64,000 nucleotides of DNA. Source: Terriglobales bacterium (GTDB lineage Bacteria > Acidobacteriota > Terriglobia > Terriglobales > Acidobacteriaceae). Shown here piece after piece: positions 1 through 64,000 of the stretch (its first letter is position 1; each line of letters opens with the position of its first letter). Location of the stretch: positions 1 to 64,000 of the forward strand of contig JAICXB010000014.1 of assembly GCA_025980765.1 (NCBI GenBank), in the 5' to 3' direction. The notes below the pieces were generated by a model. The model ran no database searches. It was not told the DNA's origin and was given only the letters and a program-made list of their open reading frames with translations. The position numbers and the translations under genes were made by a program.

Positions 1-53
1 ACCGCGTACACTTGTTGACCACTCGGATGAAAATCACAGCCTATAATCCACAT
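1..53 (-). CDS. IS110-type transposase, N-terminal fragment (runs off window)
   Basis: Reading leftwards from an ATG at 53 gives MWIIGCDFHPSGQQVYA before the window edge. The start I/L-x-G-C-D-x-H-x-x-x-Q-Q is what I recall for IS110-family (DEDD) transposases; the Asp would be the first acidic residue of the RuvC-like catalytic site. An AAGGAG ribosome site lies 6 nt upstream of the ATG, which supports translation. Only 17 residues are visible, so intactness and insertion-sequence ends cannot be judged. A REP-like inverted repeat begins about 90 nt upstream. Confidence 0.6.
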   Translation of the reverse strand, partial: MWIIGCDFHPSGQQVYA

Positions 54-141
54 GACTGGCTCCTTTCGCCCGAGCGACTTGGTCTTTAAAGCAACCTCAG
101 TCTACTCGGCGTCTGGAGCCGTCGTGGTTATGTAATCAAGT

Positions 142-306
142 GAGGGCGAACGCCCGAATCGAAGGACCCCAACAATGTTAACGGCTGTACGCCCTTCAAG
201 ATTTTGGCGCGCAATCTGCCTAGCGAGTTTGATTCTTAGCAAAACTTAGATCGGCACTTCTCGCGCGATAGATTGTAGGGGTCCTTCGACTCGGGCGTTC
301 GCCCTC
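142..306. repeat. REP-like inverted repeat, 29-nt arms
   Basis: Arms at 142-170 and 278-306 are reverse complements with one mismatch (core GAGGGCGAACGCCCGA, then TCGAAGGACCCC), separated by 107 nt. Each arm also holds an internal GGGCGAACGCCC-type palindrome. The right arm continues into CGCTCAGGATGACA, resembling the CCTGAGCGAAG-type dispersed repeats common in acidobacterial genomes. The stretch 54-418 holds this element and no gene that I can support. Confidence 0.75.
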
Positions 307-418
307 GCTCAGGATGACAGAATATGAATTGACGATGAGAGAAGTTTTTGAAACACCAACTAATAGCAATTCCCCTGTTACGGTCGTGCTCACAGACAGA
401 GACGGAAATGAGCCCAGC

Positions 419-763
419 ATGAAACTCCCCAATGATCAGGCATATTTTTTCGAGTTGGAAACGGCGCTGCATCGAAAAGAAATCCGCAACTCTCCCGATG
501 CCGTCTCTGCATTGCTGGCCGATGATTTTGTTGAATTTGGCAGGTCGGGGAGAGTGTGGGACAAAGCCTCAATCATTGAGAGCATGCAAAAGGAGGAGCT
601 GGATGAAAAAGTTACAGTACAGGATTTTGCCGCACGAGAGCTCTCCCCGGACGTCGTGTTAGTAACCTACAAAACGGCATCCGCATTGCGAAGTTCGATT
701 TGGAAGCGCTTCGGCGAAAAATGGCAGATGGTTTTTCATCAAGGGACAGCAACCTCGGAATAG
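419..763 (+). CDS. DUF4440 / SnoaL-like (NTF2-fold) protein
   Basis: The protein is about 114 aa and of the small NTF2-fold DUF4440 type. The stretch SPDAVSALLADDFVEFGRSGRV followed by DKASII matches the usual start of that family. No enzymatic role can be assigned; relatives are uncharacterised or ketosteroid-isomerase-like. The frame stays open back to an ATG at 314, but that codon lies in the tail of a dispersed inverted repeat (CAGGATGACAG) and adds 35 residues with no family likeness. I therefore prefer the ATG at 419; another lies at 344. None has a strong ribosome site. No partner gene is evident. Confidence 0.6.
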   Translation: MKLPNDQAYFFELETALHRKEIRNSPDAVSALLADDFVEFGRSGRVWDKASIIESMQKEELDEKVTVQDFAARELSPDVVLVTYKTASALRSSIWKRFGEKWQMVFHQGTATSE

Positions 764-783
764 GCGAGTGTTGGGATAGCGAT

Positions 784-1230
784 TTACTCTTCCGGTGCAC
801 CTTCGCTCCTTTTTGCTACGGCTTTCAGAAAAATTTCGATCCGGCTTGTGGTCCACACCGCGACTCCGATACCGAAAAAATCATGGTCTTCAGTCCAAAC
901 ATCGCAACTCAGAGTAAGTGCCGTTGCCAGTACTGGCCAATCCTCCTCATCTCGTCCGCGCAAGCGCGCTCTTGCCTCTGACTCAAATTCCCGGTAGAGT
1001 TCGCGATTGATCGGCTCAATAAGGGAACGCAAAAATTTCAGAGAAGCCGAAATGTCCGCATCAGGTTTGCCGAGTTTCTTAAGTAAGCGGGGAAGATATT
1101 TGTCGGCATCATCAAAAGCTACGTCAGGCGCAACAAAGCGGAACCCTTGAGCTGCGTAGGTCTCAATGAGGCGGCGAACCCGCCTGCCCAGGACGGCGCG
1201 AATAAGGATGTTCGCGTCGAGAACAATCAT
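784..1230 (-). CDS. PIN-domain toxin (VapC-like RNase)
   Basis: This 148-aa protein starts MIVLDANILIRAVLG, the beta-1 strand of a PIN domain carrying the first catalytic Asp. It ends with a WTEDHDFFG block that supplies a late acidic residue, and EEDWPVLATAL supplies the middle one. PIN toxins are Mg-dependent RNases neutralised by a cognate antitoxin. The start overlaps the end of the upstream antitoxin by 4 nt, the usual translational coupling of a type II module. All expected acidic positions appear present, so it looks intact. Its RNA target cannot be read from sequence. Confidence 0.8.
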   Translation of the reverse strand: MIVLDANILIRAVLGRRVRRLIETYAAQGFRFVAPDVAFDDADKYLPRLLKKLGKPDADISASLKFLRSLIEPINRELYREFESEARARLRGRDEEDWPVLATALTLSCDVWTEDHDFFGIGVAVWTTSRIEIFLKAVAKRSEGAPEE

Positions 1231-1499
1231 TTCAAGGTCTTCCCCGCCTTCCCGCGCCGCCGAACCTGCTTAAACTCGGCTACGAGCTCTTCCTCGTCCA
1301 CATCCGACAACACCTCCGCCAGACGATCAGCCGCAGCTCTGAGCTCTGAAAGCTCTGCGGCTTTACGCCTTTTCCCGCGTGTTGGAACATAGATCCCGAG
1401 TGTTTCCCCTCGCCGAGTAACCGCGACCGGCGTGTCTGACTCTAGAAAACTTGCGATCCTCTCCCTGAATTCACGGATGCCTACTTTGACTGCAGCCAT
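1227..1499 (-). CDS. Phd/YefM-type antitoxin
   Basis: The protein is 90 aa starting MAAVKVGIREFRERIASFL, then PVAVTRRGETLGIYVP, the typical Phd/YefM DNA-binding fold. The charged C-terminal half (SELRAAADRLAEVLSDVDEE onward) is where such antitoxins wrap their toxin. The frame is open further upstream, but the ATG at 1499 fits the family start and sits just downstream of a perfect palindrome that would be its operator. Its stop overlaps the toxin start. The pair is probably autoregulated by the antitoxin and the complex. Confidence 0.8.
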   Translation of the reverse strand: MAAVKVGIREFRERIASFLESDTPVAVTRRGETLGIYVPTRGKRRKAAELSELRAAADRLAEVLSDVDEEELVAEFKQVRRRGKAGKTLK

Positions 1500-1517
1500 A
1501 TGGGCCCCCCGGTACAA

Positions 1518-1537
1518 GTGTACACCAAGGTGTACAC
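1518..1537. promoter_or_regulatory. Palindromic operator of the PIN/Phd toxin-antitoxin module
   Basis: GTGTACACC-AA-GGTGTACAC is a 9-bp inverted repeat around a 2-nt centre, ending 18 nt upstream of the antitoxin ATG at 1499. Position and symmetry fit autoregulatory Phd/YefM operators. Binding is inferred, not shown. Confidence 0.65.
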
Positions 1538-1658
1538 ATAATGTTGGGCACGGGGCAGCTTCAGCTACCTTTACCGTATCAGCTGCGAGGATGCATGCTG
1601 TTGCGGGGCATCTCGACTGAACTAGGGTCCGAAATGACTTAGTCCTACAATTTCTGCC

Positions 1659-2876
1659 ATGTCTCAGAAACCCATCGCTGTTGCTGCCCTTTTGCTTCTC
1701 ACCTACTTCGTTTCCGCTCAGAGCGCGACCTCCACCGCACGGCCTCGCGCCCGAGACTTGGGACTGAAGGTCGGCATTCTGCCTGCCGGTCCGCTGGACG
1801 CCATCACCGATGTTGCCGGCGTCGAAGTCGGGCAAACTACCATCATTCGCGGCGACAACATTCGCACCGGCGTGACTGCCATCCTGCCGCATTCCGGCAA
1901 TTTGTTTCGCGACAAGGTGCCTGCGGCGATTTTCGTGGGCAATGCCTTTGGCAAGCTGGCTGGATCTACCCAGGTGGAGGAGCTGGGCAACATCGAGACG
2001 CCGATCCTGCTGACCAACACGCTCAGCGTCCCCCAGGTGGCCGACGCTTTAATCCGCTACATGCTGAATTTGCCGGGAAATGAAGATGTGCTCTCCGTCA
2101 ATCCCGTTATGGGCGAGACCAATGACGGATATCTGAACGACATTCGCGGCCTGCATGTCAGCGCCGACGATGTGCTCGCCGCCATCAAGAATGCGAAAGG
2201 CGGTCCAGTCGAGGAGGGCGCGGTTGGCGCCGGAACGGGAACCGTGGCCTTCGGATGGAAGGGAGGCATCGGGACCGCGTCGCGAAAACTGCCGCAGAGC
2301 CTTGGCGGATACACCGTCGGCGTTCTGGTGCAGACCAACTTTGGCGGAGTGCTCACCATCGCCGGCGCTCCCGTGGGCCAGGAATTAGGCCAGTACTACC
2401 TGCGTACGCAACTGGCGCAAGGCTTCCCACAGAACGATGGCACGCCGACTAAAGACAGCGCGCAGAATAAAGACAAAGCCGACGGCTCCTGCATGATCGT
2501 CATCGCCACCAATGCGCCGCTGGACGCGCGCAACCTGAAGCGCCTGGCGGCACGCGCATGGCTGGGCATGGCCCGCGCCGGCAGCGCGGCCTCGAACGGC
2601 AGCGGAGACTACGCCATCGCCTTCTCCACCGCACCGCAATTGCGCCTGCACAGCTCTGACAAGCAGCCGGCGCAACCTGCCGAACTGCTGAACAATCAAG
2701 TGCTGACCAACGATGCGGTGTCGCCGCTGTTTCTTGCCGCAATCGAAGCCACCGAAGAAGCCATATATAACTCCATCTTTCGAGCGACAACGATGACCGG
2801 GAACGGGCACACCATCGAAGCCCTGCCGATCGACAAGACGTCACAGATACTCAAGGAGCATCGAGTTGTCCAGTGA
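1659..2876 (+). CDS. P1-family (DmpA/BapA-type) aminopeptidase, exported
   Basis: A 405-aa protein with a hydrophobic N-terminal signal peptide (about residues 1-22, ending SAQSA). It is followed by the family start RARDLGLKVGILPAGPLDAITDVAGV. P1 peptidases are N-terminal-nucleophile hydrolases that self-cleave before a Ser. The motif DGSCMIVIATNAPLDARN places the predicted scissile Gly276-Ser277, and VQTNFGG supplies the conserved Asn region. Likely substrates are beta-peptides or N-terminal D-amino-acid peptides in the periplasm. It is a single-gene unit, with the PIN/antitoxin operator divergent upstream. Start ATG 1659 has no obvious Shine-Dalgarno, but the signal peptide supports it. Confidence 0.85.
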   Translation: MSQKPIAVAALLLLTYFVSAQSATSTARPRARDLGLKVGILPAGPLDAITDVAGVEVGQTTIIRGDNIRTGVTAILPHSGNLFRDKVPAAIFVGNAFGKLAGSTQVEELGNIETPILLTNTLSVPQVADALIRYMLNLPGNEDVLSVNPVMGETNDGYLNDIRGLHVSADDVLAAIKNAKGGPVEEGAVGAGTGTVAFGWKGGIGTASRKLPQSLGGYTVGVLVQTNFGGVLTIAGAPVGQELGQYYLRTQLAQGFPQNDGTPTKDSAQNKDKADGSCMIVIATNAPLDARNLKRLAARAWLGMARAGSAASNGSGDYAIAFSTAPQLRLHSSDKQPAQPAELLNNQVLTNDAVSPLFLAAIEATEEAIYNSIFRATTMTGNGHTIEALPIDKTSQILKEHRVVQ

Positions 2877-2939
2877 CATTCCTTCCCTTACCGAGCATGT
2901 GCTCTTAATCGAGGCCGAGGGACAAGCTAACGCGATCGC

Positions 2940-3458
2940 TTAATCGTGCTGCTGGGCCAGGTGGATGGTTCGAACATCGAGATACATCCGGATCGAGTTT
3001 CCCTTGCCGCCCTCTATGGAGCGAAACCCATAACGTTCGTACCACGCCACCGCGGCTGGATACGCATCCACAATTACTCCACGGCAGCCGACATTTTGGG
3101 AGACCCTCAAAGCAATTCTCAGGGCTTCTGCGAGCAATGCTTGGCCTAGTCCTCGGCCTTTGTAACGGGCATCGACGGCGAGCCTGGCCAACAGCAGCAT
3201 CGGCAAGTCATAAGCAGGTAGACCGCGTACTGCGCGCCTGGGCAAGATGTCGCGCGCAATGCTGCAAGTGGCCAGAGTGAAATATCCAAGAACAAGCTTG
3301 GGAGCGGTCTCTGCCACGGCTACGTACGTCACCCCAATTGAGCTTTTCTGTTGATTATTCCAGGCGTGCCGCTGCAGGTAACGGTTCAGTGCTTCGTCGC
3401 CGGAATCGAAATCCGCGACCGAATCCGATTCCTCGAGCCGGCGAATTAGGGTGGGCAA
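2940..3458 (-). CDS. GNAT acetyltransferase, TacT/AtaT-like toxin candidate
   Basis: A 172-aa GNAT-fold protein. The N-terminal FDSGDEALNRYLQRHAWNNQ followed by S-x-G-x-T-Y-V resembles tRNA-acetylating TacT-type toxins. The acetyl-CoA loop is ARYKGRGLGQALLAEAL (Q/R-x-x-G-x-G/A type), and AVAWYERYGFRSI is the usual C-terminal Tyr motif. Those toxins acetylate aminoacyl-tRNA and are neutralised by a ribbon-helix-helix partner. Here the gene starts 3 nt after the stop of a small upstream gene, consistent with a two-gene module. A plain metabolic acetyltransferase role is possible. Confidence 0.75.
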   Translation of the reverse strand: MPTLIRRLEESDSVADFDSGDEALNRYLQRHAWNNQQKSSIGVTYVAVAETAPKLVLGYFTLATCSIARDILPRRAVRGLPAYDLPMLLLARLAVDARYKGRGLGQALLAEALRIALRVSQNVGCRGVIVDAYPAAVAWYERYGFRSIEGGKGNSIRMYLDVRTIHLAQQHD

Positions 3459-3461
3459 GGC

Positions 3462-3860
3462 TTACCTTTTTAACGCGCGAATCAGGGCATCGGTCGGCTT
3501 TGTCGCTTCAGAACTCACTTGCCGCGCCAGGTTTTCCAATTCTTTTTCGGTCCATTCCAGTTCGACGATCGGTAACATCGTCTCCGGAGCCACCCTTTCC
3601 AGTCGCGGGAGCACGAGAATTCTCTTCTCCCCGGCAGGGCTCTCGCTCACGATTTTGCGTCCCAGCTTTCGCTCAGAAACTGCCCATTGAAACAGGGCCA
3701 CGGCTTCGGAAAGGAAGTCGGAATTACTGCTAAGTTGCATTTCATTTTTCAGACTGCGGACAGTGCGGTCCTCAACAGGCGCCAGATCGGCCTGGAATTT
3801 GGGTTTGCGCGTTGGCTTGCCGCGCTGTTTAGCCCTTCGACTTTGTATGCCGGTCGCCAT
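3462..3860 (-). CDS. Small basic protein, putative antitoxin of the GNAT gene
   Basis: The protein is 132 aa with a basic N-terminus (RRAKQRGKPTRKPK). Its central stretch TVRSLKNEMQLSSNSDFLSEAVALF then WAVSERKLGRKI has the look of a ribbon-helix-helix segment. An acidic/hydrophobic tail follows. It lies directly upstream of the GNAT gene with a 3-nt gap on the same strand, the position of an antitoxin. No family name can be given with certainty. The role is inferred from context. Confidence 0.55.
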   Translation of the reverse strand: MATGIQSRRAKQRGKPTRKPKFQADLAPVEDRTVRSLKNEMQLSSNSDFLSEAVALFQWAVSERKLGRKIVSESPAGEKRILVLPRLERVAPETMLPIVELEWTEKELENLARQVSSEATKPTDALIRALKR

Positions 3861-4114
3861 CTGTCAATGTATCCTAAAGCACTCCCAAACGGATTGCAAT
3901 CCTATGTTATTTGGAATTAAATCGCCGAGTACGAGAAAGCTTCCTCGTTCTGTCCCTGGAAAGTGTCTGGGGTTGCTGCGGCTTTTCCGTCAGTTGGCGG
4001 CGGGTGTTTGCGAACATCTGAACCTGCCAGCCGCCGTTGCTGCCAGTGTCGGCCCACACCGTGGCGCGATAGATTACCTCTGCATCTTTATGGCATAATC
4101 CGTTCGCTAGGCGA

Positions 4115-4384
4115 ATGAGGAACCTGCTACTTAAAACCGCGGTCGCTGTTGTTCTGCTGGTTGTGGTGCTATGCATCTTCCTCGCTCCCTCGATCGATCT
4201 GGAGCCTTGCGCCCTGCGCGCCTTCCAGTTCATTGCTCTTTTCGCTCTGCTGTTCGCTTTTCCCATTTCTGTACAAATTTGCCTGCTTCGCTCCAATCAG
4301 GATTTCGCGGGCGAATTGCGCAATCTGGCGCCATTGTCGCCGCCTCTGCCGGCGCTTGAGGCAAGCTGCATTCAGCTCTGCTGA
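4115..4384 (+). CDS. Small two-helix membrane protein, unknown
   Basis: An 89-aa open frame with two hydrophobic segments: residues 4-25 (TAVAVVLLVVVLCIFLAP) and about 38-57 (FIALFALLFAFPISVQICL). S/D-I-D-L-E-P sits between them. Its layout resembles short inner-membrane proteins, but no family is recognised. It precedes otsB by about 75 nt on the same strand. Coding status rests mainly on the hydrophobic pattern, so it could be a chance frame. The stretch 3861-4114 before it shows nothing recognisable. Confidence 0.4.
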   Translation: MRNLLLKTAVAVVLLVVVLCIFLAPSIDLEPCALRAFQFIALFALLFAFPISVQICLLRSNQDFAGELRNLAPLSPPLPALEASCIQLC

Positions 4385-4459
4385 TCCTCCTCAGCCTTCC
4401 TCCATTTCCCCAATTCTGGTTTTGTTCACCCGTTTTGTATGAGCCGGAGGACCTATCGA

Positions 4460-5284
4460 ATGTCTGGAATTGCAGTCTCTTCGTCACCTGACCGCGAAGT
4501 CGAACCATCGCGGATTCTGAGTTTCTTCGATCATCTGCGCGAGTGCAGTCGCGGCACTCTGTTGCTCGATTATGACGGCACGTTGGCTCCTTTCACCGAA
4601 GATCGGGAGAAGGCCCGGCCCTACGTTCAGGTGCCATACCTTCTGGACGACGTTATGCGAATCACCGATTCGCGCGTGATTATCGTCAGCGGAAGGCCTG
4701 CCAGATCCGTCGCCAGACTGCTTGGCACTTCGCAAGCGCCGGAAATTTGGGGAGCGCATGGGCTGGAACGCATCCACGGCCCTGAAACCGTCCAGACGAT
4801 TGCGCTGCTCCCACAAGATCAGCAGGCGCTGCGCGAAGCGGCGCGCGCGCTTGAAGTCGCCGGGCTGGGTGATTTGATGGAATTGAAGTCCGGCAGTGTC
4901 GCCGTCCACTGGCGCGGGTTGCCGAGCGGCGTGCAGATGAACGTGCAGAGGCGCGCTGCCGCGGTGATGACATCGTTTACAGAAAATTCTTCGCTATCGA
5001 TGATCGCGTTCGATGCCGGGCTAGAGCTGCGCGTTGCGGCCGCTAACAAGGGCATCGCCGTGCGTGCCGCGCTGCGAGACAGCGATGCATCCTGCGCCGC
5101 TTACTTGGGCGACGATCTTACCGATGAAGATGCGTTTTGCGCGGTGAACGAACTCGGAGGGCTTACCGTGCTGGTGCGGCCAATATATCGCAACACCGCA
5201 GCCGCAGCGTGGCTTCACACACCGCCGCAGTTATTCGCCTTCCTCGCGCAGTGGCTCACCAGCTGTCGAGGTAAGCGGCCATGA
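4460..5284 (+). CDS. otsB: Trehalose-6-phosphate phosphatase
   Basis: A HAD-superfamily phosphatase that removes phosphate from trehalose 6-phosphate in the cytoplasm. Motif I is LLLDYDGTLAPF (Asp37 nucleophile, Asp39), motif II lies in VIIVSGRP, and the late motif GDDLTDEDAF supplies the metal ligands. At about 274 aa it is the usual length. The frame opens at an ATG at 4439, but GGAGG at 4446-4450 is 9 nt from the ATG at 4460, which I take as the start. It overlaps otsA by ATGA, so the pair is translationally coupled and makes the compatible solute trehalose. Confidence 0.93.
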   Translation: MSGIAVSSSPDREVEPSRILSFFDHLRECSRGTLLLDYDGTLAPFTEDREKARPYVQVPYLLDDVMRITDSRVIIVSGRPARSVARLLGTSQAPEIWGAHGLERIHGPETVQTIALLPQDQQALREAARALEVAGLGDLMELKSGSVAVHWRGLPSGVQMNVQRRAAAVMTSFTENSSLSMIAFDAGLELRVAAANKGIAVRAALRDSDASCAAYLGDDLTDEDAFCAVNELGGLTVLVRPIYRNTAAAAWLHTPPQLFAFLAQWLTSCRGKRP

Positions 5285-6756
5285 AACCCTCGCGCTTAGT
5301 CATTGCCTCTCACCGGCTTCCGATTACTCTCGAACTCAGTGGAGATTCCGTGCAGGTTCTGCCCAGCAACGGCGGGCTCACGTCGGCTCTTGCACCCGTG
5401 GTCCAGCAAATCGATGCCGTGTGGGTTGGAGCGACCGGCACTTCGTATCACCCTGCGGTAGAGGATGCCGTGGCGCACTGTTCCTCTTCCGCGTCGCTGG
5501 AACCTGTTTACCTGACCGATGAAGAACGGCGGCTGTTTTACAACGGCTTTTCCAACGAAATCGTCTGGCCGTTGTTTCACGATCTGCCCTCGCGTTGCCG
5601 ATTCAATCCCGAGTACTGGCACAGCTATCGCAAGGTCAACGAACACTTTGCCGCCGCAATCGCCGGAGTTGCCGGGGCCGCGGACGTAGTCTGGGTACAC
5701 GACTATCACCTGATGCTGGTGGCGCAATACCTGCGGCAAGCCCGGCTCGCATTGGCTCCGGTTGCTTACTTTCAGCACATTCCCTTTCCGGAACCCAGCA
5801 TTTTCTCGAAGCTCCCCTGGCGCTCCGAGGTGTTGGAAGCGATCGCGAATTACGATCTGGCGCTGTTCCAAACCCAAGCCGATGCCAGGCATTTCCTGCA
5901 AAGCTTTCACCATTACTGCGAGGTTGCTACGGTACGGGAAACCACGAACTACTCGGTCGTGGAATGGAAGTCTCGCCGCCTCGTGGTCGCAGCCTTGCCG
6001 GTGAGCATTGATTTCGAGCAGCTCGAGCAAGACGCTACCAGCGATGCCGTGCAGGAGCTCGTGTTGCGAATCAAAGAAGAGTTTGCCGGACAACAACTGG
6101 TCCTCGGCCTCGATCGTCTTGACTACACCAAAGGAGTTAAGGAAAGGCTGGAAGCGCTGCGGTTCTTGCTGCGGCAGCATCCCGAGCTTCACGGCAGAGT
6201 GTCGCTGCTGCAGATCACCATTCCCAGCCGCGAAAGCATCGATGAGTACGCGGCAGTGCGGGCGAATGTAGAGCGCCTGGTGTGCCAACTCAACGACGAA
6301 TACGCCACCCGAGAGTGGACGCCGCTCGAATATCTATGCCGTCCGCTTGGCCACGAGGAGTTGCTCGCCTATTACCGCGCCGCCGACGTGGCGCTGGTTA
6401 CTCCAATCAAAGACGGTATGAACCTGGTGGCAAAAGAGTATTGCGCCGCCCGCAGCGATCTGGATGGAGTGCTGGTGCTCAGCGAATTTGCCGGCTCGTC
6501 TCTCCAATTGGGAAATGATGCGCTGCTGGTGAATCCGTACGACGTCGAGGGAGTCGCTGCAGCGTTGCTTGAGGCCCTGAGAATGCCGCAGGAAGAACGC
6601 ACCATTCGCATGAGCAGCCTGCGCTCGACCGTGCAAACGGCAGACGCACACAATTGGTACGAGAAATTTCAAGCGTTCCTCGACATTGCACGCCTTGAGA
6701 ACACAAGCTGCCAGTTCGAAAACGGTCCTCATGCGCTGGGAATCGCAATGAACTAG
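5281..6756 (+). CDS. otsA: Trehalose-6-phosphate synthase (GT20)
   Basis: The enzyme joins a nucleotide-activated glucose to glucose-6-phosphate to give trehalose 6-phosphate. The 491 aa match the family length. Recognisable GT20 blocks are the N-terminal ASHRLPITL with PSNGGLTSAL, VWVHDYHLMLV, LGLDRLDYTKGVKERLEA (Arg/Lys phosphate-binding loop) and DGMNLVAKEY near the donor site. It starts inside the otsB stop. The phosphatase-first order makes one coupled unit for osmotic or desiccation protection. The end is clean, about 50 nt before the convergent oxidoreductase fragment. Confidence 0.93.
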   Translation: MKPSRLVIASHRLPITLELSGDSVQVLPSNGGLTSALAPVVQQIDAVWVGATGTSYHPAVEDAVAHCSSSASLEPVYLTDEERRLFYNGFSNEIVWPLFHDLPSRCRFNPEYWHSYRKVNEHFAAAIAGVAGAADVVWVHDYHLMLVAQYLRQARLALAPVAYFQHIPFPEPSIFSKLPWRSEVLEAIANYDLALFQTQADARHFLQSFHHYCEVATVRETTNYSVVEWKSRRLVVAALPVSIDFEQLEQDATSDAVQELVLRIKEEFAGQQLVLGLDRLDYTKGVKERLEALRFLLRQHPELHGRVSLLQITIPSRESIDEYAAVRANVERLVCQLNDEYATREWTPLEYLCRPLGHEELLAYYRAADVALVTPIKDGMNLVAKEYCAARSDLDGVLVLSEFAGSSLQLGNDALLVNPYDVEGVAAALLEALRMPQEERTIRMSSLRSTVQTADAHNWYEKFQAFLDIARLENTSCQFENGPHALGIAMN

Positions 6757-6806
6757 GCGTTACTTCAAAACAGGTTTACAGCGAACCGCGCTGGGACGTT
6801 GCTGAA

Positions 6807-7223
6807 TCAGATGTTCGCCATTGTGCCGAAAAATTCATTGTCTTGCGCGTAACCGCCCTCGCCCTTGTATATAGGCTTGACGCTCTCGACGAACTCGATT
6901 GCCTGAATCCACTTCACCATTTTGAAACCCAGTTCATTTTCAGCCCGCAGCCGCAATGGAGCTCCATGTGGAATTGTGAGCGGACTGAAATTCATTTCGT
7001 ACGCCAGCAACGCTTGCGGATGCCAGAGGTCTTCGATTCTGTGGCTGTCATAATATTGTCCACCGTCGGTCCCTTCACCGAATGAGTAGAAAACGACCAC
7101 TCTGGCTTCAGGCTTGGGTTTAGCGATCTTCATCAGTTCCGCCATTTGCAATCCTCCCCATTCAGCTATTCCCGACCAGCCCTGGATGCAGTTGTGCAGT
7201 GTGATCTGGGTCTTTTTCTCCAT
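6807..7223 (-). CDS. Molybdopterin oxidoreductase domain, 3' part of a split fusion gene
   Basis: These 138 aa form the C-terminal part of a sulfite-oxidase-fold domain. HNCIQGWSGIAEWGG carries the Cys expected to bind molybdenum, and HGAPLRLRAENELGFKMVKW is the conserved late block. In-frame coding runs upstream (NYRLKVYGLVENPLDLSLEE) to a TGA at 7293-7295, which ends the cytochrome b561 part. In relatives the two parts form one protein. GGAAGAG about 9 nt before the ATG at 7223 might allow reinitiation, but the N-terminal strand of the domain would be missing. It is probably a pseudogene half unless the stop is an error or read through. Confidence 0.75.
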   Translation of the reverse strand: MEKKTQITLHNCIQGWSGIAEWGGLQMAELMKIAKPKPEARVVVFYSFGEGTDGGQYYDSHRIEDLWHPQALLAYEMNFSPLTIPHGAPLRLRAENELGFKMVKWIQAIEFVESVKPIYKGEGGYAQDNEFFGTMANI

Positions 7224-7292
7224 AGCTTTGATCTCTTCCAGCGAGAGATCGAGAGGGTTTTCGACTAGCCCATATACCTTCAGCCGATAGTT

Positions 7293-8399
7293 TCAAAAAT
7301 CGTCAGCCTTGAGCATCTCCCAGTGGCTGGAGACCGGCGGTTTGCCGTTGAGCCAAAAATACGGAGAGATGTCGGCCCTGGTGTATTCGGTTCTTGTGGC
7401 ATAGCGATCGAGCAGAAGGGAAAAGAGAGGGTTCAGGACAGCGGCGCTGAAATGCTGCACCGCGCGCGAGCGCTTCCACGATGCCCAGTTAGCAAAAATG
7501 TTTACTGCAAGAAGCACGATTAAACCAATCACTCCCAGGTAAACGCCCATCCAGCCGCTATCGTCTCGTCCCATCACGATGTGGTTCATGTTGCGAACGA
7601 ACCCGCTGATGGCCACCATCGAGACATGGGCAATGAGGAAGGCCACATAAGCACACATCACAAGAAAATGGATCGAGCGGCCGACCTGGCGATTGCCAGG
7701 AAGTTTTGGATACCACGTGAAACGGTTTACGAGGGCGGGCGACATCGACGGTCCAGTCAGGATGCTCAGCGGAGCCAGCACAAACACCACGACGAAATAC
7801 GACAACTGCTGAAGTGCGTTGTAGTGATCGAAGGTGTTCGGCTCGCGCGGCATATGGAAAGTGACGTAGTGGACAAACACCGCCCAGGCGTTAGGCACAA
7901 TATGCCATGACGTCGGCACCAGTCTTCGCCATTGCCCTGTGGTAAAGAGCAACACCACATAAACCACTCCGTTCCCAACCCAAAACAGAACACTGAGAAA
8001 GTGCCAGTGCCGCGACATCCCCAGTGTGTGCTTGCCGCCGGGCAACCCAACCAAGGGCGAGAGGTATCGCGCATCCTCCTTGGCCGTTCCCGTGGGCATT
8101 GCAACCGGAGTAAAGCGGATCCATTCGCTGCCAGGCGTGCAGTCCACATTCCAGTACAGCCGGGGATGGTCCAGCAAAATCTGCAGGCCGCTGCGAATCA
8201 GCAGAATGATGAATATCAAATTGATGTAGTGGGTAATGCCAATCCAAAGTGGGAAGCCTTGCGGATTTTCCTGGCTGAAGAACTGAGATGTCTCCGGGAT
8301 GGAGGGAAGGCCTAGGGTCAACCATTGAATATAGGCTGCAACAATTGCCAGCATGAATGGCAAAACTATGACCATCAATGCTGCACGCCGAATGCGCAT
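7293..8399 (-). CDS. Cytochrome b561-type membrane domain, 5' part of a split fusion gene
   Basis: About 368 aa with several membrane segments. Paired histidines occur in helices (THYINLIFIILLIRSGLQIL, MSRHWHFLSVLFW, SIHFLVMCAYVAFLIAHVSM), as expected for a diheme b-type electron-transfer subunit. The start at 8399 is supported by AGGA 8 nt upstream and follows the stop of the preceding gene almost directly. The C-terminus (YFWLNGKPPVSSHWEMLKAD) is the usual bridge into the molybdopterin domain. The frame is cut there by TGA at 7293-7295, at a position I recall as usually Arg (CGA to TGA would suffice). Without the stop the product would be about 530 aa. Confidence 0.8.
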   Translation of the reverse strand: MRIRRAALMVIVLPFMLAIVAAYIQWLTLGLPSIPETSQFFSQENPQGFPLWIGITHYINLIFIILLIRSGLQILLDHPRLYWNVDCTPGSEWIRFTPVAMPTGTAKEDARYLSPLVGLPGGKHTLGMSRHWHFLSVLFWVGNGVVYVVLLFTTGQWRRLVPTSWHIVPNAWAVFVHYVTFHMPREPNTFDHYNALQQLSYFVVVFVLAPLSILTGPSMSPALVNRFTWYPKLPGNRQVGRSIHFLVMCAYVAFLIAHVSMVAISGFVRNMNHIVMGRDDSGWMGVYLGVIGLIVLLAVNIFANWASWKRSRAVQHFSAAVLNPLFSLLLDRYATRTEYTRADISPYFWLNGKPPVSSHWEMLKADDF

Positions 8400-8400
8400 T

Positions 8401-8862
8401 TTATTTCCTGTGTGCTCGCTCCCCTGGGAGCTCCGGCTTCTGCAAGATATCTCTGATTCCTTCATTGCGAGAAGGCTTACAGCGATGCCGACCGCCAGTC
8501 GGAAGCAGACGGCTGTTTTCCTCTTCGACAAGGTGAGAGATCGTTCGTTTTAGCCAGGAGCGAACCGCCTTCTCTATCTCCTGCTGCGAGTTGTATCGAT
8601 ACATGCTTTCCAGTGTGTGCCCTTCAGGAGTGAGAGGAATATGGCGGCATGGGAATGGCAGGTTCCGCCTGCCTCTGGGAACGAAGGCCATCAGGGGACA
8701 ATTCGTACAACAATGATTAGGCAATCCGTAGGGGTGCCAGCAAGTTCCGGAGTCCTCAAATATGAACGGCGAACGCCACAGATCTGGGTTGTGATAGCCG
8801 CCTGACTCGATAAATGCCAGTTCCTGTTGCAGCACCGAAATAAGCTGTCCCTTGTTCAACAT
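8401..8862 (-). CDS. Cys-rich protein of unknown function upstream of the cytochrome gene
   Basis: Starting at ATG 8862 (GGAG 7-8 nt upstream) the product is about 153 aa. The frame is open to 9063, but that extension overlaps the previous gene out of frame. LNKGQLISVLQQELAFIESGGY opens the protein. A cluster C-x9-C-C-x2-C with a later C before RHIP suggests metal or Fe-S binding. The basic tail (HRCKPSRNEG) looks flexible. Its stop TAA lies in the ribosome site of the b561 gene, so the two are probably coupled and functionally linked to electron transfer. No family name is recognised. Confidence 0.6.
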   Translation of the reverse strand: MLNKGQLISVLQQELAFIESGGYHNPDLWRSPFIFEDSGTCWHPYGLPNHCCTNCPLMAFVPRGRRNLPFPCRHIPLTPEGHTLESMYRYNSQQEIEKAVRSWLKRTISHLVEEENSRLLPTGGRHRCKPSRNEGIRDILQKPELPGERAHRK

Positions 8863-8980
8863 ATAAATCTCCGCTTCCTTTTCGTTGCGAGATTGATCGT
8901 GTAGCTGGTTCTCTTCCTCCGCCAGCACGCGAGGATTCTCAATATGAGTTGGCGTCCTCTCCGTTGGCTTTATTCCATCG

Positions 8981-9238
8981 TCAAGCTGCCAATTGTCTGT
9001 GAGTTTCGCTCTCCGCCTTTTCTTCTGCGCTAGCTTCTTCTTCTGCGCTAGCTTCGGAGGCATCCACAGGGCTCAGAATCGAAACCGGCGTTAGCCTCGA
9101 TTTGCTTTGCATTTCATGCGTGAGAACCCTATGCCTCCGGCGCTCTTCCAGAAATGGGTACCACATCCAAAAAAGCTCTAAAACCAAAATGGTCAAAATC
9201 AAGAATCCGAACATTCCAAGCAAGATTAGGAAGTTCAT
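8981..9238 (-). CDS. Small single-helix membrane protein with acidic tail
   Basis: From ATG 9238 (GGAG just upstream) the product is about 85 aa. One transmembrane helix (NFLILLGMFGFLILTILVL) is followed by FWMWYPFLEERRRHR and an acidic Ala/Glu-rich tail. The tail contains an exact duplication of six codons (EASAEE twice). It opens the minus-strand run into the Cys-rich and cytochrome genes and may be a small subunit or anchor for that redox module (inference). Confidence 0.5.
   Translation of the reverse strand: MNFLILLGMFGFLILTILVLELFWMWYPFLEERRRHRVLTHEMQSKSRLTPVSILSPVDASEASAEEEASAEEKAESETHRQLAA
9020..9055. repeat. Exact 18-nt tandem duplication in the small membrane protein gene
   Basis: TTCTTCTGCGCTAGCTTC occurs twice in a row. 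It is a multiple of three, so the frame is kept and six residues (EASAEE) are duplicated. Replication slippage is the simplest origin. Confidence 0.85.
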
Positions 9239-9494
9239 TTCTTCTGCTCCTTCTCGCGCGTCAGCATTTCTATCTTTCGGCACATCCTCCCGGAAACACA
9301 TGCCCGCTATCCGCGCAGCCTCGATATCTGATTTCAATGTGGACCTCAATCACACTGCGGCCAATAGTCCATTTGTAACGACAGATGGGATACCTGTTAT
9401 TTCCGAAAGGAGAGGAAAGGGTGTTGGAAAAAGGCTTTGCAGTGAACCCGATTGGATCGTCGCGGCTCGACAGGGCTCTTTCCTTCGGGAGCGC

Positions 9495-10076
9495 TCAGCG
9501 GGGCCATTCAGGCGGTTCACATTCCGGACACTGACTGTTGATGAATTCCAAAGTCCTCAACACTTCATCTGTTCCGGGAAGTTTTTTGCCTTCAAGGACC
9601 GCGTAAACCGATACGATTTCGCCAAAGCGATCGGTCACGTAAATGACTGGAAAAGGTTTTTTCTGTTCATCCAGCGCCCCGTACAGTCGATGTATCCGGC
9701 CGTCATCATCGGTGAGAATTGGGAATGGCAGGTTCTCCCATTTATTAATCGAATGGACATTCTGCGCTGAGGGCTGCAACACCACAATGACAGTTGCATC
9801 CTGTTCTGTGATTTCCTTGCGGCGCTCAGCCGCATCCTGGAGGAAATCGAGTTCGCTCGCGTCGTCTCCACTGAACACGATAACTAGATTGGAGCGTCCT
9901 CGATAGTCGGAGATCTGTAATCGCGCGCCCAGCGTGGAAGTCAGTGCAAAGTCACGGAGCAGATACCCAGGCTTCTGCAGTCCTGCTTCCGGATCGACTC
10001 TGCCGCCGCCGGCGGATTCTGCCTGCAGCATCCGATCATTCTTACCAATTTGGGAATCCCCTTGCAGTAGAGTCAT
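9495..10076 (-). CDS. Redoxin (AhpC/TSA-like) protein lacking the peroxidatic Cys
   Basis: A 193-aa protein with a thioredoxin-fold core: PGYLLRDFALTSTLGARLQI, SNLVIVFSGDDASELDFLQD, FPILTDDDGRIHRLYGAL and PFPVIYVTDRFGEIV. Where peroxiredoxins have the catalytic Cys after the first strand, this one reads GDDASEL. The only cysteines are a C-terminal CPEC. Peroxidase activity is therefore doubtful; the CxxC could be a redox or metal site. It overlaps the stop of the upstream sensor kinase by 4 nt, suggesting that the two act together, perhaps in redox sensing (inference). Confidence 0.75.
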   Translation of the reverse strand: MTLLQGDSQIGKNDRMLQAESAGGGRVDPEAGLQKPGYLLRDFALTSTLGARLQISDYRGRSNLVIVFSGDDASELDFLQDAAERRKEITEQDATVIVVLQPSAQNVHSINKWENLPFPILTDDDGRIHRLYGALDEQKKPFPVIYVTDRFGEIVSVYAVLEGKKLPGTDEVLRTLEFINSQCPECEPPEWPR

Positions 10077-11740
10077 GGATGAGCGTGGGACGTTGCCGCG
10101 ATATGTTCCCGGCTGTCGCCGAGGTTCATCGGACTCGCGGACTGGCGGTGCGACGTTTTTCCTGGCAACGAATTGAGGGAATTCGCGCCTGCATCAACTG
10201 TCGGCAGAAACAGAGTCACGCATGTTCCTGTCCTGAGCCCCGCAGTAACGCTGCGGATTCTTATGGCGCCATCATTTTTCAGAATGATCGCGCGACTCGA
10301 CCAGAGGCCCAGGCCTGTTCCCCTTGTGCCTTTCGTGCTGAAGAAGGGCTGGAAGAGATGTTTGTAATCTTGGCGACTAATTCCGTGTCCGTCATCAGCA
10401 ATACTGATTCTGGTTCCTGTTACTCCGCGGCGCCGCCAGTCGCGGCCATGAACGACGCGAATCCGAATCGTTCGAGCAGTGGATTCCATCGCGTTCGCCA
10501 GCACACTGGCGAACAATTGCCGCATCCCGGGGCGTGAGCCGAGAACAGTTGCATCGCATCTGAAGTCCCGTTCTATGCGAACGTGTTGGAATGCCGGCAG
10601 CGCCGATAATGCTTCTGTCACCTCGTCGATCACTGCGCAAATGGGTACCGGACCGGGTTTCTCGTTCTCGTAATACAGGCCGAAGGTCAAACCAGCGATG
10701 CGGTTCACGCGCGCGAGTTCTTCGGTTGCTTGGGAAAGATATTCTCGTCCTGCCTGCGTGAGCGTCTCCCGGGTGAGCAGGTATAGACAATTCGTGACTG
10801 CTGCGAGCGGGTTATTGATGTGGTGGGACAATAAGGACGCCATCTGCCCAGATGCCGCCAGGCGTTCAGTTTTGCGCAAAATCTCCTCAGCCTGGACGCG
10901 TTCGGTGATCTCAAGAGAACTTCCACCGACAAACTTTTTGCCATTCTGGTCGATGAAGGGAAATCTCACCGTAAGCCAATAGTGATCGCCATCGGGTGCA
11001 ACGATTTTTTCAACCGACTGCTGTGGGTGGCCAGCCTGCAGAACTTCCCGGTCCGAGCTGCCGGATGGGAGCTCGCTTTGCGGCCGCAGCAATGGGACCG
11101 ATGCTCTGCTCGCATCATCGCCCTCCAAACCAACAAATCGTTTGGCCATCTCATTGAGGTACACGTAATGCCCGTCTTCATCTCTCAGGTATGCGCATGC
11201 CGGACCGTGATCCAGGAAACTTTTCAGCAGCGACCGTGCATCCAGCAGTTTCCGCTCGGCTTCGATCTGTTCCTTGAGGGACTCTTCAGCTTTCGCCGCG
11301 GCATGGTTTCGCGCCAGGGTGAGGAACACCACGCCGGCGGCAGCGGAGAGATACACGGCAAAGCCGACCGCATCGCTGGCTCCGGCAAATCCCCATGCGT
11401 AGCGCGGCGGTACAAAGCAAAAATATGCTGTGACTGCTCCCAACAGTGTTGCGAGAATTGCGGGACGAACCCCCGCGTATAACCCCGTCGCGGCGATCGC
11501 CACCACGAACGTCAGGTAAGGCATTTGATCGCCGAGCCAACGATCAATCAGGAGGCGCAGCAAGAACGCAAGAAGAACGCTGACCACTGCAAGCCAGTAG
11601 CCCGAGAACGGAAAATGAGGATTGAATTGACGAAGTCGCTGCCATGGCGGCGATTCGCGCCAGGAGGTGTGTTGGCCTTTCAACATCAAAGCTCTCATTA
11701 ATCCGTAAACGGCCCAACCCGTCGCAATTTCGCGCGACAC
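10073..11740 (-). CDS. Sensor histidine kinase, DUF4118-like membrane domain plus PAS
   Basis: A 555-aa kinase. The N-terminal membrane part (about residues 45-145) resembles the KdpD-type DUF4118 region (GYWLAVVSVLLAFLLRLLID, LYAGVRPAILATLLGAVTAY). A PAS domain starting LLDARSLLKSFLDHGPACAY follows, then a HisKA block and an HATPase with ISIADDGHGISRQDY and GTGLGLWSSRAI. The phospho-acceptor is His306 in LLSHHINNPLAAV. The residue after it, usually Glu in this subfamily (HEINNP), is His307, which could weaken autokinase activity. No response regulator adjoins. It is coupled to the redoxin-like gene. Confidence 0.85.
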   Translation of the reverse strand: MSREIATGWAVYGLMRALMLKGQHTSWRESPPWQRLRQFNPHFPFSGYWLAVVSVLLAFLLRLLIDRWLGDQMPYLTFVVAIAATGLYAGVRPAILATLLGAVTAYFCFVPPRYAWGFAGASDAVGFAVYLSAAAGVVFLTLARNHAAAKAEESLKEQIEAERKLLDARSLLKSFLDHGPACAYLRDEDGHYVYLNEMAKRFVGLEGDDASRASVPLLRPQSELPSGSSDREVLQAGHPQQSVEKIVAPDGDHYWLTVRFPFIDQNGKKFVGGSSLEITERVQAEEILRKTERLAASGQMASLLSHHINNPLAAVTNCLYLLTRETLTQAGREYLSQATEELARVNRIAGLTFGLYYENEKPGPVPICAVIDEVTEALSALPAFQHVRIERDFRCDATVLGSRPGMRQLFASVLANAMESTARTIRIRVVHGRDWRRRGVTGTRISIADDGHGISRQDYKHLFQPFFSTKGTRGTGLGLWSSRAIILKNDGAIRIRSVTAGLRTGTCVTLFLPTVDAGANSLNSLPGKTSHRQSASPMNLGDSREHIAATSHAHP

Positions 11741-11840
11741 TTTCCCTGATGGTCAGTCGGTCTCCCGCGCGATGGATTGTCTGTAGATCAATATATCTCG
11801 GCTCTCGCTGCACCTTATACTTTCAACCGGCAAAATTTAA

Positions 11841-12224
11841 CTAAGCCGATTTTCGCAGACCCTGCCGGGCACGGCTGGATTGCTTCCGCTGCAAATAGTC
11901 CCGAAGAGCGACCGCGTTGTTGTGCTCGCGATCGTGAGAGCTGTAGATCAGCGTCACTCTTCCCTTACCCGATGCTGCCAGGATCGGTTCCCAGATCTCT
12001 TCATTCCCATCGAGCTCCCGGAAATAGCGGCGTTTGAACTCCTCCCATCTGGCCGGGTCGTGATGGAACCACTGTCGCAGCGTTCCACTGGGCGCGACTT
12101 CCTTTGCCCATTGCTCCACTTCAGCAGAACTCTTCTTTACTCCACGCGGCCACAGACGTTCCACAAGAATGCGGCGGCCATCGTTTGCAGTTGCTGGTTC
12201 ATAAATGCGCTTCAGAGCAATCAT
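11841..12224 (-). CDS. DUF488 family protein (YeaO-like)
   Basis: The protein is about 127 aa. IALKRIYEPATANDGRRILV, ERLWPRGVKK and WFHHDPARWEEFKRRY are the family hallmarks; the late strand VTLIYSSHDREHNNAVAL is also typical. The biochemical role of DUF488 is not established. The ATG at 12224 overlaps the stop of the upstream gene (ATGA) and has AGAGG about 8 nt before it, so I prefer it to the longer frame opening at 12251. Confidence 0.85.
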   Translation of the reverse strand: MIALKRIYEPATANDGRRILVERLWPRGVKKSSAEVEQWAKEVAPSGTLRQWFHHDPARWEEFKRRYFRELDGNEEIWEPILAASGKGRVTLIYSSHDREHNNAVALRDYLQRKQSSRARQGLRKSA

Positions 12225-12589
12225 GCATACCTCTCTCCGGCAGCCGCACAAATTACCCCCACACCCGCTGATGACCTGGGGTCTTGGCGGCCATCATGTT
12301 CAGAGCGCTTCAATGCCAGCTTCACGCCCGAAGTTATCGTAAATTGCAGCGTGAACCGCTGACAGCATTGCTCGCAAAGCCAGAAATAAACGACCGCGTG
12401 TCCAGGTTTTTTCCTGCAGATCACGGCAGGCACATCTCTGCACGGCTCTTCGGGATTCCGGATCTCATAGGGAAAGAGCCGCCCTTCATGCGCGTAGAGA
12501 AACTCTGCATGGCAGTCCGGATTCGCGCACTCTCTGATCACGGCTCGCTCCTTGAAATCGTGCCTTCTTCTCTTATCCGCAGAAATCAA
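12221..12589 (-). CDS. Small zinc-finger-like protein
   Basis: The protein is 122 aa with C-x4-C (ECANPDCHAEF) near the N-terminus and CEQCC near position 73, separated by a strand-rich stretch (EGRLFPYEIR, AVVYFWLC). This four-Cys arrangement suggests one structural zinc site. I recall similar short proteins in acidobacteria, but no named family. It is translationally coupled to DUF488. The C-terminal 30 residues look unstructured. Confidence 0.6.
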   Translation of the reverse strand: MISADKRRRHDFKERAVIRECANPDCHAEFLYAHEGRLFPYEIRNPEEPCRDVPAVICRKKPGHAVVYFWLCEQCCQRFTLQFTITSGVKLALKRSEHDGRQDPRSSAGVGVICAAAGERYA

Positions 12590-12675
12590 GAGAATAGCAA
12601 TAAAACGTTTGTACTCTCAGATAGTAGGCAAATACCAGTTGGAAGCAGACAGTGCGCAAAGGGCGCGGCCTCCTC

Positions 12676-13362
12676 TTAGATCAGTTTCCTCTGCATCGCA
12701 TTCATCACGGCTTCCAGACGGTTGTGCGTCCTGAGCTTCTGATTGATGTGATGGAGATGGTTTCGCAGGGTTTGCGTGCTGATTCCGAGTTTCTTCGCAA
12801 TTTTGGAAGAATTGCTGCCAGCAGCGAACATCTTTAATACTTCGATTTCCTGGACCGAAAGTGGTTGTACGGGAGATTTATTCGATGCCCGATCGCCGAG
12901 AGCGCTCATCTCTTTTGACAGTGCAAGCACCTGGCGGAAGACCTCATCCTGTTGCCTCTGCTCAGTGATGTCATGCGCCAGATGTATGAGGAGCCTCTGC
13001 GCGGTCCGCTGGTTGTCAAAAATCACCGTCGATACATTCACCCATAATCGCCGGCCCGCGCGCGTAGTGACATTCAGGTCGAAATTGGGGATTTGCGATC
13101 CCTTCCCAATGCAGTCGAGCACGCTGCAATGTTCATGGCACACATCCGTGCCCATCGCCCCGGTTCCGTGCAACAGTGCAAAACACGTTTTTCCGCTTGC
13201 CTCGGCTGCCGAATACCCGAACAACTGTTCCGCTGACTTGTTCCAGAATCGAATCTCTCCTTGCTCACTCACCACGAAAACCGCGTCAGTTGTGTTTTCA
13301 AGAAGTGCAAACAGCTCACGTTCCAGCATATTCATCCATAAATCTGGGTTCGGCATTCGCAA
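12676..13362 (-). CDS. PAS-LuxR transcription regulator
   Basis: A 228-aa regulator. The N-terminal PAS domain is about residues 12-130: LLENTTDAVFVVSEQGEIRF, then WNKSAEQLFGYSAAEASGK. A Cys-containing insertion follows (DVCHEHCSVLDC). The C-terminal LuxR-type helix-turn-helix is about residues 165-228: LSVQEIEVLKMFAAGSNSSK, then IAKKLGISTQTLRNHLHHIN. The PAS Cys residues could bind a metal or sense redox state. It has no receiver domain, so it acts as a one-component sensor. It is divergent to the outer-membrane gene across a 390-nt spacer and may regulate it. Confidence 0.85.
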   Translation of the reverse strand: MRMPNPDLWMNMLERELFALLENTTDAVFVVSEQGEIRFWNKSAEQLFGYSAAEASGKTCFALLHGTGAMGTDVCHEHCSVLDCIGKGSQIPNFDLNVTTRAGRRLWVNVSTVIFDNQRTAQRLLIHLAHDITEQRQQDEVFRQVLALSKEMSALGDRASNKSPVQPLSVQEIEVLKMFAAGSNSSKIAKKLGISTQTLRNHLHHINQKLRTHNRLEAVMNAMQRKLI

Positions 13363-13752
13363 GAACGATTGCGATGTCCAAGTATAACGCTGCTGCGCTG
13401 ACGATTTGCCATGAGCGCCCTCAGAATCTAAGCCCGTTTCGGCAGCAAAAAGGCGCCGAGAGAAATGAGCTGCCGAGCAGGCTTACTCTCCTTTCAGCAG
13501 CATCGTCGGCAGTCTCTCAGCACTGACGGGAGATCTTCGTGAAAGCGCAACTCGTCATTGCATTGCGAAGTTCCGATCGCAACTACTTTCGGCCGGCGCG
13601 ATCGATTGCTGAGACAACAGTAGCCACGCGCCCGCAATCAGATGAATTAAATACCAAAGGCAGCATCGATCAACACAGGTCCTGTTTGCGCTCCGCTAAG
13701 TCTCGGCTCATTTGACTCGTGCCGGTTCAGGCTGTCAGAAAAAGAGGAAATC
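13363..13752. other. Divergent intergenic region, no gene recognised
   Basis: 390 nt lie between the PAS-LuxR start and the outer-membrane gene start. I see no convincing open frame or RNA. GAGGAAATC directly before the ATG at 13753 is the only clear signal. The region presumably holds the two divergent promoters, but none could be pinned to good hexamers. Confidence 0.5.
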
Positions 13753-14325
13753 ATGAAGCGCCCACTTCTCGCACTCATTCCATTGCTCTTGTTCGCCTGC
13801 CTGCCACTGCTTGCGCAATCGCACGAGGCCCCGCCCATCGACATCTACGGCGCCTATTCGCACAGCAGCAACTTTGGTGTTGGCCAGAGCGGCTGGCTGG
13901 GAGCTGCCGCATACAATCTCTCACCCCATCTTGGTCTGGAGGGCGACCTGAGTGGCGGCTATGGCAGCAGGGGCCTGGGAACGATCGCCACCATCCTTGC
14001 AAATGTGCCCAATACCGTCCATAGCCGGATGCACAGCTTTGATGTTGGCCCGCGCTACACTTTCCGTCCTGCATCCACCAACAACTACGATGCTTTCGCG
14101 CACCTGCTCTTCGGCGTCAGCCACACCAACGTGAGCGCAACCGGGGCCAGTCAGGCGGATTCGTCCTTCTCCTGGGTGCTGGGCGGAGGCGGAGATTATT
14201 TCTTTACGCAACATTTCGGCGGCCGAGCGCAAATCGATATGCTGCGCACCAACTTCTTCAACCACGGGGACAGTCACGCTCGCATCGGCCTGGGTATTGT
14301 GTATCGTTTTGGAACTAGCAGATAG
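13753..14325 (+). CDS. Outer-membrane beta-barrel protein
   Basis: A 190-aa protein with a signal peptide (KRPLLALIPLLLFACLPLLA, cleaved near AQS). Alternating aromatic/Gly-rich strands follow (YGAYSHSSNFGVG, WLGAAAYNLSPHLGLEGDLS) and a C-terminal strand ending IGLGIVYRFGTSR. This is the OmpA-barrel/porin-like outer-membrane beta-barrel type. AGAGGAAATC provides a good ribosome site. The role is unknown. The cupin gene follows on the same strand. Confidence 0.75.
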   Translation: MKRPLLALIPLLLFACLPLLAQSHEAPPIDIYGAYSHSSNFGVGQSGWLGAAAYNLSPHLGLEGDLSGGYGSRGLGTIATILANVPNTVHSRMHSFDVGPRYTFRPASTNNYDAFAHLLFGVSHTNVSATGASQADSSFSWVLGGGGDYFFTQHFGGRAQIDMLRTNFFNHGDSHARIGLGIVYRFGTSR

Positions 14326-14398
14326 CGGCCCCTACATTTACGATCAGGAAGTGAATGTCGACCGCACCAAAGCGCCATCCGAAGTGAAGGAGGAACCA

Positions 14399-14797
14399 GT
14401 GGCAACTGACACGAAAGCAACGCTGGACACGGGACGGGAGCATGAGGTTGGAATCCTCTCCGCACCATTGTTGAACTTCGACCTGAATCGAGAGATCGAA
14501 CAACTCAAGTCCGAAGCGCGCTGGCAGTCTGGCCACACCGCAAAGACGCTGGTCAAGTATGCGGACTTTCGCGTGGTGCTGGTTGCAATCAAGTCGGGTG
14601 GACGCCTGGTCGAACATCGGACGGAAGGGCGCATCTCCGTCCACACACTGGTGGGCAATATTCGATTTCGCACAGCGGATCAGGCCCACGAACTTCCTGC
14701 GGGCCACATGCTGACGCTCGAACGCGAGATCCCGCATGAAGTGGAAGGCATCATCGATAGCGCGTTCCTGCTCACCATCGCTTGGCCTGGTGCATAA
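14399..14797 (+). CDS. Cupin-like protein
   Basis: About 132 aa in a cupin layout: TLVKYADFRVVLVAIKSGGR, LVEHRTEGRISVHTLVGNIR, then LPAGHMLTLEREIPHEVEGI. Cupin motif 1 normally has HxH; here one His (EHRTEGRISVHT) and the late His in PHEVE remain, so metal binding may be reduced. The start is GTG 14399, 5 nt after AAGGAGG at 14387-14393, much better than the upstream alternatives (GTG 14351, TTG 14297). The last would overlap the barrel gene. Confidence 0.7.
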   Translation: MATDTKATLDTGREHEVGILSAPLLNFDLNREIEQLKSEARWQSGHTAKTLVKYADFRVVLVAIKSGGRLVEHRTEGRISVHTLVGNIRFRTADQAHELPAGHMLTLEREIPHEVEGIIDSAFLLTIAWPGA

Positions 14798-14934
14798 ATC
14801 GCGGCAAGCCAGCGAATCGTCTTGCAGCGGCGGGTTACAAAAACGGGCATTCGTACATTGGCTTCGGAAAGCTCGCCTTCAAAAACGAGCATCCTTAAAC
14901 AAGTAGGCGGATCTATCCGCCTTGAGGGGGCTCT

Positions 14935-15192
14935 GTGAAGTTCATATTGGGATTGGGCATCGGTATCGTTTTGGGATTGCTCTGCGCGCCAGCATCGGGC
15001 CAGCAGACACGACAAAAATTGCTGGACACGGCACGAGAGCTCCCAGAATTGCCCGCGCGCAAGGCAGCGGAAATGGCGGAGAATGCCAAAGCAAAAGCTG
15101 GCGACCTGGGCGCCAAAGTGGGACGCCAGGCCGCCGAAGCCGCCGTCGAGACTGCGACCTCGAAAGTGTCAGGCAAGGACAAAACCGCGTAG
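14935..15192 (+). CDS. YtxH-like small envelope protein
   Basis: An 85-aa product starting at GTG 14935 after GAGGGGG. A glycine-rich hydrophobic helix (FILGLGIGIVLGLLCAPASG) precedes an Ala/Lys-rich amphipathic tail with heptad-like repeats, as in YtxH/general-stress proteins. GLLCAPASGQQTRQKL is the typical junction. The function of the family is not established; stress or envelope association is inferred. Confidence 0.7.
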   Translation: MKFILGLGIGIVLGLLCAPASGQQTRQKLLDTARELPELPARKAAEMAENAKAKAGDLGAKVGRQAAEAAVETATSKVSGKDKTA

Positions 15193-15318
15193 GAAGCTCC
15201 CAGCCATCCACAGGCTGCTGGAGATGAACCCGGCACCCCCAACTGGGTCCGCCAGGTCGACTCTGTCCACAGCGTCCATCGTTAGGCATCGCCCTGGCTG
15301 GCAGCCGAAAGTTGATGC

Positions 15319-15735
15319 TTATTCCAGCCAGGGATTGATCAGCGGAACAGCAGCATCAGCGAAGTGCGTCGTGTTGCGAGTAGCAAGGCTCGCGCGCTGC
15401 GCCAGAACGATCCCTGCAATCATGGCGTCGCGCAGCTCAACTGGCTGACCCCTCTTATTGCGGACCGCCATCAGGGTCGCCGCCTGCTCCGCGGCGGCAA
15501 TGTCGAAGGGCAAAACGCGTTGATCAAGTTTTTCCACGAGACCATCGAAAGCCTACATCAGCACCGCGCGCCGCTTGCCCGCGGCCATGATCTGCAAACC
15601 AAATCTCACCTCGAGCACCGTAACCGACGTGATCCAGATCGATGTCCTGGGCTGCCGGTCAAGCCAGGCGATGACCTTCTCCTCCGGAGACAGGCGCATT
15701 AGCGCAGAAAGCACGTTGGTATCGAGAACGATCAT
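15319..15735 (-). pseudogene. VapC/FitB-type PIN toxin inactivated by an amber codon
   Basis: The start (MIVLDTNVLSALMRLSPEEK) and the remainder (EKLDQRVLPFDIAAAEQAA, ELRDAMIAGIVLAQRASLAT, NTTHFADAAV) are one PIN domain in a single frame. They are interrupted by TAG at 15553-15555. Around it the frame reads ...VLM-stop-AFDGLVEK, with no deletion. One C-to-T change (CAG to TAG) would explain it. The fragments lack either the first or the last catalytic Asp. The upstream antitoxin is intact and overlaps the toxin start by 1 nt. Confidence 0.8.
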
Positions 15736-15980
15736 TACTTGAATGTCGGCGGCTGGATCTGGTGCCCGGTCAATTCGGGAATGTCGAAATCGAGACCTGC
15801 CTGGGCAAACAGGGCCGAGAGTTCCGTTCCCAATCCGCCCGCACCAGATGGCTCTTTATGCGTGGCGCTGCGCAGGATCTCGCGTACTTCTTCCTCCATG
15901 CTGCGGCCATTGCGTTTCGCCCGCCGTTGCAGCCGCGCCTTGGTTGCATCATCGATATTGCGCACTACAAACTGAGCCAC
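15735..15980 (-). CDS. FitA-like ribbon-helix-helix antitoxin
   Basis: An 81-aa protein with the N-terminal RHH signature MAQFVVRNIDDATKARLQRR, then AKRNGRSMEEEVREILRSA. The C-terminal part (LFAQAGLDFDIPEL) would contact the toxin. It lies upstream of a VapC gene carrying a nonsense codon, so it may now be a free antitoxin or could trap other PIN toxins. The stop overlaps the toxin ATG (TAATG). Confidence 0.85.
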   Translation of the reverse strand: MAQFVVRNIDDATKARLQRRAKRNGRSMEEEVREILRSATHKEPSGAGGLGTELSALFAQAGLDFDIPELTGHQIQPPTFK

Positions 15981-16133
15981 AATCCCTCCTGATCTTGCGC
16001 TGGAAGCGAACCGCGGTAATCACGCTCTGGACTATGCCGTCACGCTTCTAATGACGGTAACCAAAAGAGCAATCGCCAGAATCAAAAATTGTAATCCAAT
16101 CCCATCATGTAGTGATGTTATGGAGGGTGCCGA

Positions 16134-16721
16134 ATGATTTTCGGTAGCTACCCAATAGAAGCGCCGCAACTCGTGAAGAGGTTGAACGAGCATGCAACTC
16201 GAATTGTGAAACCACACGAGGGAACGGAAGCATGGACAATTGCAATAAAACGAGCTCTCCAAGAAATCGCAGTGGAATGCAGATGTAAGTGCCTGTGTAC
16301 TGATAAATCGATGAAGCAGTCGGAATTTATGCTAGATGCGGTCTGGTGGCAAGAAGATCAAACGGGAGCTGCTGCAGTGCTGGCAGCCGAATGTGAATGG
16401 GCCAGTTGGGAGCGCAAAGCTGAACGCCGCGCTAATGTTGTAGGGCATGATTTTGAAAAACTTCTTCAGTTCAAGGCTCCGATGAAGCTAATGATATTCG
16501 AGCCCAATACTTTGGAAACGCGCCTAGCGATACACCGTAGATTCGAAGAATACCTGCGGCGGTTCCGGCAGCATGTGGCTGGAGAGCTTTATGTATTTGT
16601 TGATTTTTCTTATGGGTCCTGCTTCAGCTACGTTTGCGAGATAAATCGAGATGGGCGCAACGAGGAGCTTAGTCTCACTCCGATGAATACTGAATCTCGG
16701 GATATTCTGAACGCCGCCTGA
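16134..16721 (+). CDS. Hypothetical protein, possible PD-(D/E)XK nuclease fold
   Basis: A 195-aa protein with GGAGG upstream of the ATG. The middle reads MLDAVWWQED, then VLAAECEWASWE, then HDFEKLLQFKAPMKLMIFEP. An Asp (68), E-x-E (86, 88) and Lys (109/114) on predicted strands recall the acidic-Lys core of PD-(D/E)XK-like proteins. The assignment is by eye. By eye the DNA is also more AT-rich than its neighbours and sits beside broken toxin-antitoxin genes, which suggests horizontal origin. The N-terminal Cys cluster (CRCKCLC) is unusual. Confidence 0.55.
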   Translation: MIFGSYPIEAPQLVKRLNEHATRIVKPHEGTEAWTIAIKRALQEIAVECRCKCLCTDKSMKQSEFMLDAVWWQEDQTGAAAVLAAECEWASWERKAERRANVVGHDFEKLLQFKAPMKLMIFEPNTLETRLAIHRRFEEYLRRFRQHVAGELYVFVDFSYGSCFSYVCEINRDGRNEELSLTPMNTESRDILNAA

Positions 16722-16898
16722 GCATTGCCTCCGATTGAATTCAACCACGGCTGGGAATTCCATGGAAACCGACCCGGTGAAGTGTTCCTAGTCCACGAGG
16801 CGGAGGTATTCGGTCAATTGATTCAGCCAAACCCGGCTATCGCCCCGACTCGTAAAGGCTGCCTGGCCGGCCAAAGCCTCAATAATCTTGCAGCTCAT

Positions 16899-17363
16899 TC
16901 AGTGCGAACGCACACCCGGAAGCCTGGGAGCCCTTGACGCCCACGCGTCGATGCGGCAAGTGTCTGTAAAAACAATTAAGCACTTCATGACCGAGGTGCT
17001 CCTTCTCAGCCGTGCGGCGTAATCCTTAAGCTGCTTTATACGGGGAAAACTTGAGCTAGGCGCTCCATGTATAAAACAATGAAATTTACCATTCGCGAAA
17101 ATTTCCAAACTTGTAAAGCCGTCAGGCCTCCCCCACATTTGCAGTGTAATCGGGACTTCCCCGATTGAATCAGCCTCGAAAACCATCATCCATCTGACAA
17201 AGTGCTTCAGAAACTCGGGACATTGAGAGAAAGTCCAACCTACGGCTCGGGCTATATCACTCTTTTTTCGGCCAAACAGGTCGAAAACAGTGGGAAAAGG
17301 TTTGCCATTCATCTCGAGCTTAAGGCGAGACCTTTTCGGGCGTCGTCGGGTTGAGCGAGTCAT
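16899..17363 (-). CDS. Truncated nuclease-like protein, probable remnant
   Basis: A 154-aa frame. A basic start (RRRPKRSRLKLEMNGKPFPT) runs into VFDLFGRKKSDIARAVGW, recalling a family in which PTVFDLLG precedes a PD-(D/E)XK domain. DGFTSLEI keeps acidic residues. Where I would expect E-A-K after the FH strand, this reads FHCFIHGAPSS, so the catalytic Glu and Lys seem lost. The end looks early for the family. No ribosome site is seen. It is probably a decaying gene; the family link is from memory and unverified. Confidence 0.45.
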   Translation of the reverse strand: MTRSTRRRPKRSRLKLEMNGKPFPTVFDLFGRKKSDIARAVGWTFSQCPEFLKHFVRWMMVFEADSIGEVPITLQMWGRPDGFTSLEIFANGKFHCFIHGAPSSSFPRIKQLKDYAARLRRSTSVMKCLIVFTDTCRIDAWASRAPRLPGVRSH

Positions 17364-17539
17364 AAAAAAGCTAGCATAGCGCAGTTCCCTTTCTCTGTTC
17401 TGCGTTGAAATAGCATTCCTGCTTCAGAACCCAGCGCAAAACCGTCGTTTCAGTATCTAAAAAACCAGTGATCATCCGTCCGATCTATATCGATGTCATC
17501 CTGTGAGGTTTTGCTGCTGTTTTTTCGGCTTTTGCTTTC

Positions 17540-17569
17540 GCCGGAAGCCGGAAGCTGGCAGCCGGAAGC
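17540..17569. repeat. Short GCCGGAAGC repeat cluster before ligD
   Basis: GCCGGAAGC occurs three times, the first two overlapping with a 7-nt offset. It ends about 25 nt before the LigD-type gene. It resembles one arm of the short-period elements found elsewhere in the window, but no clear second arm is visible. Confidence 0.4.
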
Positions 17570-17594
17570 CCTTAGCTGCTAATCTCACCCCTGC

Positions 17595-18656
17595 ATGGGC
17601 AAAAAAGACACCGTCATCGAAGTCGAAGGGCGGAAGCTGAAGCTTTCCAACCTGGATAAGGTCCTGTATCCCAAAACGGGATTTACCAAGGCGCAGTTGA
17701 TCGACTATTACGTGCGCATTGCCCCGGTGTTGCTGCCGTACCTCGAGGGGCGCCCGCTGACGCTGAAGCGCTATCCTGAGGGCGTGGATGGCATGTTTTT
17801 CTACGAGAAGAACTGCCCCAAGCACCGTCCTGAGTGGGTGCAGACCGCGCAAGTCTGGAGCGAGGGCCGCAATGCCTACATGCAGTACTGCCTGGCGCAG
17901 GACATTCCCACTTTGGTCTGGACTTCGAACCTGGCCGACATCGAGTTGCATACTTCGCTGTCGCGCGCCACGAAGATCGAAGAGCCCACGATGATGGTCT
18001 TCGACCTCGATCCCGGCCCTCCGGCGGACATCGTGCTCTGCTGCCAGGTGGGCTTGTGGTTGAAAGAAATTTTCGACGGTCTCAATCTGCAGACGTTTCC
18101 CAAGACCTCAGGATCGAAGGGCCTGCAGATTTACGTTCCGCTGAACACGCCGGTCACCTACAACGAAACCAAAGGATTTTCGCATGCGCTAGCGCGGCTG
18201 CTCGAAGGCAGTCATCGCGATCTGGTGGTTTCGGATATGAAAAAATCGCTGCGCACGGGCAAGATCTTTGTCGATTGGAGCCAAAACGACGTTCACAAAA
18301 CAACCGTCAACGTGTACTCGCTGCGGGCGAAGGAGCGTCCGACGGTTTCCGCGCCGGTGAGTTGGGAAGAGGTTGAAAAATGTCTGGCAAAGAAAGATCC
18401 CAATCTGCTGGTCTTCGATTCCAGCCAGGCGCTGGAACGGGTGGAAAAACTCGGCGATCTGTTCGCTCCGGTGCTCACTCTGGAGCAACATTTGCCCGAT
18501 GTGGGCGAGTTGGAAGCTGGTCCGGCGCCGCAAACGGCAGCAAAACGCGCGCCGAGAACGCCTTCCGACGGGCTTAAGTCGCAGAAAAAACCGGCAAAAC
18601 GGCCGCAAAAATCAACGAAAACGCAAAGAAATGAGCCTTCGCGGCGCGTTGTTTAG
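17595..18656 (+). CDS. ligD: Stand-alone LigD polymerase/primase domain
   Basis: A 353-aa protein matching the polymerase (AEP primase) module of bacterial NHEJ ligase D. Recognisable blocks are LSNLDKVLYPKTGFTKAQLI, RPLTLKRYPEGVDG, FFYEKNCPKHRPEWV and ADIELHTSLSR. The metal-binding VFDLDPG is followed by PKTSGSKGLQIYVPL. It adds nucleotides at DNA ends. The C-terminus is a Lys/Pro-rich tail with no ligase or 3'-phosphoesterase domain, and neither ku nor a ligase gene lies nearby. Such split domains are common in acidobacteria, so partners may be elsewhere. Confidence 0.88.
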   Translation: MGKKDTVIEVEGRKLKLSNLDKVLYPKTGFTKAQLIDYYVRIAPVLLPYLEGRPLTLKRYPEGVDGMFFYEKNCPKHRPEWVQTAQVWSEGRNAYMQYCLAQDIPTLVWTSNLADIELHTSLSRATKIEEPTMMVFDLDPGPPADIVLCCQVGLWLKEIFDGLNLQTFPKTSGSKGLQIYVPLNTPVTYNETKGFSHALARLLEGSHRDLVVSDMKKSLRTGKIFVDWSQNDVHKTTVNVYSLRAKERPTVSAPVSWEEVEKCLAKKDPNLLVFDSSQALERVEKLGDLFAPVLTLEQHLPDVGELEAGPAPQTAAKRAPRTPSDGLKSQKKPAKRPQKSTKTQRNEPSRRVV

Positions 18657-18764
18657 CGGGATTTTGCCCGGCACTCTGGACTGTTTGGCCTTAATAATCA
18701 ATTGTTTGGCATCTGGAACGCCGAAGAAAAGCGAGAAAACAACGGTAAAAGCTCACATGGATGG

Positions 18765-18847
18765 CACGGATTTTACGGATCGCACGGATAAGTCCTATTT
18801 GAAAGCTTGAATTATCCGTGTAATCCGTCCTATCGGTTCATCCGTGT
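18765..18847. repeat. ACGGAT-type short-period inverted repeat
   Basis: The left arm 18765-18791 contains CACGGAT, ACGGAT, CACGGATAA. The right arm 18812-18847 contains TTATCCGTG, AATCCGT, CATCCGTG. The arms are approximate reverse complements and each is built of 7-11-nt units. It lies between ligD and the DUF72 gene. Confidence 0.7.
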
Positions 18848-18890
18848 TGGCTTTTGATTCTGATTTTGGGCTTACAGGCACTTCTGAATC

Positions 18891-19604
18891 ATGCATAAAG
18901 TACATGTTGGCACCTCCGGATGGGCCTATCCGTCGTGGAAACCTGACTTTTATCCTGCCAAAACTCCTTCATCCAAGCTGCTTGACTACTATTCCACGCA
19001 GCTTAATTGTGTGGAAGTCAACTACACGTTTCGCGCCCGGCCCGCGGCAAAAACATTGCAAAACTGGGCTGCGGTCACTCCGGACGGCTTTACTTTCGTC
19101 ACAAAAGCGCATCAGCGCATCACTCATATCAAGCGATTGAACGATGTTGCGCAGGATGTGGACGCATATTTCGCCGCGCTGCAGCCGCTTCTACACGCGC
19201 AAAAGCTCGGTCCAGTGCTCTTCCAACTGCCTCCGAACCTTAAGGCCGACGCGGAACGGCTGCTTGGGTTCCTCAAAGTGCTGCCCAAAGACGCGCCGGC
19301 GGCGATGGAATTTCGCCATGAAAGCTGGTTCAATGACGCGATTTACTCGCTCATGCGCGAACACAACGTCGCGCTGTGCATCGCCGAGAGCGAGGAATTG
19401 ACCGTTCCTGAAATCTTCACCGCCAATTTCGCCTACTACCGCCTGCGGAAAGCCAACTACAGCGCGGAAGAGATCGCGCAGATTGAGATCAAATTGCGCG
19501 CAGCCGCCCAGCAGCGCGAGGTGTACGCCTTCTTAAAGCACGAAGACACGCCAGAAGGGGCAATCAATGCGCGGGATTTGCTGCGGAAATTGACTTCAAA
19601 TTAA
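18891..19604 (+). CDS. DUF72 family protein
   Basis: A 237-aa TIM-barrel-like DUF72 protein. Hallmarks are HVGTSGWAYPSWKPDFYP, LNCVEVNYTFRARPAAKTL, PDGFTFVTKAHQRITHIK, LGPVLFQLPPNLK and AMEFRHESWF. The function of the family is not established. It is 234 nt downstream of ligD and upstream of xerD, each separated by a palindromic repeat element. The late YRLRKANYSAEEI block is also typical. Confidence 0.88.
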   Translation: MHKVHVGTSGWAYPSWKPDFYPAKTPSSKLLDYYSTQLNCVEVNYTFRARPAAKTLQNWAAVTPDGFTFVTKAHQRITHIKRLNDVAQDVDAYFAALQPLLHAQKLGPVLFQLPPNLKADAERLLGFLKVLPKDAPAAMEFRHESWFNDAIYSLMREHNVALCIAESEELTVPEIFTANFAYYRLRKANYSAEEIAQIEIKLRAAAQQREVYAFLKHEDTPEGAINARDLLRKLTSN

Positions 19605-19747
19605 CCACCGAGACACGGAGAGCACGGAGAATACGGGAATGTTGATTTGAATTTTAAATGCATTCAACTCCGGCTTACAGCAATCTTCCATCACGATTCA
19701 ACAGTCAAGATTCAAAACTCCTCCGTGTTCTCCGTGTCTCTGTGGTG
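19605..19747. repeat. CACGGAGA-type short-period inverted repeat
   Basis: The left arm 19605-19631 (CCACCGAGACACGGAGAGCA onward) and right arm 19721-19747 (CTCCGTGTTCTCCGTGTCTC onward) are near-perfect reverse complements made of about 9-10-nt CACGGAGA units. About 90 nt of unique sequence sits between. It starts at the DUF72 stop codon and ends shortly before xerD. Confidence 0.8.
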
Positions 19748-19814
19748 AAAACGGGTTTACTTCCGTGGCACAGTGCATTGAATCGGCGTTTCCACGCGCC
19801 CAGAATGAAGCATT

Positions 19815-20732
19815 GTGGCGTCTACCCGGCAAGCAATTTCTGCGTTTTTGTCATATCTGAAGATCGAAAAGGGCCTTGCTGCGCTCACTATCGAAGCTTA
19901 CGGACGCGATTTGCAGCAGCTTGCTGAATTTCTCGAGACCAAAAACCGCGCGCTGCTCAATGCCAGGCGCGGCGATCTGCTGGAATTCATCGAGAAACTG
20001 ACCAGCAATCTGGTGGAAAGCCGCAGCCGCGCGCGCAAGCTCTCAGCTATGCGGCACTTTTACAAGTTCCTTTTGCTGGATAAACAGATCAAAAGCGATC
20101 CAACGCTGAATATCGAGAGCCCGCGGCAGTGGAAGATTCTGCCAAAATCGCTGGCGCTGACCGATATCGACGCGATGCTGGCACGGGAAAAGGCGCGTCC
20201 GCAGCGTCCCGAACTGGCGTTACGCAATCAGGCGCTGCTGGAACTGCTGTATGCGACGGGGATGCGCGTCTCCGAACTGGTGAATTTGCGCGTAGAAGAC
20301 ATCAATTTAGCAGCTTCGCGAGCCTTGGTGCGCGGCAAAGGTGACAAGGAACGCATCGTTCCCTTCGGCGTTTGCGCGCGCGGCGCGCTTGAAACTTACC
20401 TTCGCGAAGCGCGTCCGCTGCTCTCGAATGGGCGGAATTCGCCTTTGGTGTTCGTCGATCGCAGCGGTACCGGGCTCACACGAGAACGGATTTGGCGCAT
20501 TGTGCGCGAGTCAAAGCCGGACAAAAAGGCCTCTCCACACATGCTGCGGCACAGTTGCGCGACCCATATGGTCAGCAATGGCGCCGATTTGCGCACGGTA
20601 CAGACCATTTTGGGACACGCCGACATCGCCACCACGCAGGTTTACACGCATGTAGCCATGGATCGGCTGAAGCAGGTGTATCGAAAACACCATCCTCGGG
20701 CAGCTTCTCGACATGTAAGCGGGAGCCGATGA
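19815..20732 (+). CDS. xerD: Tyrosine recombinase XerD-like
   Basis: A 305-aa tyrosine recombinase. The N-terminal SAM-like core-binding domain is [20 protein letters not shown], then [16 protein letters not shown]. Catalytic residues are visible: Arg151 in ATGMRVSEL, Lys in RGKGDKER, H-x-x-R in [13 protein letters not shown], His in LGHADIATT, and the nucleophilic Tyr in QVYTHV. XerC/D resolve chromosome dimers at dif during division. The start is GTG (19815), with weak ribosome-site support. Its stop overlaps the start of a second Xer gene. Assignment of D versus C is tentative. Confidence 0.88.
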
Positions 20733-21634
20733 CGCGCTCTGCGGCGGAAATCCGCGTCTCCGAGTTCCTCAATTGCCTGCGCTCCCAGCGAAATGCCTCC
20801 ATCCACACCGTTGCTGCGTACCAAAAGGACCTTAGAAAATTCGCTATCTACGCGGGAAAAGGCCTTGATTGGAAGCGAGTGGACCATCTGCAGGTGCGCG
20901 GTTTTCTCTCTGAACTGCTCAACGACGGCCTGAGCAAGCCTTCGGTGGCGCGGGCGCTGGCCTCGCTGCGCTCTTTTTATCGCTGGATGGCGCGCGAAGG
21001 CTGGGTAGAACAGAATCCCGCCGCTCTGGTTTCCACTCCCAAGCTGCCAAAAAAGCTGCCGCGCGTTCCCACAATGGAAGAGGTGAACGGCCTTCTCGAC
21101 GCGAAGCTGCCGGAAAATGCATCGTTTCCCGCGCGCGATCGCGTCATTTTCGAGCTTCTGTATGGATGCGGGCTGCGTAATTCCGAGCTTGTGGGGATTC
21201 AACTCGACGATATCGGATGGTCGAATGAAGTAATTCGGGTGCGCGGCAAGGGCAAAAAAGAACGATTGGTCCCGCTGGGCGACGCCGGCGCGGAGGCGGT
21301 GCGCGCCTATTTCCCAGAACGGAACCGCATTCTGGCGGAGAAAATGCGCTCTACGCAATCTTTGCTGATTAATCTGCGCGGCGGCGCACTGACTACGCGC
21401 AGCGTGGGACGGATTGTGAAAGCGATTGCTGTCGCTCGCGGGCTGTCTTCGGACGTCCATCCGCATACGTTGCGGCATGCATTTGGCACGCACATGCTGG
21501 AAGAAGGCGCGGATTTGCGAGCGATTCAGGAGCTTCTGGGACACGAAAGGCTGTCCACAACGCAGCGTTACACGCAGCTCACGTCGGGCCATGTAACGCG
21601 CGTGTACGATGAAACCCACCCGAAAGCGAAGTAA
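20729..21634 (+). CDS. xerC: Tyrosine recombinase XerC-like
   Basis: A 301-aa recombinase starting at ATG 20729 inside the previous stop (ATGA), with GGGAG just upstream. Catalytic set: Arg150 (CGLRNSEL), Lys (RGKGKKER), [20 protein letters not shown] and Tyr (QRYTQL), all present. With its neighbour it forms an overlapping pair encoding both halves of the dimer-resolution heterotetramer. That is unusual, since xerC and xerD are usually unlinked. A 9-nt gap separates it from the convergent fusion gene. Confidence 0.88.
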
Positions 21635-21643
21635 TTCGAATGC

Positions 21644-24412
21644 TTATTCTTGCGCGGCCGCCACTTCGGCCTCCCGGAAATGCTCTCCGCGGAGGCTCCG
21701 CCACATTCGCATCACCGCATCTCGCAGATCGCCGGTCAATTTCGCATATGTTTTTTCCGACGCACTAGCCGCAGAGGGCGGCTCGATGGGATCGCCGATG
21801 CGAATCTGCAGGCGCTGAAAAAGCTTGAGTCCGCGACCACGGCCCCAGGCTTTGTCGAACCCATCCACTGCGACCGGCACAATCGGCACTTGCAGGTGAG
21901 TGGCCAGAATGGCCGCGCCTTTTTTGAAGGTTTTGGGTTCACCATCAATGCTGCGCTCGCCTTCGGGATAGAGCACCAGCGCGTCGCCGCGCCGCAAGCC
22001 GTACGCTCCGGCCTTCATTGCCGGCACCAGATTGGCGTCGGGATCCACCGGCACGAGCTTCATGGTTTTCGCAATGCGACGGCGAATTCCCGCGCCAAAT
22101 AGTTCGCTTGTGCCAACGTAGAACATTTTGCGAAAAACCCGAAATGGGAAATAACTCATCAGCATGGGCGCGTCCATGAAGCTCTGATGATTGGGAGCAA
22201 GAATAAATGGCCGGTCCTGGGGCACGTTTTCCAGTCCGCTCACGTGAACGCGATAAACCATCTGCGCGCACCAGCGCGCCACCCGCGCCGCTCCAAACCA
22301 GAAAAGCGTCGATATCGGAGATGCCGCCAGCGTTTGCCGCACTTCCGGCGAATCCGTTTCGGTGTCGAAAATGGCCTGCCACCCGCCGCCCGCGCCGCTG
22401 GTTTTTCCCGAATTGAGATTTTGCAGCAGAACTTCCACGAGCTCACGGACCGAGTACACGTTCGCAAGATCGGAATCCTCGACGTTCGCCCCCAAAGTTC
22501 CCTGCATCGCGACGACTAATTCCACGCGTTCCATCGAATCTAGTCCCAAATCGAGTTCGAGATTATCGTCGGGATGGATCTCTTCCTTCTTCTTGCTCAC
22601 GTCGCGAATCACGCCCAGCGCGCGCTGGACATTGGAATTCGCCAGCCACAGGCGGTCTGCCTCGCTGAACGTGCGTTGTGCCGAAAGCGATTGTTCTTGC
22701 TTCGAGTCGCCGGAGCGCTGCTGCACGCGGCGGCGAATCTCAAAGCGCTTCAGCTTGCGCGTCGTGGTGCGCGGCAGGTCTTCCTGCCAGATGTCATAGC
22801 TCAGAATTCGCTTGGTGTTGGGAAGTTTGGCGGAGAGTCCTTCCACATCAAAGCGGATGACTTCGCGTGCATTCACGACTTTGCGTTCGCGCAGAACGTC
22901 GAAATCGGGAACGATCACGGCATGCAAACGCTCGGCAACCGGATCGCCCAGACGGCTTTCCAGACCCATCACGCAGATTTCCCGGATGAACGGCGATTGC
23001 AGATAATGGGCTTCAATCTCCTCAGGATGAATGTTCTTGCCGCTGCTGAGAACGATCACGTCCTTACTGCGGCCGGTGATGAACAGATTTCCGCGCGCGT
23101 CCACGTGACCCAGATCGCCGGTGTGCAGCCAGCCGTCTTTGAGCACTTCGGCGGTGGCGTCGGGCCGATTGAAATAGCCTTTCATCACTACCGGACCTCG
23201 AAGCAGTATCTCTCCCGCGCCCTGCTCGGCAGCGCTCTCCGCGGGAGCAATGCGAATTTCCACGCGCGGAAGAGGCTTGCCAACGCTGCCAATCACGTTT
23301 GCTGCCGGTGGAGTCAGGGTCGCTGCGCCGCTGGTTTCCGTCAATCCAAACGCCTGCAAAATATTAAAGCCCATGTCACGAAGATCGCGACCAATCGTCG
23401 AATCAAAACGCGAGCCGCCGGTGATGAGAAAGCGCATCTTCGGCCCCAAGCGGCGGTGAGCCTCAGTGAAGAAGAGCTTTCCCAAATTGATACCCAGCAT
23501 TTGTGCCATGCGGCTGAATCCCAGCATGAAACGAAATGCAAGCCCCGCTGCGCGCCCGCGGTCCTCGACCTGTTTCATGATGCGCTCGTGAATGAGATAA
23601 AAGAACTGCGGAACGCAGGCAAATATGGTGATGCCTCGTTCTTCCAGGGCGCGCAGCAGATCGGCGGTGTTCAGGGTTTCGAGAAACACGACACGCGCGC
23701 CGATCGAGAGCGGAAGCAGCAGGTTCGCCATCTGCGCGAGGGCGTGAAACAGAGGCAAAACTCCGAGTAAGGCATCAGTCTCAGTGACGCGCAATATCTG
23801 GAACACCGAATCGGCCTCGGCGTGGAGATTGCCATGTGAGAGCATTACACCTTTTGGGTCAGCCGTGGTTCCCGAGGTGTACAGCAGAACGGCTACGTCG
23901 TCATCGGAAATTTCTGCGCGCTTCGGGGCCGCCGCCTGGGCCTTAACGATATCGTCGAAAGTAGGCGAACTGGGTGAACCGATCGTGTCCAGCACAACCA
24001 GCTTGATTGCAGCCTCGTCATTCAGAGAGGCCGAATGCAAAGCAGTTTGTGCGGTCTCAAAATGAGCAGCATCGCTGAACAGCAGCGACGATCCGCTGTC
24101 GTTGAGCAGCTTGGTTACCTGCTCGGCTTTGAAGGCCGTATCCAGAGGAACGGCAACACATCCCGCCGACATGATGCCCAGATACGCCGCGACCCAGCGA
24201 GGACCGTTAGCGGCAAGGATCGCACAACGCGAGCCGCTGCCGATTCCGCTGCTCTGCAACCAGGAGCCCAGCCGCTCCGCAGTTTCCCGCAGCTCGCCGT
24301 AGGTGTAGCTCTCGCCGGCGCGCGATGATCCGCTGGCGCCCTGTAATTCAACGGCTACGTTGCCGGAGAACCGGCCGGCAGTTTCGATGAAACGCTGATA
24401 AAAGCTCGGCAT
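21644..24412 (-). CDS. Fused acyl-AMP ligase, acyl carrier and 1-acylglycerol-3-phosphate acyltransferase
   Basis: A 922-aa three-domain protein. Residues 1 to about 560 form an AMP-dependent acyl ligase (LLYTSGTTADPKGVMLSHGN at about 177-196; YNF-type loop GWLHTGDLGHVDARGNLFIT; GKNIHPEEIE). Residues about 595-680 form a carrier domain with LDLGLDSMERVEL, where Ser626 takes phosphopantetheine. Residues about 720-922 form a PlsC acyltransferase with NHQSFMD (His742, HX4D) and YPEGERS. It could load a fatty acid onto its own carrier and pass it to a lysophospholipid, as E. coli Aas does without a carrier domain. It is convergent with xerC. Confidence 0.85.
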   Translation of the reverse strand: MPSFYQRFIETAGRFSGNVAVELQGASGSSRAGESYTYGELRETAERLGSWLQSSGIGSGSRCAILAANGPRWVAAYLGIMSAGCVAVPLDTAFKAEQVTKLLNDSGSSLLFSDAAHFETAQTALHSASLNDEAAIKLVVLDTIGSPSSPTFDDIVKAQAAAPKRAEISDDDVAVLLYTSGTTADPKGVMLSHGNLHAEADSVFQILRVTETDALLGVLPLFHALAQMANLLLPLSIGARVVFLETLNTADLLRALEERGITIFACVPQFFYLIHERIMKQVEDRGRAAGLAFRFMLGFSRMAQMLGINLGKLFFTEAHRRLGPKMRFLITGGSRFDSTIGRDLRDMGFNILQAFGLTETSGAATLTPPAANVIGSVGKPLPRVEIRIAPAESAAEQGAGEILLRGPVVMKGYFNRPDATAEVLKDGWLHTGDLGHVDARGNLFITGRSKDVIVLSSGKNIHPEEIEAHYLQSPFIREICVMGLESRLGDPVAERLHAVIVPDFDVLRERKVVNAREVIRFDVEGLSAKLPNTKRILSYDIWQEDLPRTTTRKLKRFEIRRRVQQRSGDSKQEQSLSAQRTFSEADRLWLANSNVQRALGVIRDVSKKKEEIHPDDNLELDLGLDSMERVELVVAMQGTLGANVEDSDLANVYSVRELVEVLLQNLNSGKTSGAGGGWQAIFDTETDSPEVRQTLAASPISTLFWFGAARVARWCAQMVYRVHVSGLENVPQDRPFILAPNHQSFMDAPMLMSYFPFRVFRKMFYVGTSELFGAGIRRRIAKTMKLVPVDPDANLVPAMKAGAYGLRRGDALVLYPEGERSIDGEPKTFKKGAAILATHLQVPIVPVAVDGFDKAWGRGRGLKLFQRLQIRIGDPIEPPSAASASEKTYAKLTGDLRDAVMRMWRSLRGEHFREAEVAAAQE

Positions 24413-24508
24413 TCAAAGTTTCGGAAACAAAATTCGCGAGCTGCCCGCTGAGAGGCAGCGCGGATTTCTGCCACGCATCTTACTTACTTCATCCACAGGA
24501 GGACAACT

Positions 24509-25099
24509 ATGCAAAGCGCGAAGGAGCTATTCACCCACGAACTCACTGACATGCTCGATGCCGAACAGAAACTGGTCGAAGCATTGGGCCAACTCGCAGA
24601 TGATCATTCCGAAGAGCCACAACTTCAAAAAGCATTCCAATCGCATCAAGCGCAAACCGAAAAACAGGTCGAGCGCATTCGACAGGTCTTCGAAGAACTC
24701 GATGAGGAGCCGGAAGAAACCGAATGCAAGGGCATGCGTGGCCTGATCGAGGAACGCGATTCCTTCAAGCAGGAAGAAGAACCGGCCGATGACATTCTTG
24801 CCGTCTTCGACATCGGCGCAGCAATCAAAGTAGAAAGCTATGAGATCAGCGCGTACAACTCGCTCATCGAATTGGCTCAGCAGCTTGATTTGAACAAAGC
24901 CGTGAAGCTGCTCAACCAGAGTCTCAAAGAAGAAGAGCAGACCCGCACCAAACTCGAAGGTCTGTCGCGCAAAATGAAACCGGATAATCTGGGGCTCGAA
25001 GAAGAGGAAGAAGGCGAAGAGATGGAAATGGAAGAGGAAGAGCGGCCTGCGCGACGCACTCCTTCATCGCAGAGAAAAGGACGCCGCAGAGTGGCGTAG
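24509..25099 (+). CDS. Ferritin-like DUF892 protein (YciE/YciF type)
   Basis: A 196-aa four-helix-bundle protein. AKELFTHELTDMLDAEQKLV then EALGQLADDH opens it; Glu/His residues through helices (ESYEISAYNSLIELAQQLDL, EEEQT) form the expected di-metal site. Members are stress-linked. The tail after residue 155 is a strongly acidic low-complexity run followed by a basic end (RKGRRRVA), longer than the core family. AGGAGG 7 nt before the ATG supports the start. Confidence 0.85.
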   Translation: MQSAKELFTHELTDMLDAEQKLVEALGQLADDHSEEPQLQKAFQSHQAQTEKQVERIRQVFEELDEEPEETECKGMRGLIEERDSFKQEEEPADDILAVFDIGAAIKVESYEISAYNSLIELAQQLDLNKAVKLLNQSLKEEEQTRTKLEGLSRKMKPDNLGLEEEEEGEEMEMEEEERPARRTPSSQRKGRRRVA

Positions 25100-25123
25100 C
25101 TTTTTCGCTGGTAAGCGCTCGAT

Positions 25124-25147
25124 AGAGACGCGGCATGCCGCGTCTCT
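25124..25147. terminator. Perfect 24-bp palindrome between convergent genes
   Basis: AGAGACGCGGCA/TGCCGCGTCTCT is a perfect palindrome with no loop bases, placed between the DUF892 stop and the convergent FG-GAP stop. It may act as a bidirectional terminator. No long T-run follows, so it could instead be a dispersed palindromic repeat. Confidence 0.55.
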
Positions 25148-25160
25148 TGCCATGTATGGA

Positions 25161-26348
25161 CTACCTGCTCAGCAGTGCGGTAACGGTTCCGGACGAATTG
25201 TTTGAGACAACAATGTCATCTTTGCCGTCGCTGTTGAGATCTGACACCGCGAGCCCGGACCAGCCGATGTCCTTCAATGCAATCGTCGAGCTGTGAAATG
25301 TGCCATCTTTTGCTCTCATGAACAGCACGAGACTATTACTCTGAGCGCAGGAGACGACAATGTTTCGATGGTTGTCGCCATGGAAGTCGCCAGTCGCAAT
25401 GCGATCGGGCCCGCGGCAGCCTGGCAGAAGAAAGGGAGAACCTTGTAGAGTGGAAAAGCCGCCTTTGCCATCGCCCAGCAAAACGGTAACCCCGACCAAT
25501 CCAGGAGCAATATCGCGATCATAAGGTAGGATCGCCAGATCGAGATTGCCGTCGTTGTTCAGGTCATCGATTGCAACTGCCCATGGGGCCGCACCTGCCG
25601 GGAACGGAGATCCCTGCGCCTGGTGAAAGCCACCCTTGCCATCGCCGAGCAGGATACTTACGTTATTGCCGTCGAGATTGGTTGTGACAACATCCGGTTT
25701 GCCGTCGTGGTTGAAGTCGGCGGACCGCAGCCTCTGATAGGGACGCTTGCCCACATCGAATCTCTTTCCCGGAACCACGAGATTGCCGCGTCCATCGCCA
25801 AGCAGCAGGATGATCTGATTGTTTCCCCAGTTGTCGGTGACAGCATCAATTTTGCCGTCGCCGTTGAAATCTGCGGCAGCAAGACCATGGGTATGGGGAT
25901 GCGATTGCGTGTCAAAAGGGGAATGCGGAGCAGGCTTGAATCCACCTTTCCCATCCCCCAACAGGACGCTCAGATAGGCTGTTCCTGTGTTCGCAATGAT
26001 CAGATCCGGATTGCCGTCACCGTTGAAATCGGCAACTGCAATATCGTTCGGCCCTCGGCCGGTCGAGCAGGCTGCGCCGGGGGCCGGAGTGAAATGGCCT
26101 TTTCCATCGCCAAGCAGCACGGTCAACTTCTCGGAGCCAGAGCTGGCCACGAGGATGTCGAGTTTTTTGTCATGGTTTACGTCGGCTATTGCGATAGGGC
26201 CAGGTCCCTTCCCAACCGGGATTACCACTTGATCGAAATTGGGAGCGACCGAATCCGTCACTGTTGCAACCAGCATCCTCGATGGAAGCAAGCAAATCGT
26301 CGCGGCTGCCGGCGCACATAGCGCAAGCAATAATGTCTTAGCGGTCAA
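25161..26348 (-). CDS. Exported FG-GAP/VCBS repeat protein
   Basis: A 395-aa protein with an N-terminal signal segment (TLLLALCAPAAATICLLPSR). About seven FG-GAP repeats follow, each carrying a Ca-binding D-x-N-x-D-G-x-x-D loop (for example DFNGDGNPDLIIANTG, DFNHDGKPDVVTTN, DLNNDGNLDLAILP, DLNSDGKDDIVVSN) alternating with VLLGDGKG. These fold as a beta-propeller. One repeat (DFHGDNHRNIVVS) has a degraded loop. The role is extracellular or periplasmic and unknown. Confidence 0.85.
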   Translation of the reverse strand: MTAKTLLLALCAPAAATICLLPSRMLVATVTDSVAPNFDQVVIPVGKGPGPIAIADVNHDKKLDILVASSGSEKLTVLLGDGKGHFTPAPGAACSTGRGPNDIAVADFNGDGNPDLIIANTGTAYLSVLLGDGKGGFKPAPHSPFDTQSHPHTHGLAAADFNGDGKIDAVTDNWGNNQIILLLGDGRGNLVVPGKRFDVGKRPYQRLRSADFNHDGKPDVVTTNLDGNNVSILLGDGKGGFHQAQGSPFPAGAAPWAVAIDDLNNDGNLDLAILPYDRDIAPGLVGVTVLLGDGKGGFSTLQGSPFLLPGCRGPDRIATGDFHGDNHRNIVVSCAQSNSLVLFMRAKDGTFHSSTIALKDIGWSGLAVSDLNSDGKDDIVVSNNSSGTVTALLSR

Positions 26349-26392
26349 GATGAGCCCTCGTCTGGCTGTACGTGGCTAAACGCAAATTGTAA

Positions 26393-27256
26393 TCACGCCA
26401 CTCCCGCCAGCTTTTCCAATGTCATCAACGTCGCGGCGTAATCCATTTCGGAGTAACCCTGCTTCTTGGCGTCTTCGTAGATGCGATCGACAGTTTCCAA
26501 TGCCGGCAGCTTTACTCCCTGCTGGCGGGCAGCTTCAAGCATGAGGTGAATATCTTTGTGCATGAGGCGCATGGGGAAATTTGCGGAGAAATCGCGCGAA
26601 AGCACAAACTGCGCTTTGTAATCGACAACCCCGGAGCGCACCATTGACTGATTGATTAAGCTCATCAGCGGCTCGAGATCGACGTCCTGCTTTTTCGCCA
26701 GTACCAGCGCTTCAGCGAAGCCTTCGAAGGTGAGGGCGATCATCAGATTCATGGAGAGCTTTGCGGCCAGGCCTTTGCCGTTTTCGCCGACTCGGACCGC
26801 GCTCTTGCCCATCGCTAAGAAGAGTGGCTGTAGCTTATCGAAGGTCTCCTGTTTCGCCCCGACAATGAAGATCAATTGCGCGCTCTGCGCTCCGACCTTA
26901 GATCCCGTTACGGGAGCATCAACGAAATCTCCGCCCTTCTGACGCACGCGCTCGGCAAACTTCGCACTGGCCCCGGGGAGAATGGTGCTGGAATCGACGA
27001 CAATTGCCCCCGGCTTCAGCGATTCGATGGCGCCATCTTTTCCGAACAGAGTTTGCTCCACTGCGGCCGTATCGGAGACGCACAGCCATACGATATCGAC
27101 ATCTTTGGCGGCGTCTTTCGGAGTAGCCGCAGAGCGAGCGCCATCCACCTTTTTACCCGGAGTTCGATTCCAGACGCTCAGTTCGTGTCCAGCTTTGACC
27201 AGATTCTCGGCCATGGGCTTACCCATGATCCCGAGTCCAAGAAACGCGATTCTCAT
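26393..27256 (-). CDS. 3-hydroxyisobutyrate dehydrogenase-family NAD(P) oxidoreductase
   Basis: A 287-aa beta-hydroxyacid dehydrogenase. GLGIMGKPMAENLVKAGHEL is the Rossmann dinucleotide loop with WNRTP following; DAPVTGSKVGAQSAQL carries the substrate-binding Ser/Gly motif; the catalytic Lys lies in GKGLAAKLSMNLM. Substrates of relatives include 3-hydroxyisobutyrate, tartronate semialdehyde and succinic semialdehyde, and sequence alone does not decide. It is a single gene with a palindromic repeat downstream. Confidence 0.88.
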   Translation of the reverse strand: MRIAFLGLGIMGKPMAENLVKAGHELSVWNRTPGKKVDGARSAATPKDAAKDVDIVWLCVSDTAAVEQTLFGKDGAIESLKPGAIVVDSSTILPGASAKFAERVRQKGGDFVDAPVTGSKVGAQSAQLIFIVGAKQETFDKLQPLFLAMGKSAVRVGENGKGLAAKLSMNLMIALTFEGFAEALVLAKKQDVDLEPLMSLINQSMVRSGVVDYKAQFVLSRDFSANFPMRLMHKDIHLMLEAARQQGVKLPALETVDRIYEDAKKQGYSEMDYAATLMTLEKLAGVA

Positions 27257-27305
27257 TGCTTGCTCCTATTCAATCCAGCGAACTACCCATGACTGCTGAA
27301 AGCAT

Positions 27306-27380
27306 CAACCACAGAGGACACCGAGGAGCACAGAGGAATTCAAGATAATTCTTTTCTCCGTGTTATCTCTGTCCTCGGTG
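27306..27380. repeat. CACAGAGGA-type short-period inverted repeat
   Basis: The left arm 27306-27338 (CAACCACAGAGGACACCGAG onward) and right arm 27355-27380 (TCTCCGTGTTATCTCTGTCC onward) are approximate reverse complements, with about 16 nt between. It belongs to the same family as the elements at 19605-19747 and 54191-54273. It lies between two minus-strand genes, so a terminator role is possible. Confidence 0.75.
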
Positions 27381-27395
27381 ATGAACCTTCGGGCA

Positions 27396-29534
27396 TCAGG
27401 CGGCCGGCATCGATGCAATCTCTTCCAGTTGCTGTTGCAGTTTTCGCGGATCTTCCACTGGCGGTTGGCAAGTGAAGCCCGAACAAAGGACTGCGCGACT
27501 TTTCTTCTCTTTGTCCTTGCTCGCGGGCAGATTAGGAATCGTGTGAGCGAGCACCGGTGGAAGATTGGCAGCGACTGCGTGATCCGGATCGAGCCGTAGC
27601 ACCGACCGCGAGATACTGTACGCGCCGGCGGCAACGCGAAGCAGATCCTCCGCGGCCTTGTCGTTTCCGATTACGACAACCTGGGTGTGTGGACGCGAGT
27701 ACAGAGCGACCGCAAGTCCATAGGTTGCGGCGAAGATGCCGAACTGTCCGGCAATACCGGCAAACGCCTGCAGCGCGGACTCGGCGATTTCGCGATGCCG
27801 GGCTTCGCCCGAATATGCATGCAATCGCAATAAGGCGATCGCAGCTGAGGGATTGCCAGCAGGAGTCGGGGAATCCTGCAGCGGTTTGCGGCGCGCCGAA
27901 AGCGCACCCAAATTCCCATGTGGCGCGGTTGTTGATCGATCGAAGAACCCACCGCCGGTTTCATCATGAAAGTCGCGGACCATGCGGGCGGCAATTTTCT
28001 CCGCAAAGCGATAGTAAGTGAGATCAGAGGTGGCTTCGTAGGCGTCAACACACGCGACAATCGTGTACGCGTAATCGTCGAGCATTCCGCTGACTTCCCG
28101 ATGGACAGCCTCAACGTCGGAGTAGGCAATTACGTGCTTCAATCCAGCATCAGACCAAGCCTGCGCCAACAAACGATCCAGCGAACGCAGCGAGAAGTGC
28201 TCCGCTTCATCGAGCTTCAACACTCGGGCCGCTTGCAGGTAAGCAGAGATGCAGAGCGCGTTCCAGTTCACGTAAACGGTTTTGTCCACGTAGGGAGTGG
28301 GCCGACGCAGCCGCGCCTCCAGCATCTTCCGTTTCGCCGAGTCCAGGAGTTGCTGGACATCGGCAACTGCAATCTTCATGCGGGTGGCGATTTGCTCGGG
28401 AGTGGCGCGGACGTAGAGGACGTTCTTCTCCGGCCGGTGATGCATCTCGCCGACTTCGCCGATGTCGTAATGCAAAGCCGCGGCTTCCAGTTCCTTATCT
28501 CCGAGCGCCTCGCGCGCCTCCGCCAACGACCAGGTGAAGTAATCGCCGTCATCGTGCAAATCGATATCGGCATCCTGCGACGCGTAGAACCCGCCGTGCT
28601 CGCGATCGCTTAACCACTCGTCCATCCAGCGAATGATGTCACGCGCGACCCCTGCGTAGAACGGTTTGCCGGTCAGCTGGTACGCATGCACGTAGTTCTT
28701 CAGCAGCTCGGAATTGTCATACGACATCTTCTCGAAGTGCGGCACCACCCAACGTCCGTCCACTGAGTAACGATGGAAGCCGCCGGCAATCTGATCGTAA
28801 ACGCCGCCGCGCGCCATGTGGTCCAGCGTGGTGGTGATTACTTCGTGCGCTTTCTCATTGGGGGTTCGTCCGCAGTAGTCGATGAGTAGGTCGAAGATGG
28901 AAGGATGCGGAAATTTAGGCGCCGATCCAAATCCGCCATTCTGAGGATCGAAGGTCTGGATGGCCGAGTTCACCATGCCTTCCACCACGACCGGCGCGAT
29001 CTCGCCTGCGCGCCCGGCGAATGACTCGGCGTGATCGATGGCTGACATCACGTGCTCGGCTGATTCGACAACATCGCCACGCTTCTCGCGATAGGCTTCA
29101 GCCAGCGTGAGCAGGACTTTCTTGAATCCGGGACGCCCGTGCTGATCTTCCGGGGGAAAATATGTTCCGCCAAAAAACGGCCGGCCGTCGGGAGTGAGAA
29201 AGGCGGTCAACGGCCATCCACCTTGTCCGCTGATGGCGGAAACCGCCGCCTGATACCTGCTGTCGACGTCGGGGCGTTCATCGCGGTCAACCTTCACGGC
29301 GATGAACTTCTCATTGATGATGCGCGCCAGTTCGGCATTTTCGTAAGACTCGCGGTCCATCACATGGCACCAATGACACCACACCGCGCCGATGTCGAGC
29401 AGCACCGGCTTGTCCTCGCGCGTGGCTCGATCGAAAGCGTCCGCGCCCCACTCATGCCAGGCGATCGGCTGATGCATCGCGGAGCGCAAATAAGACGATG
29501 AGGCGTGCGCCAGGGAGTTCGTAGGCTCGGTCAT
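27396..29534 (-). CDS. DUF255 thioredoxin-domain protein (YyaL/SSP411-like)
   Basis: A 712-aa protein. The N-terminal thioredoxin-like domain contains IGAVWCHWCHVMDRESYENA (CxxC) and VDRDERPDVDSRY. The rest is an (alpha/alpha)6 barrel like GlcNAc epimerases or six-hairpin glycosidases, with ISGQGGWPLTAFLTPDGRPF, FFGGTYFPPEDQ, GGFGSAPKFPHP and HFEKMSYDNSELL. The family is widespread but its activity is not established. The length is usual and no frame damage is seen. Confidence 0.9.
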   Translation of the reverse strand: MTEPTNSLAHASSSYLRSAMHQPIAWHEWGADAFDRATREDKPVLLDIGAVWCHWCHVMDRESYENAELARIINEKFIAVKVDRDERPDVDSRYQAAVSAISGQGGWPLTAFLTPDGRPFFGGTYFPPEDQHGRPGFKKVLLTLAEAYREKRGDVVESAEHVMSAIDHAESFAGRAGEIAPVVVEGMVNSAIQTFDPQNGGFGSAPKFPHPSIFDLLIDYCGRTPNEKAHEVITTTLDHMARGGVYDQIAGGFHRYSVDGRWVVPHFEKMSYDNSELLKNYVHAYQLTGKPFYAGVARDIIRWMDEWLSDREHGGFYASQDADIDLHDDGDYFTWSLAEAREALGDKELEAAALHYDIGEVGEMHHRPEKNVLYVRATPEQIATRMKIAVADVQQLLDSAKRKMLEARLRRPTPYVDKTVYVNWNALCISAYLQAARVLKLDEAEHFSLRSLDRLLAQAWSDAGLKHVIAYSDVEAVHREVSGMLDDYAYTIVACVDAYEATSDLTYYRFAEKIAARMVRDFHDETGGGFFDRSTTAPHGNLGALSARRKPLQDSPTPAGNPSAAIALLRLHAYSGEARHREIAESALQAFAGIAGQFGIFAATYGLAVALYSRPHTQVVVIGNDKAAEDLLRVAAGAYSISRSVLRLDPDHAVAANLPPVLAHTIPNLPASKDKEKKSRAVLCSGFTCQPPVEDPRKLQQQLEEIASMPAA

Positions 29535-29735
29535 AAACAGTCAAGTGTAGCCCAATCCCGAGTTCTCATCGGCATGCGACACAAGCAGCTTGGATTAGAC
29601 AGCTGTTCTGTTCCGGTATGAGGTTCGTCCAACACTTTGGGTACAATCGTCGATAATGGCGCGCAATGCGGCGGCTTTACGTCCCAGGCTGTCTGAAGCG
29701 GAATCTGGGCTTTCGGCGTCTAACTGAGTTACTGC

Positions 29736-31487
29736 ATGTTCAAGAGGCTTGATCCACTCAAACCGTATCTGTACCGGTATCGCCGGAGCTTCTTCTGGGG
29801 AACTCTGGCGCTGCTGCTGAACAACGCTATCTGGATCATGTTCCCGCAGGTGATTCGTCGCGCAGTTGACGACATGAACCGCGGGATCACTCGCCACAAG
29901 ATCGTCACTTATTCACTGCTGCTGGTGGCGATTGCCCTGAGCAAAGGCATCTTCCAATTCCTGATGCGCTGGATCCTGATCGGGGTCTCGCGCGACATTG
30001 AATTCGACCTGCGCAACGACTTCTTCCGCCATCTGGAGTCGCTGTCCTACTCCTATTACCAGCGGACGCGCACCGGCGACATCATGGCGCGGGCGACGAA
30101 CGACCTCAATGCTGTGCGCATGCTGCTGGGACCGGCAATCATGTACACGGCGAATACCGTGGTGTTCACCGCGGGCGCGCTGCTGTTCATGCTGCAGATC
30201 AGTCCGCGGCTGACGATGTTTGCCTTCCTTCCGCTGCCGGTGGCCAGCGTTCTGGTGCAGTATTTCGGCAGAAGGATTCACGAACGCTTTGAACGGATCC
30301 AGGCGACCTTCTCCGACATCTCGGCGCGGGCCCAGGAAAACTTCTCCGGAGCTCGCCTGGTGCGGGCGTATGTGCAGGAAGAACCGGAGATCAAACTCTT
30401 CGAAACGTCCAATCGGGAATACATCGCCCGCAGCCTGAAGCTGGTGCGACTGATTGGTATGTTGTGGCCGACGCTGGAAACGCTGCTGGGCTTGGCCATC
30501 ATCCTGGTACTGTGGTTAGGCGGACGCGAGGTGCTGCTGCACCGCATGAGCGTTGGCGATTTTGTCGCATACAACACTTACATGGTGCAGCTCACCTGGC
30601 CGGTAATTGCCCTGGGGTGGGTCATCAACATCTTCCAGCGCGGCACCGCGTCACTGGGACGCATTGCCGAGATATTCAAAGAAAAGCCGGTGGTGACAGA
30701 TGCTGGAGTAGCTCCCGACCTGAAACACGCGCAAGACATCGACGGCGATATCGAGTTCCGCGACTTGGATTTCTCCTACCCCAGCGGGCCGCCAGTGCTT
30801 AGCGGCATCAACCTGCGCATTCCCGCGGGCACGAGCCTGGCCATCGTTGGTCCTACCGGATCGGGCAAGAGCACGCTGGTCAGCCTGGTCCCGCGCATCT
30901 ACGACGCGGCGCGAGGATCGGTGCTGCTGGACGGACGCAACATCAGCGAATTTCCACTTGAGGTGTTGCGCAAGAACATCGGCTTCGTGCCACAGGAGAC
31001 TTTCCTCTTCAGCGCGACCATTCGAGAGAATATCGCCTTCGGCGTACAGCACAGCACCGACGAAGAAGTGGAAGCCGCTGCCGAAGCTTCCAGCCTGGCC
31101 AAGGACATCGACGGCTTCCCAAATCGGTATGCCACACTGGTGGGAGAGCGCGGACTCACGCTTTCCGGCGGACAGAAGCAGCGCACCGCGATCGCCCGCG
31201 CCATCATCCGCAATCCCCGCATTCTGGTGCTCGATGACGCGCTTTCCAGTGTCGATACTTATACCGAAGAAAAGATCCTCAACCATCTGCGCGAGATCAT
31301 GAAGGGTCGCACCACGATCTTCATTTCGCACCGTGTCTCCACGGTCCGCGCCGCCGATCAGATTGCTGTGCTGCACGGTGGAAGCATCGTCGAGCTGGGT
31401 ACACATGAAGAACTGATCGCGCGCAATGGCTACTACGCCGATCTGTACAACAAACAGTTGCTTGAAGAAGAACTGGCGCAGGTGTGA
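29736..31487 (+). CDS. ABC exporter half-transporter with a degenerate Walker B
   Basis: A 583-aa fused permease-ATPase. Residues about 15-310 hold six membrane helices of the exporter fold. The nucleotide-binding domain has Walker A VGPTGSGKSTLVSLVPR, the Q-loop FVPQETFLFSATIRENIAFG, signature LSGGQKQRTAIARA, Walker B ILVLDDALSSVD and H-loop FISHRVSTVR. Asp501 sits where the catalytic Glu is expected, the pattern of the degenerate subunit in heterodimeric exporters (BmrC/YheI/TM287 type). No second ABC gene is adjacent, so the canonical partner would be elsewhere. Confidence 0.88.
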   Translation: MFKRLDPLKPYLYRYRRSFFWGTLALLLNNAIWIMFPQVIRRAVDDMNRGITRHKIVTYSLLLVAIALSKGIFQFLMRWILIGVSRDIEFDLRNDFFRHLESLSYSYYQRTRTGDIMARATNDLNAVRMLLGPAIMYTANTVVFTAGALLFMLQISPRLTMFAFLPLPVASVLVQYFGRRIHERFERIQATFSDISARAQENFSGARLVRAYVQEEPEIKLFETSNREYIARSLKLVRLIGMLWPTLETLLGLAIILVLWLGGREVLLHRMSVGDFVAYNTYMVQLTWPVIALGWVINIFQRGTASLGRIAEIFKEKPVVTDAGVAPDLKHAQDIDGDIEFRDLDFSYPSGPPVLSGINLRIPAGTSLAIVGPTGSGKSTLVSLVPRIYDAARGSVLLDGRNISEFPLEVLRKNIGFVPQETFLFSATIRENIAFGVQHSTDEEVEAAAEASSLAKDIDGFPNRYATLVGERGLTLSGGQKQRTAIARAIIRNPRILVLDDALSSVDTYTEEKILNHLREIMKGRTTIFISHRVSTVRAADQIAVLHGGSIVELGTHEELIARNGYYADLYNKQLLEEELAQV

Positions 31488-31491
31488 AAAC

Positions 31492-31633
31492 AGCTTCTAA
31501 GCTTCTAAGCCGCTAAGCTGCTCAGCTTCCTCTCTGAAAGCGGGAGCCGCACAGGTCACCGCGAGACCCGCGCCTTCGGACAGCAGTTGTCAACTTCAAG
31601 AAGCTCAGCAGCTTAGGAGCTCAGAAGCTTTCC
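31492..31633. repeat. GCTNCTAA-type 8-nt-period inverted repeat
   Basis: The left arm 31492-31530 is built of 8-mers GCTTCTAA, GCTTCTAA, GCCGCTAA, GCTGCTCA, GCTTCCTC. The right arm 31596-31633 carries the complementary AGAAGCTC, AGCAGCTT, AGGAGCTC, AGAAGCTT. About 65 nt lie between. It fills the space from the ABC gene stop to the methyltransferase start codon. A related copy is at 51438-51531. Confidence 0.8.
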
Positions 31634-31634
31634 A

Positions 31635-32318
31635 ATGAAGCGCGTAGTCACACAAGAGCTGCTGGATGAAGACCTCGGCACTCCAGAAGAGATTCACGAC
31701 ACGCTGCTTGATCTCCGCTGGTTCAACCGGCACTTTGGCGGATATGAGAGCATGAGTGCCCTGCTTGTCCAGGTAGGCAAGCGCTGCGGTGCTCGGCGCA
31801 TCTCCTTTCTTGACGTGGCCGGCGGCACCGGCGAAGTTGCCGAAGCTGTTTCGACACGCCTGCGAGCCAAGGGGCTGGAGCTGCGATCAGCAGTTCTGGA
31901 CCGTGCAGTCTCGCACATGACCTCCAGGCCCACAGCTCCCAATAAAATTGCGGGAGATGCTATTGCGCTGCCTTTTGCAAATGCCAGCTTCGACGTGGTG
32001 GGCTGTAATCTTTTTTGTCATCATCTTGAACCGGATGACTTGGTCGCCTTCTTCAACGAAGGATTAAGGGTCGCGCGGCTGGCGGTAATAGCCAGCGACC
32101 TGCGGCGAAACCTGTTTCACTGGGTAGTGGCTTACGCTGGGAGATTCACCTATCGCAGCCGCCTCACTCGCAACGACGCTCCCGCCTCGGTGAGGCGCGC
32201 CTATACCGTCAGTGAACTTCAGCAGATTGCCCATCGAACTCATGCGGCAGGTTCCATCATTCAGCGTTACTACTTCCAACGTCTGGGACTCACGCTTTGG
32301 GTGCGCCGACCTGCATGA
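31635..32318 (+). CDS. Class I SAM-dependent methyltransferase
   Basis: A 227-aa protein. SFLDVAGGTGEVAEAVSTRL is the SAM-binding motif I, GDAIALPFANASFDVVGCNL is motif II/III, and HHLEPDDLVAFFNEGLRV follows. The N-terminal HDTLLDLRWFNRHFGGY is characteristic of methyltransferases placed beside FAD reductases in polyketide-like or lipid loci. Its stop overlaps the next gene (ATGA), so the two are coupled and probably modify the same small molecule. The substrate is unknown. The upstream space is filled by the right arm of a repeat, leaving no clear ribosome site. Confidence 0.82.
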   Translation: MKRVVTQELLDEDLGTPEEIHDTLLDLRWFNRHFGGYESMSALLVQVGKRCGARRISFLDVAGGTGEVAEAVSTRLRAKGLELRSAVLDRAVSHMTSRPTAPNKIAGDAIALPFANASFDVVGCNLFCHHLEPDDLVAFFNEGLRVARLAVIASDLRRNLFHWVVAYAGRFTYRSRLTRNDAPASVRRAYTVSELQQIAHRTHAAGSIIQRYYFQRLGLTLWVRRPA

Positions 32319-33412
32319 GCTGCATCTTTGACATCGCGGTGGTTGGCGCTGGTCCCGCCGGCGCTTCGGCGGCAATCAGTGCGGCCCAAAATGGGCAGCG
32401 AGTGCTTTTGCTCGAAGCCGGCAACTTCCCTCGTCACAAAGTGTGCGGCGAATTCGTCTCCGCTGAAGCGCTCGAACTTGTTGAGAAACTGCTCGCGTCA
32501 GATTCGCTGGTGAAAGCGGCGCCCCGAATTTTCGTAGCACGCATGTTTGTCGATGGCCGGCTGGTCGAGTTTCCGGTCCGGCCGGCCGCTGCGAGCATTC
32601 CCCGCTATGACCTGGATCCTGCTTTCTGGCGCGCAGCGCGGGCACAAGGCGTCGAATGCAGTGCGGAGACTCGCGTTCAGGCGGTCCGGCGCGTTCCGAG
32701 TGGAGCGTTTTCGATTGAAACCCAAGCGGTGGATTTTGCTGCGCGAGCGGTGATCAACGCCACCGGCCGTTGGTCAAACCTGAGTGCCACGGTCGCGGCG
32801 CTTGATCAGCCTCGATCCATCGGCCTGAAGGCGCATTTCTTTGAGACTGGCGCCGCGCCCTCCTGCGACTTGTACTTCTTCGATGGCGGCTATTGCGGAG
32901 TGCAACCCATCGCACCCAATCTGGTGAATGTTTCGGCGATGGTGCGGGCGGAAGTCGCGCGAACCCTGGAGGGTGTGTTCGCACAGAATCCCAGACTGCA
33001 GGAGCGGTCGCTGGCCTGGTCGCCGGCCGCGCCGCGCGTCAGCACCGCGCCCCTGATCTTTCGAGAGACAACTACTTCTCTGGATGGCGTTCTGCTGTGC
33101 GGAGATGCTGCGGCATTTATCGACCCGTTTGCTGGAGACGGGATCTCGATGGCGTTGCACAGCGGCAGTCTGGCGGCCGCATCGCTCAACCTGTTTTTGC
33201 GCGGCGACATTTCTCTCGAGGGCGCCATTAAGCACTATGCAGAGCGGCATCGCACGATGCTGCAACCGGCACTCAGGAACGCGGCGCAACTACGCCGTCT
33301 GCTGCACTTGCCTCGCCTGCTTCGCGGCGCGGCGTTGTCATTGATGAGCCTGTCGCCGATTGCTCGCCTGGCCGTTCATCAGACGCGTGCGCGAACGAGT
33401 GAAGCGGCTTAA
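32315..33412 (+). CDS. FAD-dependent oxidoreductase (geranylgeranyl-reductase-like)
   Basis: A 365-aa flavoprotein. DIAVVGAGPAGASAAISAAQ is the FAD-binding Rossmann motif; PRHKVCGEFVSAEAL is the conserved Cys-Gly segment of the geranylgeranyl reductase/halogenase group; VLLCGDAAAFIDPFAGDGIS binds the FAD ribityl chain. The ATG at 32315 overlaps the methyltransferase stop; a GTG at 32297 is a weaker alternative. With the methyltransferase it forms a two-gene tailoring unit. A polyketide synthase that often accompanies this pair is not present. Confidence 0.85.
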   Translation: MSCIFDIAVVGAGPAGASAAISAAQNGQRVLLLEAGNFPRHKVCGEFVSAEALELVEKLLASDSLVKAAPRIFVARMFVDGRLVEFPVRPAAASIPRYDLDPAFWRAARAQGVECSAETRVQAVRRVPSGAFSIETQAVDFAARAVINATGRWSNLSATVAALDQPRSIGLKAHFFETGAAPSCDLYFFDGGYCGVQPIAPNLVNVSAMVRAEVARTLEGVFAQNPRLQERSLAWSPAAPRVSTAPLIFRETTTSLDGVLLCGDAAAFIDPFAGDGISMALHSGSLAAASLNLFLRGDISLEGAIKHYAERHRTMLQPALRNAAQLRRLLHLPRLLRGAALSLMSLSPIARLAVHQTRARTSEAA

Positions 33413-33505
33413 TCGACGCTGGTAACCAACTTGGATTCTGATCCCCTCGCGCGGAGCAACTTGGATTCGCTAAAATTCGGCTCATACGCTCACCGGTGAT
33501 CCTTT

Positions 33506-35203
33506 ATGCGTTTCGCATTTTTCACGCTTCTCATTTCCCTTCTGATCCTTGCCGGCCCGTGCATTGCGCAGCAGGATGTGGATGCTTCCGCACCGCAGAA
33601 TGCCGGCGCGACGGCGCAATTGCGGGGGAAGGTTGAAATTAGCGGGCAAGTTGTTGATGCCTCGAGCGGACAGCCGCTCAAAAAAGCCTGGATCAATGCC
33701 CGTTCTTCTGAGCGCGGAGCCCGAAACGCGATCACTACGGTCACCGATGCGGAAGGGCGTTTTGATTTGAAAAACCTTGAGCCCGGTCGATATCAACTGG
33801 TTGCGCAGCGAAACGGATATGTGCGGCAGAGCTATGGAGAAAAAGCGCAAGGCGAAGCTGGAACTCCCATCACCGTCGCAGCCGGACAGAAATTTACTGA
33901 CATTGTTTTTCGTCTCGTGCAAGGCGGAGTCATTTCCGGCCGGATTGTAGACGAAGATGGAGAGCCGCTGGTTCGGGCGAACGTACTGGCGCTCGAGTTC
34001 CGCTATATGGCGGGCAAGCGCAAGCTGATTCCGGTGGGCTCAGCTTCCAGCGACGATCGCGGCGAGTATCGCATTTTTGGGATCCGTCCCGGCCAGGTGT
34101 ACGTGCGCGCCAGTTTCACAGGCAATGGCGGATTTTTCGATTCTGGGGAAGAAGTTAAATCGGGAGCGCAGGCGCAAAGTTCGTATGCGCCAATGTTCTA
34201 TCCCAACGTGCGCAATGCCAGCCAGGCGGCTTCGATCAGTCTGCATGGCGGCGACGAGCTGCACGCGGATTTTACGCTGTTGCCGGAACGCGCATACTCG
34301 ATAACCGGGCGCGTGACCGGAGGGATGCCTGGAGCTTCCGGTCGAGGCACATGGTTGACACTCTCGCCCCGGGGCCAAACCAATATGGGCTTTCCCAATT
34401 TTGGTTTTCAGAACAACAGCTTCACCGATTCTGACAACAAATTCACCTTCAGACATGTTCTTCCCGGTTCCTACTACCTAATGGCGCAACAGAATGAGGA
34501 AGGAAAAACCGCCAGTGGCAAAATCGCCATCGACGTGGGCGAAGGCAATGTTCAGGGCGTGGTGGTGGCGCTGGCGCCGCGTACGGAAATTAGCGGTCAC
34601 ATTGCGTTCGACAGCGGAGTTGCCGGCAAAGTCTCAGGAATCCGCGTGTCTCTTGTGTTGGATGAAGGGCAAAACTTTATGGGCGGCATCTCCGCGCAGG
34701 TGAAGGATGATGGCACATTCAGGATCGAAGCCGCACCCGAGGAGTACTATAGGCTCTCTGTATATGGGACCGGTTCCGACACGTATGTACGGTCAGCGCT
34801 CGCAGGCCGGGAAGATGTTCTGGAAAAGGGTCTTACCGGAGGATCGAGCCCATCTTTGGAGATCGTCATTGCTCAAGGCGGCCAAGTAAGCGGAACCGTA
34901 AAGAAAGCAGACGGCAATGCTGACGCGGGAGTGAGCGTGGTGCTGGTTCCCGAACACCGGCTGGCAGGCTTATCGGATGAGGATCGGACGGCGGTTACTG
35001 ATCAAAACGGGAATTACAAAGTAGCCGGAATCCGGCCGGGGCGGTACCGCGTCTATGCCTTCGAGCAGATGGAACCCGGCGCATACCAGGATGAGGAATG
35101 GCTCAAGCGCTATGAGGCCGACGGAAAATCAGTCGAGATAAGCGGAACCGGCCAGGAGACGCTTGATCTCAAGCCAATCCTGGCGATCGCAGAACAGTAC
35201 TAG
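33506..35203 (+). CDS. Exported carboxypeptidase-regulatory-like repeat protein
   Basis: A 565-aa protein with a signal peptide (AFFTLLISLLILAGPCIAQQ). Several CarboxypepD_reg-like Ig-fold repeats follow: VEISGQVVDASSGQPLKKAW, then RFDLKNLEPGRYQLVAQRNG; GGVISGRIVDEDGEPLVRAN; and TDQNGNYKVAGIRPGRYRVY near the end. Such domains are extracellular and often sit in cell-surface proteins; no catalytic domain is attached. It is convergent with ftsW only 13 nt away, in the position where murG would be expected. Confidence 0.8.
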   Translation: MRFAFFTLLISLLILAGPCIAQQDVDASAPQNAGATAQLRGKVEISGQVVDASSGQPLKKAWINARSSERGARNAITTVTDAEGRFDLKNLEPGRYQLVAQRNGYVRQSYGEKAQGEAGTPITVAAGQKFTDIVFRLVQGGVISGRIVDEDGEPLVRANVLALEFRYMAGKRKLIPVGSASSDDRGEYRIFGIRPGQVYVRASFTGNGGFFDSGEEVKSGAQAQSSYAPMFYPNVRNASQAASISLHGGDELHADFTLLPERAYSITGRVTGGMPGASGRGTWLTLSPRGQTNMGFPNFGFQNNSFTDSDNKFTFRHVLPGSYYLMAQQNEEGKTASGKIAIDVGEGNVQGVVVALAPRTEISGHIAFDSGVAGKVSGIRVSLVLDEGQNFMGGISAQVKDDGTFRIEAAPEEYYRLSVYGTGSDTYVRSALAGREDVLEKGLTGGSSPSLEIVIAQGGQVSGTVKKADGNADAGVSVVLVPEHRLAGLSDEDRTAVTDQNGNYKVAGIRPGRYRVYAFEQMEPGAYQDEEWLKRYEADGKSVEISGTGQETLDLKPILAIAEQY

Positions 35204-35215
35204 CGCGATTTGAAC

Positions 35216-36307
35216 CTAGTCTATCTGTTGGCTGATATTGAGCAAGACGCCGACACAGGCGAGAGTGATGAACAGTGAACTGCCGCCATAAGAAATAAAT
35301 GGCAAGGGAATGCCTTTGGTAGGCAGCAATCCCAAAACGACGCTGATGTTGAAAAACGCCTGAATGACGATGGTGCTGGTAATCCCAACGGCGAGGAAGC
35401 GCGCGTAAAGGTCGGAGGTGCGCATTGCCGCCCTCATCCCGCGATAGCAGAGCACCCCAAACAACGCGACCACTGCCAGCGTGCCTAGCAGACCCAACTC
35501 TTCAGCAATCACCGCGAAGATGAAATCGGTGTGCGGTTCGGGAAGGTAGAAAAGCTTCTGCTTTCCTTCCATCAAGCCGAGGCCGGCGATCCCACCGGTT
35601 CCAACGGCGATCAGCGACTGAATCATATGGAAGCCACGCCCTTGCGGATCGGACCATGGATCCAGAAAGGCCAACATGCGCTCTCGCCGCCATCCCACGC
35701 GAAAAAGCAAGATGTAGAGGACTGGCAGGCAGGCGGCGAAGCCATAGCCTAGATACTTCATCTCCATGCCAGCTACAAATAAAACTGACGCGGTCAGTGC
35801 CATGCAAACCATCGCGGTGCCAAGGTCGGGCTGCTTGACGATCAGCGCAGAGAAGATCACGCTGGGCAGAATTGCCGGAAGCAAGGTATGCCGCCAGTCC
35901 GCGATCTCGCGCGTGCGGTTCTCGAGGAAGTAGGCGAGGAAGAGAATCAGTGCGGGTTTTGCCAGTTCCGAAGGCTGAAAGGAAAAAATGCCGAAGCGCA
36001 GCCAGCGATGGGTGTTGTGGGAACGATCCAGAAAAAAGACCGCGACCAACAGCACCATCGTCAGGCCGAGCAGGGTGAAGACCACGGCGGGATGCTTGTA
36101 GCGCCGGTAGTCGACGCGCATCAGGGCGACCATCGCCAGCAGGCCGGCGACTGCCCATCCAATCTGGCGCAATAAGAAGGTGTAGGGAGATCCGAATTTA
36201 TCTTTGGCCATCACCGCCGAGGCGCTGAAGACCATTACCAGCCCAAGAAGAACGAGGAGAAGAACGGCGCCGAACAGCCAGCGGTCCACGCTGACTCGCT
36301 TTGCCAT
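35216..36307 (-). CDS. ftsW: Septal peptidoglycan polymerase FtsW (SEDS)
   Basis: A 363-aa SEDS glycosyltransferase that polymerises lipid II at the division site with its PBP partner. About ten membrane helices are present. Hallmarks are VMVFSASAVMA, WLRFGIFSFQPSELAKPALI, IVKQPDLGTAMV, DPWSDPQGRGFHMIQSLIAV, then GLGLMEGKQK, and PLPFISYGGSSL. It overlaps the murD stop by 1 nt. It is the last gene of the cluster here; murG does not follow. Confidence 0.93.
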   Translation of the reverse strand: MAKRVSVDRWLFGAVLLLVLLGLVMVFSASAVMAKDKFGSPYTFLLRQIGWAVAGLLAMVALMRVDYRRYKHPAVVFTLLGLTMVLLVAVFFLDRSHNTHRWLRFGIFSFQPSELAKPALILFLAYFLENRTREIADWRHTLLPAILPSVIFSALIVKQPDLGTAMVCMALTASVLFVAGMEMKYLGYGFAACLPVLYILLFRVGWRRERMLAFLDPWSDPQGRGFHMIQSLIAVGTGGIAGLGLMEGKQKLFYLPEPHTDFIFAVIAEELGLLGTLAVVALFGVLCYRGMRAAMRTSDLYARFLAVGITSTIVIQAFFNISVVLGLLPTKGIPLPFISYGGSSLFITLACVGVLLNISQQID

Positions 36308-37695
36308 CAGCGGCGCTCCTGCGCGGCGGCCGCCGGCTGTTGTAGCCGCTCCACCAAGGCGCGGAAGGTGCGCCCGCGATGCTCGTAATTCTCAAACTGA
36401 TCGAAGCTGGAGCAGGCCGGCGCGAGGAGAACCACATCGCCGGACTTCGCGGCATCGTGGGCGCGCTCAACCGCCGCTTCCAGAGTCATGCAGGGCATGA
36501 CCTCAACTGCCGGCTGCACATGCGAACGGATCTTCTCCGCCGCGGACCCGATTGTGTACACGCGCTTCACCCGTGCGCGAAGCAGGTTGTTCATCTGCGT
36601 GTAGTCGCTGTTCTTGTCTTTGCCTCCGAGGATGAGATGGATATTGCCGGCGAATGATTCAATGGCCTTGATCGTTGCGTCGACATTCGTCGCCTTGGAA
36701 TCGTTGTAGTACTCGACTCCCCGGATGGTGGCGATGTGCTGTAGGCGATGTTCGACGGCCTTGAAGCGGCGCACGGCGTCGCGAATGCTCTGTATGTCGC
36801 ATCCACAAAGACGTCCAACCGCGATTGCGGCGAGAACGTTCTCCACATTGTGAGATCCCTTCAGTGGGATCTCGGAGACGGGCATCACGATCTGATCGAG
36901 CTTGTCGTCGCGCCAATAAATCTCATCGCCGCGTAGAAAAGCTCCGATGCTCTCACCCTTCAGCTCCTGCTTGCGTGAAAACCAGCAGAGCTGTCCCTTG
37001 GTGCGCGATCGCAGCGCGGCGCTGCCGGGATCATCGAGATTAAGAACCGAGTAGTCCGACGAGTTCTGGTTTTCGAAGATGCGAGCCTTGGCGGCGGTGT
37101 AGGCCTCAAGGCTGCCATGGCGGTCGAGATGATCGGGGGTGATGTTCAGCACGACTGCGATGTGCGGATGGAAGGTCTCGATCGTTTCCAGTTGAAAGCT
37201 CGAAATTTCGACCACGTTCACTGTGTCATCGGTTGAGTCATCGACCAGCAGAATGACGGGCGTGCCAATGTTTCCGCCAACGAGAGTCCGCTGGCTGGAG
37301 CTGGCGATCACCTCGCCGCAGAGAGTTGTCGTCGTAGTCTTTCCGTTGGAGCCAGTGATGGCGACGATCTTGCCTTTCAGAAATCGTGCCGCCAGCTCGA
37401 TTTCCCCGATTACCGGAATTCCCTGCTGGCGCGCGCGGACCAGTTGCGAAACGTCGGCAGGAACGCCGGGACTGACAACAATCAGGTCCTGATCGCGAAA
37501 CGTCCGCTCGCCATGGCCGCCGGTTTCGATCGCGATTCCGCGTTCGAGCAGCGCGGGAATCTCATTCTTGAGTTCGCTCTGGCTGCGAGTTTCGGAGACA
37601 GTGACGTGCGCGCCGCGGGTCGCAAGAAACTGCGCCGAAGCAATGCCGGACTTGCCCAGTCCGACCACCAGCACACGTTTATTCTTCACTTCCAT
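36307..37695 (-). CDS. murD: UDP-N-acetylmuramoylalanine-D-glutamate ligase
   Basis: A 462-aa Mur ligase that adds D-Glu to UDP-MurNAc-L-Ala. Features are the N-terminal Rossmann VLVVGLGKSGIASAQFLATR, ATP loop AITGSNGKTTTTTLCGEV, NITPDHLDRHGSLEAYTAAK, and YNDSKATNVDATIKAI with LGGKDKNSD. The start ATG at 37695 lies within an ACCCGATGG unit like those of the adjacent repeat and has no Shine-Dalgarno. MEVKNKRVLVVG is nevertheless the usual family start. The gene continues into ftsW. Confidence 0.93.
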   Translation of the reverse strand: MEVKNKRVLVVGLGKSGIASAQFLATRGAHVTVSETRSQSELKNEIPALLERGIAIETGGHGERTFRDQDLIVVSPGVPADVSQLVRARQQGIPVIGEIELAARFLKGKIVAITGSNGKTTTTTLCGEVIASSSQRTLVGGNIGTPVILLVDDSTDDTVNVVEISSFQLETIETFHPHIAVVLNITPDHLDRHGSLEAYTAAKARIFENQNSSDYSVLNLDDPGSAALRSRTKGQLCWFSRKQELKGESIGAFLRGDEIYWRDDKLDQIVMPVSEIPLKGSHNVENVLAAIAVGRLCGCDIQSIRDAVRRFKAVEHRLQHIATIRGVEYYNDSKATNVDATIKAIESFAGNIHLILGGKDKNSDYTQMNNLLRARVKRVYTIGSAAEKIRSHVQPAVEVMPCMTLEAAVERAHDAAKSGDVVLLAPACSSFDQFENYEHRGRTFRALVERLQQPAAAAQERR

Positions 37696-37710
37696 CGGGT
37701 TCTGAAGGAA

Positions 37711-37788
37711 ATCGGGCCATCGGGTGATCGGGTCATCGGGTGATCTGATTTCACTTCACCCGATGACCCGATGGCCCGATCACCCGAT
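37711..37788. repeat. CCCGATNN 8-nt-period inverted repeat, copy 1 (murD-mraY)
   Basis: The left arm is four 8-mers ATCGGGCC, ATCGGGTG, ATCGGGTC, ATCGGGTG. The right arm 37757-37788 is CACCCGAT, GACCCGAT, GGCCCGAT, CACCCGAT. An 11-nt linker follows GATCTGA. Only three of 78 positions differ from the copy at 39007-39084, on the other side of mraY. It occupies the murD-mraY spacer. Confidence 0.9.
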
Positions 37789-37829
37789 TTCGAATTCCTC
37801 CGTCATTGTGCCACGATACCAGCGCAACG

Positions 37830-38981
37830 TCAGCGCAGTTTCAAAGTTGTGAGAGCAAAAAGTGCAAACACCAGAGCGGCAATCCAGAAGCGGACGATCA
37901 CCTTCGATTCCGACCATCCTAGAAGTTCAAAATGGTGGTGCAGTGGCGCCATCTTGAAAATGCGCTTTTTGCGCAGCTTGTAGGAACCCACCTGGAGCAT
38001 CACCGAAAGCGCCTCTAAAACAAACACTCCTCCGATAAAGGGCAGCAACAGCTCCTGCTTGATAATCACCGCTACAGTGCCGATCGCGCCACCCAAACCC
38101 AGCGAGCCGACATCGCCCATAAAAATTTCGGCGGGATGCGCGTTGTACCAGAGAAAGCCGATACTGGCCCCGACCATCGCTCCGCAAAAAACCGTCAGCT
38201 CCGCCACCTGCGGCATCTTCTGCAGTTCCAGGTACTCGGCAAATTGGGCATGCCCGCTCACGTAGGTAAGCACTGTAAGCGCGGCGGTGGCAATGATGGT
38301 GCACCCGATTGCCAGTCCGTCGAGTCCATCTGTGAGGTTTACTGCATTGCTGGAGCCGACGATGACCAGAGCGACAAAGACAATAAACGGCAGAAATGCC
38401 ACGATCCAGAGATGTGGAACGTGAAGCAAGCCGTGCAGCGCCAGATCGGGATGGTAGTTCTTTGCGAACGGGACCATCAGTCGCGTTGAGTATTTGCCAG
38501 TCGCCTGAAGTGTGACCAGAGTGACCGCTACAAGCACGCTGACGAGAAATTGCAGCAAAAGCTTGCTGCGTCCGGTGAGGCCAAGATTGCGGTGGTGAAC
38601 GATCTTCAGATAGTCGTCGGTGAAGCCTATGGCGGCAAACGCCATCAACGCAAGCACCGCGATCCAGACATATCCGTTGGAAAGATCGGCCCAAAGCACC
38701 GTTGGGACAATAATGGCGACGGAAATCAGGACGCCGCCCATGGTTGGAGTGCCCGCCTTCTTCTGGTGGGCCGCCGGGCCCTCCTCGCGGATGTACTGCC
38801 CAATCTGGAACTCACGAAGCTGGCGGATGATGGCCGGTCCTACAATCAGGCCCATGAACAGCGCGGTCAGGCCGGCAAATGCCGTGCGAAAGGTGAGATA
38901 ACGGAAGATGCGAAACGGCGGGAAGAACGTGTGCAGCTTCTGATACAGCAGCCAGTAAAGCAATCTTCCTCCGGGAATCAT
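37830..38981 (-). CDS. mraY: Phospho-N-acetylmuramoyl-pentapeptide transferase
   Basis: A 383-aa integral membrane enzyme making lipid I from UDP-MurNAc-pentapeptide and undecaprenyl phosphate. Hallmarks are REEGPAAHQKKAGTPTMGGV, FTDDYLK with the catalytic Asp pair, SNAVNLTDGLDGLAIGCTII, then the second catalytic block AEIFMGDVGSLGLGGAIG and the late APLHHHFEL. The gene is flanked on both sides by near-identical 78-bp palindromic elements, and its ribosome-binding region lies in the arm of a further repeat. Confidence 0.94.
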   Translation of the reverse strand: MIPGGRLLYWLLYQKLHTFFPPFRIFRYLTFRTAFAGLTALFMGLIVGPAIIRQLREFQIGQYIREEGPAAHQKKAGTPTMGGVLISVAIIVPTVLWADLSNGYVWIAVLALMAFAAIGFTDDYLKIVHHRNLGLTGRSKLLLQFLVSVLVAVTLVTLQATGKYSTRLMVPFAKNYHPDLALHGLLHVPHLWIVAFLPFIVFVALVIVGSSNAVNLTDGLDGLAIGCTIIATAALTVLTYVSGHAQFAEYLELQKMPQVAELTVFCGAMVGASIGFLWYNAHPAEIFMGDVGSLGLGGAIGTVAVIIKQELLLPFIGGVFVLEALSVMLQVGSYKLRKKRIFKMAPLHHHFELLGWSESKVIVRFWIAALVFALFALTTLKLR

Positions 38982-38984
38982 TTG

Positions 38985-39113
38985 TCACCGCAGAGGCAGT
39001 GAGGAGATCGGGCCATCGGGTGATCGGGTCATTGGGTGATCTGACTTCACTTCACCCGATGACCCGATGGCCCGATCAACCGATTCTTGTGTTCTTCCTG
39101 TCTCCGTGGTGAA
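38985..39113. repeat. Nested inverted repeats in the mraY-murF spacer (CCCGATNN copy 2 inside a CACCG-type element)
   Basis: The outer arms are TCACCGCAGAGGCAGTGAGG near 38986-39005 and TTCCTGTCTCCGTGGTGA at about 39095-39112. They belong to the CACGGAGA/CACAGAGG family. Between them lies a 78-bp CCCGATNN element (39007-39084) almost identical to the one at 37711-37788. One repeat family has thus been inserted into another. Confidence 0.85.
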
Positions 39114-40496
39114 TCAGTTCTTCTTCTGCTCCAGCCGTTCCAGCGCCCGCTCCAGCTTCACGCCTCTGGAGGCTTTGAGCAGGACCACATCGCCGGGCTG
39201 CAAATTGCCGGCCAGCCAATCTCCTGCCTGCTCGGGAGTTTCGACGAAACTTGCAGCGACCCCGCCGTGGGCCGCCGCTTTCACTATAAAGCTCGCGGTT
39301 CCGCGGACTCCGACAAGAATATCGATTTTGCGTTGTGCAATGTGATTCCCGCATTTGTAATGCAGCTCCGCGGAGGTCGGCCCCAGCTCCAACATCTCGC
39401 CAATCACAGCGATGCGGCGTCCGCCGTCGCGCACTGGAAAGGACGCGAGCACGTCGGTCATGGCCTTCAACGCCTCAGGATTGCAGTTATAAGAGTCGTT
39501 GATGATGGTAGCTCCCGCAATTTCGAGCAACTGGCCGCGCTTGTCAGGAGGCTTTAACGAAGTAAGCGACGCTACGGCTTCTGAGGGAGTGATTCCTGCT
39601 TCAAGTCCGACCGCCAGTCCCGCCAGTGCATTCATGATGTTGTGCCTGCCCAGCAATGGGAGCTCAGCCGGCGTGTTCACACCGCTGGCGACAAGCTGGA
39701 AGCGCGAGCCGCTCCCGCCGAGGTCCTGGATGCGTTGCGCGCAAACATCTGCCGGTTCCTCAATACCAAATGTCACCACTTTGCCGTGAAAGTCACGGCC
39801 GAACTGAGAAACGTAAGCGTCGTCGGCATTCAGGAAAGCGGCGCCGCCGGCGGGGAGCGACGCAACCAATTCGTACTTGGCCCGCGCGACGCCGGCGATG
39901 CCGTCGGGAAAATTCTCAAAGTGAACTGGCGCGACCGAGGTCACAGCGCCCCAATCGGGTTTCGCAATCTCGCATAGCGCGGCGATCTCCCCGGCGTGCG
40001 ACATGCCCATTTCGATCACCGCTATCTCGTGCTCCGGCTCGATTTTCAGCAATTGCAGCGGCAGTCCAAAATGGTTGTTGAGGTTGCCTTGAGATTTCAG
40101 CACGCGAAAACGCCTAGAGAGAATGTGGGCAATGATTTCCTTGGTAGTTGTCTTACCCGCGGAACCGGTCACTCCAATCACTCGCTTGCCCCAGAGACGC
40201 CGGGCGGCGGCCCCAAGCCTCTGCAGCGCGGTCAGCGTGTCGGCAACCGCGAGAACTCGCGAGTTCGCAGGAAATCGATGCGCGTGTTGGGCGGCGACAA
40301 TCGCCGCGACAGCGCCTGATGAAAGTGCCAACTCGACGAAGTCGTGGCCATCGAGTCGTTCGCCCTTCACCGCAATGAACAGGTCTCCAGGCTGCAGCGT
40401 GCGGGAATCGATGGAGTAGCCCGATGCAACTTGCTCGCCATCGAAGCTGCCCTTAGCTTCGGTAAACTCTGCAACCCTCCACAGCGGCAGTCTCAT
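39114..40496 (-). CDS. murF: UDP-MurNAc-tripeptide-D-Ala-D-Ala ligase
   Basis: A 460-aa Mur ligase that adds D-Ala-D-Ala. It has YSIDSRTLQPGDLFIAVKGE, then ATP loop VIGVTGSAGKTTTKEIIAHI, MGMSHAGEIAALCEIAKPDW (MurF-specific), and ATIINDSYNCNPEALKAM. It overlaps the murE stop by 4 nt (coupled). Length and motifs are complete. Confidence 0.93.
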   Translation of the reverse strand: MRLPLWRVAEFTEAKGSFDGEQVASGYSIDSRTLQPGDLFIAVKGERLDGHDFVELALSSGAVAAIVAAQHAHRFPANSRVLAVADTLTALQRLGAAARRLWGKRVIGVTGSAGKTTTKEIIAHILSRRFRVLKSQGNLNNHFGLPLQLLKIEPEHEIAVIEMGMSHAGEIAALCEIAKPDWGAVTSVAPVHFENFPDGIAGVARAKYELVASLPAGGAAFLNADDAYVSQFGRDFHGKVVTFGIEEPADVCAQRIQDLGGSGSRFQLVASGVNTPAELPLLGRHNIMNALAGLAVGLEAGITPSEAVASLTSLKPPDKRGQLLEIAGATIINDSYNCNPEALKAMTDVLASFPVRDGGRRIAVIGEMLELGPTSAELHYKCGNHIAQRKIDILVGVRGTASFIVKAAAHGGVAASFVETPEQAGDWLAGNLQPGDVVLLKASRGVKLERALERLEQKKN

Positions 40497-42010
40497 GCGA
40501 CGGGAACTCCCGCGGACGCGCCGATATAGCCGTGCTCCGCCAGTGCCCGCTTCGCAACGTCAACATCGTCAAAGGGAAAGGTTCCCTCTCGCATGATTTG
40601 GTATTTCTCATGTCCTTTTCCGGCAATCAGCACAATGTCTCCGGGTTGCGCTTCGAGAATTGCCAATTCAACGGCTTTGCGGCGATCTACTTCGATCGTA
40701 TGCTTTGTTCCAGTCGCGAGCAGGCCTGGGAGCGCGTCGGCAATGATTGTTTGCGGATCTTCGCTGCGGGGATTGTCGGAGGTCAGAACCACGAAGTCGC
40801 TGCCCTCACCGGCGGCACGGGCCATTAAGGGACGCTTGTTGCGGTCGCGGTCGCCCCCGCAGCCGAATAGAGTAATTACCCGCCCGGGCGCCTTCTGCTG
40901 GGAAAGCAATTGCCGGGCGACACGAGTGAGATTTCGCAAAGCATCGTCGGTGTGCGCATAATCGACGACTACAATGAACGGCTGACCGCAATCGACTCGT
41001 TCGAATCTGCCAGGTACGCGGTCGAAATTCGCAATCGCTCCCCGGATCTGCCGCAGGTCGCACCCGCGGGCGTATGCGGCGACTGCCGCACCCAGCACGT
41101 TATAGACATTGATCTGCCCAATGAGTCGCGATTCGAGATCCACACCTTGGTCATGAATACGCAGGCGGAAATGCGTCCCGCTGGATAAATACTGAATACC
41201 TTCTGCAGCCGCATCGCATTCGCGGCCAAACCCATAGGTAATCACCTCGGATCCGCTCGCCAATGCGATCTTGCGAAGCTGGACTCCGTAGGCATCATCC
41301 CCATTCAGCACCGCTACCCGAGGAGCTGTCGCCCCGTTCCGTTCAAACAACTTCTGCTTTGCGCCGAAATAGGAATCCATCGTCTGGTGATAATCGAGAT
41401 GATCGCGGGTGAGATTCGTGAATACTGCGACATCGTAGTGCAAGCCGTACACGCGGCCCTGTTCCAGCGCGTGAGACGAAACCTCCATCACCGCTTCACC
41501 TTCTCCCGACCGCACCGCTGCCGCGAAGGTCTCATTTAGTTCAAGCGATTCGGGAGTGGTGTGCGGCGCGGGCAATATGCGGCCGCCGACGTGATACTCG
41601 ATGGTTCCAATCATCGCCGCTTCACGGCCGCTGCTGCGCAGAATGTGTTCGGTTAAGAACGCCGTAGTAGTTTTGCCATTGGTGCCGGTAATTCCGGTCA
41701 GCTTCAACTTTTCCGCAGGACGACCGTAGAAGTTGGCGCTGATGCCGGCGAGGGCTCGCCGACCGTTGGCAACGTTAGCGAATGCGAGGTTCAACGGAGG
41801 CGACAAATCAGCAGAATCACTTACCACCGCCGCCGCCCCGGAGCGAACCGCATTCACTACAAACCGATTTCCATCGCTTGCCTCGCCTCGCATGGCAACA
41901 AAAAGAAAGCCCTGCTTCACCTTGCGTGAATCGTAAGCGACGCCAGAGATTTCGGCATCGCCGCTTGCCGCCTGCGTCTCCACGTCGCACAGGATTTCCC
42001 GGAAGGTCAT
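40493..42010 (-). CDS. murE: UDP-MurNAc-tripeptide synthetase (diaminopimelate-adding type)
   Basis: About 505 aa. It has VAYDSRKVKQGFLFVAMRGE, then GITGTNGKTTTAFLTEHILR (ATP loop), HTTPESLELNETFA, MEVSSHALEQGRVYGLHYDV, and LTRDHLDYH. The late motif TSDNPRSEDP is the DNPR signature associated with meso-diaminopimelate specificity. ATG 42010 (MTFREILCD) fits the family start; a TTG at 42034 would add eight residues. The reading frame runs directly into murF. Confidence 0.92.
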   Translation of the reverse strand: MTFREILCDVETQAASGDAEISGVAYDSRKVKQGFLFVAMRGEASDGNRFVVNAVRSGAAAVVSDSADLSPPLNLAFANVANGRRALAGISANFYGRPAEKLKLTGITGTNGKTTTAFLTEHILRSSGREAAMIGTIEYHVGGRILPAPHTTPESLELNETFAAAVRSGEGEAVMEVSSHALEQGRVYGLHYDVAVFTNLTRDHLDYHQTMDSYFGAKQKLFERNGATAPRVAVLNGDDAYGVQLRKIALASGSEVITYGFGRECDAAAEGIQYLSSGTHFRLRIHDQGVDLESRLIGQINVYNVLGAAVAAYARGCDLRQIRGAIANFDRVPGRFERVDCGQPFIVVVDYAHTDDALRNLTRVARQLLSQQKAPGRVITLFGCGGDRDRNKRPLMARAAGEGSDFVVLTSDNPRSEDPQTIIADALPGLLATGTKHTIEVDRRKAVELAILEAQPGDIVLIAGKGHEKYQIMREGTFPFDDVDVAKRALAEHGYIGASAGVPVA

Positions 42011-42086
42011 CTGAACGCGATTATAGCCGCGCAAATCCGTAGATCGATTCAGAGCAACAACCTAAGTAGCAGCACGAAAGTTCACC

Positions 42087-44258
42087 TCAGCGCGCGAATT
42101 GGACACTGACGTGTCCACCGGATGCCAAATGCGAGCCGGCCGGCGGGGTTTGCTGGCGCGCAATTCCGGATCCGAAGACGTCGACTTCGACTCCGGCGCG
42201 CTGGCTTTCCTCAATTACCTCCCGCACTGGCTTGCCGAGGAAAGATGGGACGGTCCTGTTTTCGACATCGAGTACCACCGTCCCGGAAGTGGAGGGCGCC
42301 AGGGGTTGAGCCTCGCGTGATATTGCGGCACTGGCTGGTAGAGACGGGGCATGGGCCGTACCTACTGATGATTGTGGGGCATAACTCGCCGCAACTACAC
42401 CGGATTGTTTCGCTTGCGGCGCCGTTGGTATGCCACTTTCCCCTTCATCTTCATCGATAGCAGCTATGTCGTCGCCGACGTGATCGGGAGAGCCCTCCAT
42501 CACATCTGCGGGTTTGACCGAGGCGCGCAGCAGCATCCGCTGCGGGTTGCGCACATCCGCATCATGGGGAACGTCCAGGTACTCAAGCGCCTGCTGGGCG
42601 ACGCGACCGAAGATTGGCGCAGCAACATCTCCGCCGTGGTGCGGACCGACCGGTGAATCGATGATTACAGTCACGGTGATCGCCGGATTGTTCACCGGAG
42701 CAAAGCCGGAAAATGATGCGATGTCTTTAGAACCGTAGCGATGCGTGAGTGGGTTGATCTTCTGCGCGGTTCCGGTCTTCCCGGCCGAGGTATAGCCGTC
42801 GAGAATTGCCTTCTTGCCGGTTCCGATGAGCACCACCTCTTCGAGCATCTTTTTCATTTCGCTTGCGGTATAAGTCGAGATCACCCGATGCTGCAAGCCG
42901 GGATGGAAAACCACGGTCTGCGCCGAAGATGGCGAGTATGCAGCGCCGGGAAGGGTGCTGCCGGCGACGATGCGCGGCGGCGTCCACAGGCCGTCATTGG
43001 CGATACTGGAGGTCATTGAGACCAGCTGCAACGCGGAGACGCCGATTTCCTGCCCCATGGAAATCGCGCCAATGCTCATCTTCGACCAGCGGCTCACCGG
43101 CTTGGTAATTCCCCGGGTCTCGCCCTGCAACTCGATTCCCGTTTGGGAACCGAAGCCGAACGCGCGAATGTATTTGTACATGCGCTCATCGCCCAGGCGC
43201 ATGGCGATTTTGATGGCTCCAACATCGCTGGAATGTTGCAGAACCTGGGCAACGGTAAGCATTCCGAACGGATGCCAATCATGAATGCGCCTGCCGCCCA
43301 CCATGATCGATCCCATCTGGCAGTCGAAGACTTCGTCGGGATTGGTGACCTTCTCTTCCAGGGCCGCAGCGATGGTGACCATCTTGAAGGTCGAACCCGG
43401 CTCATAGATATCGCTTACCGCACGATTTTTCAGTGACTTCGGCTCGACGGCGCCCGAGTCGTTGGGATTGAATGTGGGCCGATTCGCCAAGGCAAGAATT
43501 TCGCCCGTTTTCGGATTCTGGACAATGATCGTCGCCGCTTCGGCGTGCGTCTTTTCCATCGCAGCATCCAGTTCGCGTTCGGCGATGTGCTGGATGTCCT
43601 GATCGATGGTAAGGACCATATTCTGGCCAGGCTCAGGATTCTTCTCGACACGGCCAAACCAGCGGTGGCGCGCGTCCATGGAGATGATCATCTTCCCCGG
43701 CTTGCCCCGCAGGCGGCGGTCGAAAGATCGTTCAATCCCCGCGAGGCCCTCGTCATCCATGCCGACATAGCCAATTACCTGGGCGGCCAAATCGTTTTTC
43801 GGGTAGAAGCGCTTGGGTTCCTTTTGAAAGTAGATACCGCGCAGGTTGAGTGCGCGAATGCGAGCAGCGCTTTCGTTGTCCAGCTTGCGCGCGATCCAGG
43901 CAAAGGAATGAGAAGACTCCAGCCGCGCCAGAATCTCCTTCGGATCACTCTTCAAAATGCGGCCCAGCAGATTGGCAGTGGTTGCAGGATCGGGAATTTC
44001 GGAGGGAACGGCGAATGCCGAGTCCACCTGAACGCTCATGGCCAGCGGGCGTCCCTTGCGGTCGTAAATGATGCCTCGCGGAGGAGCGACCTCGATGCTG
44101 CGCTGCTGCTGGCGTGCAGCGCGCTGCGTGAGCTGGCCGTAATCCACAATCTGCAGCCAACACAAACGGAAGCAAATTGCCAGCACCCATAAACAGAAAC
44201 AGGCAGCAAAGAGCGAGAGGCGCAGGCGGCCTTCATTCTTCTCGCGGCTGGCAGGCAT
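42087..44258 (-). CDS. ftsI: Division transpeptidase (class B PBP, FtsI-like) with PASTA domain
   Basis: A 723-aa penicillin-binding protein. Residues about 14-37 form one membrane anchor (LSLFAACFCLWVLAICFRLC). A pedestal domain follows, then the transpeptidase with S-x-x-K in YEPGSTFKMVT, SSD in LQHSSDVGAIK and KTG in AGKTGTAQK. A Pro/Ser-rich linker leads to one C-terminal PASTA-like repeat (VPSFLGKPVREVIEESQRAG, ending near GGHVSVQFAR). It cross-links septal peptidoglycan with FtsW. C-terminal PASTA is more usual in Gram-positive and some deep-branching lineages. Confidence 0.92.
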   Translation of the reverse strand: MPASREKNEGRLRLSLFAACFCLWVLAICFRLCWLQIVDYGQLTQRAARQQQRSIEVAPPRGIIYDRKGRPLAMSVQVDSAFAVPSEIPDPATTANLLGRILKSDPKEILARLESSHSFAWIARKLDNESAARIRALNLRGIYFQKEPKRFYPKNDLAAQVIGYVGMDDEGLAGIERSFDRRLRGKPGKMIISMDARHRWFGRVEKNPEPGQNMVLTIDQDIQHIAERELDAAMEKTHAEAATIIVQNPKTGEILALANRPTFNPNDSGAVEPKSLKNRAVSDIYEPGSTFKMVTIAAALEEKVTNPDEVFDCQMGSIMVGGRRIHDWHPFGMLTVAQVLQHSSDVGAIKIAMRLGDERMYKYIRAFGFGSQTGIELQGETRGITKPVSRWSKMSIGAISMGQEIGVSALQLVSMTSSIANDGLWTPPRIVAGSTLPGAAYSPSSAQTVVFHPGLQHRVISTYTASEMKKMLEEVVLIGTGKKAILDGYTSAGKTGTAQKINPLTHRYGSKDIASFSGFAPVNNPAITVTVIIDSPVGPHHGGDVAAPIFGRVAQQALEYLDVPHDADVRNPQRMLLRASVKPADVMEGSPDHVGDDIAAIDEDEGESGIPTAPQAKQSGVVAASYAPQSSVGTAHAPSLPASAAISREAQPLAPSTSGTVVLDVENRTVPSFLGKPVREVIEESQRAGVEVDVFGSGIARQQTPPAGSHLASGGHVSVQFAR

Positions 44259-44291
44259 ATCCGGGCTCGGGAAATCGTGGGAGTAAAACGT

Positions 44292-44407
44292 GTGGCGGCC
44301 TGGTTGTTTTTCCTAGGCCACCACAAAACGCGGACAAGGTCCGCGTAAACCTTTAACACAGCGATAAGCGAAACCCGTTTTGATTTGCTTATTGCTTATT
44401 GCTGTTC
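44292..44407. repeat. Hairpins and GCTTATT repeats between ftsL and ftsI
   Basis: Three structures fill the 147-nt spacer. A stem with GTGGCGGCCT pairing with AGGCCACCAC lies at 44292-44324. A perfect ACGCGGAC-AAG-GTCCGCGT hairpin lies at 44328-44346. An inverted pair (ACAGCGATAAGC against GCTTATTGCTTATTGCTGT) lies at about 44357-44407. They may attenuate or process the dcw transcript, or be further members of the short-period repeat class. Confidence 0.65.
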
Positions 44408-44897
44408 ACTGCAGCGTGTCCACCACTTGAATCCCTGACATTTTTGCCATCACCGGCGTTGACGGATCGGCAGTGGCTTCAAGATGCATTACTTGTCCGG
44501 CTTGCGGCGCAACCAGGCCCATCCGCGATGCCAGTTGCTCGATGCGTTCAGGATCGCGCAGGGAAGCATCTTCCAATCTCAACGCTCGATTTTGCTCAAG
44601 CAGCGCATCGCGCTCAATCTTTTGCGCTTCGATTTTGTATCCGTATTCGATCGAGCTCAGATGTTGCCAGGCATAGGTCATGATCAACAGGAAAAGCACG
44701 CCGACAGCGATAGAGAACATGGCGATCTCGCGCGCGCGTCGCGGATCGGCAACCTTCACCAGGCGAGAGTTGTCGATGGCCTTGTGAAAGTAGATTTCGG
44801 GCGTGACTCCGCCCCACTTCTGCTTCGAGCCGACCGGCTGCCACATGCGGTAGCCGCTGCGTCCAAAATTCGAGCTGGGAATTGCGTTCGTCGCCAT
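44406..44897 (-). CDS. ftsL: Cell-division protein FtsL-like
   Basis: A 163-aa bitopic protein. A cytoplasmic N-terminus of about 58 aa is followed by one membrane helix (EIAMFSIAVGVLFLLIMTYA) and a coiled-coil stretch (EYGYKIEAQKIERDALLEQN, then RALRLEDASLRDPERIEQLA). SRMGLVAPQAGQVMHLE is the typical FtsL/DivIC ending. Its position between rsmH and ftsI supports the call. The N-terminal extension is longer than in E. coli. Its start follows the stop of a 50-aa upstream ORF directly. Confidence 0.85.
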   Translation of the reverse strand: MATNAIPSSNFGRSGYRMWQPVGSKQKWGGVTPEIYFHKAIDNSRLVKVADPRRAREIAMFSIAVGVLFLLIMTYAWQHLSSIEYGYKIEAQKIERDALLEQNRALRLEDASLRDPERIEQLASRMGLVAPQAGQVMHLEATADPSTPVMAKMSGIQVVDTLQ

Positions 44898-45050
44898 TTA
44901 AGCCACTCCGCTCAGCTCATGCTGCGGAAAATCGACCATGTAAGCATGGAGGAGCTGTTGAAAGAGCTCGTCCTCGCGCTTGTGCTGCGCGTCAACTTCC
45001 ACTCGCTCCACACTCTGGATCAACTCGTCGATCATTCGTCCTGTGTACAT
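44898..45050 (-). CDS. Small 50-aa protein in the dcw cluster
   Basis: From ATG 45050 (GGAGG 8 nt upstream) the product begins MYTGRMIDELIQSVERVEVD and ends HAYMVDFPQHELSGVA. Its TAA directly abuts the ATG of ftsL, which implies coupling. Mostly helical and charged, without membrane segment or Cys. It is not a shadow of another gene, and the ribosome site is the best in this part of the cluster. I recall similar short ORFs at this position in acidobacterial dcw clusters but cannot verify that. Function unknown; a division-related adaptor is one possibility. Confidence 0.75.
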   Translation of the reverse strand: MYTGRMIDELIQSVERVEVDAQHKREDELFQQLLHAYMVDFPQHELSGVA

Positions 45051-45186
45051 TCTGTTTACCTCCGCTGTGTTGCTAAAACTTTTGTGTTAGCCCGGGACAG
45101 CACCGCTCGATGAAGGATGGTGTGCTGTGGATGTTTATTTCGCCCTTAAATCAGGTAGGACGATGCCGTCCCGGCCTTAACCTCGT

Positions 45187-46116
45187 TCAAACCTTTTCTG
45201 CCGCCCGCAATTTCGCGCTGCGCGCTCGCGGGTTGCGATCCAATTCTTCCTCCGACGCCGTCACCGGCTTTTTTGTCAGCAGCCGGTAGATTTCCTTTCT
45301 TGCTCCATCGCGCATCGCATCCTTCACGATGCGATCTTCCAGCGACTGAAAGCTGATGATCACCAGCCTGCCGCTGGAAGGGAGAAGGACCCGAGGCGCC
45401 GCCTCGAGTAGCGTCCTCAGGTCCTCGAGTTCATGGTTTACGAAAATTCGGATGGCCTGAAAGGTGGTCGTCGCCGGATGAATCCGAGAGTGTTTCATTG
45501 CCGGGAGCGCGGCCGCCACGACTTGCGCAAGATGCGAGGTTGATCGTATCGGCCGTGCCCGGACAATGGCTCTGGCGATTCTCCGCGACCTCCTTTCCTC
45601 ACCGAATTCGTAAATCACATCGGCGAGAGTTTTCTCGTCGCTGTGGTTTACCACTTGATCGGCGGTGCGCTCGCTGCGCGGATCCATGCGCATGTCGAGC
45701 GGCCCTTCCGCCTGAAAACTGAATCCGCGTGCTGCGTCGGAGAGCTGCATAGAACTGACTCCCAAATCGGCCAACAGGCCGTCAGCGCTCGCCGGCTGGA
45801 TTCTCTCGCCAACCTCGGCGTAAGAAGCCTGGATCAGCGTGACCTCGGGTGGTTCGCCGCCCAGTTCGCTCAGCCGCTTGCGCGCCAACTCCATTGCGTT
45901 CGGATCTTTATCGAAGCCAATCAAATGACCCTGTGGGCCGAGGCGACTTGCGATTGCGAATGCGTGGCCTCCCGCGCCGAGGGTCGCGTCGATGTAAGTC
46001 CCGCCGCGCCGCACGTTCAGAAAATGGATCGCTTCTTGTAAAAGAACTGGAAGATGATGCTGCCTGCCACCATCCCCTGTGGCCTCCTGGGAGGCCTTGA
46101 AACCGTCTTCCGCCAC
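45187..46116 (-). CDS. rsmH: 16S rRNA C1402 N4-methyltransferase
   Basis: A 309-aa enzyme (MraW) that methylates 16S rRNA. It has LPVLLQEAIHFLNVRRGGTY, then IDATLGAGGHAFAIASRLGP (SAM motif), DGLLADLGVSSMQLSDAARG, then FSFQAEGPLDMRMDP, and HPATTTFQAIRIFVNHELED. Start GTG 46116 overlaps the mraZ stop by 1 nt (TAGTG). Complete; standard order after mraZ. Confidence 0.93.
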   Translation of the reverse strand: MAEDGFKASQEATGDGGRQHHLPVLLQEAIHFLNVRRGGTYIDATLGAGGHAFAIASRLGPQGHLIGFDKDPNAMELARKRLSELGGEPPEVTLIQASYAEVGERIQPASADGLLADLGVSSMQLSDAARGFSFQAEGPLDMRMDPRSERTADQVVNHSDEKTLADVIYEFGEERRSRRIARAIVRARPIRSTSHLAQVVAAALPAMKHSRIHPATTTFQAIRIFVNHELEDLRTLLEAAPRVLLPSSGRLVIISFQSLEDRIVKDAMRDGARKEIYRLLTKKPVTASEEELDRNPRARSAKLRAAEKV

Positions 46117-46559
46117 TAGATGCCCAGATCAGCGAGCGTCTTCTCATCCTCTTGGGTGAGCGGGTTGGCTTCCAGATGCTTGCGGAAGGCCTCAGCGTTC
46201 CGCACTTCGAGATACGTCAGGTTCCCGAAGACCAGCACGTCCCCTTTCACCTCGGCTGACTCCCGCAAAAGCTGTGGAATCAGCAATCTGCCCTGGCCAT
46301 CGATCTCTACCATCTGGCCGTAGTAATTCACCCGGTCGAGGAACTTCTTCTTGGCCGGATTAAAGTTCGAAACCTTTGCCAGCTTCTCCTCGATCCGCTG
46401 CCATTCCTCAAATGGATATACCTCGGCAACCTGTCCATCGCGACTTGTGATGTAAAATTGCCCGCCGCCATACTGCTCGTCGATGGTGCGCTTGAATTCG
46501 GCAGGGAGCTTGAGGCGTCCCTTTTCGTCCACGCGCGTTGGATGGTTGCCGCGAAACAT
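46116..46559 (-). CDS. mraZ: Transcriptional regulator MraZ
   Basis: A 147-aa protein with two AbrB-like swapped-hairpin domains. RVDEKGRLKLPAEFKRTIDE carries the DxxGR motif of the first half, and EIDGQGRLLIPQLLRESAEV that of the second. MraZ binds tandem short repeats upstream of its own operon and represses or activates it. A box array fitting this lies at 46685-46749. It is the first gene of the dcw run. Confidence 0.95.
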   Translation of the reverse strand: MFRGNHPTRVDEKGRLKLPAEFKRTIDEQYGGGQFYITSRDGQVAEVYPFEEWQRIEEKLAKVSNFNPAKKKFLDRVNYYGQMVEIDGQGRLLIPQLLRESAEVKGDVLVFGNLTYLEVRNAEAFRKHLEANPLTQEDEKTLADLGI

Positions 46560-46684
46560 TGATTGACCGCCTGCTGGCCAGCTACGGCCAGGAGCGCCAA
46601 GGAGGCTGAAGCAGCGAAGAATCGGGTCCTATTTCGTCTTTTGGGGTGGTTCGCCGGAGTTTTCAGGACTATATGCATCCGTTT

Positions 46685-46749
46685 CCACTCTCGACCACTT
46701 TGACCACTGGACCGTATATCTCGACCACTTTCAACCACTTTTGACCACA
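46685..46749 (-). promoter_or_regulatory. MraZ-box-like direct repeat array
   Basis: On the mraZ strand GTGG units recur in two groups of three. Positions (plus strand CCAC) begin at 46685, 46695, 46704 and 46725, 46735, 46745, so spacing is 9-10 nt. Two units read AAAGTGG-TTG-AAAGTGG, matching the AAAGTGG-N3 pattern described for mycoplasma MraZ rather than the E. coli TGGGA-N5 type. The array covers the predicted transcription start. Confidence 0.75.
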
Positions 46750-46776
46750 TCCTACGCCGAAGTGGTTGGATGTCAA
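46749..46776 (-). promoter_or_regulatory. Predicted sigma-70 promoter of the mraZ-dcw operon
   Basis: On the minus strand, TTGACA (46776-46771), a 16-nt spacer, then TAGGAT (46754-46749). The start would be near 46742, inside the MraZ boxes, leaving a leader of about 180 nt before the mraZ ATG. The rest of the 46560-46956 gap shows no gene. Confidence 0.6.
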
Positions 46777-46956
46777 TGCCTTTTTTCAAGGTGGGGGTAC
46801 TGAATTAGTAAAAATTGTGGAAAAGACGAGGGTTGGTTGGATTGGCAGGTGAAGACACTAGGAATGGTGTTTAGGGTGTTGGTTCAGGAGAGGTCCCAAT
46901 TCACAAAAGAAGACGTTTGAAAAAGCAATTGTGAGTGCGTCGCCGCACAGCAAGGG

Positions 46957-47375
46957 ATGAAACCAAGACTTTATGCGGAAACCAGCATTGTAAGCTATTT
47001 GACTGGACGCCCTAGCCGGGACACGATCACCGCAGGTCGACAGATGATCACGCGAGATCGGTGGGAATTCCAGAGGTACGGGTACCGCTTGGTTGGATCT
47101 GAGGTTGTTGAGGCGGAGTGTCGACGCGGCAACCCGAAGCTGGTCGAGAGTCGGCTGGCGCTTCTCGACGAAGAATAGTTCCGGGTGCTGTACCCTCAAA
47201 GGCTGGTCTGGATGCGCTGCACATCGCCGCTGCGGCAATCGAAGACTGCAGTTTTCTGCTGACTTGGAACTTCCGCCATATTGCGAATGTTCGGATACGG
47301 CGGGAAGTGGAAAGGATTCTGGCTCACCATGGCTACAGCAAAACGACGATCTGCACGCCGGAGGAACTTGTCTGA
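46957..47375 (+). pseudogene. PIN-domain toxin gene broken by frameshift/deletion
   Basis: Frame 1 gives MKPRLYAETSIVSYLTGRPS, then EVVEAECRRGNPKLVESRLA and a stop at 47176-47178. Another frame resumes with AVPSKAGLDALHIAAAAIED, then LLTWNFRHIANVRIRREVER and CTPEELV. Together these are one PIN protein whose central segment (about 20 residues expected) is missing with a frame change near 47170-47200. Catalytic Asp/Glu at both ends remain but are in different frames. Confidence 0.8.
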
Positions 47376-47541
47376 TCAGAAATCTGGCGAAGACGAAGTG
47401 CTTCGAGAGGTTTACGCAGTACGGGATGCCTATGCGCAAGAGCACGGCTACGATCTGGATCGGATGTATGCCGATCTAAAGCGGCGCGAGCACAGCAATC
47501 GACTCCGGCGCGCGAAATCACAGTCGCCGGCGCGGGCATAG
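47329..47541 (+). CDS. Small partner (antitoxin-like) of the broken PIN gene
   Basis: About 70 aa, with the conserved part EDEVLREVYAVRDAYAQEHG, then YDLDRMYADLKRREHS. Such short acidic/helical proteins typically follow this PIN subfamily and are taken as antitoxins. Its frame overlaps the end of the toxin remnant. The ATG at 47329 is the nearest conventional start; a TTG at 47368 with GGAGG 3 nt before it would give a more family-like length of about 57 aa. It appears intact while the toxin is not. Confidence 0.6.
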   Translation: MATAKRRSARRRNLSDQKSGEDEVLREVYAVRDAYAQEHGYDLDRMYADLKRREHSNRLRRAKSQSPARA

Positions 47542-47620
47542 AGTCGCCCGTTCAGCGCCGCAGGTTTCATGTGCTCAGACTTGGTATTCTGCCTAATCCA
47601 GGAGAACGCGAATAACCAAG

Positions 47621-48496
47621 ATGCTTCGCACCCATCAACTTTCTTCGCTATTGCTATTTTCGCTGATGCTGTTCTGCGCAGCATTCGCTGCCGATAAGAT
47701 TGACCGCTTCGACAGCAAGTTCTTCCGCACCTCTGATGATGTGCAGCTTCATTACCTGGAAGGCGGGGACAAAGCGAATCCGACCATTGTGTTTGTGCCG
47801 GGATGGACCATGCCGGCGTTCATCTGGCATCCCCAAATGGACGCGCTTTCAGCGAAGTATCACGTCATTGCCCTGGATCCGCGCTGCCAAGGTGAGTCCG
47901 ACAAACCCGCTGACGGCCTTTATCCCGAGGGGCGCGCAGAGGACATTGAAGATCTCATCAACCATCTTGGGGTGACGGATGTCACACTGGTGGGCTGGTC
48001 GTTGGCGGTTCCGGAGTCACTCGTCTATGTGAACCAATTTGGAACAGGCAAGCTGCGCGCGCTGGTCCTGGTCGACGGCTTCGTGAACATCGATCCCCAA
48101 CTCGCGAATTCCTTCTACGGGCTGCTGAAGGCGCCGCAACTCGATCGCGCAAAATGGACCGACGGTTTCGTGCGCAGCATGTATCGCAAGCCGCAGTCAG
48201 AAGATTATCTCCGCAGCATTGAGCAAGCCAGTATGAGGACGCCGACCAATTCCGCGGTAGTGCTGGCCTTCGATATGGCGCAGGTCGGAGATCTCACTCC
48301 CATTCTGGGGAAAATAAATAAGCCCGTGCTCTACGTCAATGAGCCGCAACTGGCGGCGCAGGCACAGATGTTGAAGTCGAAGTTCCCGTCAGTGCGGGTG
48401 GAAACTTTCGAAGATGCCGGTCACGCCCTGTTCGTCGACGACGCCGAACGCTTCAATCGGCTGCTGGACGAATTCGTTAGCAGCAGCAAACGCTAA
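47621..48496 (+). CDS. Exported alpha/beta hydrolase
   Basis: A 291-aa protein. A signal peptide (SSLLLFSLMLFCAAFA) precedes the alpha/beta-hydrolase core: TIVFVPGWTMPAFIWHPQMD, then VIALDPRCQGESDKP, the nucleophile elbow VTLVGWSLAVPESLV, and the catalytic His in DAGHALFVDD. The elbow is GWSLA rather than G-x-S-x-G. The acid is probably the Asp/Glu before YVNEP. The substrate is not predictable. Confidence 0.85.
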   Translation: MLRTHQLSSLLLFSLMLFCAAFAADKIDRFDSKFFRTSDDVQLHYLEGGDKANPTIVFVPGWTMPAFIWHPQMDALSAKYHVIALDPRCQGESDKPADGLYPEGRAEDIEDLINHLGVTDVTLVGWSLAVPESLVYVNQFGTGKLRALVLVDGFVNIDPQLANSFYGLLKAPQLDRAKWTDGFVRSMYRKPQSEDYLRSIEQASMRTPTNSAVVLAFDMAQVGDLTPILGKINKPVLYVNEPQLAAQAQMLKSKFPSVRVETFEDAGHALFVDDAERFNRLLDEFVSSSKR

Positions 48497-48500
48497 GCAA

Positions 48501-48629
48501 TTGGTGATTTCGGGATTTTGGGATTAAGCAGTACCGCCTGCGATAACGGGCGGGGGCTAACCCATCCGCTACCGCGGACGGTACTGAAAAGGATCACCAA
48601 ATCACCGGATCACGAAATCGCAAAATCCG
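48501..48629. repeat. Nested inverted repeats between hydrolase and lipoprotein genes
   Basis: The outer arms are TTGGTGATTTCGGGATTTTG (from 48501) and CACGAAATCGCAAAATCC (to about 48628), built of roughly 8-nt GATTTNGG-like units. The inner arms are CAGTACCG at about 48529 and CGGTACTG at about 48579-48586, enclosing GGGCGGGGGCTAACCC-type sequence. One palindrome sits inside the other. Confidence 0.7.
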
Positions 48630-48953
48630 TTAGTGCGGCCCTCCACTTCCACTGGTCGAAGGCTTCGCGGCACTTCCTGACTGTCCGCCAGAAGCGGTGG
48701 TCTGGTTTCCCTTGCTGCTGCTGGTAGTATTTGACGCATTCGGCCCCTGGGCATTGCCGCCGCCGGACTTACCAGAAGATGTGGTCTGATCGGCGTTGCC
48801 GCCTTCGGTCTGCTGCTGCGCAGAATTGCCACTGGGGCGATTTGCGCTGGCGTCTGCCGGCCGCTGGTTCGGAGCGATCTGCCCACCGCATCCGAAGCAG
48901 AACGCTGCAAGCCCCAGAACGGCAGTCAGCATTCGAAAATTAGTTGCTTTCAT
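48630..48953 (-). CDS. Low-complexity lipoprotein
   Basis: A 107-aa product. An N-terminal signal (RMLTAVLGLAAFCFGC) ends at a Cys that may be lipidated, although CFG-C departs from the usual L-A-G-C lipobox. The rest is almost entirely Gly, Ser, Asn, Gln and Thr with no folded domain. It may be a spacer-like envelope protein. Coding is supported by the signal and by consistent composition, but not by family recognition. Confidence 0.5.
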   Translation of the reverse strand: MKATNFRMLTAVLGLAAFCFGCGGQIAPNQRPADASANRPSGNSAQQQTEGGNADQTTSSGKSGGGNAQGPNASNTTSSSKGNQTTASGGQSGSAAKPSTSGSGGPH

Positions 48954-49000
48954 ACCTCATGAGATGCAAGCGCCCTGGCGAGCGCAGCCGTAGTAATTTC

Positions 49001-49067
49001 GTGATTCGGGATCGGGTGATTTCGCGATTTCAATTCACCCGATCACCCGATGACCCGATCACCCGAT
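49001..49067. repeat. CCCGATNN 8-nt-period inverted repeat, copy 3
   Basis: The left arm (GTGATTCGGGATCGGGTGAT from 49001) is degenerate. The right arm 49034-49067 is TTCACCCGAT, CACCCGAT, GACCCGAT, CACCCGAT. It is more diverged than the two copies flanking mraY. It lies just upstream of the winged-helix regulator gene. Confidence 0.75.
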
Positions 49068-49092
49068 TCCTTCCGGTGCTAGACTCCCCAGC

Positions 49093-49905
49093 ATGGAGCA
49101 GAGTCCCCGGCCCAATCTGGTTCGCTTCGGCGAATACGAAGCTGACCTGCGCAGCGGAGAGCTTCGGCGCCAGGGACAACGTCTCAAGCTGCAGGAAAAA
49201 CCGTTTCAGGTTCTCGCTGCCCTGCTCTCGCGTCCGGGAGAGTTGGTCACTCGCGAGCAATTGCGCCAGAGCCTGTGGCCCGCAGACACCTTCGTTGACT
49301 TTGAACACGGCCTGAATACTGCCGTAAATAAAGTACGCGACGTGCTGCGCGATTCCGCCAACAATCCTAAATTCATTGAAACCTTGCCAAGAAGAGGGTA
49401 CAGATTTGTTGGCACAATCAGCGCGCCGGAGGCGCTGAAATCCGGGCTGGAAACGCAGCCCACCGGAGCAGGCATTTCCACTACAAAGGATGAGCTCCCG
49501 AAAGCTCCCCGACACCTGGCGCGCGCTCTGCTGGGATTAATCGAAATTGCCTATCTCGTTTCCTACATCGCGGCACTGCACTACCTGGGGTGGATTCGCA
49601 TGCTGGCGAAATTCAGCTTTGGCCCCAACCAGATGTTCACCATCGCATCCATCATCGTGCTCTGGTCGGCGATGGGACTGCCCACGCGCTTCTATTTGTG
49701 CTTTGCACTAGGCTTCGACTATCACCTGCTGGGGGAAAAATTCCGCCAACTCTTTCCTTTTTTGTTCTTCATCGATGAATCGTGGGCGCTGATGGCGATT
49801 TTCCTGGTGCCCAGCATTGGCCTGGGGTTTGCCTTCGCATTGTTCGTGGCGGGAGTGTATTCGCCATTCGCGCAGCGCACGCTGATCAGGATGGCGTATC
49901 CGTAG
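49093..49905 (+). CDS. Winged-helix (OmpR/CadC-type) regulator with membrane helices
   Basis: A 270-aa protein. Residues about 8-105 form a winged-helix DNA-binding domain: VRFGEYEADLRSGELRRQGQ, then LQEKPFQVLAALLSRPGELV, TREQLRQSLWP, and VRDVLRDSANNPKFIETLPR with RGYRFVG. Residues about 145-265 hold four hydrophobic helices. This is the ToxR/CadC-like plan, but the sensory part is membrane-embedded rather than periplasmic. Target and signal are unknown. Confidence 0.8.
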   Translation: MEQSPRPNLVRFGEYEADLRSGELRRQGQRLKLQEKPFQVLAALLSRPGELVTREQLRQSLWPADTFVDFEHGLNTAVNKVRDVLRDSANNPKFIETLPRRGYRFVGTISAPEALKSGLETQPTGAGISTTKDELPKAPRHLARALLGLIEIAYLVSYIAALHYLGWIRMLAKFSFGPNQMFTIASIIVLWSAMGLPTRFYLCFALGFDYHLLGEKFRQLFPFLFFIDESWALMAIFLVPSIGLGFAFALFVAGVYSPFAQRTLIRMAYP

Positions 49906-49916
49906 ACTTAAATAAA

Positions 49917-50045
49917 GCCGTTTCAATAACGGCGTTTCAATGAATTCCTTTCAAGTGATGCGTTTTAAAAACCTGCGATCAGAACGCTTCTCCCGAAACG
50001 CTTCTACTGAAACGCCTCTACTGAAACGCTTCTACTGAGACGCTC
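49917..50045. repeat. 14-nt-period inverted repeat extending into the symporter gene
   Basis: Right half: AAACGCTTCTACTG-type 14-mers at 49982, 49996, 50010 and 50024, then a partial one at 50038. Left half (49917-49972): GCCGTTTCAATAAC, GGCGTTTCAATGAA and further degenerate complements, also at 14-nt steps. Positions 50018-50045 are also the last codons and stop of the dicarboxylate symporter. Confidence 0.8.
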
Positions 50046-51415
50046 TTATGTGCCTCCAGCTCCCCTTCCCACCGCGCTACCAACACTGCGGCGATACAGT
50101 TGCCGATGACGTTCACTGCAGTCCGGCCCATGTCCATCAGAGCATCGATTCCCAAAATGATATACACCGGCCACACCGGCAGGTTGAAACTGCCTACCGT
50201 CGCCAGCAGGATCACTAGCCCGGCGCGGGGAACACCGGCAACACCTTTGCTGGTAAGCATCAGGGTGAGGAGAAGGAGCGTTTGCTGCTGCCATCCCAGA
50301 TGGATGTTGGCTGCTTGCGCTACAAAGATCGCTGCAAGCGAAAGATACAGCGCGCTTCCGCAAAGGTTAAAGCTGTAGCCAGTGGGAATGACAAAGGCGA
50401 CAATCTGCCGCGGCACTCCAATCGCTTCCATCTCCTCCATCGCTCGCGGCAACGCGGCCTCGGAGCTGGCGGTAGCAAAAGCAATCGTCGCCGGCTCGGC
50501 AACCGCGCGGATAAATCTGCGTAGCGATACCCCGGCCAGTAAAACCGCCGGCAGCAAGACGAGCAACAAAAACGCAATCAGCGCGACATAAAGCGTTCCC
50601 AGCAGCTTGGCTAAATTGGCGATGGCGCCGAGGCCGAGTTGTCCGATGGTGTAGGCAATGGCAGTGCCCACAGCCGGAGCCGCCAGCAGCATGACGATGT
50701 TTGTGAACTTGAACATCGCCTCCGACAGACTTTCAAAAAAACTGAGCAGCGGACGACGCTTGGGCTCCGGCAGCATGCCGAGGGCCAGCGAAAACAGAAT
50801 CGCGAAAACCACCACCTGAAGCACTTGTCCTTCGGCGATGGATTTAGCGATGTTTTCGGGGAAGACGTGCAGAATGATCTCGCTCGGCGTTTGGTGCTGC
50901 ACCGGAACCGTGCTCTGCACTTGCTCGGGCGGAGGCTTCAGTCCCTCGCCAGCTTTGCTCGAGTTAATGGCAAAAAGGCCTATTAGAAGCGCGAGCGTAG
51001 TGATGACTTCAAAAAAGATGAGCGCTTTCAGGCCCATGCTTCCGACTTGCTTCAGGTCGGAGTGTCCGGCGATCCCCACTACCAGGGTGGCAAAAATCAG
51101 GGGGGCAATGATGGCTTTGATGAGTCGCAGGAAAATTTGTGTCACGATCTGCGACGCGATCGCCTGGCGGGGAAAGTCGTACCCGAAGATTACACCCACC
51201 AACATGCAAACGAAGATCCATGTAGTCAGCGAGCGCTTGAGAAACGCATAGACGAGGCTCACCAAGGCAAGCGCCCAGCGACTCGCGCGCAACAGAGGTT
51301 CGGGTAGCGGGTGACTGCGGGAAAACACAGCAAGCAGCACCGCGATCCCGGCAAGAAAAAGCAGCAGGAGAAGCCAAGGACGAGTCCTTCGATCAATGTG
51401 TTTCGGCGCGCTCAT
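50018..51415 (-). CDS. Dicarboxylate/amino acid:cation symporter (DAACS)
   Basis: A 465-aa membrane transporter of the GltP/DctA family. ATASSEAALPRAMEEMEAIG is the serine-rich re-entrant loop, PTGYSFNLCGSALYLSLAAI the substrate/Na site, and VILLATVGSFNLPVWPVYII, then GIDALMDMGRTAVNVIGNCI the late helices. An extra N-terminal segment with two helices precedes the core. The final eight residues (SVSVEAFQ) are encoded by the 14-nt repeat element, so the native C-terminus appears overwritten or extended. Confidence 0.9.
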   Translation of the reverse strand: MSAPKHIDRRTRPWLLLLLFLAGIAVLLAVFSRSHPLPEPLLRASRWALALVSLVYAFLKRSLTTWIFVCMLVGVIFGYDFPRQAIASQIVTQIFLRLIKAIIAPLIFATLVVGIAGHSDLKQVGSMGLKALIFFEVITTLALLIGLFAINSSKAGEGLKPPPEQVQSTVPVQHQTPSEIILHVFPENIAKSIAEGQVLQVVVFAILFSLALGMLPEPKRRPLLSFFESLSEAMFKFTNIVMLLAAPAVGTAIAYTIGQLGLGAIANLAKLLGTLYVALIAFLLLVLLPAVLLAGVSLRRFIRAVAEPATIAFATASSEAALPRAMEEMEAIGVPRQIVAFVIPTGYSFNLCGSALYLSLAAIFVAQAANIHLGWQQQTLLLLTLMLTSKGVAGVPRAGLVILLATVGSFNLPVWPVYIILGIDALMDMGRTAVNVIGNCIAAVLVARWEGELEAHKSVSVEAFQ

Positions 51416-51437
51416 CAGTCGAGCAAAGGTAACACGA

Positions 51438-51531
51438 AGAAGCTTCTGAGCGGCTAAGCTGCTGAGCTTCTAAGCAACAAACCGAAAGCCTCCCGCTTAG
51501 AAGCTGAGAAGCTCAGCAGCTTAGAAGCTCC
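51438..51531. repeat. GCTNCTAA-type 8-nt-period inverted repeat, second copy
   Basis: The left arm 51438-51475 (AGAAGCTTCTGAGCGGCTAA, then GCTGCTGAGCTTCTAAGC) and right arm 51495-51531 (GCTTAGAAGCTGAGAAGCTC, then AGCAGCTTAGAAGCTCC) are near-complementary with a 19-nt loop. It lies upstream of the symporter start and shares units with the element at 31492-31633. Confidence 0.85.
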
Positions 51532-51681
51532 TCCGGTGAATGTCCTTAAGTAATGCTTCTCGAGATTCATGCTGTACGGAAAATTCCGCAACTCTGGATA
51601 CGATTGTGTGTCTGTACGCGCTGTAATCGATAAACACTCGGCAACAGCCGAGGCGAGAGGAGCACTCAGGAGAGAGATGAA

Positions 51682-52059
51682 ATGAGCAAGAAACTTGTTA
51701 GTTTCGCAATCACTGCGTTGCTGGCGACGACCGGCTTTGCCCAAAGCGCCACCACAACCGGATCGACATCCACCAGCGCCACGAGCGCGACCAACCCCAA
51801 CCACCGGACCATCAATCAGCGCAAGCACAACCAACAGCGGCGCATCGATCAAGGAGAAGACAGCGGGCAACTCACCAGACGCGAGGACCACAATCTGGAG
51901 AAGAAAGAACATGCTCTGAACCAGGAAGAGCGCGACATGCGCAAGCTGGACAACGGCAAACTCACCGCACAGGACCGCAAGACCATCAACAAGCAGCAGA
52001 ACAAACTGTCAAAGAACATTTATCGCGACAAGCACAACGCCCGCAAGCGCAAATCCTAA
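51682..52059 (+). CDS. Small exported basic protein, acidobacterial type
   Basis: A 125-aa product with a signal peptide (LVSFAITALLATTGFAQ). A Thr/Ser linker and a highly charged helical region follow: INQRKHNQQRRIDQGEDSGQ, then LTRREDHNLEKKEHALNQEE, and LTAQDRKTINKQQNKLSKNI. The repeated (I/L)NxxxxxQQxxIxxGxxSGQLT pattern is one I recall from small secreted acidobacterial proteins. Function unknown. AGGAGAGAG 7 nt before the ATG supports the start; a good terminator follows. Confidence 0.75.
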   Translation: MSKKLVSFAITALLATTGFAQSATTTGSTSTSATSATNPNHRTINQRKHNQQRRIDQGEDSGQLTRREDHNLEKKEHALNQEERDMRKLDNGKLTAQDRKTINKQQNKLSKNIYRDKHNARKRKS

Positions 52060-52079
52060 ATCGGGAAAGAGAATTGAAG

Positions 52080-52110
52080 GCCTCCGTTTCGGCGGAGGCT
52101 TTCCTTCTTT
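52080..52110 (+). terminator. Intrinsic terminator
   Basis: GCCTCCG-TTTCGG-CGGAGGC forms a 7-bp GC-rich stem and 6-nt loop, followed by TTTCCTTCTTT. It lies 21 nt after the stop of the small exported protein gene. Confidence 0.85.
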
Positions 52111-52176
52111 GCGATTATTAGTATCCAATCACCCGGATTCCCGCGAGTATGGTTTGCCTATGCTATAAGGAATGCC

Positions 52177-52974
52177 GTGGGTGCCAGAGTTGCTTCGGGC
52201 AAAGACGACCGGCTTACCTTGATTGCTATCTCCTCCCTTGCCTGTATTCTCCAGGACGTTCTGCATGAAGGCCTGGGCCACGGCGTAACCGCTTGGCTGA
52301 GCGGGGCGCATCGTTTAACGGTGAGCACGGTCGCGATGCAGAGCGATATTGATACGCGATGGATCTCGGCCAATGGCACCGTTGTCAATCTCATCTTTGC
52401 CGCGATCTTTTGGCTCCTCCTGCTCGAGCGACAACGCTACGGACCGGCAACTCGGTACTTCATGGTGTTGGCCATGGCAGGCAATCTGTTCACCGGAACA
52501 GGCTATTTCTTATTTTCCGGAGTGTTCAATTTTGGAGACTGGGCGGCGGTAATCCGCGGGCTCCAACCGCACTGGATTTGGCGGCTTGGCCTGATTGCGC
52601 TGGGAACGGTTTCATACTTCACAGCGATGTTGGTGGTCGCAGCCAAGCTGAAGCCGTTTCATCCGCGAGGCGAGAAGTCGCGAAGACTTCGTGCGCTGTG
52701 TTGGACGCCTTACTTCACAGACGGGATTCTCGCGGCCATCGGTGGTTTACTGAATCCCGCCGGCCTCTTCTATGTCATCGCCTCGGCGCTGCCATCTACT
52801 TTGGGCGCAAATGCCGGCCTATTGAGCTTGCCAAGCATGATGCGGGAAAAAAGTCGAAGCGAAGAAGATCACCTTGGGCCAATCCCGCGGCTTCCTGCGT
52901 GGATTGCTGCAGGTGTCATCGCGAGCCTCCTATTTATTTTCGTCCTTGGCCGCGGACTGACCTGGTCGCGATGA
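52177..52974 (+). CDS. Polytopic membrane protein with an HE-rich motif
   Basis: A 265-aa product starting at GTG 52177 (AGGA upstream). Six or so hydrophobic segments. LQDVLHEGLGHGVTAWLSGA near residues 25-44 recalls the first helix of M50 site-2 proteases. However, the spacing is H-E-x-x-x-H (His30, Glu31, His35), one residue more than HExxH. A late N-P-A-G (LLNPAGLFYVIA) could supply the third ligand region, although the usual acidic residue is absent. Protease activity is therefore uncertain. Confidence 0.6.
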   Translation: MGARVASGKDDRLTLIAISSLACILQDVLHEGLGHGVTAWLSGAHRLTVSTVAMQSDIDTRWISANGTVVNLIFAAIFWLLLLERQRYGPATRYFMVLAMAGNLFTGTGYFLFSGVFNFGDWAAVIRGLQPHWIWRLGLIALGTVSYFTAMLVVAAKLKPFHPRGEKSRRLRALCWTPYFTDGILAAIGGLLNPAGLFYVIASALPSTLGANAGLLSLPSMMREKSRSEEDHLGPIPRLPAWIAAGVIASLLFIFVLGRGLTWSR

Positions 52975-53001
52975 CGAGCCGCCTTGCAATCTCCGCTCTC
53001 G

Positions 53002-54165
53002 CTAGATTGCCGCCAGCGCGTTGTCGAGGTCCGCGATGATGTCTTCTACATCCTCAATCCCAACCGAGATGCGCACCATGCCATCGGTAAGCCCAATCTC
53101 GGCACGTCCCTTCTCTCCCAAGGCGGCGTGAGTCATGGTTGCGGGATGCGAGATCAGCGTTTCAACTCCCCCGAGGGATTCTCCCAGCGAGCAGACCCTC
53201 ACTTTGCGCAACATCTTTTGCGCATTGTCGAACGAGCCGGTTTCAAAAGTGATCATCGAGCCGAAGCCGAGCATCTGTTTCTTTGCCAGCGAGTGCTGCG
53301 GGTGATTTGGCAATCCGGGATAGAAGACTTTCTTTACTTTTTTGTGGGCATTCAGGAAGGCAGCCACTTCGCGGCCGTTGCGATCGTGCTGCTCCATGCG
53401 CACGGCGAGCGACTTCACTCCACGCAGCACCAGCCAGCATTCGAACGGCGAAAGAATCCCGCCGGTACACTTCTGCACGAATGCGAATGTCTCTTTGTGT
53501 TGCGCCTTGGTGCAGACCAGCACGCCGCCCAGACCATCGCTGTGTCCGTTCAGGAACTTTGTCGTCGAGTGCATCACGATGTCGGCTCCCAGCGCGATCG
53601 GCTTTTGGAAATATGGCGACATGAAGGTGTTGTCTACCGACAATTCGGCGCCGTGGGCGTGTGCAATCTTCGCCACAGCGGCGATATCGGTGACAGTCAT
53701 CAAGGGATTGGTCGGCGTCTCTATGTGCACGAGCTTCGTGTTCTTGCGTAGCGCCTTCTCCACCGCACACGTATCAGAGGTGTCCACATAAGTGAACTGA
53801 AGCCCGAAGTTGGCCAGCACCTGATTGAACAAGCGCGGCACGCCGCCGTAAACATTCGATCCGCAGACGATGTGATCACCACTCTTCATCATTGTGAACA
53901 TTGCGGTAATTGCCGCCATGCCACTGGCAAACACGTGCGCCGATGTGCCGCCCTCCATGACCGCGAGATTTTCTTCCAGCCGCGTGCGCGTAGGATTGGA
54001 GACGCGCGCGTACTCGTATCCCTTGTTCTTGCCGATTTCTTCCTGCACATAAGTGGAAGTGGCAAAAATGGGAACTGTCACTGCGCCGGTGGATGGATCG
54101 GGTTCTTGTCCGGAATGGATCGCGCGCGTGGCAAAACCGCGGTTAGGGTTCTTCTTGTCGGTCAT
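53002..54165 (-). CDS. Cystathionine gamma-lyase/synthase family PLP enzyme
   Basis: A 387-aa Cys/Met-metabolism PLP enzyme. FATRAIHSGQEPDPSTGAVT, YEYARVSNPTRTRLEENLAV, FASGMAAITAMF, then SVDNTFMSPYFQKPIALGAD, and the PLP-Lys motif MHSTTKFLNGHSDGLGG are visible. GVETLISHPATMTHAALG is also family typical. It could form or split cystathionine. The adjacent beta-synthase-like gene suggests reverse transsulfuration (homocysteine to cysteine). Sequence does not settle lyase versus synthase. Confidence 0.9.
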   Translation of the reverse strand: MTDKKNPNRGFATRAIHSGQEPDPSTGAVTVPIFATSTYVQEEIGKNKGYEYARVSNPTRTRLEENLAVMEGGTSAHVFASGMAAITAMFTMMKSGDHIVCGSNVYGGVPRLFNQVLANFGLQFTYVDTSDTCAVEKALRKNTKLVHIETPTNPLMTVTDIAAVAKIAHAHGAELSVDNTFMSPYFQKPIALGADIVMHSTTKFLNGHSDGLGGVLVCTKAQHKETFAFVQKCTGGILSPFECWLVLRGVKSLAVRMEQHDRNGREVAAFLNAHKKVKKVFYPGLPNHPQHSLAKKQMLGFGSMITFETGSFDNAQKMLRKVRVCSLGESLGGVETLISHPATMTHAALGEKGRAEIGLTDGMVRISVGIEDVEDIIADLDNALAAI

Positions 54166-54190
54166 TCAGTTCAGGATAGCAGTTTGTGCA

Positions 54191-54273
54191 TTCACCACAG
54201 AGGACACAGAGGAGCACAGAGGAAACAATTACAACTAAATTCCTCAGTGCGCCTCCGTGTCCTCTGTGGTGAA
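54191..54273. repeat. CACAGAGGA-type short-period inverted repeat
   Basis: The left arm 54193-54224 (CACCACAGAGGACACAGAGG onward) and right arm 54241-54271 (TCCTCAGTGCGCCTCCGTGT, then CCTCTGTGGTG) are near-perfect reverse complements with a 16-nt loop. It fills the gap between the two transsulfuration genes. Confidence 0.85.
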
Positions 54274-54277
54274 GGTT

Positions 54278-55225
54278 TTAGATTCCACCTTCGAAGATGT
54301 TCTTGGACAGATATCTTTCCGCCGCATCGGGAATGACGGTAACTACATGCTTTCCTGAGCCAAGCCGACTGGCGACCTGCATCGCGGCGAAGACATTCGC
54401 TCCCGCGCTGGAGCCGGCGAGGACTCCTTCTTTGCGCGCCAGTTCGCGCACGGTTCCGAAGGCATCGCTGTCAGAAACCATGATGATATCGTCGCACACT
54501 TTGCTGTCGAAGGTTTTGGGGATAAAGCTCACGCCGATCCCCTCCACTTTATGTGTGCCCGGCGGCTTACCCTGCAACACGGACCCCTGCGTCTCGACAG
54601 CAACTGCGTGGATCTTTGGGTTCTGCTTCTTCAGGAAACGCGCCACGCCGCTAAAGGTCCCCCCTGTGCCCACACCGATCACTACGGCATCGATCCGGCC
54701 CTGCATCTGCTCGTAGATCTCCTGCGCGGTGGTTTCATAATGGAACTCGGGGTTGGCGGGATTTTCAAATTGCAACGCAGTGAATGCACCTGGAATTTCC
54801 GATGCGACCTGGCGAGCACGGGCGATTGCGCCCTGCATGCCATCGGCGTCAGGCGTGCGAATCACCTCCGCTCCTAGAGCGCCCATCACCTTTACTTTCT
54901 CTTCCGAAAAGCGCTCGGGGACACAGACGATCACGCGATATCCCTTGTTCACGCCAATCAAGGCCAACCCGATGCCGGTGTTTCCCGCCGTAGCTTCGAC
55001 GATGGTGCCGCCAGGACGGAGTTTCCCCTCGCGTTCCGCGCGCGCAATCATGCCGATGGCGGCGCGATCCTTCACGCTGCCTCCAGGGTTGAGGTATTCG
55101 AGTTTGGCGTAGATGTCGGCGGCGCCGGCGGGAGCAATGCGCCGCATGTGCAGCATCGGAGTCTCACCTACCAACTCGGTGATGTCCTCGGCCACACGGA
55201 GGTGAAGGGCTTCGGTTGTGCTCAT
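54278..55225 (-). CDS. Cysteine synthase / cystathionine beta-synthase-like PLP enzyme
   Basis: About 315 aa, fold-type II. DITELVGETPMLHMRRIAPA, then LEYLNPGGSVKDRAAIGMIA (PLP Lys), VEATAGNTGIGLALIGVNKG, GVGTGGTFSGVARFLKKQNP and EGVLAGSSAGANVFAA are visible. No CBS regulatory domain. The frame opens back to 55297, but that extension runs through a palindromic element (55258-55354), so I start it at ATG 55225 (MSTTEALHL). Paired with the gamma-lyase-family gene for cysteine biosynthesis. Confidence 0.88.
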   Translation of the reverse strand: MSTTEALHLRVAEDITELVGETPMLHMRRIAPAGAADIYAKLEYLNPGGSVKDRAAIGMIARAEREGKLRPGGTIVEATAGNTGIGLALIGVNKGYRVIVCVPERFSEEKVKVMGALGAEVIRTPDADGMQGAIARARQVASEIPGAFTALQFENPANPEFHYETTAQEIYEQMQGRIDAVVIGVGTGGTFSGVARFLKKQNPKIHAVAVETQGSVLQGKPPGTHKVEGIGVSFIPKTFDSKVCDDIIMVSDSDAFGTVRELARKEGVLAGSSAGANVFAAMQVASRLGSGKHVVTVIPDAAERYLSKNIFEGGI

Positions 55226-55257
55226 GGGTCCGAAGTCCATCTTAGCAGGTGAAACCT

Positions 55258-55354
55258 GGGTTAACACGAAGGGCACGAAGGCTAAGGCGAAGGACACGGA
55301 ACAATAAACAATCTCCGTGACCTTGAGAATCCTTCGTGAACTTCGTGTTAACCC
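55258..55354. repeat. AACACGAAG-type short-period inverted repeat
   Basis: The left arm 55258-55300 starts GGGTTAACACGAAGGGCACG; the right arm 55313-55354 ends GAACTTCGTGTTAACCCC. The outer 14 bp are perfectly complementary and the inner units (CACGAAGG, GGCGAAGG, ACACGGA) degenerate at 9-11-nt steps. Confidence 0.85.
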
Positions 55355-55360
55355 CGGGCC

Positions 55361-56611
55361 TTATTTCGCGCCGCCGATTGAGGCCCGCTGTTGCTGGTTG
55401 GCGTAGTATCCGCTGCGGGTGCGGACCTGCAGCTTGCCGTAGCCGCTGGCATGTGCGTCAACTCTCACCTGCCGGTATCCACCCTGCTCCTGCGGCCGTG
55501 TGGGACGGTAATAGATAGAGTATTGGCTGCGGATGTCACGGGCCACCGCTTTGCTGATGTTGTCAACTTCGCTGAGGTCCTTGGGGAAGAAAGCAACGCC
55601 GCCGGTCTGCAGTGCCAGGGCTTCAAGGGCCCGTTTGGCGCGCTTCTCGTGGTCGCCGCCGAGAATGCCGATCGCGTAGATCGCTGGGCCATTGTCGTCC
55701 TGCACGCGACGAACAGTCTGCTCCAGCGTGTCGGTGCTGGCATTGTCCTCGCCATCGGTGACGACGAGCAGAACTTTTTTCTCGCGACGGCCTTTTTTTG
55801 CCAGGTAGTCGGACGACGCTACCACCGCGTCATATAACGCAGTGCCGCCGCGCGAGTCGATCTGCTCCAGCCCTTCTTTCATTTTGTTGATGTCGCTGGT
55901 GAGATCGGCGTCGATGATGGCCTCATCGCTGAAATTGACCACGAAAACTTCATCTTGGGGATTGCTGGCGCGCACAAGATCGAGCGCAGCCGAGTTCACT
56001 GCCATGCGTTTGTCGCGCATCGATCCCGAATTGTCGATCAGGATGCCAATGGATACGGGAACGTCTTCGCGCCCGAATCTGGTGATTTGCTGCGGCTGGC
56101 CGTCTTCATAGACGACAAAGTCATTCTTGGTCAGACCGGTGACCAGACGCTGGTGCTGATCCACAACCGTTGCGTGAAGCACGACCTCCTGGGCTTGCGC
56201 CTTAAATACGTAGGTGCCGTTTTTGCCGGTAGTCGGCTCGCCGTTATCGGTCGGTTTATTCGGAATACTGACGGTGGGGCCTGGCACATTTGGCGCTGCT
56301 GGAGTAGGAGTTGCGGCCTCTTCGTCACCCGAGGGCTGCGGGGATTGCGGAATTGAGTTTCCCGATTGGTCTTCCAGCGGAATGCCATTGGCGTCCACCA
56401 GGATGTTGTCCGTGCCTTCGCGATGCACACCTGAAGCCGGCGCAGGCCTCTGGGCCTGCGAAGATGCGTTCGCTGGCTGCGGTTGCGCCTGATTGCTTGC
56501 AGACGGATTTTGCGGGTTCGTTTGCGCCTGCTGTTGGGCCAGCAAAAACGAGCTGCTCACAATCAGCAGGAAAATAGCCGCTATGCGCGGCAGGCTACTG
56601 CGTAGGTGCAT
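55361..56611 (-). CDS. Exported von Willebrand A domain protein, acidobacterial type (2nd gene)
   Basis: About 416 aa. A signal peptide (LRSSLPRIAAIFLLIVSSSF) is followed by a Gln/Pro/Asn-rich linker. The VWA domain carries the MIDAS motif in VSIGILIDNSGSMRDKRMAV (DxSGS) with DGEDNAST as the late acidic site. KAQAQEVVLHATVVDQHQRL, then VTGLTKNDFVVYEDG is the lineage-typical lead-in, and GYYANQQQ is the usual end. Starting at ATG 56611, it overlaps the upstream VWA gene by 17 nt. Confidence 0.85.
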   Translation of the reverse strand: MHLRSSLPRIAAIFLLIVSSSFLLAQQQAQTNPQNPSASNQAQPQPANASSQAQRPAPASGVHREGTDNILVDANGIPLEDQSGNSIPQSPQPSGDEEAATPTPAAPNVPGPTVSIPNKPTDNGEPTTGKNGTYVFKAQAQEVVLHATVVDQHQRLVTGLTKNDFVVYEDGQPQQITRFGREDVPVSIGILIDNSGSMRDKRMAVNSAALDLVRASNPQDEVFVVNFSDEAIIDADLTSDINKMKEGLEQIDSRGGTALYDAVVASSDYLAKKGRREKKVLLVVTDGEDNASTDTLEQTVRRVQDDNGPAIYAIGILGGDHEKRAKRALEALALQTGGVAFFPKDLSEVDNISKAVARDIRSQYSIYYRPTRPQEQGGYRQVRVDAHASGYGKLQVRTRSGYYANQQQRASIGGAK

Positions 56612-57719
56612 AGTATCCGGTCTTAGCATGTACCGTAAGCTGCGGCAGGCCTTTGGGAGGAATCAGCTTTACCTTGATCTTGCGCCATTTGCCATCCCGA
56701 GCTGCATTGGTTGGACGGTAACCGAGCACATATTGGTTGCGCAGCTCTACTCCGATCTTTGTGGCCACATCGACTAATTCGTTGGGATCGTCCACCCGAA
56801 ACATGCGCCCACCGGTCACATCGGAGATTTCGTTGAGCATTGACGGGCCAAAGCGCTCCTCTGGAGTCGCCGGATTGGTGTCGAACAGCCCAATCGAGTA
56901 AATCTGGACGTCGGCCTCACGGATAATCGATTTGATCTCATTATCGGTATAGCGACTGCGATTGTCGCCGCCATCGGAGATGATGAGCAGGGCCTTCTTC
57001 TCCCGATGCGCCTGTTTCATCTTGTTAATTCCCATGTAAATGGCATCGAGCAAAGCGGTCCGGCCCTTCGCATTTGCAAACACCAATCGGCTTTGAATGT
57101 CTTCCACCGAATTAGTGAAATCCACCATCAACTCCGGCTGATCGCTGAAGCCGATGAGGAAGAACTCATCTTCGGGATTGGCAGTCTTGAAAAATTCGAT
57201 CACCGCCTGCTTGCTCTTATCGATCTTATTGCCCATGCTGCCGCTCATATCGAAGATCACGCCCAGCGATACGGGCGCATCCTCGCTGGAGAAGGTCTTG
57301 ATTTGCTGAGTTTTGTTTCCCTCAGCCAGGGCAAAGTTGTCCTTCTCAAGCCCGGTGACCAGCCGTTCCATCTGGTCGGTGACCGTGACCGGAACCAGCA
57401 CGAGATTCACATCTACTTTGAGCGGCCGCTGCGTGGTCTTCAGGCCAATGCCGGGGGACGGTACATTCGGGGTAGTGAGGCTAGGTGTCGCGACCGCTGC
57501 CGCGGCGTCTGGTTTTTCGCGCGGAGTAATATGCACATCGGTTATGTCTCCTGCACCCTGCGCAAAGGCGGGCCCAAATGCCAAGGCCAGCAAGGCCAGT
57601 ACACAAAACAGACGCACAAATGTTTTCGAGAGAGTATCTGTGGCAGTGGACGGGCGAAGTCTTCCCCACCGCGTGACTGTCAGGGCGAGAGAAACAGAGG
57701 GCCCGCTGATGCCGGGCAT
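56595..57719 (-). CDS. Exported von Willebrand A domain protein, acidobacterial type (1st gene)
   Basis: A 374-aa paralogue of its downstream neighbour. The signal region (FVRLFCVLALLALAFGPAFA) is preceded by a longer N-terminus that may be overextended. KVDVNLVLVPVTVTDQMERL, then VTGLEKDNFALAEGNKTQ leads into MIDAS (SLGVIFDMSGSMGNKIDKSK), and DGGDNRS is the late acidic site. Tandem duplication is likely. Such proteins bind metal-dependent ligands on the cell surface or in the periplasm; partners are unknown. Confidence 0.85.
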   Translation of the reverse strand: MPGISGPSVSLALTVTRWGRLRPSTATDTLSKTFVRLFCVLALLALAFGPAFAQGAGDITDVHITPREKPDAAAAVATPSLTTPNVPSPGIGLKTTQRPLKVDVNLVLVPVTVTDQMERLVTGLEKDNFALAEGNKTQQIKTFSSEDAPVSLGVIFDMSGSMGNKIDKSKQAVIEFFKTANPEDEFFLIGFSDQPELMVDFTNSVEDIQSRLVFANAKGRTALLDAIYMGINKMKQAHREKKALLIISDGGDNRSRYTDNEIKSIIREADVQIYSIGLFDTNPATPEERFGPSMLNEISDVTGGRMFRVDDPNELVDVATKIGVELRNQYVLGYRPTNAARDGKWRKIKVKLIPPKGLPQLTVHAKTGYYAPTQ

Positions 57720-57891
57720 ACATTAAACCCCTAATCTTGTGCCGATATTACCATAGGCCCGAGGTCCGTTTCGCGCTTCGGGACACGAAAACTGCTGCTG
57801 GTTAAGATGTTGCGCTCACGCTTCATGGTTATCTGTGACGAACGCGCGGATTTGCGCCACGCATCGCTGGCAACTTACCGACTGATAAACT

Positions 57892-58135
57892 GGGGTGAAC
57901 ACGAACAGGTCACGAAGTCAAAAGCATGTTTTCACCACGGAGTCACGGAGAACACGGAGATTTTCAAGGGATTGTCATCCCGAAGCGAAGCGAGGGATCT
58001 GCTGCTGCGTGTGCTCCCGGGCAGCAGATTTCTCGGAATGACAATTCACAAGCTGTTCCTTCCTTCTCCGTGATCTCCGTGGCTCCGTGGTGAAAAGGGT
58101 TTTTGTTTGTAGCTTCCTGCTTTCGTGTTCACCCC
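57892..58135. repeat. Three concentric inverted repeats of different families
   Basis: Outer: GGGGTGAACACGAA (57892-57905) with TTCGTGTTCACCCC (58122-58135), perfect over 14 bp. Middle: TTTTCACCACGGAG (57929-57942) with CTCCGTGGTGAAAA (58083-58096), perfect and extended by CACGGAGA units. Inner: TTGTCATCCCGA (57973-57984) with TCGGAATGACAA (58033-58044), with GATCTGCTGC-type arms inside. Each layer matches a family seen elsewhere, alone or as one arm. The 57720-58142 gap holds nothing else recognisable. Confidence 0.88.
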
Positions 58136-58142
58136 ACTCCAC

Positions 58143-59447
<1,305 letters not shown>

Positions 59448-59479
59448 GCCTCCGCGGTCCTGACCCGACGAAGCGGAAT

Positions 59480-61729
59480 TTAGTAATGGTATTTCGTTCG
59501 TGCAGTCCATTCGCTATGGGGATATCGCTCGTGCAGCAGATCGAAGGCGGCCTTTGAATAGGTGGTGGTTTGCTTATCGGTGCAGCCGTAGCGAGTTGAG
59601 CGGATCGCCCAGTGCAGAGCCTCTGGTACATAGCTATCGTCAGGATGCGAATGAGCCCAGTCGATGACTTGCTGCGAAAGATAGTTGGGGGCCGGGCCGA
59701 TCTTCGCCAGCGCCTCCAGCTCAGCTTTGGCCTGGCTGCGCTCCGGTTCGCTTTCGAATTCCGGGAATGGGATTCCGGCATCGAGATCTTTGCTGCGGGC
59801 GTCCTGGGGTAGCGATTCCCACTTCCAGAAGATTTCGCCTTCCGTGTCCGCCGCATCGCACCACCAGTTCTCCCGCAGGTCGTCGATGGCGCCCAATGTA
59901 GTTTTGCGCGGCAAACCATTCACCACGTAAGGGCGGAGTCCGGGATTCTTTAGAACGATCAACAGTCCCATGAACTTCTTCTGATCCTCAGCAGCGTTGC
60001 GATACGCCGACATCTCTTTCCACAGTGGGGGATCTAGACTCTGAATCAATTCTTGCAATCCCATTCCAGACTTGTGATCGTCGAGCAACACCGCCCGCGT
60101 CCAGGCTGCATGGACAAGCTCTCTACGCATGAGAAAAGGAAGTTGGGTCGAGTTCGCCGCTTGCTGAATCATCGATAGTGGCATTCTCTGGTCGAAGATC
60201 TTCGCGACATAAGCATCGAAATATCCCGGCGCGTTCTTGTCGGCAGCGGCCGGTTGCTCGGGCGGAGCAAAAGGTTCGTCCATGCCTGAATCGATGGCCA
60301 GAGACGGCTCCGTGGCAAATTTCAGGAAATCGGCGAAATCGCGGGCCACCTTCTGCCGTTCGCTGATCAGCAGATTGCGTTCTCCAGTTGTGAGATCCAG
60401 ATTTGCATCGGAAAGAAGACGATCCAGCTCGACTCGCGCCTCTACCGTTTTCCCGCCGGCAATGTTCAACCGCGCCAGGTAATAGCGCACAGTCAGATAC
60501 GCTGGGGAGTCTGGCGGAATCCGTTCCGCAGCGGAGATGATTTGCGGCAGGTCAGCATTGTCCGCATGAATCGAAAACAGTGCCGCAATCAGCCACGGCA
60601 AATTCTTAGAACGCTTCCACTGATTGAGTGCGCTAGACGAATCTTGAGCATTAGCATTGGACTCCGCCACTGAATTCGCGGCTTTTATCCAGTCGGCAAG
60701 CCCGCCGTTCACCTGCGAGCTGTTGTAGAGTTCGGCGAAGTCCAACAGATCCTGCAGAAAATTTGCATCCTTCTGCTTCATCAGGTCGCCTTCGAGCTGC
60801 GCCGCCCGCTCGGCAGGATCGGTGTGCGCAAGCACGAATCCGAGCATGCTGCGAGCCATCTCGTGAACGCCGGCCAATGCCGGATTCTGGACAATCTTCT
60901 CCAGGCGAAGCTTGGCTTCCTTCATCGTCGCCGCGTCAAAGCCCTCATTCTCTTTGTGCAAGAGACTGGCTTTGCGAATCAGGCAGCGCGCCGCGAGATA
61001 AGGCGCAAGCTGCGCCCAGGGCGAGGTCGTGTCCCTGGCAATCGCGTCAAAGCGCGCAGTTGCTTCGTCGTACTTGCGCGCATAGAACCATGCGGCAGCG
61101 ACTTGGTATGCGCGATCCGCACGAAGCGCAGCATTCATACTTGCAGGCGTTTCCGGAATTCGCGGGGCCGCTACTCCGGGGCAGTTCTCAAAAACGGTAT
61201 CCTGACCCGCAACCCACTCCTTGACGTCGGGATTCTGTAATCCAAAACTCCCGATGCGCTGGTCCAAAGTCCGGGCCGCAGATAAAAAAGCGTTAGCGGG
61301 ACAATTCAGGAACTTCTCATAGGGGCTGCTGCCCGGGGCATAGACGTCGACCTGCTCGCCTGCGGCGAGTCCTGGCACTTGCTTGCGGCTCGACAGCCAC
61401 TTGGTCAAAGCGTCTTCCGGCGACACACTTCCATTTCCATTCTTCAGGTCGCCGCGCCACACGCTCAAAGCGGCTGCCTGCTGGTCGGCAGTCAGGGGAA
61501 CGCCCATGAGATATCGGTAGGCGACGATTAGGTACCTGGGATAAAACCCCGGCAGCAGTATCCCGAGTTTGCCTTGAGCAAACTCCTTCGGGGAAACGTT
61601 GGGAAAGTTGGCGTAACAAAACACCGCCGTGTCGGCGTAGGGTCCACAGGTGTAGACAAATGTCGGACAGAACAGAAGAAGCAAGAACCCCAGCGCAATT
61701 GTGCTGCGCCGAATGACTGTCAATTCCAC
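59480..61729 (-). CDS. Large exported protein of unknown function in DUF3142 operon
   Basis: About 749 aa from GTG 61729 (GGAG 8 nt upstream). A signal/anchor (STIALGFLLLLFCPTFVYTC) is followed by GPYADTAVFCYANFPNVSPK. The rest is helical and repeat-like (RADRAYQVAAAWFYARKYDE, AARCLIRKASLLHKENEG, EMARSMLGFVLAHTDPAERA), suggesting an alpha-solenoid, and the C-terminus (AIRSTRYGCTDKQTTTYSKA) carries a conserved-looking Cys. Its start overlaps the DUF3142 stop by 10 nt. No family recognised. Confidence 0.65.
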   Translation of the reverse strand: MELTVIRRSTIALGFLLLLFCPTFVYTCGPYADTAVFCYANFPNVSPKEFAQGKLGILLPGFYPRYLIVAYRYLMGVPLTADQQAAALSVWRGDLKNGNGSVSPEDALTKWLSSRKQVPGLAAGEQVDVYAPGSSPYEKFLNCPANAFLSAARTLDQRIGSFGLQNPDVKEWVAGQDTVFENCPGVAAPRIPETPASMNAALRADRAYQVAAAWFYARKYDEATARFDAIARDTTSPWAQLAPYLAARCLIRKASLLHKENEGFDAATMKEAKLRLEKIVQNPALAGVHEMARSMLGFVLAHTDPAERAAQLEGDLMKQKDANFLQDLLDFAELYNSSQVNGGLADWIKAANSVAESNANAQDSSSALNQWKRSKNLPWLIAALFSIHADNADLPQIISAAERIPPDSPAYLTVRYYLARLNIAGGKTVEARVELDRLLSDANLDLTTGERNLLISERQKVARDFADFLKFATEPSLAIDSGMDEPFAPPEQPAAADKNAPGYFDAYVAKIFDQRMPLSMIQQAANSTQLPFLMRRELVHAAWTRAVLLDDHKSGMGLQELIQSLDPPLWKEMSAYRNAAEDQKKFMGLLIVLKNPGLRPYVVNGLPRKTTLGAIDDLRENWWCDAADTEGEIFWKWESLPQDARSKDLDAGIPFPEFESEPERSQAKAELEALAKIGPAPNYLSQQVIDWAHSHPDDSYVPEALHWAIRSTRYGCTDKQTTTYSKAAFDLLHERYPHSEWTARTKYHY

Positions 61730-62529
61730 CTTTGCGCTCCAAAAACCGCCTTGCGCGCCGTTTTCGGTGTCCACGGTTGCGGGCTGAAAAGGTAAACGCG
61801 ACGCCTGCCGGAAAGCATTGGCCATGGCTCGTCGGTGGAAAGGCCAACGCTGCCGCGGCACACCGCAGGATGGAAATCACCTGCACTATCCAGCCGGGCA
61901 TGCACTTCGCGGCTGCCAGTCCCCATTCGGAATAGCATCGGCACCGCTTCGTCCACTGGCAGGCTCTCGATCCATTTCGGCTCGGCACACCATGACGCCA
62001 GCGCCGTGATCGAAACGGGAACGTTGGGCATGGCCACGCGAAGCTCGTTGAGCAGGTCGCGATAGAAATCGCGCTGAGAGAGTCTGGCGTCGAAATCGAT
62101 CTGCAGCGCCGCCACACCCGGCAGGCGTGCAGCCTTCATCAGCTCAGCCAGAACTCGTCGGCGCTGATCCGGCAAGAGGTTCGGCGCGCCGTCACCTTCA
62201 ATTCGGACTACCGAGATGATGCTCACATGCGGCGAAAGCAGGATCGGTTGCAATCTCGGCCGAATGGAAACACTATTCCGGTCCAGTGTTATGGTGCTGG
62301 CCAGGAAGGCCACGCCAGTCGTTCGCGTATCGATGAAGCGGAGGTCCTCAGGCCGTTCCCAGGCCCAAAGAAACACAGCAGGTAAGCTCGCCAGACGGTT
62401 TGTCTGAGGCGCCGCGTGTGCAGTTCTGCACCCGTTTCCCGCTATCAGGCCGCTAAGAATTGCCAGGAGGCAGCACGAGCGAGTCCACAGCACCTGGTGC
62501 GCTACTCTTCCAAGCATTCGAGAGATCAT
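61720..62529 (-). CDS. DUF3142 domain protein
   Basis: A 269-aa product with a membrane/lipoprotein-like N-terminus (CCLLAILSGLIAGNGC). The rest fits DUF3142: FLWAWERPEDLRFIDTRTTG, VSIISVVRIEGD, GVAALQIDFDARLSQRDFYR, then ALASWCAEPKWIESLPVDEA, suggesting a TIM-barrel-like fold. Function unknown. It is coupled to the larger downstream gene. Confidence 0.75.
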   Translation of the reverse strand: MISRMLGRVAHQVLWTRSCCLLAILSGLIAGNGCRTAHAAPQTNRLASLPAVFLWAWERPEDLRFIDTRTTGVAFLASTITLDRNSVSIRPRLQPILLSPHVSIISVVRIEGDGAPNLLPDQRRRVLAELMKAARLPGVAALQIDFDARLSQRDFYRDLLNELRVAMPNVPVSITALASWCAEPKWIESLPVDEAVPMLFRMGTGSREVHARLDSAGDFHPAVCRGSVGLSTDEPWPMLSGRRRVYLFSPQPWTPKTARKAVFGAQRWN

Positions 62530-62983
62530 GAAAGACGACTTTCATGCAGTCGGAGGACTGCGTCGATGAGATGTTAGCAATGACCATTGGTCCCCTCAAT
62601 TAACGAGCATGATTCTTGAGAAATTCGTCAAAGGACTATCAGGATGGTGTCGAACTCCTGTTGCGTGGTTCCCCTTAACAAGGCTTGCGCGGGCACACCC
62701 ACGCCTGCGATTTTCATTGCAGTTCTCTCCCATTTCGTGGTAGCAGAGAAGTGTGAGTGCAATTTCGATTGCCGGTGCACATGTCAGCTCCGGGCTTGCT
62801 GAGTCGCGTGTCTCTTCTGGCCGGTTTGGCTTTGCCGGATGGCAACACAAATCTCAGTTCGATCTCAATGGCGGGATGAGACCGATCTCATCTCGATCTC
62901 ATCGACGAATAGAGATAATCCCAGCTTGATCTCATGAGAATCATGAGATCTGATGAGACCTTGGCGTGTAAGTCCTTTAGAAA
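62530..62983. other. Intergenic region with GATCTCAT array
   Basis: 454 nt between divergent genes. A minus-strand frame at 62596-62850 has no convincing features. The right half (62850-62960) is an approximately 11-nt-period array of GATCTCAT/ATGAGATC units, listed separately. Confidence 0.5.
62850..62960. repeat. 11-nt-period GATCTCAT array with a perfect palindrome
   Basis: Units AATCTCAGTTC, GATCTCAATGG, then GATCTCATCTC, GATCTCATCGA, GATCTCATGAG and inverted ATGAGATC/ATGAGACC recur at about 11-nt steps. GATCTCATGA-GAA-TCATGAGATC at 62928-62950 is a perfect 10-bp inverted repeat, 34 nt before the amidase start. It could be an operator array or a short-period repeat element like the others. 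Confidence 0.75.
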
Positions 62984-64000
62984 TTGAGATCAGATAAAAA
63001 AAGATTGTTTACCGGCGGCGCCTGCAACCCTGTCTGGGCGACTGTAGCGATCACTTTGCTGCTGCTCAACAGCGGGACGGCAAGTGAACGCCAGCGCCTC
63101 GCGGTCTATGCCCCGCAAGCCAACTTTGTGTTGCCCGTCAGCGAGATCGGGGGCACGACATACGTGGGCATCTTCGAGTTGCTCGAGCCCCTTAGCGCTC
63201 CCGAGCTGAAGGTGGTGGGCACGCAATGGAAGCTGCGTGTTCCCGATTCAGGAAACGCGGGCAAAAGCATCGAAGCGGACTTTGAGGACGGCAATGCCAC
63301 GGCCATAGTACGCGGTCAGAAGATTCTGCTATCGGCGCCAGCTCGCCATGAGAATGGCCGTTTACTTCTGCCACTCCACAATATCGGAAACATCCTGAAG
63401 CCGTTGCTGCAGACCGAAGTTGTATTTCACGAAGCATCCCGCAGGCTGTTTCTCGGCGGAAGCGCCGAGGAAGCCATCATCGAATTGCGGCGTGGCGAAC
63501 CCAGCACGCTGGCCTTGCACTTCCCTGCAGCCGTGAATCCGGCCATCAACCAGGAAGGAAACACGCTCAAGCTTTCTTTTGCCAAAGATCCGGTCGTGAT
63601 TGTTGGCCAATCAGGGCCGCTGAATGACAAACTCTTCACCTCGGAGGACTACACGGAGAGCAACGGCACGGCAACCCTCACAATCAGTGGTTCCGCTCCG
63701 CTGCTGGCCAGTTTTGCCGCCGGCGGCAAAACCATCGTGGTTTCAGGCGCGCCTGCCCCTCAACCGACAGCTCCACCTAACCCGGCTGCGACATCGATCA
63801 TGCCTGCTCCGCCTGGCACCACGAAACCTGAGAACGCGCCCACAACGCTTCAACCGCCGAGTCCGGTTGCCGCGGCTCCGCCTGCTGCGCCCCCGCCTTT
63901 CCTGATCGTGATCGATCCCGCACACGGAGGCAGTGACAGCGGCGCGCGCATCACGCCCACAATGGCGGAAAAGGACATCACGCTTTCTCTGGCGCGCAGA
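62984..64000 (+). CDS. N-acetylmuramoyl-L-alanine amidase, 5' part (runs off window)
   Basis: The frame is open from TTG 62984 (or TTG 63005) to the window edge, about 339 residues. A signal peptide (WATVAITLLLLNSGTA) is followed by a strand-rich domain (NFVLPVSEIGGTTYVGIFEL) resembling copper-amine-oxidase-N/AMIN-like parts. A Pro/Ala-rich linker comes next, then the amidase_3 start FLIVIDPAHGGSDSGARI with the Zn His and MAEKDITLSLAR with the Glu. It splits the peptide stem from MurNAc in murein, probably during cell separation. Catalysis needs the missing 3' part. Confidence 0.85.
   Translation, partial: MRSDKKRLFTGGACNPVWATVAITLLLLNSGTASERQRLAVYAPQANFVLPVSEIGGTTYVGIFELLEPLSAPELKVVGTQWKLRVPDSGNAGKSIEADFEDGNATAIVRGQKILLSAPARHENGRLLLPLHNIGNILKPLLQTEVVFHEASRRLFLGGSAEEAIIELRRGEPSTLALHFPAAVNPAINQEGNTLKLSFAKDPVVIVGQSGPLNDKLFTSEDYTESNGTATLTISGSAPLLASFAAGGKTIVVSGAPAPQPTAPPNPAATSIMPAPPGTTKPENAPTTLQPPSPVAAAPPAAPPPFLIVIDPAHGGSDSGARITPTMAEKDITLSLARR

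What the first reader, a model, noticed from the sequence alone, without database searches (positions are those of the whole stretch)
57892..58135. Three different palindromic repeat families nested like Russian dolls
Three concentric inverted repeats share one spacer. Each layer belongs to a family found elsewhere in the window: AACACGAAG-type outer, CACGGAGA-type middle, CATCCCGAAGCGAAG-type inner. Concentric placement implies successive insertion into the loop of an older element, which points to mobile palindromes that target hairpin or cruciform loops.
Basis: partly seen in the sequence, partly recalled or inferred. Interest (0 to 1): 0.75.

Follow-up and report, generated by a model that had tools for sequence, protein, structure and literature searches.

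The report
Nested palindromic repeats stacked between genes
A soil bacterium's short gap between two genes has gained a 246-base DNA hairpin made of three concentric mirror-image repeats, each of a kind scattered through its genome; such short repeats appear to have landed inside one another, although insertion loops are not a general target.

Summary
Confirmed: 57891-58136 holds three concentric inverted repeats (arms 15, 32 and 13+15 nt). As RNA the region folds at z = -11.7. Each layer belongs to a genome-wide family. The inner family occurs only once in this window but 13 times in the genome. Outer (CACGAAG) and middle (CACGGAG) units look like subfamilies of one CAC-RR-AG superfamily; the inner layer is a REP-like element.

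Four congeners, and nearly all other relatives tested, have no palindrome in the spacer. The stack is therefore a gain in this lineage. Single layers exist. A ~170-bp unit carrying the middle palindrome (12 copies, 80-97% identical) sits inside outer-type arms twice, inside a third subfamily's arms at least twice, and elsewhere outside any palindrome. This supports stepwise nesting.

General loop targeting is not supported: 24 nested guests against 36 expected from random non-coding placement. Nesting concentrates in particular host-guest pairs. No Y1/RAYT locus read is flanked by these families. Another intergenic slot holds a palindrome in five congeners but of differing subfamilies, so in-place turnover is a serious rival. 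The middle 27-mer pattern occurs in about ten phyla. The mobiliser is unknown; the order of steps here is inferred.

The parts
57891..57905 (+). outer layer, left arm (TGGGGTGAACACGAA), CACGAAG subfamily ('O', GGGTTAACACGAAGG); degraded second unit GGTCACGAAG follows at 57908-57917
   Evidence: family genome-wide; consensus
58122..58136 (-). outer layer, right arm (TTCGTGTTCACCCCA), ending 6 nt before the DUF1015 start codon
57929..57960 (+). middle layer, left arm (TTTTCACCACGGAGTCACGGAGAACACGGAGA), CACGGAG subfamily ('M')
58065..58096 (-). middle layer, right arm
57971..58045 (+). inner layer: REP-like element ATTGTCATCCCGAAGCGAAGCGAGGGATCTGCTG...CAGCAGATTTCTCGGAATGACAAT (family 'F15'); this copy lacks the side segment (GCGCC..GGCGCTTC) seen in single copies
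56595..57719 (-). VWA-domain gene, divergent neighbour
   Evidence: Pfam VWA_2 E 5.7e-14
58143..59447 (+). DUF1015 gene, divergent neighbour whose leader is occupied by the stack
   Evidence: Pfam DUF1015 E 8.6e-85
55258..55354 (.). single outer-type (O) element elsewhere in the window
54191..54273 (.). single, unfilled F3-type (CACAGAGG) element elsewhere in the window
19604..19752 (.). middle-type (M) element holding a TTTTGAG-type guest; the orthologous slot is occupied by other subfamilies in congeners

Best explanation
The locus is a lineage-specific stack of short, non-coding palindromic repeats that landed inside one another in the spacer between two divergent genes. A CACGAAG-type palindrome went in first, probably replacing ~50 nt of the native DUF1015 leader. 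A CACGGAG-type palindrome came to lie in its interior, and a REP-like GTCATCC element in the interior of that. The repeats carry no gene, so they must be moved in trans. Insertion into the interior of a palindrome keeps the host's arms recognisable, which is why survivors look like Russian dolls. SHOWN: concentric anatomy; all layers are repeat families and exist singly; spacers in four congeners lack all layers; elsewhere one and the same middle-type unit sits inside two kinds of outer palindrome. INFERRED: the order of steps at this locus, the trans-acting enzyme, and any effect on the neighbouring genes.
For: M pattern 84+87 hits in the genome, 0 in the control; inner pattern 13 hits; outer pattern 176 at <=3 mismatches against 47 control. 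Spacers of G001, G003, G004 and G005 carry the same VWA/DUF1015 arrangement and a related leader without any palindrome. Unit X (~170 bp containing M, 12 copies; BLAST 79-96%, 80-97%) lies inside O arms (C65, C7) and F3 arms (C38, C56). Joining the flanks restores outer arms beyond all 200 shuffles in those four. Chance of >=4 of 12 copies falling in O/F3 elements is 0.0014. X was not found in five congeners, so it is probably recent. M interior lengths are bimodal, 40-51 nt (15) against 80-151 nt (32), and 19 of 32 long ones hold a named guest against 2.2% in shuffles. Host and guest order can reverse: F3>F6 and F6>F3. M carries different guests in G004 and in other phyla. The inner family lies in M in 3 of 13 cases, P 0.0046, or 2 of 12, P 0.04, leaving out the window.
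Against: The overall nesting rate is not above random non-coding placement (24 against 36 expected). No intermediate (outer only, or outer plus middle) of this spacer was found. No transposase is linked to these families. The short-interior 'empty' M elements are mostly X copies or F3 elements, so the bimodality partly reflects subfamilies. At the DUF72-type slot a palindrome or one of its arms is present in all five congeners examined but of differing subfamilies, which suggests turnover in place rather than fresh insertion. The right end of the outer arm may overlap native leader sequence.
Confidence: 0.6

Rival explanations
1. Composite units: two- or three-layer palindromes are single mobile or copied units, so the concentric layers arrive together.
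For: Several pairings recur far more than others: about 8 of 10 F10 (AGCTGCTGGC) elements contain an F4-like (CACGGAT) palindrome by eye. Most O elements share a two-tier stem with an inner AAGGTCACGGAGA stem. TTTTGAG guests are mostly found inside M or F3.
Against: The same X unit is found in O, in F3 and outside both. M holds at least four unrelated guest families in this genome and others in G004 and other phyla. M>inner was found in no other of 297 genomes sampled from the phylum (exact pattern). The full three-layer stack was not seen twice.
Confidence: 0.2
2. In-place turnover: a palindrome keeps its genomic slot while its iterated units are rewritten (mutation, slippage or gene conversion from sister copies). 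Layers are then products of conversion and expansion rather than separate insertions.
For: At the slot after the DUF72-type gene's stop codon, five congeners carry CAC-RR-AG palindrome arms of differing subfamilies (M, O, F3), some sharing words such as ACACGGAGAGCACGGAG. Arms are made of tandem 7-9-nt units. Separator bases match between arms more than chance in other genomes (14/19 and 21/31).
Against: The window's spacer is empty in four congeners, so something arrived. The inner REP-like element cannot be derived from CAC units. In the own genome the separator match is no better than chance (8 of 17, expected 6.6).
Confidence: 0.17
3. Loop- or cruciform-targeted insertion: an enzyme specifically recognises hairpin loops and places new palindromes there.
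For: M hosts guests more often than other families; inner-in-M 3 of 13, P 0.0046. Insertion sequences that target REP palindromes are known (Tobes and Pareja 2006, PMC1525189).
Against: Nesting over all families is not enriched. F7, F11 and F12, which have loops of their own, are hardly used as hosts. X inserts interrupt arm units, not loop centres.
Confidence: 0.1
4. Host-selected RNA hairpin: the stack is kept as a leader or terminator element of the neighbouring genes.
For: Extreme folding z -11.7; the element ends 6 nt before the DUF1015 ATG; elements are denser in convergent and co-directional gaps than in divergent ones.
Against: Absent from orthologous spacers in congeners and nearly all family members. 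This locus is divergent, the least favoured class. No Rfam family matched credibly.
Confidence: 0.08

Closest known systems
REP / REPIN elements mobilised by RAYT (TnpA_REP) transposases
   Same: Short intergenic palindromes in tens to hundreds of copies, no coding capacity; the inner layer resembles a long REP; the genome has Y1_Tnp genes.
   Different: Outer and middle arms are tandem arrays of 7-9-nt units without a GTAG/CGTC tag. None of the eight Y1 loci read is flanked by these families; one is flanked by a different palindrome (GTCCCGCCGACCGGCGGGAC).
Insertion sequences that target REPs (IS1397, IS621, ISPsy8, ISPpu9/10; PMC1525189)
   Same: Mobile DNA landing inside palindromic repeats.
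   Different: There a full insertion sequence enters a REP; here short palindromes without genes sit within other palindromes.
IS200/IS605-derived non-autonomous elements (PATE/MITE)
   Same: Unit X has a small hairpin (GCGGCAGAGCCGC) near one end, no evident long target duplication, and a preferred short target CACA^(G/A)AGG.
   Different: No matching autonomous transposase was found; X is known only from this genome among six in the genus.
Small dispersed repeats of cyanobacteria (Elhai et al. 2008, known here only through a citation)
   Same: Very small repeated elements suspected of mobility.
   Different: Not compared directly; taxon and sequences differ.

Membership tests
REP/RAYT elements | single short palindrome, stem 5-13 bp, with GTAG or CGTC tag (PMC3733652) | tested here: not met
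   middle and outer arms are 15-32 nt arrays of CACGGAG/CACGAAG units without a tag
REP/RAYT elements | family members flank a RAYT gene in the same genome | tested here: not met
   eight Y1_Tnp loci read; none flanked by the outer, middle or inner family; genome only 84% complete
IS200/IS605-type non-autonomous element (for unit X) | subterminal hairpins, insertion next to a fixed short target, no target duplication | tested here: inconclusive
   GCGGCAGAGCCGC hairpin at one end and CACA target in several copies; a 3-4-nt duplication cannot be excluded
IS200/IS605-type non-autonomous element (for unit X) | autonomous relative with the same ends | tested here: not met
   no X-end match at any Y1 locus
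MITE with terminal inverted repeats and target duplication | TIRs plus fixed-length TSD at many copies | tested here: inconclusive
   inverted arms present; no constant duplication seen around M, O or inner copies by eye; no strain-level empty site to prove one
Structured regulatory RNA | match to a curated family or conserved position | tested here: not met
   only a sub-threshold miRNA match, E 0.093; absent in orthologous spacers

The most novel reading that the evidence does not exclude
CAC-RR-AG iterated-arm palindromes form an undescribed, pan-bacterial superfamily of miniature mobile elements with an unknown trans-acting enzyme. Their iterated arm units serve as landing sites for one another (CACA^RAGG), so that genomes accumulate multi-layer dolls whose layer order could serve as a record of insertion history.
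Probability: 0.3. Interest if true: 0.72.

Novelty: new variant of a known kind. Interest (0 to 1): 0.52.

Why it matters
Short palindromic repeats are common in bacterial gaps, but how they spread is known only for the REP/RAYT type. Here a repeat with tandem 7-9-nt units in its arms recurs with an exact 27-mer pattern in about ten phyla and acts as a host for lineage-specific guests. If the nesting is stepwise insertion, the layer order is a relative clock for repeat activity, and the arm units point to a target sequence that could be used to look for the missing enzyme.

Tried and rejected
General loop targeting: rejected as a rule by the null test, with the caveat that interiors with unrecognised guests enlarge the expected number and that weak guests were missed. 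RAYT as mobiliser of these families: no flanking. Known structured RNA: none. Stepwise intermediates of this spacer: none in 4 congeners; of the 29 other family members read, one (L124) has a single F3-type palindrome there and the rest show no member of these families. A first pass read minus-strand loci (including G004 and G002) in the wrong orientation; redone correctly, where G002 remained uninformative because the contig starts inside the gene. M>inner elsewhere in the phylum: none in 296 other genomes with an exact pattern. Literature: searches for nested palindromes in Acidobacteria, for the CACGGAGACACGGAG word and for planctomycete repeats found nothing on this family; the library holds only open-licence papers, so absence is weak.

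Full report
OBSERVATION. The window lies in contig C60 of a 3.5-Mb draft genome of an uncultured Acidobacteriota genus. A congener, G004, has a 5,779-base contig matching in length and pattern position QIBC01000220.1, 'Acidobacteria bacterium gp1 AA112'. Between the divergent VWA gene (56595-57719, -) and the DUF1015 gene (58143-59447, +) lie three strictly concentric inverted repeats: outer 57891-57905/58122-58136, middle 57929-57960/58065-58096, inner 57971-58045. As RNA the region folds to -137.8 kcal/mol, z -11.7. One detail is wrong: the inner family has no second copy in the window, although it has 13 in the genome.

GENOME-WIDE SETTING. In an 853-kb sample of the genome I found 206 inverted repeats scoring >=14, against 5 in a 692-kb shuffled control. 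They fall into about twenty families. Most have arms built of 7-9-nt iterated units: CACGGAG, CACGAAG, CACAGAGG, CACGGATTT, GACGCGGAT, TTTCGGG, ATCGGGTG, AATTTCG, AGCTGCTGGC, AAGCTTCT, GCAATAAGC, TTTTGAG. A few are REP-like (GTCATCC). The middle pattern has 84+87 hits with no control hit, the outer 176 at up to three mismatches against 47 control.

NESTING ELSEWHERE. Nested pairs are common, and the order can be reversed: CACAGAGG>TTTCGGG at C3:35505 and TTTCAGG>CTCGCCCGCGCC>CACAGAGG at C54:17962, another three-layer stack. Of 47 middle-type elements, interiors are 40-51 nt in 15 and 80-151 nt in 32. Nineteen of the long ones hold a named guest (TTTTGAG 7, AATTTCG 5, GTCATCC 4, TTTCGGG 3) against 2.2% in shuffled interiors. 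The short ones are largely unit X or CACAGAGG elements, so part of the two-peak pattern is subfamily structure. In congener G004 the same host carries other guests. In Planctomycetota, Pseudomonadota and Acidobacteriota records it carries yet others, including a REP-like GTCATGCTGAGC guest in a Pirellulales genome (L282).

DIRECT EVIDENCE FOR LAYERING. A ~170-bp unit X (GCGGCAGAGCCGCAACAAAAAGCC - middle-type palindrome with short loop - AAAATTGATGTTGAAATTTGCTCAGTACAACAAGAATTGGCGAAATAGTAGTACA) has 12 copies at 80-97% identity by BLAST (79-96%). It was not found in the five congeners. Two copies lie within CACGAAG arms (C65, C7) and at least two within CACAGAGG arms (C38, C56), while others lie outside palindromes. 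Removing X restores outer complementarity beyond every one of 200 shuffles in those four cases, for example 23 of 23 at C7. A fifth (C91) shows the same by eye, with X in the second rather than third unit, but its automated score does not exceed the best shuffle. The chance of four of twelve falling into these two subfamilies is 0.0014. The breakpoints lie within an arm unit, CACA^GAGG or CACA^AAGG (read by eye).

AGAINST GENERAL LOOP TARGETING. If all elements were dropped at random into non-coding DNA, 36 of 225 would lie inside another's interior; 24 do. Nesting as such therefore needs no loop preference. What is non-random is the pairing: particular hosts with particular guests. The inner family lies in the middle family in 3 of 13 cases, P 0.0046, or 2 of 12, P 0.04, without the window.

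RELATIVES. Orthologous spacers in G001, G003, G004 and G005 have the same gene pair and a related leader and no palindrome. Of 29 other family members read, one (L124) has a CACAGAGG-type palindrome there and the rest show no member of these families (which corrects an orientation error). The stack was thus gained in this lineage, apparently with loss of ~50 nt of native leader. By contrast, the slot after the DUF72-type gene's stop codon (window 19604-19752; the name is from my own reading of the protein, not a database search) carries CAC-RR-AG palindrome arms in all five congeners examined, own genome included, of differing subfamilies. That argues that subfamilies can replace or turn into each other in place, and it is the main reason my confidence in pure stepwise insertion is 0.6 rather than higher.

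WHO MOVES THEM. Nine Y1_Tnp hits are present, but none of the eight loci read is flanked by the three families; one is flanked by a separate palindrome and one by GTAG-like repeats. The defining features of REP/RAYT elements are not met for the outer and middle layers. Unit X has some IS200/IS605-like features (a subterminal hairpin, a preferred target), but no autonomous partner was found.

DISTRIBUTION AND NOVELTY. The middle 27-mer pattern occurs exactly in records titled Planctomycetota, Chloroflexota (Anaerolineae), Rhodospirillales, Geitlerinema (Cyanobacteria), Ereboglobus (Verrucomicrobiota), Bacteroidales, Methylomirabilota, Sumerlaeota, Bacillota and Acidobacteria; draft bins can be contaminated, so single hits are weak, but several genomes hold many. 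No paper in the open library names it. I rate it a new variant of a known kind: palindromic intergenic repeats with iterated arms and recurrent nesting.

Noticed in passing
window 19604-19752; L343, L344, L345, L346: The slot after a DUF72-type gene's stop codon holds a CAC-RR-AG palindrome (or one remaining arm, G001) in five congeners, of differing subfamilies: M, M arm plus CGGAT-type remnant, O, F3, F3.
   Followed up: partly
G000 C50, C65, C38, C7, C56 (two), C91 (two), C32, C19, C54, C94 (L189-L200): Recent ~170-bp unit X containing a CACGGAG palindrome, 12 copies, several inside other palindromes at CACA^RAGG.
   Followed up: yes
G000 C3:15659, C3:83168, C56:107422, C16:42507, C54:21119, C94:2284: Recurrent two-layer composite: AGCTGCTGGC outer palindrome with a CACGGAT-type inner palindrome in about 8 of 10 copies.
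   Followed up: partly
L229-L308: Exact CACCACGGAGNCACGGAGNACACGGAG occurs in about ten bacterial phyla, with different nested guests in different lineages.
   Followed up: partly
L064 around 1313-1408 and 1884-1977: A Y1_Tnp gene flanked on both sides by GTCCCGCCGACCGGCGGGAC-type palindromes, probably a REP/RAYT system of its own; L065 has GTAG-like CCGCTACCGC repeats beside a Y1_Tnp gene.
   Followed up: no
L124: An orthologous DUF1015 upstream spacer in another genus independently carries a single CACGGAGGACACGAAG palindrome.
   Followed up: no
G000 C54:17962-18165: Another three-layer stack: TTTCAGG outer, CCTCGCCCGCGCC middle, CACAGAGG inner.
   Followed up: no
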